DNA of 43,980 bases from an uncultured Bacteroidota bacterium (GTDB taxonomy: Bacteria; Bacteroidota; Bacteroidia; Flavobacteriales; Schleiferiaceae): the NCBI GenBank assembly GCA_913057235.1, contig CAJXNI010000023.1:1-43980 (forward strand), read 5' to 3'. The notes under the pieces are model-generated. The model saw nothing but the letters and a program-made list of their open reading frames with translations, was not told where the DNA came from and did no database searches. Shown piece by piece: positions 1 to 43,980 of this stretch. The translations under genes and the position numbers were made by a program. The first letter of the stretch is position 1, and the number at the start of each line of letters is the position of its first letter.

Positions 1-125
1 TCTCTAAAAAAAGACCACTCCATATTCCAAACAGCGGTGCTGTCTAAAAATGTGGGGCTTTGGGCCTTTAACGCAGCACTGGATAGCAGCAAGAAGAAGA
101 AAATACGCAATAGGTTGGTTGGCAT
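1..125 (-). CDS. Secreted protein of unknown function, N-terminal part only
   Basis: An open frame starts at an ATG (123-125) and runs off the left edge, giving 41 residues. It begins MPTNLLRIFFFLLLSSAALK and continues AQSPTF, a classic signal peptide with a short polar start, a hydrophobic core and an A-x-A/Q-type cleavage region. No domain can be recognised in the part visible. It reads in the same direction as the permease gene that ends 77 bases before it. The function is unknown; the call as a real gene rests on the signal peptide and the absence of stops. Confidence 0.55.
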   Translation of the reverse strand, partial: MPTNLLRIFFFLLLSSAALKAQSPTFLDSTAVWNMEWSFFR

Positions 126-139
126 ACTTTAAAAATTAG

Positions 140-159
140 AACCTTAAAACTAATAAGGT
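140..159. repeat. Inverted repeat ACCTTA-N7-TAAGGT
   Basis: The arms ACCTTA (141-146) and TAAGGT (154-159) are perfect complements around a 7-base loop. On the minus strand the hairpin is followed by TCTAATTTTT, so it may act as a weak terminator after the permease gene. A near-identical palindrome lies at 28380-28398, just upstream of the initiator tRNA. It could therefore also be a small repeat or a protein site. Confidence 0.4.
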
Positions 160-202
160 CGAACTGTTAAACCAAGCACCGTTTAGTTAAAGCCAAAAAA
201 TA

Positions 203-1270
203 CTAGGCCCGCACGTCTAGGACATCGCGCAAAGCGTTGCCTAGCATCATAAAAGCCAAGACCAAAAGCATAATGGCTAAACCCGGCATTATGGCCAAAT
301 GGGCTTTATCTACTATTAAATAAGCGTAGTGGTCTTTAATCATGCTACCCCAGCTGGGCATGGGGGGCTGGGCGCCTATGCCTAAAAAGCTCAAACCACT
401 TTCTACCAAAATGGCAGCCGCAAAATTAGCAGCCGATATTACAATTAAGGGCGCGGTAACATTTGGTAAAATGTGTTTGAAGAGGATTCTGAAATCACTG
501 TAGCCCAAAACCTGCGCGGCTTGTACGTACTCTTTTTCTTTTACCCCCAGGATTTGTCCGCGTACTACCCGCGCCACTTCCACCCACATGGTAAAGCCAA
601 TGGCCACAAAAACCTGCCAAAAGCCTTTGCCCAAGGCCAGCGTAATGGCAATTACTAGCAATAAACCCGGTATGGACCAAACCACGTTAATGAACCACAT
701 AATCACCTTATCAAGCCAGCCTCCGTAATAGGCCGCCATAGCGCCCAATGGAATACCTACCAGTAAGGAAATAAGCACCGCTACAAAGCCCACTGAAAAA
801 GAAACACGGGTGCCTAAAAGCAAACGGCTCAGCAGGTCGCGGCCAAACCGGTCTGTACCCAGCCAAAAGGTTTTCTCTTGAACATGCGCATCGGCTGAAA
901 AGCCATTGGAGCCAAAGGCCGCCACAGGTATAATCTTTTCTTCACCCTGAGTTTGCGGGTAAGGGCGGTAAAAAATACTATCTCCCTGCTGGCGGTGAGT
1001 ACTAATGGTTATTACCTGATGCTGTAGTGGCTTGCCTTGCCATAGCTGGGTAAAAAAGGAGACTTCCTGAGGCTCTTCAAAAGGCACCTGCAGCTGGCTC
1101 ACTGAGAAGCCTGGCTTTTTTCCGGCCAGGGCCAAATTCATCTGATTGGCATTGGGGCTGTTGTCTGGAATGAGAGCGTAAGCAAAAAGCGCACAAAAAA
1201 AAGCAAGGAGAATAACCAGTATTCCCCCTGCTCCTAAAGGATCTTTTAGTAATTGTTTCAGGTTACTCAA
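203..1270 (-). CDS. OppC/DppC-type ABC transporter permease
   Basis: This 355-residue inner-membrane permease belongs to the peptide/nickel (Opp/Dpp) ABC family. One N-terminal membrane helix (about 15-35) is followed by a polar stretch of about 100 residues. Then comes the family signature FWLGTDRFGRDLLSRLLLG (about 135-153), five further helices and the EAA loop (EVARVVRGQILGVKEKEYVQ), which docks the ATPase. E. coli OppC is about 300 residues, so the periplasmic segment after helix 1 is unusually long. The start is a TTG two bases after the prc stop, which suggests translational coupling. No partner permease, ATPase or binding protein is in the window, so the substrate is open; di- or oligopeptides are the default for the family. 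Confidence 0.85.
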   Translation of the reverse strand: MSNLKQLLKDPLGAGGILVILLAFFCALFAYALIPDNSPNANQMNLALAGKKPGFSVSQLQVPFEEPQEVSFFTQLWQGKPLQHQVITISTHRQQGDSIFYRPYPQTQGEEKIIPVAAFGSNGFSADAHVQEKTFWLGTDRFGRDLLSRLLLGTRVSFSVGFVAVLISLLVGIPLGAMAAYYGGWLDKVIMWFINVVWSIPGLLLVIAITLALGKGFWQVFVAIGFTMWVEVARVVRGQILGVKEKEYVQAAQVLGYSDFRILFKHILPNVTAPLIVISAANFAAAILVESGLSFLGIGAQPPMPSWGSMIKDHYAYLIVDKAHLAIMPGLAIMLLVLAFMMLGNALRDVLDVRA

Positions 1271-1272
1271 AG

Positions 1273-3405
1273 CTATCCGGGCTCTACGTCTTTTAAAATG
1301 GCCAGGGCTTCTTGCAGCAGCAAATCCGTACTGATGTTTTTGTGCCAGTTTTCGGCCTTGGCTTTATCTTCTTCCGTGGCGTTTATTTTTTCCAAATCAG
1401 CTTCATTGGCCTTCACCGCAAGGGTATCGGTGCTTTTTTGCATTTTTTTATAGCGTTCTGCCTTTTGGCGATAGGCTTGCTGCTGTGCCCTATAGGTTTC
1501 ATAGTTAAGCGGAACTACCGTGTTTTCCCGTTCATCTTTAATCCACTGCGCATACTCCTCAATCAACTGAAATTTGGCATTGCCTTTTATGCGTTTCGCA
1601 CTGGCTGTGCGCACCTCCTCTAAATTACGAGCTGCCTTAGGCCAGGGCTGGTAGCTGGCTGCTTCAATCTCATTGTAAGGCAAGGCATATTCTTGTTCCT
1701 TCTCACCAATGGGGGTGTGCATGTAATTATCGGGTAAAACCACATCGGGGCTAACCCCTCTTAGTTGGGGCGTGCCACCATTAATGCGGTAGTACTTTTG
1801 AATGGTTAATTTAAGAGCACCCAAGGGTTTTACGTCATTGGCGCTAATGCCCACCGCACGGTCCATGTCCAATACATTTTGCACGGTGCCTTTACCAAAG
1901 GTGCTTTGGCTACCTACAATTACCCCGCGGCCGTAGTCTTGAATGGCAGCCGCAAAAATTTCAGAGGCTGAGGCCGAAAAACGGTTGGTCATTACCACCA
2001 GCGGACCGTCATACACCAAACCACGGTCATCGTCTTCAAGCACCTGCGGCCTGCGGCCCGGAGCTTTCACCTGTACCACGGGGCCTTCATCAATAAACAG
2101 CCCAACAATATCTATCACACCTTGCAAAGAACCACCGCCATTGTTGCGGAGGTCTAAAATTACCCCCTCTACATTGGCGTCTTTCAGTTTTTCCAATTCA
2201 GCCTCCACATCTTCGGCACAATCGTGATTAGCATCTCCGTAAAAGTTCACGTAAAATTTGGGCAACTTTATGTAGCCATATTTTTTATCGCCTTCTTCCA
2301 GCAAGGCCGATTTAGCAAAGGTGGACTCCAACTCAACCACGTCTCTAATAATGGGAATGTCCATTTTTTGCCCGTCTAGTTTGCGCACGGTTAAAATCAC
2401 CTCGGTGCCTTTTTCTCCGCGGATGTAATTCACCGCCTTGCGCACTTTCATGCCCACCATATCAACGGGATTTTCATCGTCTTCGCCCTGGGCCACTTTC
2501 AAAATTTTATCGCCTACTTCCAGGTCGCCTTGTTTCCAGCAAGGGCTACCGGTTATAATTTTGGCAATAGAAACATAATCCCCTTTTTGTTGCAACTGCG
2601 CGCCTATGCCCGTTATTTGGCCGGTCATACTTACTTCAAAGTCTTCTTTCTTCTCAGGCGGAAAGTACTGCGTGTGCGGATCGTACAAACCGGTAATGGT
2701 GTTCATGTAAGCAGCCACCCAGTCTATGCGTTCCATGTCTTGCAAATTGTCAAACCACTGCTCATGGGTTTCACGCACCTTTTCACGAGCCTTGGCCTCC
2801 AGTTCTGCCAGGGGCTTAAGCGCCACGGTGTCAAATTTCTCCGCGTCTTTAGCGTTGTCTTCCACCATTTCTTCCAAACGGTTAAGGGTGCGGTATTTCA
2901 AGTATTTCCGCCAACGTTCTTGAAGTTCTTCCTGATTCTCCGCGTAAGCTCTTTCTTCATCATCTGTGTCAATGCTCTCTTCCAGGGTAAAATCAAAAGG
3001 CTGGTCCAAAACCGCAAAGGCATAGGTTTTTGACTGTTTCAATCGCTCTTGGTACACCTCATACGCTTCTTCAAAAAAGGACAGATCGGCCTGTTTTATC
3101 TGGTCGTCAATTTCCAGCTTATGGCTTTGGAGTAAATCCAAATCTGACTGCAGAAAAAAGCGCTTGCTAAAGTCAATGTCTTCTAAAAAATTAGTGTACA
3201 CTTTGGCCGAAAAAGCATCATCTATTGTGGCGGGTGAAAAGTGGGTGGAGTTCAACACCCGGTACACCAGCTCCATAATTACCTTGTCTTTTTTAGAGCT
3301 GGCTTCTCCATAATTGTAAAAGCTAAGCCCTATGCCAATGGCCACCAGGACTATTACATAGCGTAACTTGTTGATTATCTGCAAACCTTTGGGGAATTTT
3401 TCCAT
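1273..3405 (-). CDS. prc: Carboxy-terminal processing (tail-specific) protease Prc
   Basis: A periplasmic serine protease of family S41A, 710 residues, which degrades or trims proteins from their C termini. Residues 13-30 form an uncleaved signal anchor or signal peptide. A helical N domain follows (about 40-235), then a PDZ domain (about 255-345) and the S41 core (about 370-560). The catalytic Ser lies in NRFSASASEIF (probably S479) and the Lys in TFGKGTVQ (K505). The spacing matches the E. coli Ser/Asp/Lys set, with D490 as the Asp. The C-terminal lysine- and glutamate-rich region (about 570-700) matches the DUF3340 extension of the long Prc type. The next gene downstream is the OppC-type permease. 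Confidence 0.95.
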   Translation of the reverse strand: MEKFPKGLQIINKLRYVIVLVAIGIGLSFYNYGEASSKKDKVIMELVYRVLNSTHFSPATIDDAFSAKVYTNFLEDIDFSKRFFLQSDLDLLQSHKLEIDDQIKQADLSFFEEAYEVYQERLKQSKTYAFAVLDQPFDFTLEESIDTDDEERAYAENQEELQERWRKYLKYRTLNRLEEMVEDNAKDAEKFDTVALKPLAELEAKAREKVRETHEQWFDNLQDMERIDWVAAYMNTITGLYDPHTQYFPPEKKEDFEVSMTGQITGIGAQLQQKGDYVSIAKIITGSPCWKQGDLEVGDKILKVAQGEDDENPVDMVGMKVRKAVNYIRGEKGTEVILTVRKLDGQKMDIPIIRDVVELESTFAKSALLEEGDKKYGYIKLPKFYVNFYGDANHDCAEDVEAELEKLKDANVEGVILDLRNNGGGSLQGVIDIVGLFIDEGPVVQVKAPGRRPQVLEDDDRGLVYDGPLVVMTNRFSASASEIFAAAIQDYGRGVIVGSQSTFGKGTVQNVLDMDRAVGISANDVKPLGALKLTIQKYYRINGGTPQLRGVSPDVVLPDNYMHTPIGEKEQEYALPYNEIEAASYQPWPKAARNLEEVRTASAKRIKGNAKFQLIEEYAQWIKDERENTVVPLNYETYRAQQQAYRQKAERYKKMQKSTDTLAVKANEADLEKINATEEDKAKAENWHKNISTDLLLQEALAILKDVEPG

Positions 3406-3548
3406 TTATTTTAAAATATTTTTAACGCAGCCTAATTAGAGGAGTTCTACATTTGCCGGCTATTAAAATGCTCACCGGCTCTAAAGCTACTAAAGTAACA
3501 ACCGAAATTACAAATAGGTGTTTTTTCAAGCACAAATAAACTGTTAAA

Positions 3549-5933
3549 ATGAAAGGAAACTTTTGGTTCTCCCTTTTTCTCGCGGTGTTTTGCAGCTCCT
3601 CCCTTTGGGCGCAAAAGACCGTAACCCTTAGTGGCTACGTGCGCGATGCACAAACCGGTGAAGAGTTAATTGGCGTTAATTTGGTGGTTCCAGAGCAAAA
3701 AACCGGTACCACCACCAATGCCTATGGTTATTATTCTATCACGCTTCCGGCCGGGGAGTATGAATTTAAAATTCAGTACATAGGGTATCAAGCATACAAA
3801 AAAACGGTGGCTCTAAAGGCCGATCAAACCCTGAACTTTGAACTTACCCCTGCTACTGAAGAGCTGGAAGCGGTTGAAGTAACCGCTGAAAAATTGGACC
3901 AAAACGTGAGTAGCGTAGAAATGAGCGTAGCCAAGCTCAGCGTAAAAGAAGTAAAGAAAATGCCGCAACTTTTAGGCGAGGCCGATATCATACGCTCGCT
4001 CACTTTGTTGCCGGGCATCAGCACCATTGGTGAAGGCTCAAGCGGCTTTAATGTGCGCGGTGGCAATACTGATCAGAATTTAATTCTCTTAGACGAAGCC
4101 CCGGTGTACAACTCCTCCCATTTATTTGGCTTTTTCTCCATTTTTAATGCCGATGCCGTAAAAGATGTAAAGGTTTACAAAGGCGGCATACCCGCAAATT
4201 ACGGAGGCCGCCTGAGCTCTGTGGTAGACGTGAAACAAATTGACGGCAACAACCGTGAGTTTGCCGCCACCGGGGGCATAGGACTACTTTCCAGCCGGCT
4301 TTTGGTAGAGGGGCCCCTTGTAAAAGAAAAAGCCTCTTTCATGGTGGCCGGCCGCAGGTCTTACGCAGATATTTTTCTGGGTCTATCGCCCGATGAGGCT
4401 ATCAATCAAAACATCTTGTACTTCTACGATTTAAACACCAAACTCAATTGGACCATCAACGAAAAAAACCGTCTGTTTCTTTCAGGGTACTTTGGCCGGG
4501 ACGTATTTGGCATTGAAAACTTTTTTGATTTTGACTGGGGTAATGCTACTGGCTCCCTGCGCTGGAATCACCTTTTTAGCCCAAAAACCTTTGCCAATTT
4601 TAGCCTTATTTTTAGTGATTACACCTACAGTTTGGGCACGCCCGCTGATGATGAAATAACCTTTAGGCTTACCTCTACCATACAGGATTACCACTTTAAA
4701 ACGCAGTTCAATTACTACCCTAATGACAAAAACCAAATTGATTACGGTTTTGAAGGCATCTACTATCGGTTTAAACCAGGCTTCATTGAAACGAATTTCC
4801 GGCCTGATATTCTTTTAGAAGAAGAATACGCCCTGGAACCCAGCGCCTACATTAGCCACCAAATAAAATTCAGTCCTTTGCTTACCGTGCAGTATGGCCT
4901 GCGCTACAGTCAGTTTTACAATTTAGGCTCCCGCACGGTGTACACCTATCAAGACCCCGATTTACCCACCGCTGAAACCCTGATAGACTCCACCGTTTTT
5001 GGTACGGGAGAAATAATTGCGGCCTACAATGACTGGGCAGGCCTGGAGCCACGTTTAAGTGTAAACTACCGCTTTAATGATGAGCAAAGCATCAAGGGTA
5101 GCTACAACCGTACGCGTCAATACATCCACCTCATTAGCAATACCACCTCGCCTACTCCGGTTGACTTGTACCGGCCAGCCGGCCAATACATCCAACCAGC
5201 TACGGTAAATCAGGTGGCGGTGGGCTACTTTCAAAATTTTGAGCAAAACACCTATGAGTCTAGTGTAGAACTCTACTACAAAACCTTTGACAATATTGTA
5301 GATTACCGCAATGGCGCGGACCTAATTTTCAATCAAAATATTGAAACCGAGCTACTGAGCGGAATTGGCCGTTCGTACGGCTTAGAGTTTTTGGTGCGTA
5401 AAAATAAAGGCGCACTTACCGGCTGGATTAGCTATACCTGGTCTAAAACCGAAAATCGAGTAGGCGGAGTAGACCCTACCATAGCCATTAACGCAGGCGA
5501 ATGGTATCCGGCCAACTTCGATAAACGCCATGATTTAAGCATTGTCTTAAATTATAAAATTAACCCTAAGTGGGATGTAAGTACTTCCTGGGTTTTTCAA
5601 ACCGGCCGGCCTATTACCCCGCCCGAGGGTCGTTTTGAGTACCAAGATTTTACCGTACCCATTTACCGCCAGCGCAATAGTTACCGCATCCCAAACTACC
5701 ACCGCTTAGATGTTTCGGCCAATTTTACTCCTGAAAAAGATACGACCAAACGCTTTTACAGCTCTTGGTCTTTTGGGGTGTACAACGCCTACGCGCGAAG
5801 AAACCCTTATTCCATATTTTTTGAGCAACAAGATGGAACCTCTGCAGCCCCTGACAACTTTAGAACCCAGGCGGTACGTTTGTCCATCTTTGCCACCATT
5901 ATTCCTTTTGTAACCTGGAATTTTAATTTTTAA
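3549..5933 (+). CDS. TonB-dependent receptor with carboxypeptidase-like N domain (DUF4249-linked)
   Basis: An outer-membrane receptor of 794 residues. A signal peptide (MKGNFWFSLFLAVFCSSSLWA) precedes a carboxypeptidase-regulatory-like beta-sandwich (about 25-105: SGYVRDAQTGEELIGVNLVV). Then come a TonB-box-like stretch (EAVEVTAE), the plug (about 130-240: GFNVRGGNTDQNLILLDEAP, VYKGGIPANYGGRLSSVVD) and a beta-barrel ending in WNFNF, with the usual terminal aromatic. The next gene encodes a DUF4249 lipoprotein only 3 bases downstream, a recurrent pairing in Bacteroidota that resembles SusC/SusD. The cargo is unknown. A TACATTTG at 3448-3455 fits the Bacteroidota -7 motif, but no TTG sits at the proper distance upstream. 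Confidence 0.9.
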   Translation: MKGNFWFSLFLAVFCSSSLWAQKTVTLSGYVRDAQTGEELIGVNLVVPEQKTGTTTNAYGYYSITLPAGEYEFKIQYIGYQAYKKTVALKADQTLNFELTPATEELEAVEVTAEKLDQNVSSVEMSVAKLSVKEVKKMPQLLGEADIIRSLTLLPGISTIGEGSSGFNVRGGNTDQNLILLDEAPVYNSSHLFGFFSIFNADAVKDVKVYKGGIPANYGGRLSSVVDVKQIDGNNREFAATGGIGLLSSRLLVEGPLVKEKASFMVAGRRSYADIFLGLSPDEAINQNILYFYDLNTKLNWTINEKNRLFLSGYFGRDVFGIENFFDFDWGNATGSLRWNHLFSPKTFANFSLIFSDYTYSLGTPADDEITFRLTSTIQDYHFKTQFNYYPNDKNQIDYGFEGIYYRFKPGFIETNFRPDILLEEEYALEPSAYISHQIKFSPLLTVQYGLRYSQFYNLGSRTVYTYQDPDLPTAETLIDSTVFGTGEIIAAYNDWAGLEPRLSVNYRFNDEQSIKGSYNRTRQYIHLISNTTSPTPVDLYRPAGQYIQPATVNQVAVGYFQNFEQNTYESSVELYYKTFDNIVDYRNGADLIFNQNIETELLSGIGRSYGLEFLVRKNKGALTGWISYTWSKTENRVGGVDPTIAINAGEWYPANFDKRHDLSIVLNYKINPKWDVSTSWVFQTGRPITPPEGRFEYQDFTVPIYRQRNSYRIPNYHRLDVSANFTPEKDTTKRFYSSWSFGVYNAYARRNPYSIFFEQQDGTSAAPDNFRTQAVRLSIFATIIPFVTWNFNF

Positions 5934-5936
5934 GTC

Positions 5937-6827
5937 ATGCCGCAACGTTTGTTTTTATTTGTGCTACTTGGCGCCACTTTTCTTTTGGGCGCCTGCCAGG
6001 ATGTGGTAGAACTAGATGTTCCTGATTCGCCCCCTGAGGCGGTTATTAATGGTTTTATTAGTGATACCCACCCTGCACTGGTAACCATAAGCACCACAGA
6101 TGCTTTTTTTGAAGCTAACCGCACCCCCAGAGTGGCTAATGCCGAAGTAAGGCTTTTTAAAAATGATAGCCTTTTGGAGGTGCTGGAACCTAACCCGGTG
6201 GTAGAAGGAGAATATCTAGGACAATCAGAAGGAGAATTGGGGCAGCGCTATCACCTAGAAATACTTATCCCAGAAGGCTTCCCTGGAAAAGTGAGTGGGT
6301 GCTTTGAGACCAAGCCTGAAACCCTGAAGCCTGTTTCGCAAATAGACTCCATGAACATTCAGGCCCTAGACCGTACCACCACCCCAAGGGCTTTTCAGGC
6401 GGGAGACTATGCGTTGCTCTATTTTCAGGAAAGACCCGGTGTAGGCGATTTTTTTAGAATTAACCGCTGGCTTAATGACTCCCTATTTAGGCGCGATATT
6501 TTTGTGTTAGACGATGAAAACTTTGACGGATTATACTACGGTGGGGACCTGCTGCCCCCCTTTCCGATTTTTGGTCCTTTTGAAGAATTTGTAGAACCAA
6601 ACGCCTCCCAGGCCGATACTTTTAGGGTACGCTTTGAATCCGTATCGGCAGAGTATGCCTCCTTTCTACAGCTCATTGATGAGCAAACTTCGGTAGGCAC
6701 CCCTTTTGATGCGCCTCCGGCTTTAATTATTGGCAATGTTTACCGCCAAGGTAATCCTCAGGACTATGCTTTTGGTTATTTTTATGCATCGGCTTATAGT
6801 GAAGATAGCGTAATACGCATTCCTTAA
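5937..6827 (+). CDS. DUF4249 family outer-membrane lipoprotein
   Basis: A 296-residue lipoprotein with signal peptide and lipobox LLGAC (Cys20), so it is probably anchored at the outer membrane. After the Cys there is a beta-sandwich-like region (VVELDVPDSPPEAVINGFIS; VRLFKNDSLLEVLE; GEYLGQSEGELGQRYHLEI) typical of DUF4249, and a C-terminal part ending in DSVIRIP. It starts 3 bases after the receptor stop and is certainly co-transcribed with it. By analogy with SusD it may cap or feed the receptor, but no ligand has been established for the family as far as can be judged here. Confidence 0.8.
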   Translation: MPQRLFLFVLLGATFLLGACQDVVELDVPDSPPEAVINGFISDTHPALVTISTTDAFFEANRTPRVANAEVRLFKNDSLLEVLEPNPVVEGEYLGQSEGELGQRYHLEILIPEGFPGKVSGCFETKPETLKPVSQIDSMNIQALDRTTTPRAFQAGDYALLYFQERPGVGDFFRINRWLNDSLFRRDIFVLDDENFDGLYYGGDLLPPFPIFGPFEEFVEPNASQADTFRVRFESVSAEYASFLQLIDEQTSVGTPFDAPPALIIGNVYRQGNPQDYAFGYFYASAYSEDSVIRIP

Positions 6828-6844
6828 TTTTAAAAAATACTTCT

Positions 6845-8116
6845 TTGAATACAACCAGCATAGACCATTGGGCTCAAGAATGGCTTTTAAGCAAAGGCCT
6901 TTCTGAAACGTGGGTAAACCCGATAACCATAGGCATTGACCTGTTGATCTTAATTTTCATTAGCCTTTTGGTAGACTTTATCGCCCGCAGGCTAATCCTT
7001 AATTTGGTGAGTAGTTATGTTAAACGCTCTAAAAACACCTATGATGATGTGTTTCTGGAGAAGCGGGTATTCTCTTCACTCGCGCACCTGATGCCGGCCA
7101 TTCTGGTCTATTATTCTATGCCCGTTATTTTTTCAGATACCAACAGCCTTTGGGTTTTGGTACTGCAAAAACTGGTGGTGATTTACATCATTTTGAACAT
7201 TGCCCGGGTGGCCACCAAGTTTTTAAAGGCACTGGAGTTTATTGGACTGCATTCAAAGCGTTTTGAGGGCAAACCGGTAAGCAGCTACATTCAGGTGCTG
7301 CTCATTGTCATTTACATTGCGGCTGGGGTATTTATCATTTCCAACTTAGTAGAAAAAAGCGCGGTAGCCATTCTTACCACTTTTGGCGCGGCTACGGCCG
7401 TAATCTTACTCATTTTTAGAGATACCATTTTGGGCTTGGTGGCCAGTATTCAAATTGCCGGTAATGACATGGTACGCCTGGGCGATTGGGTAAGTATGGA
7501 TAAGTACGGAGCGGATGGCGATGTAATTGAAATTAACCTGACTACCGTTAAAGTTAGAAACTGGGACAAGACTATTACCACCGTACCCACCTACGCATTC
7601 ATTAGCGACAGCTTTAAAAACTGGCGCGGCATGCAAAGCCAAGGTATGCGTAGAATTAAGCGCAGCTTATACATAGATTTAAATAGTGTGAAATTTGCCG
7701 ATGAGGCTTTTAGAGAGCGCTGCCTCAAATACGAGCGGGTACGCGATTATGTAAACCAGCGCCAAAATGAAATTGATACTTTCAACAGTGAACGGAAAGT
7801 AGATAAGCAGGAGCTGATCAACGGCAGGCACATGACCAACTTGGGTATTTTCAGAAATTACGCGCTTAATTACTTACAAGAGCACCCTAAGGTGGCCAAT
7901 GAAGAAACGGTAATGGTGCGGCAGTTGCAATCTGGGCCCAACGGATTGCCCTTAGAGATCTATTGCTTTAGCAATGACATTGCCTGGGTAAATTATGAAG
8001 GGATTCAAAGTGACATTTTTGAACACCTTTTTGCCGCCCTCAGCCGCTTTGACCTAGAGCTTTACCAAAGCCCCTCTGGCCGAGACTTCCGGCAGATTAC
8101 CAGGGCTAAGGCTTAA
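6845..8116 (+). CDS. Mechanosensitive ion channel, MscS superfamily (YbdG-like)
   Basis: An inner-membrane channel of 423 residues that opens under membrane tension. Helices lie near residues 26-48, 78-98, 104-125 and 147-170. The pore helix and following beta domain (about 175-260) are marked by TTFGAATAVILLIFRDTILG, LGDWVSMDKYGADGDVIEIN and TTVPTYAFISDSFKNW. The C-terminal region with an extended charged segment (about 275-345: YERVRDYVNQRQNEIDTFN) is like that of E. coli YbdG rather than short MscS. The start is a TTG 17 bases after the DUF4249 gene. The last 11 bases overlap the convergent glycosyltransferase gene. The osmotic-protection role is inferred from the family. Confidence 0.88.
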   Translation: MNTTSIDHWAQEWLLSKGLSETWVNPITIGIDLLILIFISLLVDFIARRLILNLVSSYVKRSKNTYDDVFLEKRVFSSLAHLMPAILVYYSMPVIFSDTNSLWVLVLQKLVVIYIILNIARVATKFLKALEFIGLHSKRFEGKPVSSYIQVLLIVIYIAAGVFIISNLVEKSAVAILTTFGAATAVILLIFRDTILGLVASIQIAGNDMVRLGDWVSMDKYGADGDVIEINLTTVKVRNWDKTITTVPTYAFISDSFKNWRGMQSQGMRRIKRSLYIDLNSVKFADEAFRERCLKYERVRDYVNQRQNEIDTFNSERKVDKQELINGRHMTNLGIFRNYALNYLQEHPKVANEETVMVRQLQSGPNGLPLEIYCFSNDIAWVNYEGIQSDIFEHLFAALSRFDLELYQSPSGRDFRQITRAKA

Positions 8117-9239
8117 CAGGTGCCGCAGAACGGCCTTTCCAGGAGACCTTCTTACCGCTCCCTAAAATCATGAGCACCGTAAAGCTGGTGAAGAAAGGAT
8201 GAAGCATGGCCTTAAATCCATAGCCGTGCATTTGCTTTGGCTGCTCACTGGCCTGGGCAAAGGCGCTTAGGAAAAGGTAATCAGCAAATGCCTTGAGAAG
8301 TAAACCGGAAAGAGCTAGCCAAAGTGACTGTAAGCCCCAAATTAAGGGCGTTAGAAAGGTCAGTACCAACAATGCATTTATAAAGGCTACAAAGATGGCT
8401 ACCAAACGGGCTGCCAAGCTGGGATAATCAGTGGTTTTGGCGCCCCAGCGTATGCGCTGGTTCAAAAGGATTTTAAATGACTCAGGAGCTGCTGTGGTAA
8501 CTTGGGCGTCTGGAGCTGTGGCTACCCTTTTTGCATCTAAGCTAGCCTGATGTTGAATGAGAAAAACATCATCGCCACTGGGCCAATGCGCACCCGGCAA
8601 ATTCAAGCCTGTGAGTTCTTTTCTGTAGGCAATAGCGGCTCCGTTACCCATTATGGGCCAACCCATGGCTGCCAGGCTTAAGCCTGAAGCCTGCAAGCTG
8701 AGAAAATCCAACGCGGCAAACTGCGGCCAAAAGTGCGGCTTGGGTATCATTTTTACCAGACCCAGACTGACTGTAACCACGGGCTTAGAAAATGGCCGGA
8801 GTATCGCTTGAAAAAAAGAAGGTTTTAAAATGCAGTCCGCATCGGTTTGCACAATGAGGTCATTTTGCACGTGTTTATAAGCTGTGCGCAAAGCCTGCTT
8901 TTTCCCGGGCTGGCCCTCATTATCAAGATGCGCCACAGCAAGCGTACTTGCCTCCAGTAGTTTTTGTACTTTTTGCCTTTCGGCCGAAAGGCTATGATCA
9001 TTCACAAATAGCAGTTGGTATGGAGAGGCCACGCTTTCTAGGTTGGACTCTAAGCTGGGCAGCAAAGATGCAATGCCCGCTGAGTCATTACAGTAGGGCA
9101 CAATTAAGGAAAAGGGCGGCAGCGTGCTACGGTCTGGCTTTTGGCCAAAGCGTAGGCGCTTAAAACCTGCTGACAGGTAGGTTATAAAAAACCCGTACAG
9201 CAGCAAACAAGCACCCAAAAAACCAGTGAAAACTAACAA
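8106..9239 (-). CDS. Membrane-bound family 2 glycosyltransferase
   Basis: A 377-residue GT-A fold enzyme with one N-terminal membrane helix (about 3-22) and two to three C-terminal helices (about 275-320 and 340-360). The catalytic features are FSLIVPYCNDSAG (nucleotide site), QTDADC (DxD, about 132-136), SGDDVFLIQ (acidic base region, about 221-229) and QRIRWGAK (QxxRW, about 261-268). QxxRW points to a processive or lipid-linked synthase type such as ceramide or polysaccharide synthases. The start is a TTG (9237-9239). The gene is divergent from ruvC and stands alone, with no further sugar genes nearby, so the acceptor is unknown. Confidence 0.8.
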   Translation of the reverse strand: MLVFTGFLGACLLLYGFFITYLSAGFKRLRFGQKPDRSTLPPFSLIVPYCNDSAGIASLLPSLESNLESVASPYQLLFVNDHSLSAERQKVQKLLEASTLAVAHLDNEGQPGKKQALRTAYKHVQNDLIVQTDADCILKPSFFQAILRPFSKPVVTVSLGLVKMIPKPHFWPQFAALDFLSLQASGLSLAAMGWPIMGNGAAIAYRKELTGLNLPGAHWPSGDDVFLIQHQASLDAKRVATAPDAQVTTAAPESFKILLNQRIRWGAKTTDYPSLAARLVAIFVAFINALLVLTFLTPLIWGLQSLWLALSGLLLKAFADYLFLSAFAQASEQPKQMHGYGFKAMLHPFFTSFTVLMILGSGKKVSWKGRSAAPVKP

Positions 9240-9283
9240 GATCCTCTGTTTACGGGTAAAGGTATTACTTTATATTAGGGGCA

Positions 9284-9844
9284 ATGAAGCAGGAGAAAGT
9301 AATTTTAGGAATTGACCCAGGCACCAATGTTATGGGCTACGGGGTGATTAAAACTTTGGGCAAAAAGGTGAAAATTTTACATCTGGATGTTAAGCATTTT
9401 TCCAAGCTCAAAGACCACCACACTAAACTGAAACACCTTTTTGAAACCACTCTAAAATTAGTGGAAGAGTACCTACCTGATGAATTAGCTGTAGAAGCTC
9501 CGTTTTACGGTAAGAACGTTCAAAGTATGCTCAAGTTAGGTCGCGCTCAGGGAGTGATCATGGCCGCAGCCATGTACCGAGATATTCCGGTAACTGAGTA
9601 CTCACCTCGTAAAATAAAACAAAGCATTACCGGCAGCGGTGCAGCTAGCAAAGAACAAGTAGCCACTATGATGGAAAAGGCCTTTAACCAAAGGCTCACC
9701 ACCCAGTTTTTAGATGCCACAGACGGGCTGGCAGTGGCGCTTTGCCATCATTATCAGGCCGGCAATCCGGTGAGTAGCCAATCGGCTAAAAACTGGGAAG
9801 AATACCTCAAAAAAAATCCCGGAAGAATCTCCGGGAAAAAATAA
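9284..9844 (+). CDS. ruvC: Holliday junction resolvase RuvC
   Basis: RuvC is the endonuclease that cuts four-way DNA junctions made by RecA and moved by RuvAB. At 186 residues it has the usual length. The four acidic catalytic residues are visible: D11 in LGIDPGTNVMGYG, E71 in AVEAPFYGKN, and D144/D147 in FLDATDGLAVALCHHY. The LKLGRAQGVIMAAA stretch is typical of the family. The last codons (KNPGRISGKK) contain a strong hairpin that reads as a terminator for the opposite strand (see 9809-9836). Confidence 0.96.
   Translation: MKQEKVILGIDPGTNVMGYGVIKTLGKKVKILHLDVKHFSKLKDHHTKLKHLFETTLKLVEEYLPDELAVEAPFYGKNVQSMLKLGRAQGVIMAAAMYRDIPVTEYSPRKIKQSITGSGAASKEQVATMMEKAFNQRLTTQFLDATDGLAVALCHHYQAGNPVSSQSAKNWEEYLKKNPGRISGKK
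9809..9836 (-). terminator. Rho-independent terminator of greA-HIT, inside the ruvC 3' end
   Basis: The arms TCCCGGA (9817-9823) and TCCGGGA (9830-9836) pair perfectly around a 6-base loop. Eight A's at 9809-9816 become a T8 tract after the hairpin when read on the minus strand. The plus direction lacks a T tract. It therefore ends the minus-strand transcript from greA and the HIT gene while encoding the last residues of RuvC. Confidence 0.8.
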
Positions 9845-9864
9845 CTTCTTATCTGCAATTAAAC

Positions 9865-10257
9865 TTAAAGCTGCGCCTTAATCTTAGTAGCGATTTCCTT
9901 CATTTCATCTTCTGAAAAGGATAACTTGGGCCGGCTAAAGTCAATGTCACTTACGTTGTTGATGGGAATTAAGTGAATATGAGCATGAGGTACTTCCAGC
10001 CCAATCACTGCCAAACCCACCCTTTTACAAGGAATGGCCTTACCAATAGCTGCTGCCACTTTTTTGGCAAAAGTCCATAGCTCTTGGTAATCGGCTTCAG
10101 GCAGGTCAAATAAGTAATCCACCTCTTTTTTAGGCACCACCAATACGTGACCTTGGTGTAAAGGGTTAATATCTAAAAAGGCATAGCTATGTTCAGTCTC
10201 GCCTACTGTGTAACTGGGAACCTTGCCTTCAATAATTTTAGTAAATAAACTAGCCAT
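9865..10257 (-). CDS. HIT family nucleotide hydrolase/transferase
   Basis: A 130-residue cytoplasmic histidine-triad protein of the Hint/HIT branch. The active-site HxHxH motif is in VPHAHIHLIPI (H91, H93, H95). The upstream FLDINPLHQGHVLVVPKKEV segment forms the purine nucleotide pocket. Such enzymes split nucleoside phosphoramidates or adenylates; the physiological substrate is usually unknown. Its ATG overlaps the greA stop by one base (TAATG), indicating translational coupling. Confidence 0.92.
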   Translation of the reverse strand: MASLFTKIIEGKVPSYTVGETEHSYAFLDINPLHQGHVLVVPKKEVDYLFDLPEADYQELWTFAKKVAAAIGKAIPCKRVGLAVIGLEVPHAHIHLIPINNVSDIDFSRPKLSFSEDEMKEIATKIKAQL

Positions 10258-10730
10258 TAGTCTAAGCTTATGTTGGTAATTTCAAAGGCCATTTTACCGG
10301 AAGGCGTTTGTATCTCCGCAATTTCGCCTTTCTTTTTTCCTACCAGCCCTTTACCAATGGGCGAGTTCACTGAAATTTTGCCAGCCTTTAGATCTGCTTC
10401 AGATTCGCTCACCAATTGATAAGTCATTTCAGCACCAGTTTTAGAGTTCTTGATGGTTACTTTTGAAAGCACCATTACTTTAGAAGTATCCATTTTACTG
10501 GCATCTAAAATTCGTGCATTGGCAATGGTATCTTCTAATTTGCTGATCTTCATTTCCAACAGTCCTTGAGCTTCTTTAGCGGCATCGTACTCGGCATTTT
10601 CAGACAAATCGCCCTTGTCTCTTGCATCGGCTATTTGCTGTGATATTTTAGGCCGCTCTACAGATTTCATCTGCTCCAGTTCGGCCTTGAGCTTATCTAA
10701 GCCCTCTTTTGTATAATAACTATATCCCAT
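10257..10730 (-). CDS. greA: Transcription elongation factor GreA
   Basis: GreA binds the RNA polymerase secondary channel and stimulates cleavage of backtracked transcripts. At 157 residues it has the standard length. The N-terminal coiled coil (about 5-75) carries the tip acids in DARDKGDLSENAEYDAAKEA, and the FKBP-like C domain (about 80-157) includes SPIGKGLVGKKKGEIAEIQTP. It forms a two-gene operon with the HIT gene. A TATTTTTG -7-like sequence on the minus strand (10787-10794) lies upstream of the preceding terminator, without a clear -33 element. Confidence 0.97.
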   Translation of the reverse strand: MGYSYYTKEGLDKLKAELEQMKSVERPKISQQIADARDKGDLSENAEYDAAKEAQGLLEMKISKLEDTIANARILDASKMDTSKVMVLSKVTIKNSKTGAEMTYQLVSESEADLKAGKISVNSPIGKGLVGKKKGEIAEIQTPSGKMAFEITNISLD

Positions 10731-10744
10731 AATTGTCTGTAATT

Positions 10745-10780
10745 AAAAAAAGAAAAAGACCTTGAAAAAGGCCTTTTCTT
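10745..10780 (-). terminator. Rho-independent terminator after the PorV-like gene
   Basis: The imperfect arms GAAAAAGACCTT (10752-10763) and AAGGCCTTTTC (10768-10778) form a hairpin. Read on the minus strand it is followed by a seven-T tract (10745-10751). It lies between the end of the three-gene envelope operon (10822) and the greA start (10730), so it separates the two units. Confidence 0.75.
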
Positions 10781-10821
10781 ATTGTGCAAAAATAGTAAAG
10801 TGCTACTTAACGCTCTCTATT

Positions 10822-11862
10822 CTATAGTTTAAAGGTTACCCCGAAGCTGTGGACCCCGTCAAAAAGACGGGTGGCTTGGTAGGAGTAATCAACCCCAATA
10901 ATGTTGCGGTTATTTTTGCTCAGTGGTAAGTCAAAAGAAACACCTGCGCTAAAACCTGTGAAAACAGAAGTTTCTACTTCGTATACGCGGTTATCAAAGA
11001 AGGAGTACCCCACCCTTGCAGAGATCATCTCTTTCATTGAGTATTCTGCGCCCACAGAGTAAATATCTTTCTCAAACGAGTTGGACTGAAACGAACCAGC
11101 CACGGTTAAGCGCTGCTGACTAAAAAGGAAATCATAACTACCCCCTATTAACAAGGTTGCCGGTACCTCAAAGGCAGCTGCACGCTCATCATAAGCCTGA
11201 GCGTATCCCCCTTGAGGAACTGGCAGTGTCACTGACTGTCCGTCACCGGAAAATTCAGCCTCGGGTCCTACGTTTTTAAGGGTTATACCAAATTTAAACT
11301 CATCTGATTTACCGGTTACATACTGAACTCCTGCATCCACAACCGCGGTGGTTACCGACATATCTACAGAAGTAGACGAATACAACTTTACGTTAATACC
11401 ACCTCGGATGGCTTCAGTAAATTTTTGAGCGTAACCCAAACCAATAATGGCGGTACTGGGACTAACGGTACCAATTCCACCCTCAGGGTTACTCTCGGTA
11501 GTTCGTTCCCAATCTCCATAGTCAAAACTCACAAAATTAGCCGTAAGCACACCATTTTCACCTACCGCCTGGTTAAAGCCAGCCGCGTTGATAGAGATAT
11601 CTCCACCTACAAGCCACTGCGTGTTTGAGAAGCCTACATCTGTTTTTTCGGTGAAAGCCGCTCCCGCAATATTTACGTAAGTAGCTTCTACCCCGCGCAC
11701 GTTGGCTACGTTTAATGCGTTCCAACCGGCCGCACGGGCCCAAGGGTTTATCAACAGTTCTGATGCACCAGCTGAACCAGCACGTTGGGGGTTACCGGCT
11801 TGCAAGGTAGTTAGAGACCCTACAAGCGTGGTGGCTAAAGCTATTTGTTTAAAATATTTCAT
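10822..11862 (-). CDS. PorV/PorQ family outer-membrane beta-barrel protein
   Basis: A 346-residue outer-membrane protein. A signal peptide (MKYFKQIALATTLVGSLTTLQA) is followed by the family's N-terminal signature (GSAGASELLINPWARAAGWN). FadL-like barrel strands follow, with LGYAQKF, IRGGINVKLY, VPATLLIGGSYDF and MISARVGYSFF, ending in GVTFKL. Proteins of this family include PorV, which carries type IX secretion cargo to the cell surface, and UPF0164-type relatives. It is the last gene of a three-gene operon, 17 bases after a 1356-residue secreted protein, so it may be a dedicated PorV paralogue for that cargo. That role is inference. Confidence 0.82.
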   Translation of the reverse strand: MKYFKQIALATTLVGSLTTLQAGNPQRAGSAGASELLINPWARAAGWNALNVANVRGVEATYVNIAGAAFTEKTDVGFSNTQWLVGGDISINAAGFNQAVGENGVLTANFVSFDYGDWERTTESNPEGGIGTVSPSTAIIGLGYAQKFTEAIRGGINVKLYSSTSVDMSVTTAVVDAGVQYVTGKSDEFKFGITLKNVGPEAEFSGDGQSVTLPVPQGGYAQAYDERAAAFEVPATLLIGGSYDFLFSQQRLTVAGSFQSNSFEKDIYSVGAEYSMKEMISARVGYSFFDNRVYEVETSVFTGFSAGVSFDLPLSKNNRNIIGVDYSYQATRLFDGVHSFGVTFKL

Positions 11863-11879
11863 AGTCTAACAAGTTCTCT

Positions 11880-14800
11880 TTAGAATGCATTCAAGTCAAC
11901 CGGACGTAATGTGCCCATCCATTTCACAACGGTTTCACCAATTGGACCAGCATCTATGTGAATAAGATACACTCCACTGGCAATAGGAACATTAAAGTCG
12001 TTTTTAAGATCCCACTCCACAAAAGTTTGGCTGTTGTCTTTTGTTATGGAGCGCACCAACGTACCATTAGTTTGGAAAATGCTTATCTCGCATTGACGAG
12101 GTAAATTAGTGATCTTAACTATGTTATCTAACTGCCCATCTTCGTACGCTGAAGAGCCGTAGTATGGGTTAGGTACCACTCGGATATTATCAAGCGCTCT
12201 TTTAGCAATAGACAGGTTAGAAGTATCAGGAGCTAAACCATCTAGGCTAAACTCATACACCGGGTTACCATCATTTAAAACTGTTTGTGAAGCACTGAAG
12301 TCGCTTTGTACGCGGAGCTCAATAAGCACATCGGATGGAATTTCATCATAGGAATCATATACAAAATTGTTGCTGGTAAGAAAACCTATGGTACACCAGG
12401 CCATAGAACCAAACACATCCGCCTCACGGATACCCCCTAGGTTTTCCAATTCGTCTCTTATTGGATAATCCTCTATGTCGTCTCCTTTGTAAGTAAGATC
12501 CACAAATTCACGACCCTTACTTCTAAAAGAAGCCGAGTCTGCTAAAACATATACCGTGTGCATACCACCCAAGGCTACGTTACCAAGCTTTTGCGTGATA
12601 TTGGCTGTAGGGTTAAATAGCATGTCATCCCCATTTTCTGACTTCAACCAAGAGTTCTCACCCATCACAAGGTTCAATCTATTGCCAGTCTCTACATTAT
12701 AGGCGTAACCCGGGAAGTAGCTCCACCCTCGGGAGGTGGTGTCAATTACTAATTGTCCATTCACTAAGTTACGAGTGAAGCCTTCTCTTAATCTGAAGAG
12801 CTCCGCCTGGCCTTCATTGGCGCTTTGAATATTGCCCATTTCTAAAACGGGGACTCTAGACCACATAGAGGGATCTTTGGTAATCACCACATCAATGTTA
12901 GGCAAGTCTTCAATGCTGTATAAACTGCTAAAGGCAATATCAGGTCTTACTGGAAAACCAAGACTTCTGTCTTGAGGAGGTTCATCAGCTGGGGTACCCA
13001 AAGCGGGCACATTACTCGCCAGAGCCACTGGGGCCCAGGTTCCACCTAAAATGGTTTCAAAATCTCCTTGGGCGTCTACGTTATTACTTGTACTAGCAGT
13101 AATATCATTATAGTAGGCCGTGGGGAGGTTATCATCTGCCACGTCATTGGAACCAGCTAAAATCCAGTTGGTGGGGTTTTCACCATCTGAGTCGGGTATT
13201 CCGGTTAACCAACTATTAGCAGGCTCATCAAAAGTGATTTGACCGCCAATTACACCATTATTCACCGAGCCATCCTTATTAAAACCAGGTGAAACGGTAT
13301 TGCTTATAGATACTGAAAAACCGTAGTCGAAGAAAATCTCTTCACCCTCATAAGTGAGGGAAGAAGAACTCTGTCTTACTATACCGTCATCGGTGATTAA
13401 ATTCCAGGTACTGGTGTCTTCGGTGCCGTTCAGCTCAATTCTATAATTACCATTGCGCACTTTAAAGGGATCAATAATTTTCACTTCAATGGGTGCACCA
13501 CCAGGTAAGTAGTCAATCTCTTCTGAAAAGAAGTTAGCCACAATAGCATCCCGAGTTTCTTGTGCCACTTTTAAGAAGGTGCTTCCATTGCCCACACCAG
13601 CCAATCTGGTAATTTGGGCCAAATCACCCCATTCTGCACCTAGATTTGTACCATCCCGCATGTTTTCGGTTCTACTAGGTATGGCTACGTAAGGCTTGGA
13701 TCCATCCCCAATATTTCTTCTCCCGGCCAAATAAGGCTCCTTTTGAGCGTTGGTTTGATCGCTCTGTTGCGAAGGCTGGAAGGTGATGTAGTCGTTCTGG
13801 GCGTAGGCCACCACATAAAAATAGTATTCCCTATTGTTTACAAGTCTTCGATCCCCTTCGGCAAAGGCATCTTCAGTTACTCTGAAGCTTAAACGGATAC
13901 CATCATTATTAGCTTCTAAAGTCATGTCCATAGGAGTCAAGGGGTTACCTACCAAGTCTGGAGACTCTGTGTAATTAACCAATTGGCCTACATCATTCTT
14001 CAAGTCACATTGTGCGATTAGTCTTGATTGGGCCGGATCGTATAAATTATCTACACTTACGTCACGGTTTTCAACTTGAAAAATTTGGAATCCTTCAAAT
14101 ACGTAGCTGAAATAGCCTTCTCTTTCTGCGCTATCAATCTGTGCTGGCGTCCAGTTAGGCTGGGGCGGAATTAGTGGATCAATTTGCTCGTAGCCAATAA
14201 TGTTTTCATCAAAAGCATTGGTGAAATTGATAATTATTTCCTGATCCAATTCTACAATCTCCAATTCTGGAGCATCAGGACCGTCCAGTACCTGGAAGCA
14301 ATTGTCAAATAAGTTTTGCGCTTTATCATCTGCTACAATCACATCATTCACAGAGGCAAAAAGGTCACTACCGGTAAAATTACGTGCCCATACGGTACCA
14401 GTGGTAATAAAGTTAAGGGCACCTGGTGCTAAGGAGAATGGCCCAGCCGTGTGAAGACCACGTTTATCAGCCAGGTTATTAGGTGATTCGTACCAGTTCC
14501 TAGGACCATCGGGGGGGAAGGCACCGGTAGTATCAAAACTGTTACCAGGATAAGCAAACTTGGTTTCTTCAAAACCAGCGGTATTTTGTACGTAACCATC
14601 ACCGTTTCCGGTTTGACCGGGGCCCGATGGGGTTTCAATCACCAGCGGGCGACCATCTTTCCAAATACTGCGTAATAAACGATAAAACTCTTCAGCGTTA
14701 TCCGGATCTGTAGTGCCTTCAGGACCACTAAAATTAAACCCATTGTTATAATACATGAAACCGGACATAATGATACGCTCATTGCGGCCAATAGAAGGAT

Positions 14801-15950
14801 CTTCTGGTTGGCATACGCCATCTACCAAAATCCCATCCACACAACCATCACGGTCATTATCTACACCATCAAAATAATCAGCAAAGGGGCCCTGGAAGAA
14901 GTCAAAGCCAATGGCCGGAGGATTGGTACCATATCCTAGTGCACCTTCATCATCATTATCACCGTTGTAGCAATAGCCCAAACCACGCGCAATATCACTA
15001 CCAATAACATCGTCAAAGGCGTTTCCAATATCGGGGTCAAACCAAGTACCAAAATAAGTATCAGCCAATCTAAAGCTTGACTTATTAAGAATACGGTAGT
15101 TGTTAAAGGTCATATTGTTGATCTCATCATTAGAGGTAAAAGCAAAAGCCTGTGCTCTAATTTCAAAACCTAAAGAGGCTGCACCTGATTCAGTGTGAAT
15201 ATTTCCTTTATCATTATACACCCACCAAATGGTTTGGTCACCGTACAAGAAGTCATTTTCCTTAGCCTGACAATCCGCTTGACGGGTGAGGTCATAACCT
15301 GGATAATCCCATTCTGGCTCATAAAGCCCAGGTAAGCCGTTGGTATCTGACTCATTAAAGGGCGCTAACTTAGTAGGGAATTCACCATTAATACCATTAC
15401 CCGGCCAGTCTAAAATAGATTGCGGAATGTTTCCGGCATAACCCGGAAAAGTGGCATCGGCATTACAATTAGGATCTTCTTTACATTCAATCCATGCCGC
15501 ATGGGTTTCTACTTCACTTCTAAAAATAATCCAGTGACGGTCATATTCTTGGCAAGTTGCCTCTGAAACGTTGGCTCCTTCGTCTAGCGGGCCAGGCCAA
15601 TAATCTACTCCCCTCTGGCGATAGGTCATGGCCGCTAGTTTCAATTGATCAGCCTCATCAATTCCTCCCAGCCACAGAGCTCCAGCAAACATGGAGTGCT
15701 TATTACTTCCCTTAGGAACCTCGTACTGGGCTATATTCAAATCCCACCACATGTCACCTCCATTAAGGATACGGGCTCTTACGTTATTTATGTTCAAATC
15801 ACTTTGAGCAGTAGCCGGAGCACAGTTCTCAGCTAATTGCTTTAGAACCGATTTCCTGTTGGTCTTGCTCACCTCAGGCTCGCGTGCCCACAATGCTCCT
15901 GCAAAGAGTAACATTAGTAAGCTTCCAGTTAGTAATCTATTCATATTCAT
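11880..15950 (-). CDS. Very large secreted protein with a C-terminal sorting-like domain
   Basis: A 1356-residue exported protein. The signal peptide is MNMNRLLTGSLLMLLFAGALWA. The body is rich in Asn, Asp, Gly and aromatic residues, with an acidic, possibly calcium-binding segment (DGVDNDRDGCVDG, about 363-375) and fibronectin-like stretches (EYYFYVVAYAQNDY). The last 100 residues resemble type IX secretion type A sorting domains: VVPNPYYG, then ITNLPRQCEISIFQTNGTLV, EWDLKNDFNVPIASGVYLI. However, the chain ends in WMGTLRPVDLNAF instead of a basic tail. It lies between a TonB receptor (17-base gap) and a PorV-like protein (17-base gap). No enzymatic motif was seen; a surface-exposed binding role is only inferred. 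Confidence 0.75.
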   Translation of the reverse strand: MNMNRLLTGSLLMLLFAGALWAREPEVSKTNRKSVLKQLAENCAPATAQSDLNINNVRARILNGGDMWWDLNIAQYEVPKGSNKHSMFAGALWLGGIDEADQLKLAAMTYRQRGVDYWPGPLDEGANVSEATCQEYDRHWIIFRSEVETHAAWIECKEDPNCNADATFPGYAGNIPQSILDWPGNGINGEFPTKLAPFNESDTNGLPGLYEPEWDYPGYDLTRQADCQAKENDFLYGDQTIWWVYNDKGNIHTESGAASLGFEIRAQAFAFTSNDEINNMTFNNYRILNKSSFRLADTYFGTWFDPDIGNAFDDVIGSDIARGLGYCYNGDNDDEGALGYGTNPPAIGFDFFQGPFADYFDGVDNDRDGCVDGILVDGVCQPEDPSIGRNERIIMSGFMYYNNGFNFSGPEGTTDPDNAEEFYRLLRSIWKDGRPLVIETPSGPGQTGNGDGYVQNTAGFEETKFAYPGNSFDTTGAFPPDGPRNWYESPNNLADKRGLHTAGPFSLAPGALNFITTGTVWARNFTGSDLFASVNDVIVADDKAQNLFDNCFQVLDGPDAPELEIVELDQEIIINFTNAFDENIIGYEQIDPLIPPQPNWTPAQIDSAEREGYFSYVFEGFQIFQVENRDVSVDNLYDPAQSRLIAQCDLKNDVGQLVNYTESPDLVGNPLTPMDMTLEANNDGIRLSFRVTEDAFAEGDRRLVNNREYYFYVVAYAQNDYITFQPSQQSDQTNAQKEPYLAGRRNIGDGSKPYVAIPSRTENMRDGTNLGAEWGDLAQITRLAGVGNGSTFLKVAQETRDAIVANFFSEEIDYLPGGAPIEVKIIDPFKVRNGNYRIELNGTEDTSTWNLITDDGIVRQSSSSLTYEGEEIFFDYGFSVSISNTVSPGFNKDGSVNNGVIGGQITFDEPANSWLTGIPDSDGENPTNWILAGSNDVADDNLPTAYYNDITASTSNNVDAQGDFETILGGTWAPVALASNVPALGTPADEPPQDRSLGFPVRPDIAFSSLYSIEDLPNIDVVITKDPSMWSRVPVLEMGNIQSANEGQAELFRLREGFTRNLVNGQLVIDTTSRGWSYFPGYAYNVETGNRLNLVMGENSWLKSENGDDMLFNPTANITQKLGNVALGGMHTVYVLADSASFRSKGREFVDLTYKGDDIEDYPIRDELENLGGIREADVFGSMAWCTIGFLTSNNFVYDSYDEIPSDVLIELRVQSDFSASQTVLNDGNPVYEFSLDGLAPDTSNLSIAKRALDNIRVVPNPYYGSSAYEDGQLDNIVKITNLPRQCEISIFQTNGTLVRSITKDNSQTFVEWDLKNDFNVPIASGVYLIHIDAGPIGETVVKWMGTLRPVDLNAF

Positions 15951-15967
15951 ATCCTAGGTTAATTTTA

Positions 15968-18900
15968 TTAAAAGTTATAGGAGATACCCAAACGTACTCT
16001 CCTTGGTAAAGAGAAGTTGAAAGGGTTATTCATTCTTCTATTATACAAGTCTATAAACGCTTGTTGATCTACCTGGCTAGCAAGCTGAGCACGACCTTGT
16101 TCTGAAGATAGGAAACCATCATCATCAGGACTGCCGGTAAAGGGGTATACGCTAACCACGTTCATGGTATTAAACAGGTTTAGAATTTGCAAATACACAT
16201 CTAATGACTTTTTACCATTTTTAGACAACAAGAAAGACTTATTGATTCGCATATCAAAAGTAACCTGCCAAGGTAAACGGGCTCCGTTCACCTGACCCAC
16301 AGTTTGTGAGCTTGAAGAGGCCGAAGCAGTAACCGCATAAGCACGGTCACGTTTGGTATACGGTCTTCCTGAAAGCGCATTCATTACCAGGTTCACCCCA
16401 AAATTCTCCAAAATATTCTTGCCGTTAATGGTAGGTCCGTTGTAGTTGAGACCTCTTCCGTATCTCCAGTCAAGGCGCACCAAAAACTGATGACGGTTGT
16501 CGTAATCAAAAGGCAACAAAGTTCTTAAAGCGGGCGCACCGGCTCTGGCCAGGTTCAAACCGGTAGTGGCCGAAGAACCAGTACCACTGGCAAACTGCAA
16601 GGTGTAGTTTGCGTCAATTTTAAGGTTATTGGTTCTTCTCAATTCATATTCTAATTGAAAACCCTTAACCGTACCAAAGTCGCGGTTACCATAGGCCACG
16701 TAAGTAATTGGATAAGCCTCAGGATAATTCACACTTTGAAGTAGATCCCGCAACTCACGATAGAAAGCCGCGATTTTTAAAGCTGACTTTTGAGTAAGAG
16801 CCTGCTTAAAAGCAATCTCATACTCCGTGGTTTTTTGCGGCAACAGGTTGGGATTATTAAATATTCCAGCATTTCTCAAATTCTGAAGATCTAAATACTG
16901 AAACGGATCCAGTCTTGAGAAAGCAGTAGTAGGTCTCTGAGCCAACACATCATAGTGCGCAATGAATATTGCTTCATCGGTAATAGGGAAATTGAAAGCA
17001 ATTCTTGGCATCACCACCACCTGTGGGTCATAATCCTCAAAAGATTCTGCAGTGATACTTGCGCCCAAAGCTGATTCATCAATATCCTCAGTGTTGGGGT
17101 CATCAGACTCAGGTGGGTTCACTAAGAAAGGCTTAATGCCACCACCTGCTAAATCTGATAAAAGGCCTGGGTCACTAATAGGCTCACCATCGGCATTGTA
17201 GAATTGATCACCATTTCTATAGCCCACAATACTAGCGTTACCGTAGTCAAAATCGCTCACGTAAACCGCATAATCCTGACCAATGCCTGCTGGAATTGTT
17301 CCTGCCTCTTCAGCAAGAGGGGTGTTGGGTATATCACCTACGGTGTAGAAAGGAGGAAGAATGTAAGGATCTCTTAACACACTCTGGTTCAGGTCAAAAC
17401 GGTCTACCCGCACCCCTACGTTAAAGGTTAAGTCACGGTAAGTAAATTGATCTTGTATGTAACCAGCTATATAAAGGGGTCTAAAAGCACCCACCGGACG
17501 GGTAAAGCGACCATTCTCATCACGGGCGGTAAAGAATTCCTCCACACTAGGTTGATTGTCAATGATGTTGCCAGTATAATCGTATCCATAATATGAAACA
17601 CCTCTGTTTCCATTAGGGTTGATAACCTCATCAGCAGAGAACATGTCTAAAGAGAAGAAATTAGGATCTAAATTATCCACATTAATACGATCTGTTCCTC
17701 TAGGATTAAGACCTAGTTTGGCTCTCACACTTTCAGAAAACTTACTACTGGCGTTCTCATCGTATAGGTAATCATAATTAATGGTGTCTTGGTAGTTACC
17801 ATCGCTATCAAATACGGGTCTGGGGTTGGCAATGTCTAATTGCTCATTGGGCTGGTTTTGTAAAAGACGCATACGAGTCCAGATACCCTGAGCGCCCAAT
17901 GAATAAGCACGGTCTACCCGCTGCTCATATTCAAAACCAACGATAAGCGAGTGGTCACCAATATCAAAGTTAGAGGATGCGGTTACCCGGAATTGGCTAA
18001 AACGACTTTCACTATAGCCTGCCTGCTGGGCACCTACGTTCCCCCAAATACCGTACACGCTTCTAGGGTTAGAACCGTTTACAGGAAGGCCGTATCCTAA
18101 AATATCAAACACATTATTGGCCTCCAGGCCGGGGTTTTCGTCTGCTAGGTCTAAGAATTGGGAAATGTAATTGGTGCGCACCCGGTTGAAATCAGCGGGG
18201 GTGTAGGCTACACCAGTATCGGCAAAACCCACAAAAAGCGCACCCCTTAAACCCGTGGTGGTGTCTAAACCTTGCACGTAGGCCGGAGTTTGCTGCACAT
18301 CATACTTTCCGGTGAAACCGTATTTAAAGAAATCGCGACCAAACTCCGGGTCAAAAGTACGTCTGCTGGTACGAGAGTAATCCACCTGAATGTTGTAATA
18401 CGCGTTACGAATAAGACTGTTGCCGCTGGTATCATTATCAAAGGTTTGCTGAAACCTCGCGTAAGCTTGCCAATCATTAAGAATGGTCTGGCTATTATTG
18501 GCGTAATTAAAAATATGATTAGCATAGCTAGCGTTGGGGTCATTATTGTAAACGTAACGTCCCCCCAAGGTAACAATAGTATTTCTAGAGCTTTTAATCT
18601 GTATGTTACCACTTAAGCTAACATTGTTACTGTGGGAATTAGGTCTTCTGTAAATGGGATTTAAATCATCATTGGTAATAAACTCCCCATTAAAGTTAAT
18701 AGCCCGGCCTTCGTTAGCGATGCTAATAGGATTTTGTTCTAATTGAGCGAGCAAGCCATCGTCTAAAGACAAATACGGAATATCATTAGGTACCGGACGG
18801 GTTTCCTCTATATAGCTAAACTCTGAACTGAATAGGAAACCAACAATGGACTTACCATCTTTCTTGTAAAGTGGACCCCCAATAGTAAAGGCACCTAGGT

Positions 18901-19672
18901 TCCAGTTTTGTCCGTCTAACACCGGAGCACCTTCTGAATTGGTTATGTATTGAAAAGGAAAAGAAGTCAGAATTTCGGCATTACCAAACCATTCACCGCT
19001 AGGACCGCGGGTGGTCGTGTTAATTACCCCACCAATAGCATCGCCATACTGAGCAGGCAATCCACCAGTAATTACCTCAGTTTGCGCAATAGCGGCCTGA
19101 GGAATACTTACACTACCTCTCACTTTAATACCATCAATAAAATATACGGTACCCTCACCCCGGGCTCCTCGCACGTTGGTGTTACCGTTGGCATCTTGGG
19201 TAACCCCGGCCGCCTGTGAAGCCACCGATGTAATATCCCTAACCGCCATGTTTTGAATATCTTCAGCAGTAGTTACTTTACTAGTCTTGGTCTTATCAAT
19301 TAGTGGTGCTTCATAGGTAATAGTTACTTCACCCAATACCTCAGACTCCTCTTTCATCTTAAAGTCTTGTACGGTGGGTGTGTTTGGTGAAATAAGCACT
19401 CCCTTAATTTTAATGGTTGCATAACCCACCAAAGAAACCTCAACCAAATAAGTTCCAGGCTGAATAGGGTTAATATTGTACTTACCATCAAAATCTGTTG
19501 AACCACCCGTAAGAACCGAACCGGCATCATCCTTTACACTAATGTTGGCAAAGGGAAGGGGTTCCCCGGTTTTAGCGTCAATGATTTTACCCCGCAAAGA
19601 ACCGGGTCGTTGTTGTGCAATACTACAAGTAGCTACTAAAGCCAGTAGCAGTGAGAATAATTGTTTTAACAT
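15968..19672 (-). CDS. Large TonB-dependent receptor with carboxypeptidase-like N domain
   Basis: An outer-membrane receptor of 1234 residues from the ATG at 19670-19672. The frame stays open 63 bases further upstream, but the downstream ATG is followed directly by a good signal peptide (MLKQLFSLLLALVATCSIAQ). The carboxypeptidase-regulatory-like domain (GKIIDAKTGEPLPFANISV) leads into a TonB-box-like EVTITYEAPLI and a plug with NTNVRGARGEGTVYFIDGIK and VITGGLPAQYGDAIGGVINT. A long barrel ends in RVRLGISYNF. It is much larger than most receptors (700-900), nearer to SusC size. It heads the operon with the large secreted protein and PorV-like protein; no SusD homologue is present. The ligand is unknown. 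Confidence 0.88.
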   Translation of the reverse strand: MLKQLFSLLLALVATCSIAQQRPGSLRGKIIDAKTGEPLPFANISVKDDAGSVLTGGSTDFDGKYNINPIQPGTYLVEVSLVGYATIKIKGVLISPNTPTVQDFKMKEESEVLGEVTITYEAPLIDKTKTSKVTTAEDIQNMAVRDITSVASQAAGVTQDANGNTNVRGARGEGTVYFIDGIKVRGSVSIPQAAIAQTEVITGGLPAQYGDAIGGVINTTTRGPSGEWFGNAEILTSFPFQYITNSEGAPVLDGQNWNLGAFTIGGPLYKKDGKSIVGFLFSSEFSYIEETRPVPNDIPYLSLDDGLLAQLEQNPISIANEGRAINFNGEFITNDDLNPIYRRPNSHSNNVSLSGNIQIKSSRNTIVTLGGRYVYNNDPNASYANHIFNYANNSQTILNDWQAYARFQQTFDNDTSGNSLIRNAYYNIQVDYSRTSRRTFDPEFGRDFFKYGFTGKYDVQQTPAYVQGLDTTTGLRGALFVGFADTGVAYTPADFNRVRTNYISQFLDLADENPGLEANNVFDILGYGLPVNGSNPRSVYGIWGNVGAQQAGYSESRFSQFRVTASSNFDIGDHSLIVGFEYEQRVDRAYSLGAQGIWTRMRLLQNQPNEQLDIANPRPVFDSDGNYQDTINYDYLYDENASSKFSESVRAKLGLNPRGTDRINVDNLDPNFFSLDMFSADEVINPNGNRGVSYYGYDYTGNIIDNQPSVEEFFTARDENGRFTRPVGAFRPLYIAGYIQDQFTYRDLTFNVGVRVDRFDLNQSVLRDPYILPPFYTVGDIPNTPLAEEAGTIPAGIGQDYAVYVSDFDYGNASIVGYRNGDQFYNADGEPISDPGLLSDLAGGGIKPFLVNPPESDDPNTEDIDESALGASITAESFEDYDPQVVVMPRIAFNFPITDEAIFIAHYDVLAQRPTTAFSRLDPFQYLDLQNLRNAGIFNNPNLLPQKTTEYEIAFKQALTQKSALKIAAFYRELRDLLQSVNYPEAYPITYVAYGNRDFGTVKGFQLEYELRRTNNLKIDANYTLQFASGTGSSATTGLNLARAGAPALRTLLPFDYDNRHQFLVRLDWRYGRGLNYNGPTINGKNILENFGVNLVMNALSGRPYTKRDRAYAVTASASSSSQTVGQVNGARLPWQVTFDMRINKSFLLSKNGKKSLDVYLQILNLFNTMNVVSVYPFTGSPDDDGFLSSEQGRAQLASQVDQQAFIDLYNRRMNNPFNFSLPRRVRLGISYNF

Positions 19673-19909
19673 ATCACTATTGGTTATGTGCGATGAATTC
19701 TCCCAAGAATTTTTAAAAGGCCGTAAATATAACATGAAACCCCTGAGACAACAAGGGCTGATTCATCTTAGCCTCAGCCTCCTCAATTAAATTCTTGAAA
19801 ATGAACATCTTCCTGTTAACATTTCTTTAAGATTTGTTTTAATTGGCTTTAACTTTAGCTTTTTTAAAAAGGTTTAAAGAAATAGCTCAATTTTGCGTTT
19901 ATACTTTTT

Positions 19910-20338
19910 ATGAGAAACTTTTGTACCCTTTTGACCGTGGTTTTTGTGATGGTTGCCTCTGGTTGCGAAAAAAATAACCAGCGCAATTTCCCCAATGTGG
20001 GCTTTGAAGAATATATCTACCTCAATAACCCCAGCAACCTGCCCCTGCAAAATATTGGCGGTTCCATTACCCACCCGGGAGGCTACAAAGGCCTCATAGT
20101 TTTTAGAAGATATCTGCAAAACGCCAATGACTTTGCTGCTTATGATCGTGGTTGCCCCACACACTACAAACAAGAATGTGGGCAACTGAAGCTTAGTGAT
20201 GACGGAAATTTTGCTGTATGCCCCTGTGGCGGTGAGCAGTATCTACTTTTTGACGGATCCCCCTCTACCGATGCTAAAATCAGTCTGGTAGAATACGCTA
20301 CCAATTACAACGGGGAGATTATTGTGGTGCGTAATTAA
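19910..20338 (+). CDS. Rieske-like lipoprotein with altered cluster ligands
   Basis: A 142-residue lipoprotein with lipobox VASGC (Cys19), beginning MRNFCTLLTVVFV. The fold resembles a Rieske ferredoxin domain: HPGGYKGLIVFRRY, then YDRGCPTHYKQECGQL, then FAVCPCGGEQYLLFDGSPS. Canonical Rieske sites have CxH and CxxH. Here the first site reads CPTH (C82, H85) and the second CPCGG (C104, C106) with no His. A standard two-iron cluster is therefore unlikely unless other residues serve. Related small lipoproteins occur in Flavobacteriia. Its last 20 bases overlap the convergent protease gene. The function is unknown. Confidence 0.65.
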   Translation: MRNFCTLLTVVFVMVASGCEKNNQRNFPNVGFEEYIYLNNPSNLPLQNIGGSITHPGGYKGLIVFRRYLQNANDFAAYDRGCPTHYKQECGQLKLSDDGNFAVCPCGGEQYLLFDGSPSTDAKISLVEYATNYNGEIIVVRN

Positions 20339-21824
20339 AATGTGCCCCTTTAAGCACCAGGCTCGCGCTTACAGCTACAGAGGCATTATTTACGATAAAA
20401 ACGCGAACACCTTCCTTGGTTGAACTTGAAAGCGCAACCTGTTCAACGTTGTCTATTTTATTTTTTCCTTTTTGTGCCGGTCTGGCCGGATGAATGGGAT
20501 CTAATACAAAAGGCAAGTGCACTTTTTGGGGCTGAGTTTTGACTACTAACCACATATCTAAATCTAGCCTAAGCAGATTCTTGCGGTTATTTAGAATTGA
20601 AGGTGCTAAGGAAAAAGGCACCGGCTCTCCTGGTAGGTCGGTCCAAACCAGAGTTGCCCTTATATTTTCATTGAAAGGGCTTAACAAAAGAACCAAGGTG
20701 TCTTTAGGCGCAATTTTCAAAAGTTGAAAACTTCTAGGATTTATTAGATCTACACTACGCTCCAGGTTAACCGCACCCCAACCACTTTTGTAATCAGGGC
20801 CTGGCATACCATCTAAATCTTCCGCACCACTAATGAGGAAGTTTTTAAGTAAATGTGCCGGTGGTTTATGGGTATAATTTAGTTGGTAGTATTCCGTAAG
20901 TAAGGCTAGACCTGCGGCCACGGCTGCCGCACTTTCAGAGGTTTGTTCACCTACCGCAACCACATCGGGTTTAACCCTACCGTCATCTGTGGGGCCTACC
21001 GAGCTGTTGGCTACCAATTGCAGGTCCCCCTCAGGCGAAGGCCACACTGCGCCCACCGTGAGACCATTTTTAGTAACTGCATCGGGCGTTAAACAATCAA
21101 AGGCCGGGAAACCACCATCACTATCGCGCACTTTTTTAGATCTTTTCAAGCGGTAGTCTTGTTTACCGTTGAGCTTTTGAAAAGGCGCATAGAGCAGGTG
21201 TTCTCCTTCAAAGTACTCCCCTAATGAATTGCCTGCGCTGCGCACCACCAAAAGTTCTGGATAGCGATGAGCAAGTGAATCCCACCAACGGGAATCTTGT
21301 GTGTAGCGGCCCCAGTGAAAATCCTCGGTTGAATCTATGGCCTCTAAGCCCCCCCAAAAGGGTAGGGTTTCTCGGCTCCAGCCTAAGTTTTGATTATAGG
21401 CATGCAGTGAAATTTGCATACCGTGCTCCGCATAAACCTGGACTTGGGTTTTATAGTCAATAATATCATGCACGTGCAAACGCGCCTTGGGGGCAATACC
21501 CGCAGGTTGATGGGCCAGCTCCTGCCCTACCATTAATTGGGCTAAGCGTGTTGCATGGTGACTTACGGCAAAAGTATCGCTGTAAATAAACAGGGTTCCT
21601 TTTAAAGCGGGTAAAGAGGTATCCGGGAAAAAGCGCATGTCTTTCTCTGCGGCCTCCCACTGATGAATATCAACGAAACGGCCCAGTAAGCCTAAGCGAT
21701 TAGCCTTTAAAGCTTGGCTGTAAAAGCTACTACGCGGCACCAAGTTAGAAGCATTTTGCCCTTGCAACGCCAGCGCAACCATCAGTGCTAAACTGAGCGT
21801 ACCCATTTTAAAAAGCCTTGCCAT
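20319..21824 (-). CDS. Subtilisin-like (S8) serine protease, divergent
   Basis: A 501-residue secreted protein with signal peptide (core MGTLSLALMVALALQGQ). Subtilase landmarks can be placed: a possible Asp in GRFVDIHQW (D52), His in SHHATRLAQLMVG (H90 region), the oxyanion Asn in VVRSAGNSLGE (N199), DDGRVKPDVVAVGEQ (about 280-294) and the nucleophile region QTSESAAAVAAGLALL (S296). The Ser motif lacks the usual Gly and Pro of GTSMAAP and the Asp and His contexts are weak, so activity is uncertain. A C-terminal beta domain (about 375-501, RATLVWTDLPGEP) resembles those of Bacteroidota S8 proteases. No sorting domain of type IX secretion is evident. Confidence 0.7.
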   Translation of the reverse strand: MARLFKMGTLSLALMVALALQGQNASNLVPRSSFYSQALKANRLGLLGRFVDIHQWEAAEKDMRFFPDTSLPALKGTLFIYSDTFAVSHHATRLAQLMVGQELAHQPAGIAPKARLHVHDIIDYKTQVQVYAEHGMQISLHAYNQNLGWSRETLPFWGGLEAIDSTEDFHWGRYTQDSRWWDSLAHRYPELLVVRSAGNSLGEYFEGEHLLYAPFQKLNGKQDYRLKRSKKVRDSDGGFPAFDCLTPDAVTKNGLTVGAVWPSPEGDLQLVANSSVGPTDDGRVKPDVVAVGEQTSESAAAVAAGLALLTEYYQLNYTHKPPAHLLKNFLISGAEDLDGMPGPDYKSGWGAVNLERSVDLINPRSFQLLKIAPKDTLVLLLSPFNENIRATLVWTDLPGEPVPFSLAPSILNNRKNLLRLDLDMWLVVKTQPQKVHLPFVLDPIHPARPAQKGKNKIDNVEQVALSSSTKEGVRVFIVNNASVAVSASLVLKGAHFNYAPQ

Positions 21825-21837
21825 AAGGGCTTAAAGT

Positions 21838-21870
21838 AAAAAAGCCAGCCTCATTAGCGAGACTGGCTTT
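21838..21870 (-). terminator. Rho-independent terminator after atpC
   Basis: The arms AAAGCCAG-C-CTC (21841-21852) and GAG-A-CTGGCTTT (21859-21870) form a stem with one internal mismatch. On the minus strand a run of six T's (21838-21843) follows. It lies 26 bases beyond the atpC stop, and it ends the atpD-atpC transcript. Confidence 0.85.
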
Positions 21871-21895
21871 AGTATAAGTGGCTTATCAATTAGTA

Positions 21896-22186
21896 TTAGT
21901 CTGCTAAAATGATCAGCTTATCTCCTTGCATTTCTGCCACACCTCCGGAGATTTCCAAGCGTAAGATTGTTTCACTGCTTTTGTCCATCACAATAGATCC
22001 GTGTAAACTATCTACGTCATTCACCTTAGTAGGAAGGTCTATTTTAACCATACCTCCTTTGAGGGTACTAATAATGGGAGCGTGCGCATTGAGCACCTGA
22101 AACAGGCCATCCTTACCCGGAAGCTGCACGGCCTCCACTTCGCCTGAAAAAATCTGATGCTCTGGAGTTATAATTTCTAATAGCAT
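21896..22186 (-). CDS. atpC: F1 ATP synthase epsilon subunit, short form
   Basis: The epsilon subunit couples the rotor to F1. At 96 residues only the N-terminal beta-sandwich is present ([59 protein letters not shown]). The C-terminal two-helix domain, which inhibits ATP hydrolysis in E. coli (about 139 residues in full), is absent. The frame ends cleanly at a stop and a strong terminator follows, so this is not a frameshift; short epsilon chains are usual in Bacteroidota. It lies 43 bases after atpD. Confidence 0.95.
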
Positions 22187-22229
22187 TTTCTAGAATTTAG
22201 AGATTTGCTTCAGCTCAGAGGCCAAAAAA

Positions 22230-23747
<1,518 letters not shown>

Positions 23748-23782
23748 TTAGTAGCGGTAAATGCTATTTTTTAATTTGGCCG

Positions 23783-23790
23783 CAAAAGTA
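23783..23790 (-). promoter_or_regulatory. Possible atpD promoter -7 element
   Basis: Read on the minus strand the bases are TACTTTTG, which fits the Bacteroidota TAnnTTTG element. It lies 48 bases upstream of the atpD start. No TTG was found at the usual 17-20 base distance upstream, so the call is tentative. Confidence 0.3.
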
Positions 23791-23901
23791 GGCCATTTTC
23801 TCAAAAAGGCCTAGAAGCCCAGGCTTTTTTAATTTGGGTACTTTTAAACAGAAAACTAACAAGCCCTTAACGGGTTTTACGCTGGCATAAACCATACAAC
23901 A

Positions 23902-24834
23902 TTGAAGGTATATTACTCGCTGCAAGACTTTATCGCTTTACCCAAAGCAGCCGTTACCACCGGTACTTTTGACGGGGTACATCTTGGACACAAAAAAATT
24001 ATTAAGCAACTCAATGAGGTGGCTCAAAAAATTGAGGGGCAAAGCGTACTGCTTACTTTCTTTCCGCATCCGCGCACGGTACTGCAACCCGATTTGGATT
24101 TAAAGCTCATCAACTCTCAAAACGAGAAAATTGAACTACTCAAGCAAACCGGCTTAGATCACTTAATCATCCACCCCTTTACCAAAGAATTTAGCCGCAC
24201 CAGCTCCCTTGATTTTGTACGCAACTACCTGGTGAACACCATTGGCGCCAAGAAGCTGGTGATTGGTTATGACCATCATTTTGGTCGTAATAGAGAGGGC
24301 AGCTTTGAGCACCTCAAAGAGTTTGGCCCGCTGTATGGCTTTGAGGTGGAAGAAATTTCGGCACAGGATGTAGAGGACACCACGGTAAGCTCAACAAAAA
24401 TACGCAAGGCCTTAAGCAGCGGAGATATCACCACCGCCAATGAATACCTCCAGTATGAGTTTCCACTCAGAGGCAAAGTGGTGGAAGGCGAAAAAATTGG
24501 CCGCAATATTGGTTTTCCTACCGCTAATTTAGTGGTTGAGGATAACTATAAAATTGTTCCTGCCAAAGGCGTGTACGCGGTAAAGGTGAGCCTTCCGGCT
24601 GAAGGCATTAGCGGCCTAAAAGGCATGTGCAACATTGGCCACCGCCCCACTTTTGGCGGCAAGTTTAAAACCATAGAAGTACACATTTTTGATTTTGATC
24701 AAAACCTATACGGCCAGCAGTTGAGCCTGCAATTTGTAAAGCAACTACGCACGGAAATTAAATTTGATGGAAAAGAGGCGCTGCAAAAACAGCTTAAAGC
24801 CGATGAGCATGCTGCCCGTGCTGCTTTGGCTTAG
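23902..24834 (+). CDS. ribF: Bifunctional riboflavin kinase/FMN adenylyltransferase RibF
   Basis: A 310-residue cytosolic enzyme that phosphorylates riboflavin to FMN and then adenylates it to FAD. The N-terminal nucleotidyltransferase domain has GTFDGVHLGHKKII (21-34) and SSTKIRKALSSGDI (about 160). The C-terminal kinase domain has GRNIGFPTANL, GVYAVKV and CNIGHRPTFGG. The start is a TTG (23902-23904); no ATG or GTG fits before the first motif. The leucine-rich-repeat gene overlaps its 3' end. Confidence 0.96.
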   Translation: MKVYYSLQDFIALPKAAVTTGTFDGVHLGHKKIIKQLNEVAQKIEGQSVLLTFFPHPRTVLQPDLDLKLINSQNEKIELLKQTGLDHLIIHPFTKEFSRTSSLDFVRNYLVNTIGAKKLVIGYDHHFGRNREGSFEHLKEFGPLYGFEVEEISAQDVEDTTVSSTKIRKALSSGDITTANEYLQYEFPLRGKVVEGEKIGRNIGFPTANLVVEDNYKIVPAKGVYAVKVSLPAEGISGLKGMCNIGHRPTFGGKFKTIEVHIFDFDQNLYGQQLSLQFVKQLRTEIKFDGKEALQKQLKADEHAARAALA

Positions 24835-25357
24835 CTTACTACCAGCCTGGGGCCAGGAGTTTGAGAACTTGGAAGAAGCATTACGGAATCCCCGGGAGGT
24901 GGAAGTGCTGGATCTAAGCCGGAAAAACTTGGATAGCCTGCCTGCTGCGCTTTTCCATTTCCGCAATCTACAGGAGCTAGACCTGAGCCGCAATAATCTC
25001 AGCTCTTTACCAGATAGTTTGCCGGGGTGGCCAAAACTGACCCTTCTGGATTTGGGGAAAAATGATTTTACGGAAATACCATCGGCTTTAAGCCAATTAC
25101 CTAATTTAAAAATACTGAAACTAAACCGCAACCCTGTAAAACAAGTGCCAGCTTACCTTAACCAGTTTAAAGCTCTGGAAGAACTGGACCTTTGGAATTG
25201 CGAGGTAAAGTTTGTGAGCGAGCAAATTGTGAAGCACCCCCGCCTTAGAATTTTAGACTTACGCCAAAACTTTTTAGGCACACGTGAGCTAAAATGGCTG
25301 TTTGAAGCGGAGCCGCGCTTTGAACTTAAAACCACCTACGGTTGCGATTGCAACTAA
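24803..25357 (+). CDS. Secreted leucine-rich-repeat protein
   Basis: A 184-residue protein from the ATG at 24803. The frame is open further upstream, but this start is followed by a signal peptide (MSMLPVLLWLSLLPAWGQ). Five to six repeats of about 23 residues follow the LxxLDLSxNxLxxLPxxLxxLPx pattern (LEVLDLSRKNLDSLP-like, QELDLSRNNLSSLPDSL, LTLLDLGKNDFTEIPSAL, LKILKLNRNPVKQVPAYL, LEELDLWNCEVKFV, LRILDLRQN), ending in TTYGCDCN. It overlaps ribF by 32 bases and the convergent era gene by 4. LRR proteins bind other proteins; the partner is unknown. It is probably exported to the periplasm or surface. Confidence 0.8.
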   Translation: MSMLPVLLWLSLLPAWGQEFENLEEALRNPREVEVLDLSRKNLDSLPAALFHFRNLQELDLSRNNLSSLPDSLPGWPKLTLLDLGKNDFTEIPSALSQLPNLKILKLNRNPVKQVPAYLNQFKALEELDLWNCEVKFVSEQIVKHPRLRILDLRQNFLGTRELKWLFEAEPRFELKTTYGCDCN

Positions 25358-26235
25358 GAACGATACCCAAAACGCTTGAGATCTTGCTCATTTTGCCGCC
25401 AATTCTTGCGCACCTTTACATGCAGATCTAAAAACACCTTTTTATTAAAAAAGCGCTCCATCTTTTTTCGGGCCTCTGTACCCGTGCGCTTAATCATACT
25501 GCCTTGGCGGCCCACTATAATCCCTTTTTGGGTGTTGCGTTCGGTGTAAATGGTGGCCCTAATTCGGTTTATGTCGGGTTCATCGGTAAAGGCTTCTACC
25601 TTTACTTCCACCGCGTAGGGTATCTCTTTTTTGTAGTTCAATAAGATTTGCTCGCGAATGATTTCTTCTACAAAAAACCGCTCGTGCCGATCGCTTAAAT
25701 CTTCCTTATCAAAAAAAGGTGGTGACTCAGGTAATTCCTTTACCGCCTGCTGCACCAGTTCCTTTACGTTAAAATTATTGAGGGCCGAGAGCGGAAAAAT
25801 AAGCGCATTGGGATATTCCTTCTGCCAAAACTCCACTACTTGAATGAGGCGCGGTTCATCTACCAGGTCAATTTTGTTGATGATAATGTAAAGCGGTTGT
25901 TTCAGCGTTTTAAGGCGTTCGGCTAGCGCTTCATCTTTTAAGGCTTTCTCGCCCGGCTCAACCAGGTAAAAAACCAAATCGGTGTCTTCAAAAGTAGATT
26001 TCACAAAATCCATCATGCTTTCCTGCAACGCGTAGGCGGGTTTTATTACCCCTGGCGTGTCTGAAAACACAATTTGATAATCTTCATCATTTAAAATGCC
26101 CAAAATACGGTGGCGGGTAGTTTGTGCTTTGGGCGTAGTTATGGAAAGATCCTGCCCCAAAATGGCATTCATTAAGGTGCTTTTGCCCACGTTGGGGTTC
26201 CCTATAATACTAATGTACCCGGCTTTATGTGTCAT
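25354..26235 (-). CDS. era: GTPase Era
   Basis: An essential GTPase that binds the 3' end of 16S rRNA in small-subunit assembly. At 293 residues it is typical. G1 is GNPNVGKS (12-19), G3 DTPG (59-62), G4 NKID (120-123) and G5 SAL near 150. The KH domain (about 215-290) has GIIVGRQGSMIKRTGTEARK and the closing VRKNWRQNEQDLKRFGY. It starts inside the last codons of the upstream gene (11-base overlap), so the two are co-transcribed. Confidence 0.97.
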   Translation of the reverse strand: MTHKAGYISIIGNPNVGKSTLMNAILGQDLSITTPKAQTTRHRILGILNDEDYQIVFSDTPGVIKPAYALQESMMDFVKSTFEDTDLVFYLVEPGEKALKDEALAERLKTLKQPLYIIINKIDLVDEPRLIQVVEFWQKEYPNALIFPLSALNNFNVKELVQQAVKELPESPPFFDKEDLSDRHERFFVEEIIREQILLNYKKEIPYAVEVKVEAFTDEPDINRIRATIYTERNTQKGIIVGRQGSMIKRTGTEARKKMERFFNKKVFLDLHVKVRKNWRQNEQDLKRFGYRS

Positions 26236-28282
26236 CTTTTCGAACTATGGTTACGCCCAAGCCCTGCTGAAGCAGCGCTTGCAGCTGCAAATATCGGCTA
26301 ATTGCCTGGGGGCTTCGGGCTAAAGCCGAAAAACTTATGCGAAGCTCAAGAGCGTATTTCTTTGGGCTTAAACTATCCAGCGAAAGCGAAACATTAGACC
26401 AATTGTTAGCCTCCAGCCAAGCGGAATCGAGTAGTGGGGTGAAGTCATCATCAGCTTTAAGCTGTACTTGATAAATTACCGCGTAACTGGTAGGCAATTG
26501 AACATATGCCGCTTGAGTAGGCACCCGCTTTACCATTAAAAGTTTATGAGTTGGAAAAAGGTAGGCAAAGGAGTCTCTGCGCTCTCGGATTTGTTCAAGT
26601 GGTTGCTCAATGCTCTTGTTACCTAACAGAAAGTTATTACTCCTTTGATAGGCGGTGAAGGACAAGGCGTCTAGAGCAACGTCATTTTGTAAATAAGCCT
26701 GGTACATTTTATTTTCAAAAAGGCCTTGAGTATAGTAGCTGCGCTGGGTGCGCACCCAATTATACTTGAAGCTCAACTGCCAATCTTCCCTAATTTGGAA
26801 ACCACTTTGCCGTTGCTTCAACTGGGGTATGTTGTGGGTAAAGATGCTATCATTTTGAGGGGTGTACACTAGCCATTGCCCTCCTGCCAAATCGCTTGGA
26901 AAGGAGTCAACCGGATACGTATCACCTAAGTAAGGCCCCACTAATTTGAAGGATAAGTCGCTGCTTGACTTTTTTTGGTAGGCTATGGCTAATGCCGAGA
27001 ATTGCGCTACGTCAAAAAAATCAGTGAATACCGGGCCTCTGCGTTCGGGCTTAGCCAGCGCATAAAAAGTTTGGGCACCCTTGGCTTCTAAAAAATCTAA
27101 ATAAAACTTGGCTAAGACTCCATAATCTACATACTCGTACGGAGCCTGATGTAAGGCTCGCAATTCACGCTCTATGTAGGCCTTAATTTTTTGATCCAGA
27201 AGCGTTAAACCATGCTCCAAGGTAACTTCAGGCCGTTCTGCTAATTCATTTGTCCACTTTTGTAAATCTACCAATGGATTTAGGAACACCTTCTTGAGCG
27301 TTTGGTAGCCCTTGGCCAATTGCAAATTCTCTTGCAGCTCCTCTTCCCTGTATCTGTAAAAGCGTTGGGGTATTGAAAGACTTCCCCAGTAAATTGAGCG
27401 CCCTAAAAAGTCTGCCTCTGAATTAGCAAAAACACTGTAGTACTTAATGGGGCCACGGTAAAAATGATGCGCAAGAACGCTGCCCCAGTCCTTCTTCAGG
27501 TCTCGGTCATACCTTAGTACCAAATCCTGCCACTTAAAAAATACTTGAGGGGTGGCAGAATCAAATCGCGATAAGCCGCCATAGGCCTGAGCAGCCTTTG
27601 TGTTTTGCGCTTGAAACTGGTAAATCTGGTAATCATACTCCTTAAATGCGCTGTCCTTAATCTCTCCGAAAGTTTTGTAATCCAAGGGATCGGCTGATAG
27701 AATATTCACCTCTAAATCTGAGCTTTGCAAGGGGAAATAGTCTGTAAGTTCTAGGTGGTAGGGTATGGCTACTCCTTCCAGTTGGTAATAAAATTCCAAT
27801 ACTGCGGGTGCTTCCATTTCTGGAAAAGACATCAGGTAGGCAACCGGAAATTGCCGACTGGCATTCCATAGTGTATCTACTATTCTTTGAGATACTGAAT
27901 TTTCTTTGGCTTCGTAAATGACGTAGCCCTCTTGCCAAATTCTATAATCTAAGTGCGTTAGTTTGGCGCCCTCTAAAGGAACAATGATGTTTTGAAATGC
28001 ACCTACCCCTTCTTGATTTAATGCTTGAAAGTGGTAATAAACCTTCTTTTGCTCGCCACTAACCCCGCTTTTGGTAGGGAAAAATTCATAACTAATACTT
28101 CTTTGTACGGCTGAAAATGACTCTTGCAAACTGAAGTTAACGCGCTGTATTTGCATGCCAAAATCATTTTCCCAAGGCGCACTTTTTAATTTTTGCGCAT
28201 GGGCAGAAAAGACCACCATTGCAAGTAAAACCGCAATGGGCCATTTAATGAACAGAAATATTTTGCCTATTGTTAAAATCAT
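26225..28282 (-). CDS. Secreted DUF3857/transglutaminase-like protein, catalytic residues not evident
   Basis: A 685-residue exported protein (signal peptide IKWPIAVLLAMVVFSAHAQ). The first half resembles the DUF3857 beta domain (VYYHFQALNQEGVGAFQNII; TDYFPLQSSDLEVNI). The middle (about 375-460: YVDYGVLAKFYLDFLEAKGAQTFYALAKPERRG) lines up by pattern with the transglutaminase core found in this family, where GTCxD and FNHV would be expected. The Cys and His are not in place, so the enzyme is probably inactive or divergent. A C-terminal beta region follows (SYAVIYQVQLKADDDFTPLL). The gene overlaps era by 11 bases. The assignment is from pattern memory, not a profile search. Confidence 0.5.
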   Translation of the reverse strand: MILTIGKIFLFIKWPIAVLLAMVVFSAHAQKLKSAPWENDFGMQIQRVNFSLQESFSAVQRSISYEFFPTKSGVSGEQKKVYYHFQALNQEGVGAFQNIIVPLEGAKLTHLDYRIWQEGYVIYEAKENSVSQRIVDTLWNASRQFPVAYLMSFPEMEAPAVLEFYYQLEGVAIPYHLELTDYFPLQSSDLEVNILSADPLDYKTFGEIKDSAFKEYDYQIYQFQAQNTKAAQAYGGLSRFDSATPQVFFKWQDLVLRYDRDLKKDWGSVLAHHFYRGPIKYYSVFANSEADFLGRSIYWGSLSIPQRFYRYREEELQENLQLAKGYQTLKKVFLNPLVDLQKWTNELAERPEVTLEHGLTLLDQKIKAYIERELRALHQAPYEYVDYGVLAKFYLDFLEAKGAQTFYALAKPERRGPVFTDFFDVAQFSALAIAYQKKSSSDLSFKLVGPYLGDTYPVDSFPSDLAGGQWLVYTPQNDSIFTHNIPQLKQRQSGFQIREDWQLSFKYNWVRTQRSYYTQGLFENKMYQAYLQNDVALDALSFTAYQRSNNFLLGNKSIEQPLEQIRERRDSFAYLFPTHKLLMVKRVPTQAAYVQLPTSYAVIYQVQLKADDDFTPLLDSAWLEANNWSNVSLSLDSLSPKKYALELRISFSALARSPQAISRYLQLQALLQQGLGVTIVRKDDT

Positions 28283-28379
28283 ATTATATTTGCCGCCCCA
28301 TTAACCCGATGGGTCGTTCTTCATTAATTCTTTAGACAAGTTTAAGTCAGAAGAGTTGCAAATAAACGTTGAAAGTATA

Positions 28380-28398
28380 AACCTTAAAACATAAGGTT
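28380..28398. repeat. Inverted repeat AACCTTA-N5-TAAGGTT before the tRNA
   Basis: Perfect 7-base arms (28380-28386 and 28392-28398) flank a 5-base loop, 14 bases upstream of the initiator tRNA. The sequence shares AACCTTAAAAC and ATAAGGT with the repeat at 140-159. There is no T tract on the plus strand. It may be a protein site or part of the tRNA promoter or leader region. Confidence 0.4.
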
Positions 28399-28412
28399 AT
28401 CAAAAGATATAT

Positions 28413-28485
<73 letters not shown>

Positions 28486-28494
28486 CTAAGTGAA

Positions 28495-28521
28495 AAGCCG
28501 GCTGAGAAGCTGGCTTTTTTT
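28495..28521 (+). terminator. Terminator after tRNA-fMet
   Basis: The arms AAGCCGGCT (28495-28503) and AGCTGGCTT (28508-28516) close a GAGA loop and are followed by seven T's. It ends the tRNA transcript ahead of the GIY-YIG gene, which would then need its own promoter or read-through. Confidence 0.85.
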
Positions 28522-28537
28522 ATTTATTTCAAACCTT

Positions 28538-28792
28538 ATGTTTTGCGTATACATCCTCTACTCCTTCAAGTTTAATAAGCTTTACATTGGTCAAACAGCC
28601 AATCTAATTGCGCGTTTCAAGTCCCATAACAACTGGTCTAAAAAGGGTTATACTCCAAAATACAGACCCTGGATGGTCATTCATGCTGAATTTTTTGATC
28701 AAAAGCTACTGGCATTAAAGCGGGAAAAAGCCCTGAAGTCTGGTAAGGGCAGAGCATGGATTCGCAAAAAGGTGTTGCCTGATTATTTCTAA
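28538..28792 (+). CDS. Small GIY-YIG nuclease-domain protein (UPF0213-like)
   Basis: An 84-residue protein that is a GIY-YIG domain alone. It has VYILYSFKFNKLYIGQT (the two halves of GIY-YIG), the conserved Arg in LIARFKSHN, and EKALKSGKGRAWIRKK, with the usual acidic metal ligand expected in the KREKALK region. The ATG at 28538 is chosen because the family starts just before the first Tyr; the longer frame would begin inside the terminator. It sits between the intact tRNA-fMet and a partial copy of its 3' end, suggesting it belongs to a mobile or homing unit. No other nuclease or recombinase domain is attached. Confidence 0.88.
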   Translation: MFCVYILYSFKFNKLYIGQTANLIARFKSHNNWSKKGYTPKYRPWMVIHAEFFDQKLLALKREKALKSGKGRAWIRKKVLPDYF

Positions 28793-28811
28793 CCAATTCA
28801 ATGCGCTCCTA

Positions 28812-28826
28812 TCCGCCTAAGGCGGA
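28812..28826 (+). repeat. Perfect hairpin TCCGCC-TAA-GGCGGA
   Basis: Six-base arms around TAA, directly abutting the tRNA-like fragment that starts at 28827. A shorter copy (TATCCGCCTAAGGC) lies at 28930-28943. A hairpin exactly at the fragment border is suggestive of a cassette end. Confidence 0.7.
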
Positions 28827-28864
28827 CGTCAGTTCGAGTCTGACTCCCGCTGCTAAGTTAAAAG
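28827..28864 (+). repeat. Partial tRNA-fMet 3' end (direct repeat of 28460-28497)
   Basis: These 38 bases match 28460-28497 at 34 positions, 367 bases apart. They cover the T arm, the 3' acceptor strand and the first bases after the tRNA. The four changes are G to A (28843), C to T (28845), A to G (28852) and G to T (28859). The T stem GTCAG/CTGAC is fully Watson-Crick here, where the intact tRNA has a G-U pair. No 5' tRNA half precedes it; the hairpin at 28812-28826 does. Confidence 0.85.
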
Positions 28865-28893
28865 AGGTTTCTGAAAAAGGCCCCTCTTTTTTT
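28861..28893 (+). terminator. Terminator after the partial tRNA copy
   Basis: The arms AAAGAGG (28861-28867) and CCTCTTT (28883-28889) are followed by a run of T's to 28893. It occupies the same position relative to the fragment as the first terminator does to the intact tRNA, though its stem sequence differs. This fits a once complete tRNA-terminator unit. Confidence 0.75.
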
Positions 28894-29080
28894 GTGTTAC
28901 GTTCTAGAAAATTCTTCTCCTTGGTCGAATATCCGCCTAAGGCAAAAAATTATACGCAACAAAAGCCAAGCCTAGTAACGCAAAAAATTGCTCCATTGTT
29001 AAGGTTTTTTGTGCGAAGCCTTGAGTAACCTAGGTGAACAGCAAAAAGATTAGCACATTTGCTCACGTTAATTTTAGCGC
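28894..29080. other. AT-rich spacer with a truncated hairpin repeat
   Basis: No gene was found here. It contains TATCCGCCTAAGGC (28930-28943), a shortened copy of the 28812-28826 hairpin lacking the last arm bases. After it come A-rich tracts with repeated ACGCAA stretches (near 28952 and 28978). A frame running from the fragment into this region translates tRNA sequence and is not considered real. Confidence 0.5.
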
Positions 29081-30082
29081 TTGACTTACATTCCGGCCAT
29101 ATCCATAATAGTTCCCGTGCAACCTCAAGATGGGCATTACCAAAAGCTGCTCGGCTCCATAGAAGCAGGCTCTTTTCAAGACTATGAAATCATTTTGGTT
29201 TATGATGGCTGGAAGCCCGAAAGATCAGAAAAAGATGAGCATTACAAGCTGATTGAGGTAATCAATCCCGAGCAAAAGGGGCCGGCATTTTGCCGTAATC
29301 TAGGGGCTAAATCGGCCAATGGTCAATACGTATGCTTTTGTGATTCGGATACGCAGCATCACCTTGAAACTTTAGAAACTGCTTACCATCACCTACAAAA
29401 AGATGCACTAGATGGGCTAATTGGCTGCTATGATCGGGAACCTAGTTGTAAAACCATCGTTTCGCAGTTCAGGAACTTACTTCATGCCTATCATCATGAG
29501 AAAAATCATGGCCAGCTTGGGGTGTTTTGGGGTGCTTTTGGAATCATTAAGCATGAAGCTTTTAGAGCCGTGGGCGGCTTTAACGCAAGCCGCTACGCTC
29601 GGCCCTCCATTGAAGACATTGAATTGGGCTACCGGTTACTGAACAATGGCTACACAATAAAGCTTCAAGCGGATGTGAAAATAAAGCACCACAAATGCTG
29701 GACTCTTAGGAATATGCTCAAGACCGATCTCTGGTCTAGGGCTGTGCCATGGACCCAACTTCTAAATGAAGAAAAAAACTGGAATAACGCAGGCTTAAAC
29801 ACTTCCCCCAAGGAAAAACTTAGCGCTTTTCTTGCTTTGGCTCAAGCACTCCTACTGGTGATGAGCCCTTTCTTCCCTACCTTTTTCATACTTTTTGCAA
29901 TAGCATTAGTCTTGCAAATTGTTATTCAAAGGTCATTGTACTTCTATTTAGCTCAATTTGGTAAATCAAGAAACCTAGTAAGTTATTATTTTCTTCACCA
30001 GCTTTACTTCAAAATTGCTGTTTTTGGTTTTATATTGGGCCACCTAAAAACAATCTGTCTTGAGTCAAAAGCTAGCCAATAA
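29081..30082 (+). CDS. Family 2 glycosyltransferase with C-terminal membrane helices
   Basis: A 333-residue GT-A enzyme. It has [15 protein letters not shown] at the start, [37 protein letters not shown] with DxD at 88-90, GCYDREP, and the acidic base region [16 protein letters not shown]. Two hydrophobic segments near 245-275 and 300-322 follow. It begins with a TTG and overlaps the next gene by 23 bases. It belongs with the flavoprotein downstream in a cell-surface or lipid-linked sugar pathway. The region is AT-rich compared with the rest of the window. Confidence 0.82.
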
Positions 30083-31628
30083 AAAGTCAATAGTGATTAT
30101 AGGTGCCGGTCCAGCCGGATTAACTGCTGCCTATGAGCTTTCTAAATATCTAGGGTATAAAATCACCATAATTGAGCAATCTAATCAAGTAGGGGGTATT
30201 AGTAAGACGGTCAACTATAAGGACAATTTAATTGATCTGGGCGGGCACCGCTTTTTCTCAAAGCATGACGAAGTACTAAGATGGTGGTCTGAAATAATGC
30301 CACTCCATGCCGAACCCGATGTAAACACCATAAATTATCAAAATAAAAGCAAGGTTCTCCCCACTGACTTAAACAATACTAATAAGCAAAACTCTCTATT
30401 AATAAGACCTAGAAAGTCTCGGATCTACTACAACCAGCACTTTTTTGACTACCCTTTGCAACTTAAACCGAAGTTGTTGAAAAATTTAGGGCTTTACAAA
30501 TCGTTAAAAATTACTTTAGGCATTCTAAAGTCTAGAGTAAATCCTATTAAGGAAGAAAAAAATCTGGAAGACTTTTATATAAACCGTTTTGGAAAAGAAC
30601 TTTACAATACTTTCTTTAAAGATTACACCCGGAAAGTTTGGGGTAAAGAATGCCACGAAATTAGTGACGCCTGGGGCCGACAAAGAGTAAAAACGCTTTC
30701 GATAAGGCGAATCATTTTTCACTCCTTAAAGAACGTATTGGGCAAGCCTAAAGGGTTCAGTAAAAAAACAGAAACCTCACTGGTAGAGCACTTTCTTTAT
30801 CCCGCTAAGGGACCTGGACAAATGTGGGAAAAGGTACGGGATAAATGCCTGAGCCAAGGTGTGAAAATTGAGATGGAGGCCCAATTAAAAAATATTTGGA
30901 CCGATGATGAAAATAAAGTTTCCAAAATAAGCTTCTTACGGAAAGGTTCCGATATTGAAACTTTAAACCCCGACTACCTAATTAGTTCTATGCCTGTGAG
31001 ACCCTTGATTGAGGCTTTTACCAAAGAGGTTCCTGACCAGTTACGCAGCATAGCCAGAAATCTCGAATACAGAGACTTTTTGATTGTAGGTTTACTTGCA
31101 AATACCATTAAACTCAAAAATAAACAGGGTAAGCGAGTAACGGATAACTGGCTTTACATTCAAGACCGAAATGTTATGTTAGGCCGGCTTCAGCTCTTCA
31201 ATAATTGGAGTCCTTACATGGTGGCCAACCCAAAGCAAACCTGGCTTGGAGCCGAGTACTTTTGCTATCGGCATGATGATCTTTGGAAAATGAAAGACAA
31301 AGAAATTATTGATTTTGCGGCTAAAGAGCTTGAATCTATTGGCGTACTGGATGCACAGGAGGTAGTGGATGGAACTGTAGTGCGGTGTCCTAAAGCCTAT
31401 CCATCCTACACAGGTGTTTATGAGGATTTTAATGAAATTGTGAGTTTTCTTAAAAGTCACAGCAATCTCATTCCCATTGGCCGTAACGGTATGCATAAGT
31501 ACAATAACCAGGACCATAGCATGCTCACAGCCTTTAAAGCGAGAGATTTAATCCTGAGCAAAAGCTCAGACTTTGAAAAGCTATGGAAGATCAATACCGA
31601 TAGCGAATATTTAGAGGAAAAAAATTAA
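30060..31628 (+). CDS. FAD-dependent oxidoreductase, amine-oxidase/UDP-galactopyranose-mutase-like
   Basis: A 522-residue flavoprotein. The Rossmann motif [18 protein letters not shown] (11-28) is followed by the second FAD motif [23 protein letters not shown]. The middle carries [23 protein letters not shown] and the C terminus [16 protein letters not shown], a flavin-proximal pattern. This is the group of protoporphyrinogen-oxidase-like proteins found in polysaccharide loci; the true reaction is usually unassigned. The start is a TTG overlapping the glycosyltransferase by 23 bases, hence translational coupling. AT-rich: the line 30121-30180 holds 20 G/C of 60. Confidence 0.78.
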
Positions 31629-31640
31629 TAAATCCAAAAC

Positions 31641-32420
31641 ATGATTTTAAATTATTTTCTTTTGCTTTTGCCTGCCATTGTAGGGATAGCTTCCTTCCTG
31701 ATTTTCTGGTTCATTCTGCCCCCTAAGTCCTCCATAGTCTTTTTTATAGTAGCTATGCTTTGGGCGGGTTCTTTTATGACCAATAGTCTTGCCTCTTGGT
31801 TTTTAGACCCTTTTTTTCAGATTGTTATAAAAACTTTAGTGGTAGCGCTGTCCGCATTTTTAGGTCCTTTGTTTATGCATTACCACCAAACGCTTTTTGA
31901 AGGAACCACACGTTTTAAGCTAAAACCAAAAGCACATTTTATCTTTCCGGGCATCGTATCGCTTCTAAGCTTAAGTCTTTTACTGCTAAATCTTCTAGTC
32001 CAGAACTCTGACTTAATAAATAATTTAAATAACTACCAAGAACTCTTAATTTTAGTCATCCCAATTCACACCGCCATTTATCTGGTTTGGGTGAAGATGC
32101 ATCAGAATGAGCATAAGCAGTTTTACCGTAAGTTCTATACAGAACTAGAGAGGCTCAATGAGAATCTTACCAGCAGGATTAGTTTAAGTATAACTTGGAT
32201 ACTAGCTTTTAAGTATGCGGCAATCCTCACCTATAGTCTTAATCTAGGCTGGCTTATTTTGTTAAACACAATGCTGGGCATTGCTATTGTGTCAACCTTC
32301 TTAATGGTTAGAATGATAGCAGCCATTAGGAAACAGCAGGAAATACTGGATTCCAGAAAGGCAAAGATGAAAACGCATCATCAAGAGCTAGGTATTCTCC
32401 CCGTTGGCGAATTCCAATAA
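31641..32420 (+). CDS. Multi-helix membrane protein of unknown function
   Basis: A 259-residue protein with about seven hydrophobic segments: near 5-27, 31-51, 61-79, 101-122, 134-150, 185-203 and 207-227. A charged, coiled-coil-like tail follows (IRKQQEILDSRKAKMKTHHQE). The layout recalls the seven-helix sensor part of some Bacteroidota regulators, but the chain stops without an output domain. It follows the flavoprotein by 12 bases. The 3' end overlaps the convergent gene by 33 bases. AT-rich: 31981-32040 has 17 G/C of 60. I do not recognise a family. Confidence 0.6.
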   Translation: MILNYFLLLLPAIVGIASFLIFWFILPPKSSIVFFIVAMLWAGSFMTNSLASWFLDPFFQIVIKTLVVALSAFLGPLFMHYHQTLFEGTTRFKLKPKAHFIFPGIVSLLSLSLLLLNLLVQNSDLINNLNNYQELLILVIPIHTAIYLVWVKMHQNEHKQFYRKFYTELERLNENLTSRISLSITWILAFKYAAILTYSLNLGWLILLNTMLGIAIVSTFLMVRMIAAIRKQQEILDSRKAKMKTHHQELGILPVGEFQ

Positions 32421-34190
32421 ATAGTATTCTCCTTCTTTCATGTTGACTTTTAGTCTTGCCCCGAAACGCTTGAAAAGGCTCTCGATTGAAGTTTGGTGAC
32501 ATACCAAAAATCCCTTTTTGGGCAGCGGCCTCTTTTCCGTAATATTTTGGTAAATAGCTTCTTGGGTTCCTATTGCCTGCCAACTTTCAAATGACATTAG
32601 TCCAAAGGCGGGCTCTATGAGATAAATGGTTTGGCTGGCTGGTAATTTTTTTTGGTCTAAAGCAGCTGAAAAAGCAAAATAGGGCCTTTCTTGCTTTTGA
32701 TACCATTTAGCTAAAGGCTTAGAAAAACTAGCACTTAGGGCTTCAAAGTAGTGGTAATTTCTAATGTAAGAATGAACACCATTGCCAATAATTAAAAGAG
32801 TCGCCAGCGCTAACCAAAGTGATCTTTGAGCTTTAGAGTCAGTTTTTAACTTAGCCAAAGTGTGCTCCATATAAGCAACACTAAATAAGATATATATGAC
32901 TAAAATGGGCCATATAAATCGCGGAACATGCCAGGCCACCCCAAGCCTGTTTATCCATATTACCAGCATGGCTAAGCCTAGTAGAAAAAGTGCAGTCAGC
33001 TTCGGTTTGGTTTTGTAGATGGAAACCGCAAAAATTAAAGTCAAACAAGAAATACCCAGCACCCACCATTTTACACTACCTAGAAGTTGCCTCCAGGATT
33101 TTAGGTATCTAAAATCTTCAATTAAATTCTCGGCGTAAATATTCTTTCTATTCTCCGCTTTGCGCTCTTCAATTAACTTCTGACGCGCCTGGCTTCGATG
33201 TTTTTGAATAAACCTTGTTTCCTTGCCGGTGATGATAACTGGCGCCAAATAATTGTTTACCTGAATCTTATTCTTTACCATCACAGGGGCCACAAATAGA
33301 ATTGGAATAATAAATAAGAGAAGATTCTTCGGCTTAAAGCCAACCAAAAATATTTTGATGAAAAAGTAAGCGGTAGGCGCAAGCAAGAGTACCCAAAAAG
33401 TATACTTTACGGCTAAAGCCGATGAAAGCAGTACCAGTGTAAATGTAGGGTGGCTTCTTCGCCACGAGCTAAATGTGAGATACAAACCAGCCATGAATAA
33501 CAACATGGCCATAGTGTCTACTTTGGCCTGACCCAACAACCACAGCCACGTTCTGGGCACTAATAGAACAAGCAGCACTGCTATAAAGGCTCCGGGTTGC
33601 GAGGTAAAGAGTCGTGCCGTTTGAAACACCACGTGCAAAAGCACTAAACCCAGCAATGCGTCAAAAATACGGACAGCTTGGTAACCGCCTAAGGCATGTG
33701 GCAAGGTAAACAGATATTCTGCGCCCTGTGGCATGGTGGTGTAACCGGTTAGGTATGGGTTAAACTCAAGACCCTTCTCGAATATCCACTCTACCGCTGG
33801 CAAATAGTGTTTTAGACCATCATTTAAAACAGGGGGTCCTAACACGCGGCTAATGACGGGCAGCAGCAATAAAACTAAAATAAGATAGAACCAACGATAA
33901 TGACTAAATGCAGAGTTAATCTTAAGCCATAGGTATTTCCTTTCTTGAAGGAATATCAGCAGCATTAGAGCCAGTAAAATATAAGTAGGCCATTTTGCCG
34001 GCAAAAACAGGCTTAACCCTAAAAAGGCAAAGAAAAAAAGTGGAAAGCCTGCCACTATCTCCAAACTAGTGGGTATAGCTGCTGCCTTAAAGACTTGAGT
34101 GGTGGTAAACCTACCCAAGGCCCAATGACCTAAAAGTGTGAAGCTGGCCGCTAAAAGGCCTAAAACAATATCGGTGAGGGAATTGGCCAT
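32388..34190 (-). CDS. GT-C (family 39/83-like) membrane glycosyltransferase
   Basis: A 600-residue protein with about eleven to twelve membrane helices. The first extracytoplasmic loop has the acidic GT-C signature position in LGPPVLNDGLKHYLPAVEW (D124), and TGYTTMPQGAEYLF is typical of lipid-phosphate-sugar-dependent transferases. A C-terminal soluble region (about 500-600) follows. It probably moves a sugar from a polyprenyl-phosphate donor to an envelope acceptor. It lies 31 bases after the response regulator gene on the same strand and converges with the 7-helix protein gene. Confidence 0.65.
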   Translation of the reverse strand: MANSLTDIVLGLLAASFTLLGHWALGRFTTTQVFKAAAIPTSLEIVAGFPLFFFAFLGLSLFLPAKWPTYILLALMLLIFLQERKYLWLKINSAFSHYRWFYLILVLLLLPVISRVLGPPVLNDGLKHYLPAVEWIFEKGLEFNPYLTGYTTMPQGAEYLFTLPHALGGYQAVRIFDALLGLVLLHVVFQTARLFTSQPGAFIAVLLVLLVPRTWLWLLGQAKVDTMAMLLFMAGLYLTFSSWRRSHPTFTLVLLSSALAVKYTFWVLLLAPTAYFFIKIFLVGFKPKNLLLFIIPILFVAPVMVKNKIQVNNYLAPVIITGKETRFIQKHRSQARQKLIEERKAENRKNIYAENLIEDFRYLKSWRQLLGSVKWWVLGISCLTLIFAVSIYKTKPKLTALFLLGLAMLVIWINRLGVAWHVPRFIWPILVIYILFSVAYMEHTLAKLKTDSKAQRSLWLALATLLIIGNGVHSYIRNYHYFEALSASFSKPLAKWYQKQERPYFAFSAALDQKKLPASQTIYLIEPAFGLMSFESWQAIGTQEAIYQNITEKRPLPKKGFLVCHQTSIESLFKRFGARLKVNMKEGEYYLLEFANGENT

Positions 34191-34221
34191 TCCTATTTCC
34201 TACACTGGCTTAGGTGAAAAT

Positions 34222-34626
34222 CTAAGATTGATTATCAAGATAGGTTTCAATAATAAACTGTATGTTGTTGTAGATTAGGGGCTTTGTAATAAATCCTTTT
34301 ACCACTGAGTAATCGTTAGCCCTCTGTTGGTCTTCTTTTATGAGTGAATTGCTCATGGTGAAAATCAAACTCTCTTTATGAGCATAAAGATCTGTGTAAT
34401 GATCTAAGAACTCAAAACCGTCCATTATGGGCATATAAATATCCAGTAAAATAATATCTGGAAAAGGTTGATTCGCGTTATCTCTTTGGTGCAGTTCTTT
34501 CAGCGCTTCTGAGCCATCAGCTATCAGGTTTACCTTTGACATGGCGTAGTTACGAGTGATAATATTTTTAAGCACAAAGCTGTTTACTTGATCATTGTCT
34601 ATTACCAATAAGTCAATTACCTTCAT
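34222..34626 (-). CDS. Stand-alone response regulator receiver domain
   Basis: A 134-residue single CheY-like domain with no output part. The acidic pocket is in LLVIDNDQ (D10, D12), the phosphorylation site is in IILLDIYMPIMDG (D62), and the conserved Lys is in ITKPL (K115). It overlaps the upstream regulator gene by 4 bases (ATGA). It probably receives phosphate from the neighbouring kinase and acts by protein contact or as a phosphate sink. Confidence 0.92.
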   Translation of the reverse strand: MKVIDLLVIDNDQVNSFVLKNIITRNYAMSKVNLIADGSEALKELHQRDNANQPFPDIILLDIYMPIMDGFEFLDHYTDLYAHKESLIFTMSNSLIKEDQQRANDYSVVKGFITKPLIYNNIQFIIETYLDNQS

Positions 34627-35363
34627 AATTGCTTGGTTTTGGAAGGCGCAACCCCAAACATCTCTTTGTAAGCCTTACCAAAATAGCTTAAGCTTTTAAA
34701 GCCCAAGCTATGAGAAATCTCAAAAACAGACTTATCATCCTTCTGCAGTAGATCCTTAGCCTTATGCAACCTGAAGTTATTGACGTATTGAATAGGCGTC
34801 ATGCCGGTAAGTTTTTTGATCTCTCTTTCAAGCTTTGGAGTAGACATGTTCATTAATTCCGCTATTTTAGGAATTGAAAAATTTCTAAACCTGAAATGGT
34901 TTACAAGAAGTGCTTCAAGGTGAGATAGCAAAGGGTCTTTCACACCAAATTCATGATGCACAGGAGTGGATTTATCATAAATCCTCTTTAGCTGCTCTCT
35001 AGATTTTATCAGGTTGTTCACCCGGGATAATAAAACGTCAAATTTAAACGGCTTTACAATGTAATCATCCGCACCGTAATTGTAGCCCTCAATAATCCGT
35101 TCGTCCTCGCCAAGAGCGGTAAGCAAAATAATAGGAATATGAGAGGTACGATCATTACCTTTTAATTCTTCTACTAAATCATAGCCATTAACCTCTGGCA
35201 TCATTATGTCGCTAATGATAATATCCGGCATGTGTAAACGCGCCTTTTCAATACCCGCGGCTCCATTCTTACCTTCATAGATATCAAAATAATCTTCAAA
35301 AAGCGCACTCATTGAATTCAACAACTTTTCATTGTCTTCTACTAATAGCAATTTCTTTTTCAT
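34623..35363 (-). CDS. Response regulator with AraC-type DNA-binding domain
   Basis: A 246-residue transcription factor. The receiver domain (1-120) has VEDNEK, D52 in DIIISDIMMPEVNGYD and K104 in YIVKPFKFD. The AraC/XylS helix-turn-helix pair (about 140-245) includes IPKIAELMNMSTPKLERE and VFEISHSLGFKSLSYFGKAYKEMFG. It overlaps the kinase gene by 4 bases (ATGA). The design matches the C-terminal half of Bacteroidota hybrid two-component systems, here split into separate proteins. Confidence 0.92.
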   Translation of the reverse strand: MKKKLLLVEDNEKLLNSMSALFEDYFDIYEGKNGAAGIEKARLHMPDIIISDIMMPEVNGYDLVEELKGNDRTSHIPIILLTALGEDERIIEGYNYGADDYIVKPFKFDVLLSRVNNLIKSREQLKRIYDKSTPVHHEFGVKDPLLSHLEALLVNHFRFRNFSIPKIAELMNMSTPKLEREIKKLTGMTPIQYVNNFRLHKAKDLLQKDDKSVFEISHSLGFKSLSYFGKAYKEMFGVAPSKTKQL

Positions 35364-36451
35364 GCCATGCTAGTTTTTATAGGTAATGTAACTATGAATG
35401 CACTCCCTTCGCCAGGTATGCTATTCACTTTAATTTTTCCTTTATGTAATTTAATAAATTCAGAAACTATAGAGAGTCCCACTCCTGTGCCGGCAATATT
35501 ATCTGCGTTTTTAGCTCGGTAAAATGACTGAAAGATAGCGTTTTGCTCATCTTCAGGTATGCCAATGCCTTTGTCTTTTACCTCAACATCTACATCTTGC
35601 TCTCTGAAGGTAACACTTATTTTGATCGTACCCTTTTGAGGGGAAAACTTAATAGCGTTTGAAATAAGGTTGCTAAAAACATAGCGTATCATGGAGTAGT
35701 CAAGTAAGACGAGCTTTGGCTCTCCATTTACATTCATTTGGATGTTTAAGCCTTTAACCTGTTTATCATGCCAACTTTTAATTAGGTCCTGCAATAGTTG
35801 CAACAATTCTACAGGAGCTGAATTGAAGTTTCGCCTGCCCAAGTTTAATTTCTTAAGCTTGAGCATGTCTTCAATCATCAAGTTTAGGTGATCTACCTCC
35901 TCTTCCATAGCTGCCAAACCAGTTTCTAGTAGACGAGGTGACTGCTTGAATTTTAACATTTCAAGGTTTGCCTGGATTACGGCCAGCGGTGTTTTAAACT
36001 CATGGCTAGCAACCGAATACAGGTTGGTTTTAAGCTTGCTTAATTCCTGCTCTTTACTGAGCGCTTGCATCAAGTCGTCTGTGAGGTGTACACTTTCAGT
36101 AATGTCTCTAGTTGTGCTAAGAATATGGTATTCCACAAACTCAGGCTCAGATATTTTGGTAAAAGTCGTCTCTAACCAGCGTAATCGATTATCGCCATGC
36201 AGTACCTGATAACGGATGCGGGCATCGGGCTGGTCAAAAAAACGCATGAGCGTGCTGAAATCCATTTCGTTTATAAAGCTGTCGGTCAAGAAATCTGTGA
36301 GTTTTTTACCCAATAAAGCAGAGGCTTCATAGCCCAATACGGCTTTGGAGGATGGGGTTGCGAAACGGATTACATTTTCTGTATCATGCAGGCAAACCAT
36401 GTCGGTGGTATGCTTGGCAATTAACACATGTTCCTTTAAGGGTGTTGGCAT
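35360..36451 (-). CDS. PAS-domain sensor histidine kinase
   Basis: A 363-residue kinase without membrane helices. The PAS domain (about 5-120: MVCLHDTENVIRFATPSSKA, STTRDITE) is followed by the dimerisation domain with H150 in YSVASHEFKTPLAV. The ATPase domain has N box VFSNLISNAIKFSP, G1 DKGIGIPEDE and G2 GTGVGLSIV. It is cytoplasmic, so the signal is probably internal (redox, light or metabolite). It heads a three-gene unit with both response regulators, each junction an ATGA overlap. Target genes are unknown; the downstream glycosyltransferase gene could be in the same transcript. Confidence 0.92.
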   Translation of the reverse strand: MPTPLKEHVLIAKHTTDMVCLHDTENVIRFATPSSKAVLGYEASALLGKKLTDFLTDSFINEMDFSTLMRFFDQPDARIRYQVLHGDNRLRWLETTFTKISEPEFVEYHILSTTRDITESVHLTDDLMQALSKEQELSKLKTNLYSVASHEFKTPLAVIQANLEMLKFKQSPRLLETGLAAMEEEVDHLNLMIEDMLKLKKLNLGRRNFNSAPVELLQLLQDLIKSWHDKQVKGLNIQMNVNGEPKLVLLDYSMIRYVFSNLISNAIKFSPQKGTIKISVTFREQDVDVEVKDKGIGIPEDEQNAIFQSFYRAKNADNIAGTGVGLSIVSEFIKLHKGKIKVNSIPGEGSAFIVTLPIKTSMA

Positions 36452-36519
36452 ATCTTTATCGATAGTAAAAATACTAATATTCTTTGCCTATGCCAGTGTT
36501 TGAGGGTTATATCAGATCT

Positions 36520-36550
36520 AAAAAAAAACCTCACCAATTCCTTGGTGAGG
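36520..36550 (-). terminator. Terminator after ahcY
   Basis: The arms CCTCACCAA (36529-36537) and TTGGTGAGG (36542-36550) pair perfectly around TTCC. Read on the minus strand, nine T's follow (36520-36528). Confidence 0.92.
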
Positions 36551-36574
36551 TCTTTAATGAAGTTTACTATCCTA

Positions 36575-37891
36575 TTAGTAGCGATAATACTCTGGTTTAA
36601 AGGGCCCTTTTTGGTCTACCCCAATGTACTCAGCTTGCTCTGAACTAAGTTCTTCAAGCTCTACGCCAATCTTAGCCAAATGTAATTCGGCTACTTTTTC
36701 ATCTAAATGCTTGGGTAAAGTATACACCTCATTTTTATACTGATCGGTATTGTTCCACAACTCCATTTGCGCCAATACCTGATTGGTAAAAGAGTTAGAC
36801 ATTACAAAACTTGGGTGCCCAGTAGCGCAGCCTAAGTTCACCAATCGGCCTTGAGCCAAAAGGATAACATCTTTACCATTTACGGTGTACTTATCTACCT
36901 GAGGCTTAATTTCCACGTGGGTGTTTCCGTGGTTCTGTTTGAGCCAGGCTACGTCAATCTCATTATCAAAATGACCAATGTTGCACACGATGGTTTTATC
37001 TTTCATCTTCTCGAAATGGGCTCCGGAAATGATGTCTTTATTACCGGTAGCGGTAACCACAATATCCGCTTCTTCTACGGCATTAATCATTTTCTTTACT
37101 TCAAAGCCATCCATAGCGGCCTGCAAGGCACAAATAGGATCAATCTCGGTAACAATTACCCGACATCCGGCTCCTCTTAAAGAAGCGGCCGTACCTTTAC
37201 CTACGTCTCCATAACCACCTACAACTGCTACTTTACCAGCCATCATTACGTCAGTAGCTCTGCGAATAGCGTCTACGGCAGATTCCTTACAGCCGTATTT
37301 ATTGTCAAACTTTGACTTGGTTACCGAGTCATTCACGTTTATGGCAGGCATAGGAAGGGTTCCTTTTTTCATGCGCTCGTACAAACGGTGAACACCCGTG
37401 GTGGTTTCTTCGCTCAAGCCTTTAATATCGGCTGTAAGCTCAGGGTAACGGTCTAAAACCATATTGGTCAGATCACCGCCATCATCTAAAATCATATTAA
37501 GAGGTTTGCGGTCTTCACCAAAAAATAAGGTCTGCTCAATACACCAGTCAAACTCCTCTTCGTTCATGCCTTTCCAAGCGTATACGGGGATACCGGCTTT
37601 GGCAATAGCGGCTGCCGCCTGATCTTGGGTTGAATAAATATTGCAAGATGACCAAGTTACCTCAGCGCCAAGCTCAATTAATGTCTCAATTAACACAGCT
37701 GTTTGGATAGTCATGTGCAAACAACCGGCAATACGGGCCCCTTTCAAAGGCTTGTCTTTCCCAAATTCTTCGCGTAATGACATGAGTCCGGGCATTTCGG
37801 CTTCTGCCAACTCAATTTCTTTTCTACCCCACTCAGCCAATGAAATGTCCTTAACTTTGTAAGGAATGTATTTTCCTACAGTAGTACTCAT
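36575..37891 (-). CDS. ahcY: S-adenosylhomocysteinase
   Basis: A cytosolic NAD-dependent enzyme that splits S-adenosylhomocysteine into adenosine and homocysteine, keeping methylation going. From the ATG at 37891 it has 438 residues ([16 protein letters not shown]), normal for the family. The frame stays open 54 bases further, but those bases hold the promoter. Motifs are [50 protein letters not shown] (substrate Lys/Asp), [17 protein letters not shown] (NAD site) and the C-terminal FKPEYYRY, the Lys/Tyr tail that reaches into the NAD site of the partner. Confidence 0.97.
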
Positions 37892-37916
37892 AAGTGTTTT
37901 TTGTTCAAAATTTTGG

Positions 37917-37945
37917 CAAAGATACTTCAAGAAATCCTGTATCAA
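37917..37945 (-). promoter_or_regulatory. Bacteroidota-type promoter of ahcY
   Basis: Read on the minus strand, TTG (37945-37943), an 18-base spacer and TATCTTTG (37924-37917) match the TTG-N19-TAnnTTTG pattern. Transcription would begin near 37911, leaving a leader of about 20 bases before the chosen ahcY start. Confidence 0.65.
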
Positions 37946-37965
37946 AAACCCATAGATAGAGTTTA

Positions 37966-38598
37966 ATGCCTGTATTCAAACATCTTAGACAATCTTTATT
38001 TGAAGTAGTGATTTGGCACATTACCGAGAACACTGATCATTTGAAGCAAGGCATAGAACTACACCCCGAAGAAAAAGAGCGATTTCAATCCTTTAAAAAT
38101 GAGGTTCGAAAAAGAGAATTCTTAGCTCTACGGCATTGCCTGGCTGAAATTTTTGGCAAGAACCCCAAGGTATTTTACAGCGCAGAAGGCAAACCTCAAC
38201 TGGAATCAGTAGGTCATATTTCCTTTTCACACACCCGCCAATATGCGGCTGTAATTTTTAGCAAGCAGTTGCCCGTAGGCATTGATTTGGAGTGCTTTAG
38301 AGAGGGTATTGAAAAGATACAATCTAAATTTATACGCACCGAAGAAAATAAAACGCTGCACCCGGAAGCTAAAATAAAACACTTAACGGCCTACTGGGGT
38401 GGCAAAGAAGCCATTGTAAAAATAGAGGGAAACCGGCAGTTGGACTTTAAGAAAGAAATTCGCATTCAGCCATTTTTATACCAGCAGGCACAAAGCACTC
38501 AGGCCGTATTGCTGCGTGCAGGTAAACGCACCCACCTTACCCTGCGCTTTATAACCTTCCCGAAATTTATACTCACCTACGGTTGGCGTAACCCCTAA
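37966..38598 (+). CDS. 4'-phosphopantetheinyl transferase (Sfp-like)
   Basis: A 210-residue enzyme that moves the phosphopantetheine arm from CoA to a Ser of carrier proteins. Key stretches are [18 protein letters not shown] (S88, H89), VGIDLECF (D107, E109, magnesium ligands) and [12 protein letters not shown] (W144, K147, E148). It is a stand-alone gene with no synthase cluster nearby, so the likely target is the fatty acid acyl carrier protein. The start ATG is 20 bases beyond the ahcY promoter on the other strand. Confidence 0.88.
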
Positions 38599-38610
38599 TT
38601 TGTAGGCTTT

Positions 38611-38635
38611 TATTTTTGTATTTTAATTAGGTTTG
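38611..38635 (+). promoter_or_regulatory. Two candidate -7 elements before the GGGP synthase gene
   Basis: TATTTTTG (38611-38618) and TAGGTTTG (38628-38635) both fit TAnnTTTG. TTG triplets upstream are not at the ideal distance (25 bases for the second). At most one is likely to be used. Confidence 0.3.
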
Positions 38636-38648
38636 TGGCTTCAAGTTT

Positions 38649-39392
38649 ATGGCTCACAACGTACTCCAAACATTTGCCCTGGCACGTCAGCAAAAACAAA
38701 AAAAGCTGGCGCTTCTAATTGATCCTGATACCCCGGGTGAAGATCAGTTAAAGCATTTGGTGCAGGAAGCCAATCAAGCACATGTAGATTATATTTTCGT
38801 AGGAGGCTCTCTACTATTAAAAGACACTCTAGAGTCTTGCCTGGTAAAAGTTAAGTCGCTTACAAATATTCCCGTAATTCTCTTCCCCGGCAGTGTTTTA
38901 CAGGTAAGTGAAAAGGCAGACGCTATTCTTTTTCTGAGTCTTATTTCAGGGCGTAACCCTGATTTATTAATAGGCAACCAGGTGATTGCTGCTCCTTACC
39001 TAAAGCAACTTGACCTTGAAATTTTGCCTACCGGCTATCTTCTGGTAGAAAGCGGCCAAGCCACCACCGCCAGCTATATGAGCGGGAGCCAACCCATACC
39101 GCATCATAAACCAGAAATAGCAGCCTGCACCGCTATGGCTGGTGAAATGCTGGGACTCAAGCTTATTTATCTGGACGGAGGAAGCGGTGCCCAATATCCA
39201 GTTTCTGAAAGCATGGTTCAGCAAGTGCGGCAGGCGGTAGACGCCCCCATCATTGTGGGAGGCGGCATAAAAACCCCAGAAAAAGCGGTCGCTAATTGCA
39301 AGGCTGGGGCCGATGTAATTGTAGTAGGCAACGCCACAGAAAGCAATCCCAAACTGCTGCGCCAAATAGCCGAAGCCGTTCACCAATCCTAA
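38649..39392 (+). CDS. Geranylgeranylglyceryl/heptaprenylglyceryl phosphate synthase family
   Basis: A 247-residue TIM-barrel enzyme joining a polyprenyl diphosphate to glycerol-1-phosphate through an ether bond. Signatures are LALLIDPDTPG at the N terminus, YIFVGGSLLLKD, IPVILFPGS, ADAILFLSLISGRNPDLLIG, LIYLDGGSGA and APIIVGGGIKTPEKA with the final phosphate site GADVIVVGNATE. Bacteroidota carry such archaeal-like enzymes; the lipid made is uncertain. It is the first of four close genes (11 bases to the YkoF-like gene). Confidence 0.92.
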   Translation: MAHNVLQTFALARQQKQKKLALLIDPDTPGEDQLKHLVQEANQAHVDYIFVGGSLLLKDTLESCLVKVKSLTNIPVILFPGSVLQVSEKADAILFLSLISGRNPDLLIGNQVIAAPYLKQLDLEILPTGYLLVESGQATTASYMSGSQPIPHHKPEIAACTAMAGEMLGLKLIYLDGGSGAQYPVSESMVQQVRQAVDAPIIVGGGIKTPEKAVANCKAGADVIVVGNATESNPKLLRQIAEAVHQS

Positions 39393-39403
39393 AGCGTATT
39401 CGT

Positions 39404-39667
39404 ATGGATATTTCCGTAGAAATCTCCAAGCACCCCTTAACCGAAGACTACCTCAACCGGGTAGATGACTTTCTGGAACGCCTGCACCATCACCCGCAAA
39501 TAAAGGTGGTGACCCAATGCATGAGCACCCAAATTTTTGGTGAGGCCCACACGGTATTTCAAATTTTAGAACAAGAAATCACCCGTTCTTTTGAAAGTGG
39601 CCAAAGCCCCTTTGTGCTGAAAATTCTAAAAGGAGATTTGTCTGACATGACTATAAAAAGGTATTAA
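39404..39667 (+). CDS. YkoF-like thiamine/HMP-binding protein, single domain
   Basis: An 87-residue cytosolic protein with one ferredoxin-like domain. It starts MDISVEISKHPLTEDYLNRV and carries VVTQCMSTQIFGEAHTV and FVLKILKGDLSDM. The pattern resembles single-domain proteins of the YkoF group; B. subtilis YkoF binds thiamine and its pyrimidine part. The start at 39404 is preferred to an earlier in-frame one that would lie inside the preceding gene. Its stop and the next ATG share one base (TAATG), coupling it to the PnuC-like transporter, which supports a role in vitamin B1 uptake. Confidence 0.7.
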   Translation: MDISVEISKHPLTEDYLNRVDDFLERLHHHPQIKVVTQCMSTQIFGEAHTVFQILEQEITRSFESGQSPFVLKILKGDLSDMTIKRY

Positions 39668-40212
39668 TGTCTGGCAGATTACTGCTCATTTTGGAAGCCC
39701 TGGCCGTGCTGTGCAGCATTGCCTACACGGTTCTCATTACAGAGGGCATTATCTGGTGCTGGCTTTTTGCCTTGCTTTCAGCCGCCTTGTACTTGGTAAT
39801 CTGTGGCCAAAAACGAATTTATGCCGAAATGCTCCTGCAGGGATTTTACCTGGCCACTGCCGTATACGGCTACCAACACTGGGGCCGCGGGCTGGAAGAA
39901 ACCATGCGCCAGCTGCCCCTTAATTTTCACGCGGGCATCGTCTCCTCCGGTCTGGCGCTGGTATTGGTTAGTGGCTTCCTCTTAAAACGCTACACCAATG
40001 CAGCCAAGCCCTTAATTGACTCTTTCACTACCGTATTCAGCGTTTTTGCAACCTTATTGCAAATCAACCTCTTTCCCGAGAATTGGCTCTATTTTATAGT
40101 GATTGATGCTGCTTCTGTGTACCTCTACCTCAGCCGCAAGCTGTACCTAACTGCACTCCTGTTTTTAGTGTACACTGCACTGGCTATAAATGGATATTTT
40201 TCATGGACCTAG
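39667..40212 (+). CDS. PnuC-family vitamin transporter (probable thiamine type)
   Basis: A 181-residue inner-membrane protein with about six to seven helices. Family marks are AEMLLQGFYLATAVYGYQHW and the C-terminal ENWLYFIVIDAASVYLYLSRKLYLTALLF. PnuC proteins pass nicotinamide riboside, riboflavin (PnuX) or thiamine (PnuT) by facilitated diffusion, with a kinase trapping the product. The thiamine type is favoured because of the YkoF-like gene before it, the kinase overlapping its end by 10 bases, and the TPP-riboswitch operon facing it. The substrate is inferred from context only. Confidence 0.82.
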   Translation: MSGRLLLILEALAVLCSIAYTVLITEGIIWCWLFALLSAALYLVICGQKRIYAEMLLQGFYLATAVYGYQHWGRGLEETMRQLPLNFHAGIVSSGLALVLVSGFLLKRYTNAAKPLIDSFTTVFSVFATLLQINLFPENWLYFIVIDAASVYLYLSRKLYLTALLFLVYTALAINGYFSWT

Positions 40213-40721
40213 CCAAAAGCATTGTTGTAACCGGCCCAGAGAGCAGCGGTAAAAGTAGCTTAACCCAAGCTCTGGCAGACTATTTTAAAAGCGCCTGGGT
40301 ACCTGAGTTTGCCCGCACGTACCTTGAAAAGCACGGACCGCAATATTCCTTAGCAGACTTCAAACACATGCTGGCTGGGCAATGGCAGCATAACCAAATC
40401 GCTTGCGCGGATGCCCAAAGCCCGGTGTTTTTAGACACCGATGTAATCAATTTTGCCGTTTGGTCAGATTTTGTATATCAAAAGCGCCCGCAAGAATTGC
40501 AAGCCTTGCTTGCCCAACCGAATCCGCATTACTATCTGATTTGTTACCCAGACCTTCCCTGGGAAGCCGATCCCTTACGTGAAAACCCTAAACAGCGCCT
40601 AGCAATTTTTGAAGCGCATAAGCGCCTTATTGAAGAAAAAAACCGGCCCTTTGCCATTGTCAAGGGAACCGGTTCAGAACGCCTTCAAAACGCTATTCAG
40701 GCAGTAGAAAAATGGCTGTAA
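40203..40721 (+). CDS. NadR-like P-loop kinase
   Basis: A 172-residue ATP-binding protein of the type found as the ribosylnicotinamide kinase half of NadR. It has Walker A VVTGPESSGKSSLTQ (8-22), WVPEFARTYLEKHGPQYS, PVFLDTDVINFAVWSDFV (acidic base region) and DLPWEADPLRENPKQR (lid). The nucleotidyltransferase half of NadR is missing. Paired with PnuC it should phosphorylate the imported vitamin. In this setting that could be thiamine, but nicotinamide riboside remains possible. The 3' end carries a terminator for the opposite strand. Confidence 0.85.
   Translation: MDLAKSIVVTGPESSGKSSLTQALADYFKSAWVPEFARTYLEKHGPQYSLADFKHMLAGQWQHNQIACADAQSPVFLDTDVINFAVWSDFVYQKRPQELQALLAQPNPHYYLICYPDLPWEADPLRENPKQRLAIFEAHKRLIEEKNRPFAIVKGTGSERLQNAIQAVEKWL
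40636..40674 (-). terminator. Terminator of the thiamine receptor operon, inside the kinase gene
   Basis: AACCGG (40641-40646) pairs with CCGGTT (40669-40674) and CCCTT (40647-40651) with AAGGG (40662-40666), with a two-base bulge. Seven A's (40636-40642) give a T tract after the hairpin on the minus strand. It sits 53 bases past the binding-protein stop, within the convergent kinase coding region. Confidence 0.75.
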
Positions 40722-40726
40722 AACGT

Positions 40727-41797
40727 CTATTCACTCTGGGGTAAATAGGCATTGGTGAAGAAAGCTTCGGCTGGCAGGCCTTTAATTTTCTCATAATCCA
40801 GCAATTGCTTTTGCGCCATCCAACCCAGGTATTGCTGCCAGGTGTTTTCACTCATTTGGCCCCAAGGGACTGAATCTAAATTATAGTAGGCGCCATTAAT
40901 ATCGGCCTGAGCCGCCCGTAAAAAGGAAGTATCACTAAAATTAGGGTGCTCAACAAAACGCACCAGACTATCTAGTACCGCCTGAGGATTGCGGATGGCG
41001 GCCTGATAACCCCTGCGCGTAACCGCTAAAAATGCGCGCACCTTAGGCTCCCAGTTTTCAGGCAGGGGCTTGGGTGCCATAATTACCGAAGAATAGCCAT
41101 AGGGCACCCCGTAATCATTGGGTATAAAAGTGTTGAGCTCTACTCCGGCCTGCTGGGCTCGTATGGCCTCCCAGTGCAAAAACACCCAGGCAATGTGGCC
41201 AGAGTCTTTTAGAAAAGCTTCCCATAGTTCCAAGCGCCCGGGCAATTGGGTTTTAAAATCAGGTGCGCCACCAGCATTTTCAATCATGCTACCCAGCACC
41301 TCTTCTTCTAAAGGGGTGTGGTAGCCCAAATAGGTTTTGCCCGTCCACTTGGCCGGATTGTCCAATCCTTGAGCGGCTTTTACCACAAAGGCGCTGCGAC
41401 TTTTCTGAAGCAAAGTGGCAATAGCCTGGGCTTTTACTTTGCATGAATCCACTGCGTAATGAAATAAATGCTCTGAAGGACCTATGGATAAATGCGCCTC
41501 CCCATCCAACACTTTTTTCAAGGGCTTTTTGGTGTAACCGTCTACTTCGGGTGTAAACCCTTTGAGCGGCACCCCCGCTTGTTGATACCAACCTTGCGAC
41601 TGCGCGTACAAAATACCGGTATGCAAAACGTTAGGCCGCCAGTCTAAAGCCAGCACCAAAGTATCTAAAGTGGCCGGGGTTTCTGTAGGTACCTTGGTAT
41701 TGGGCTCTTCGGCCGATGATGAGCCGTTGGGGTTACATCCGCTGAAAAGCGAACCGAACACCAGCAAAACACTGCAAAGTAAAGATGTATTTTTCAT
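40727..41797 (-). CDS. THI5/NMT1-like substrate-binding lipoprotein (thiamine precursor)
   Basis: A 356-residue lipoprotein (lipobox LFSGC, Cys21). The NMT1/THI5-type fold is marked by LVLALDWRPNVLHTGILYAQSQ, GWYQQAGV, AHLSIGPSEHLFHY, KTYLGYHTPLEEEVL and HIAWVFLHWEAIRA. Homologues such as ThiY bind pyrimidine precursors of thiamine for an ABC importer. No ABC permease or ATPase is adjacent. It overlaps the receptor gene by one base (TAATG) and shares its TPP riboswitch, so it serves in thiamine or precursor uptake. Which ligand it binds is not decided by the sequence. Confidence 0.82.
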   Translation of the reverse strand: MKNTSLLCSVLLVFGSLFSGCNPNGSSSAEEPNTKVPTETPATLDTLVLALDWRPNVLHTGILYAQSQGWYQQAGVPLKGFTPEVDGYTKKPLKKVLDGEAHLSIGPSEHLFHYAVDSCKVKAQAIATLLQKSRSAFVVKAAQGLDNPAKWTGKTYLGYHTPLEEEVLGSMIENAGGAPDFKTQLPGRLELWEAFLKDSGHIAWVFLHWEAIRAQQAGVELNTFIPNDYGVPYGYSSVIMAPKPLPENWEPKVRAFLAVTRRGYQAAIRNPQAVLDSLVRFVEHPNFSDTSFLRAAQADINGAYYNLDSVPWGQMSENTWQQYLGWMAQKQLLDYEKIKGLPAEAFFTNAYLPQSE

Positions 41798-43863
41798 TAA
41801 AAGCGCAGAGTTAGGGTTCCGTAAATATGAAAGGGCGGTTGCACGTAGTAGCCTGCCTCTCCAAAACTGATTTGACCGCGGGTGTAGTAAAGCTGGTCTG
41901 TTATATTATTAAACTGCAGGGCCAGGCTATGTTCCTGGTAAAACTGATAGTTGAAACCGGCATTAAAAACCAGCGAAGCGGGTACCGTCAATTCGGGGTT
42001 GTTGGTGAGCTCTAAAAACTGCTCGCTCAAGTAGCGCGCGGTGCACCAAAGTTCTAAGCCTGGGAATAGTTGATAGCTTAGCGTGCCGCGCACATTCCAT
42101 TCTGGGCTTAAAAGCGGGGTTACATCGGTGTACACCAAATTGGTATCAGCCGGGCTGTAGGTTTCTATGGCGGCTTGCATGTAGGTAGCCTGACTTTCTA
42201 AACGCAGCTTGCGCGTTAGGTATACCTGCCCCGTCAGCTCCACCCCCGTGCGGTAACTGGGTGCCTGGTTTACCCGGGCTAAAACGCCAAAACTAAGCGC
42301 CTCTCCTATGGGGGCAATTTCATTCTCAAAAGCCATGTAAAAGCCGTTCAGACTAAGGGTGTATTTTTCAGAGCGCAAACGGTAACCGACTTCAAAATCA
42401 TTTACGTACTCTGGTTTAGGTGTGCCAGTGTTAAGGGCCAGGTTTAAACTATTGGTGTCTATCAAATTAAAACCTCCAAAAATATCCACCCGGGTCGGCT
42501 CTCGGCCACTGCGGCCAAAAGATGCATACAGCTGGTTTTTTTCATTTACCTGATAAGTTAACCCGGCTTTGGGGTTTACAAAGAAGAATTCGCGATTAGG
42601 TATGGAAACATCTTGGCCAATGGAAGCCACATCGGTACTAAAACCCATTTGCACTGCACGGGCTTGGACATCAACATAAAGCTCAAATTGGTTCAGCTGA
42701 TACTGTGCTTTCGCGAAAGCAGAAGCCTCATTCTTAAATGAGTTTTCATTGTAACTGTACCGGGTGTTAATTTCGGGTACTTCATACTGTATATTCTCTC
42801 GTAAAAACTGGTAGGCCTGCACCCCAACGTTGAGCTTCAGATTGCCCTGCAAGGCATTATGATTTAGATTACTCATTGCGCCATAGTGCTGGTTGAACAA
42901 GGGGTAATTTTCTTGATAAAAAACATCTGATGTGTCTTTATAACCCGCAAAAAAATCGCCCCCGGCTCCACTGTAGTAAGCAGTGGTTACCAGGCTAGTT
43001 TTAGAAGCCAGGCGATAGGTGTGCTGCAATTGCAGCATGTACTGGTTAAAATCATCCTCATCACCCAGGAAGTTGAGACTGGTGGTGGGGTCTTCCTTAA
43101 TCTCCGCTTCGGGTACAGCAGTATAGCCTAATTCGTTTTTAGACAATCCGCCAAAAGCGGTAAACTTTAGGGCGTGTTTTTGCCCAAAATAACCCCCTGA
43201 GAAAAAGAAAGACTGCGCGTTGGTGGCAGTATTATCTCTGAAGCCCTCACTTTGAATATGACTCACCCGGGCATAAAAAGCGGTGCGGTTTTCCAGCAAA
43301 CCGGTATGTACCTCTGCGCTTCCGCGGAGGGTCCCAAAGGAGCCTCCCGTAAACTGTACTTCGCTGGAAGGTTCTTTTTGGGTGAGTGCTATAGACTCAA
43401 AATTGATGGAGCCCGCGTAAGAAGAAACACCATTGGTACTGGTGCCTACCCCCCGCTGAATTTGCACCGACTCAATGCTGTTGCCAAAGTCTACAAAGTT
43501 GGAGAAAAACACGCCCTGGCCCAGCATGTCGTTCAGTGGCACTCCGTTTAAGGTAAGATTTACGCGCGTTTGATCTATGCCACGCAAGCGAAAGGTACCG
43601 TAGTTGCCCAGGCTGGTGCCACTTTCAGTAGAACTGACAATGCTGGGTGAAATCTGATCCAGCAGAAAGGCGCCATCTTGCCCTTGGTAAATTTCTTCAA
43701 TTTGTTTTTTAGAAACCGTAAGCTGACTCACCGGAGCGTTTTCTCCTGCTCGTACGGCCTTAATGGTTACTTCTTCTAGCTGTTGGGGCTTTAAGGTGTC
43801 TTGTTGTTGTGCCTGCACGCCCAATGTTGCCAGCACTGAAAAAACGAATAACTTCCTTTTCAT
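41797..43863 (-). CDS. TonB-dependent receptor under TPP riboswitch control (thiamine/precursor uptake)
   Basis: A 688-residue outer-membrane receptor. A signal peptide (MKRKLFVFSVLATLGVQA) and TonB box (EEVTIKA) lead into the plug, with FRLRGIDQTRVNLTLNGVPL, SVQIQRGVGTSTNGVSSYAG and INFESIAL. The barrel ends YGTLTLRF. Unlike the other receptors here it lacks the carboxypeptidase-like N domain. The TPP riboswitch upstream shows that it is thiamine-linked. The ligand may be thiamine, HMP or a degradation product. Confidence 0.9.
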   Translation of the reverse strand: MKRKLFVFSVLATLGVQAQQQDTLKPQQLEEVTIKAVRAGENAPVSQLTVSKKQIEEIYQGQDGAFLLDQISPSIVSSTESGTSLGNYGTFRLRGIDQTRVNLTLNGVPLNDMLGQGVFFSNFVDFGNSIESVQIQRGVGTSTNGVSSYAGSINFESIALTQKEPSSEVQFTGGSFGTLRGSAEVHTGLLENRTAFYARVSHIQSEGFRDNTATNAQSFFFSGGYFGQKHALKFTAFGGLSKNELGYTAVPEAEIKEDPTTSLNFLGDEDDFNQYMLQLQHTYRLASKTSLVTTAYYSGAGGDFFAGYKDTSDVFYQENYPLFNQHYGAMSNLNHNALQGNLKLNVGVQAYQFLRENIQYEVPEINTRYSYNENSFKNEASAFAKAQYQLNQFELYVDVQARAVQMGFSTDVASIGQDVSIPNREFFFVNPKAGLTYQVNEKNQLYASFGRSGREPTRVDIFGGFNLIDTNSLNLALNTGTPKPEYVNDFEVGYRLRSEKYTLSLNGFYMAFENEIAPIGEALSFGVLARVNQAPSYRTGVELTGQVYLTRKLRLESQATYMQAAIETYSPADTNLVYTDVTPLLSPEWNVRGTLSYQLFPGLELWCTARYLSEQFLELTNNPELTVPASLVFNAGFNYQFYQEHSLALQFNNITDQLYYTRGQISFGEAGYYVQPPFHIYGTLTLRF

Positions 43864-43919
43864 GATAAAATCAATGAAGAGAAGCCGGGGTTCTTCTAGT
43901 GTTTATTTTAGTTCAACTT

Positions 43920-43980
43920 GGCCCTACCCTTAGGGCATTTTTACCTACGCCAGCATTACCTGGATCAGGCTTTGATCTTT
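43920..43980 (-). promoter_or_regulatory. TPP riboswitch (THI box), 3' part, cut by the window edge
   Basis: Read on the minus strand, CCTGATCCAGGTAATGCTGG runs on into CGTAGG (ending at 43944), the conserved 3' half of the TPP aptamer. The 5' half with CTGAGA lies beyond the window. After it comes a GCCCTA-AGGG-TAGGGC hairpin (43921-43936), without a T tract at once. The expression platform may thus act on translation or be more complex. A second small hairpin with AGAAG/CTTCT arms lies nearer the start codon. It should shut off the receptor and binding-protein genes when thiamine pyrophosphate is plentiful. Confidence 0.9.

Follow-up and report, generated by a model that had tools for sequence, protein, structure and literature searches.

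A NadR-like kinase encoded with a PnuC-family transporter is a predicted thiamine kinase in Bacteroidia

Near the end of a 43,980-nucleotide stretch of DNA (the window), which is one whole contig, C23, of an uncultured Schleiferiaceae bacterium, a kinase resembling NadR is encoded beside a PnuC-family transporter. PnuC and the NadR kinase are a known pair for nicotinamide riboside (NR). Which compound does this kinase phosphorylate? The original prediction proposed thiamine or HMP. All six genes that it named were found by gene calls and profile searches of the window (Table 1). The plus-strand genes for the YkoF-like protein, PnuC and the kinase have overlapping ends, as predicted: the overlaps are one base (TAATG) and 10 bases. 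The minus strand carries the expected TPP riboswitch, TonB receptor and THI5/ThiY-like lipoprotein, with only part of the riboswitch inside the window; the receptor and lipoprotein genes also overlap by one base (TAATG). The kinase and lipoprotein genes are convergent and their stops are 5 bases apart. The range given for the locus starts at 38,649 with a gene that had not been named, for a GGGP synthase, preceded by a PPTase gene.

Table 1. Features of the locus and the profile matches that identify them
Feature	Position	Strand	Support
4'-phosphopantetheinyl transferase (PPTase)	37966..38598	+	PF01648 33.5 bits, cut-off 25
Geranylgeranylglyceryl/heptaprenylglyceryl phosphate synthase (PcrB family)	38649..39392	+	NF003198 290 bits, cut-off 247
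YkoF-like single-domain protein	39404..39667	+	PF07615 22.8 bits, cut-off 21
PnuC-family inner-membrane transporter	39667..40212	+	PF04973 153.6 bits
NadR-like P-loop kinase	40203..40721	+	PF13521 106.9 bits
NMT1/THI5-like solute-binding lipoprotein, ThiY-like	40727..41797	-	PF09084 122.2 bits, cut-off 20.5
TonB-dependent outer-membrane receptor	41797..43863	-	PF00593 104.7 bits, PF07715 39.2 bits
TPP riboswitch, 3' part	43944..43980	-	cut by contig end

The source genome is 99.97% complete. Profile searches of it gave no match for ThiC, none for ThiE at E 1e-3 and none for thiamine pyrophosphokinase (TPK, PF04263), and ThiL was found with 284.8 bits. Because ThiC, ThiE and TPK were not found, ThiL has no visible source of TMP except the kinase. 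Taken jointly with the uptake and phosphorylation route described below, we have good confidence that the bacterium is a thiamine auxotroph and that the locus serves thiamine salvage.

The kinase has 172 residues and consists of a NadR-like kinase domain alone; the adenylyltransferase domain is absent. It matches TIGR01526 (NadR) at positions 162-320 only, with 86.4 bits against a cut-off of 341, and possesses the NadR kinase fold with the Walker A and DTD motifs. The best fold match of its AlphaFold2 model (pLDDT 94.4) was the NadR kinase domain 6gyf (Z 21.6, 2.2 Å over 171). Since this is a nicotinamide riboside kinase domain, the match counts against a thiamine kinase. In contrast to NadR, 169 of 171 kinases have Asp at column 117 (Thr, Asn and Asn in three solved NadR structures), and 161 of 171 have Glu or Asp at column 127 (Ile, Ser and Ser). 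PF04263, the TPK catalytic domain, did not match the kinase at E 0.1. The kinase is predicted to convert thiamine to TMP for use by ThiL, as does ThiK (YcfN), a thiamine kinase of E. coli reportedly described by Melnick in 2004. Unlike ThiK, the kinase has no phosphotransferase (APH-type) Pfam match but matches AAA_28. A second strong AAA_28 match in the genome, the gene at C2:126290, has RecQ and other genes around it, with no PnuC seen there by eye. We found no earlier report of the NadR-like kinase in the open literature searched.

The part of the riboswitch within the window (43944-43969) corresponds to P4/P5 and scored 23.4 bits. Contig C6 shares 77 identical bases at its 3' end with the window end, and the remainder of the riboswitch, at C6:127447-127559, matched RF00059 at E 8.5e-4 with 29.8 bits, less than the gathering score of 54.3. 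Its core (GGGGTG, CTGAGA, ACCC) is common to 24 relatives. Changes on both sides are seen in 8 of the 15 consensus pairs. A second TPP match in the genome, at C25:22148-22261 (25.5 bits), was rejected: the ORF that contains it has an OmpA-like end, and model R1 misses the match. Because the riboswitch precedes the receptor gene, the receptor would be made when TPP is low. In the window it stands only before the receptor-lipoprotein pair, and Rfam at gathering thresholds gave no riboswitch before the plus-strand cassette. That it does not precede the kinase counts against thiamine phosphorylation.

For comparison, loci were fetched for 76 order genomes besides the source genome, 77 in all; secondary partial kinase matches in G053 and G044 were left aside, a partial match in G099 was kept, and the weaker AAA_28 matches L008 and L009 lay outside the locus analysis. 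The PPTase gene occurs in the fetched stretch of 54 of these 77 loci and the PcrB-family synthase gene in 46; both are conserved neighbors with no known role in thiamine metabolism. A riboswitch was found in 58 of 76 kinase loci by model R1, which was seeded from 20 of the same loci, and in 55 of 76 by RF00059. A related TonB receptor follows it in 57 of the 58. The convergent layout seen in the window is confined to close relatives; in 53 of the 58 riboswitch-bearing loci, both the riboswitch and the receptor are found downstream of the kinase in the same orientation. A direct link between riboswitch and plus-strand genes, which the window does not provide, was observed in three other loci: a TPP riboswitch lies directly before YkoF-PnuC-kinase in L215 (Flavobacteriales MAG, 65.7 bits), PnuC-kinase in L223 (Marivirga aurantiaca, 55.0 bits) and TonB-PnuC-kinase in L235 (Verrucomicrobia-labelled MAG, 63.9 bits). 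PnuC adjoins the kinase in 61 of the 77 loci. Three counts argue against the thiamine assignment: no PnuC was nearby in 16 of 77 order loci, only 18 of 80 named loci were riboswitch-positive by model R1, and Rfam gave no riboswitch in six loci with YkoF-PnuC-kinase that carry a Bacteroidales or Bacteroidetes label.

The distributions of the kinase and TPK were compared in 197 genomes of the class (at least 95% complete, 62 families) with E cut-offs of 1e-10 for the kinase, 1e-12 for ThiE and 1e-3 for TPK. Among the 127 genomes without ThiE, 95 have the kinase only, 27 TPK only, none both and 5 neither. Thus, the two enzymes alternate (Fisher p 7e-23, phylogeny ignored). When the kinase was shuffled within families 20,000 times, at least 6 genomes were always left without any source, against 5 observed. 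Of the 70 ThiE-bearing genomes, 49 have neither enzyme. Against our assignment stand the 5 ThiE-less genomes with neither, 11 genomes with kinase and ThiE but no TPK, and the kinase-bearing Flavobacterium-like genomes, 4 of 4 of which also carry TPK and ThiE. The order sample (119 genomes, three weak ThiE rows of G055, G089 and G096 at 20.4 bits or less being dropped) contains the kinase in 77, TPK in 33 and both in 5, which are Flavobacterium-like and likewise speak against the assignment; the two fused ORFs scanned from such genomes carry DUF4301. In 59 of the 119, ThiL and the kinase are present without TPK and without ThiE at 80 bits or more.

The gene order also points to replacement. Class neighborhoods were fetched for 20 kinase and 20 TPK loci out of 110 and 37 genomes; beyond these loci, 36 of the 110 and 20 of the 37 enter no neighborhood claim. 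In 4 of the 20 TPK loci, TPK is adjacent to PnuC, where the kinase usually sits, and three of these four read TPP riboswitch-TonB-PnuC-TPK. ORFs in L269 and L276 that a home-made profile scored as TPK (60 and 58 bits) were not counted because Pfam finds nothing in them. ThiL retention was tried as a discriminator. It was promising in the order, where one family of 0.6-Mb genomes has 13 members with TPK and all 13 gave only weak, sub-cut-off ThiL-like matches, but failed in the class, since 193 of the 197 genomes encode ThiL, including 108 of 110 with the kinase and all 37 with TPK. Therefore, ThiL by itself is no indication of the kinase.

An account of gut Bacteroidetes describes a thiamine uptake module, OMthi-PnuT-Tnr3 (TPK) (PMC5613172). 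As in that account, the locus contains a TPP riboswitch before a TonB receptor, a PnuC-family permease and a phosphorylating enzyme. The differences from the module as it is described there are that the kinase is a NadR-like P-loop protein of another fold and family, with no TPK match in the genome, that YkoF-like and ThiY-like proteins are added, and that the riboswitch precedes the receptor only. The receptor is a predicted OMthi/Omr1-like thiamine receptor. The YkoF-like protein (model pLDDT 93.7) belongs to the YkoF/MTH1187 thiamine-binding family by PF07615 and by fold: a profile of 29 relatives matches solved ykoF 1s7h at 9.3e-8, and the model matches TM0486 1vk8 (Z 12.8, 2.4 Å over 86), with ykoF itself not among the 50 structure matches listed. 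It is probably a thiamine binder. Unlike the tandem two-domain YkoF of B. subtilis, it is a single domain of 87 residues beside PnuC and not a YkoEDC-type ABC transporter. The lipoprotein has a lipobox-like start (read by eye) and, like NMT1/THI5 (ThiY) binding proteins, exceeds the PF09084 cut-off; its solved relatives are 4nmy (4e-31) and FAMP-binding 3ix1 (2e-16). Unlike those proteins, it has no ABC permease or ATPase genes beside it, its neighbors being the receptor and the kinase.

The PnuC-kinase pair could be a true NR transporter and kinase for NAD salvage that adjoins a TPP-controlled receptor by chance. The pair has the known NR composition, the kinase fold matches NadR with NR, the transporter matches the NCBIfam equivalog PnuC (76.6 bits, cut-off 42.45), and PnuC-kinase pairs in L175, L192, L193 and L230 have no riboswitch. 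We nevertheless consider this improbable. Chance adjacency does not fit the alternation with TPK in ThiE-less genomes, the three riboswitches directly before the cassette, or kinases beside riboswitch and receptor without PnuC (e.g. L064, L082, L084). NAD-related regulators, whose usual presence would have spoken against thiamine according to the original prediction, were not seen: in the window and 18 kinase loci, the Rfam matches at the gathering threshold included 3 TPP riboswitches but none to an NAD-related family. The transporter itself was not used as proof. Its sequence is only slightly closer to TPK-linked PnuC (27-31% identity) than to the NR transporter 4qtn (25%), which counts against the thiamine assignment, the DSFTT motif occurs in 43 of 140 kinase-linked PnuC, and the tree, rooted on one NR transporter, was uninformative. 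From its context, it is a predicted thiamine (PnuT-like) transporter.

Relatives of the NadR and thymidylate kinase type transfer a single phosphate. This argues against a kinase that forms TPP in one step, a very improbable function even though the kinase replaces TPK in both distribution and place. The retention of ThiL in 108 of the 110 kinase genomes, compared with the weak ThiL matches of the 13 TPK genomes in the 0.6-Mb family, is in the same direction, but this argument is weak because in the class sample ThiL is kept by all 37 genomes with TPK as well. YkoF relatives bind pyrimidine precursors, as do ThiY relatives (3ix1). The kinase might thus act on a precursor or breakdown product (HMP, aminopyrimidine or thiazole alcohol) that the lipoprotein helps to deliver, and the 11 genomes with kinase and ThiE but no TPK would fit. 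To this we give the least credence. The source genome has no ThiE match, for which reason HMP or thiazole was dropped as the first choice; a cell that lacks ThiE could not link phosphorylated HMP with thiazole. In addition, neither ThiE nor TPK is present in 95 of the 110 kinase genomes, and only 2 of the 77 order loci contain the lipoprotein family. Of the two substrates originally proposed, HMP is thus disfavored, and thiamine agrees with the TPK alternation, the PnuC-TPK loci, the direct riboswitches and the solitary ThiL. The kinase is very likely a thiamine kinase that forms TMP.

We propose that the TonB receptor, with the ThiY-like lipoprotein, brings thiamine across the outer membrane, and that the PnuC-family protein would pass it across the inner membrane. 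The kinase would convert thiamine to TMP, trapping it, and ThiL, encoded elsewhere, would form TPP. The YkoF-like protein probably binds cytoplasmic thiamine and may buffer it or hand it on to the kinase. We hold this whole explanation, in which the locus would work like the Bacteroides module with its TPK replaced by an unrelated kinase, to be highly probable. With slightly less confidence, we regard the NadR-like family as a thiamine kinase used by much of Bacteroidia, a non-orthologous replacement of TPK accompanied by a YkoF-type carrier.

In many thiamine-auxotrophic Bacteroidota, standard profiles reveal no kinase that would act on salvaged thiamine (the 59 of 119 order genomes above), and a coastal metagenome study mentions Bacteroidota clusters that lack the described systems for B1 synthesis and transport (PMC10881298). 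If our proposal is true, many Bacteroidia genes named nicotinamide riboside kinase or PnuC are misnamed, NAD-salvage calls based on PnuC and a NadR-like kinase need correction, and vitamin-dependence predictions would change for abundant marine and gut bacteria. Two unrelated enzymes swapping beside one transporter would be a clean case of such replacement, and the kinase would close the path from the outer membrane to TPP, supplying the missing activation step in many auxotrophic Bacteroidota.

The window comprises the entire contig C23 (43,980 bases) of a 2.83 Mb genome, which is 99.97% complete. At its right end, genes for a PPTase, a GGGP synthase, a YkoF-like protein, a PnuC-family transporter and a NadR-like kinase lie on the plus strand, and those for an NMT1/THI5-like lipoprotein and a TonB receptor are convergent to them. 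The overlapping reading frames described in the original prediction were confirmed by the gene ends in the window. The YkoF-like protein passed the Pfam threshold narrowly (22.8 versus 21 bits); its profile matched the solved ykoF (9.3e-8) and its model resembles a single-domain thiamine-binding family (TM0486, Z 12.8; SP2199, Z 12.8). The nearest solved relatives of the lipoprotein are a clostridial binding protein (4nmy) and a FAMP-binding protein (3ix1). Because the lipoprotein family was present in few loci (2 of 77 kinase loci from the order sample and, among the named loci of a wider scan, L159, L161, L167 and L218), we regard it as an optional addition. The PPTase and GGGP synthase genes are kept just upstream of the cassette in 54 and 46 of the 77 order loci, respectively; we know of no link between these enzymes and thiamine.

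Coordinates of the features in the window, in other contigs of the genome and in fetched loci (L numbers)
Feature	Record	Position	Match
tRNA, CAT anticodon loop	window	28413-28485	RF00005, 61 bits
PPTase and GGGP synthase	window (+)	37966-39392	
NadR-like kinase	window (+)	40203-40721	
Overlap with 3' end of contig C6	window	43904-43980	77 identical bases
Second TPP match	C25 (L278)	22148-22261 (4149-4262)	25.5 bits
DUF4301 fusion	L111	6466-8865	684 bits
DUF4301 fusion	L096	6439-8637	627 bits
195-residue ORF	L269	11999-12583	about 60 bits, home-made TPK profile
195-residue ORF	L276	10280-10864	about 60 bits, home-made TPK profile
TPP riboswitch before cassette	L215	607-699	65.7 bits

We searched the genome with profiles for TPK, ThiE, ThiC and ThiL. 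No match was obtained for TPK (PF04263), ThiE (TIGR00693, E 1e-3) or ThiC (PF01964). ThiL, the substrate of which is TMP, was clear (TIGR01379, 284.8 bits against a cut-off of 184). Since neither ThiE nor TPK was found, the NadR-like kinase is, among the enzymes searched and as judged from sequence, the only apparent candidate for the conversion of imported thiamine to TMP.

The kinase and TPK largely alternate among the sampled genomes. In the order sample (119 genomes, kinase counted at E 1e-5), the kinase was found in 77 genomes and TPK in 33: 72 possessed the kinase alone, 28 TPK alone, 5 both and 14 neither. Fifty-nine genomes possessed the kinase and ThiL over the cut-off, without TPK and without ThiE at 80 bits or more. 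Eight kinase genomes, 65 to 97% complete, had no ThiE, TPK or strong ThiL. The class sample consists of 197 genomes from 62 families, at least 95% complete, a few of which are also in the order sample. With cut-offs of E 1e-10 for the kinase and E 1e-12 for ThiE, the kinase was found in 110, TPK in 37 and ThiE in 70. Among the 127 ThiE-less genomes, the kinase alone was present in 95 and TPK alone in 27; no genome had both, and 5 had neither (Fisher's test, which ignores descent, 7e-23). In the 70 ThiE-bearing genomes, the corresponding numbers were 11, 6, 4 and 49. We took account of descent by shuffling the kinase labels inside families 20,000 times. Genomes without kinase, TPK and ThiE numbered 5, against a shuffled mean of 11.7 and a minimum of 6. 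Ten families mix kinase-bearing and kinase-lacking genomes, and in 8 of them all kinase-lacking genomes carry ThiE; in one of these 8 (f46) they carry TPK as well. The exceptions, G288 (family f26) and G205 (family f38), carry neither.

The closest match of the AlphaFold2 model of the kinase (mean pLDDT 94.4) was the NadR kinase domain (6gyf, Z 21.6, 2.2 A over 171 residues), and thymidylate kinases ranked lower (Z near 16). The kinase and NadR both contain Walker A, the E..R pair, DTD and W..D..R. When 171 distinct kinase homologues were compared with three solved NadR, three columns differed: column 117 (Asp in 169; Thr, Asn and Asn in NadR), column 127 (Glu or Asp in 161; Ile, Ser and Ser) and column 37 (Ala or Ser in 167; Gly in all three). 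These columns are candidate determinants of substrate choice.

The riboswitch before the receptor is truncated by the contig end, and the whole aptamer lies on contig C6. Because the bases shared by the two contigs are inside the riboswitch leader, the assembly must have broken there. The aptamer scored just 29.8 bits with the Rfam TPP model (RF00059), under the gathering score of 54.3. When it was aligned to its relatives, the core was invariant and 8 of 15 consensus pairs had changes on both sides. The sole other TPP match in this genome at E 0.01 lies within an OmpA-like ORF and was rejected as a chance match.

The 77 order loci (76 fetched loci and the window, many cut by contig ends) contain PnuC in 61, YkoF in 34, either of these in 72 and a TonB receptor in 58. 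The covariance model R1, whose 25 source aptamers include 20 from these same loci, detected a TPP riboswitch in 58 of the 76 loci that were fetched, and the Rfam model did so in 55. In 57 of the 58, the next labelled gene, on the same strand and within 400 bases, is the receptor; the remaining locus is cut by a contig end. The riboswitch lies downstream of the kinase, on its strand, in 53 and on the opposite strand in 5. Thus, the loci are usually arranged as YkoF-PnuC-kinase-riboswitch-receptor, and the window shares its convergent arrangement with close relatives (L040, L042-L044). Some loci (L051, L056, L064, L071-L073, L081, L082 and L084) have YkoF, kinase, riboswitch and receptor with no PnuC nearby. 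Therefore, the kinase seems to be tied to thiamine rather than to PnuC. In these loci, import across the inner membrane may depend on a different transporter. The kinase of Flavobacterium-like genomes forms a fusion with DUF4301 (PF14134), as confirmed in the two ORFs scanned (L111 and L096). The kinase ORFs of L107, L109 and L112 are likewise long, and in other Flavobacteriaceae-type loci the kinase is followed by an independent ORF, roughly 520 residues long, from the same similarity cluster. DUF4301 may be part of the same pathway.

We fetched 20 TPK loci, from the class sample and two order genomes, alongside 20 kinase loci. PnuC adjoins TPK in 4 (L240, L243, L249 and L252) and the kinase in 15 (hand count). 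Thus, the same transporter partners either enzyme. Six kinase loci have a riboswitch (L264, L265, L269, L273, L276 and L277). The 195-residue ORFs of L269 and L276 have no Pfam match and adjoin ThiE matches in two kinase genomes. In 3 of the 4 PnuC-TPK loci, a TPP riboswitch precedes TonB-PnuC-TPK, the arrangement of the published Bacteroides module (PMC5613172). The receptor-PnuT-TPK module is already known (PMC5613172 and PMC6977713), and PnuC homologues have been named by riboswitch class, TPP among them (PMC7749635). In searches of open-access full text, we found no paper naming a NadR-like thiamine kinase; the 2018 PnuT work, marine flavobacterial B1 work and 2002 comparative-genomics thiamine work may mention one.

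One scan of genome contigs gave 573 confirmed loci, the best 80 of which were named. Among these 80, the closest come from MAGs that bear the labels Flavobacteriales, Cryomorphaceae and Owenweeksia; YkoF, PnuC and kinase occur together in 34 (hand count), and R1 found a riboswitch in 18 and none in 62. Rfam found no riboswitch in six YkoF-PnuC-kinase loci labelled Bacteroidales or Bacteroidetes (L166, L168, L170, L171, L176 and L181), nor at the PnuC-kinase pairs of Amphritea and two deltaproteobacterial records (L175, L192, L193 and L230). The latter pairs were possibly transferred, or possibly act on another substrate. In three loci, however, the cassette lies directly behind a TPP riboswitch over the Rfam gathering score. 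In L215 (an uncultured Flavobacteriales MAG), the riboswitch is followed by YkoF, PnuC and kinase, and then by a second riboswitch (42.1 bits) and the receptor. In L223 (Marivirga aurantiaca), the riboswitch (55.0 bits) ends at the PnuC start codon. In L235 (a MAG labelled Prosthecobacter debontii), it (63.9 bits) precedes TonB, PnuC and kinase.

In TPP riboswitches, low TPP frees expression of the downstream genes. In the most likely mechanism, control would have this general direction here, with low TPP leading to expression of the receptor and lipoprotein, and thiamine would enter via the receptor and then PnuC. PnuC-type transport is facilitated diffusion, as Jaehme is said to have reported in 2018; trapping by phosphorylation would therefore drive uptake. 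The kinase would convert thiamine to TMP, perhaps from thiamine held for it by the YkoF-like protein, and ThiL would convert TMP to TPP.
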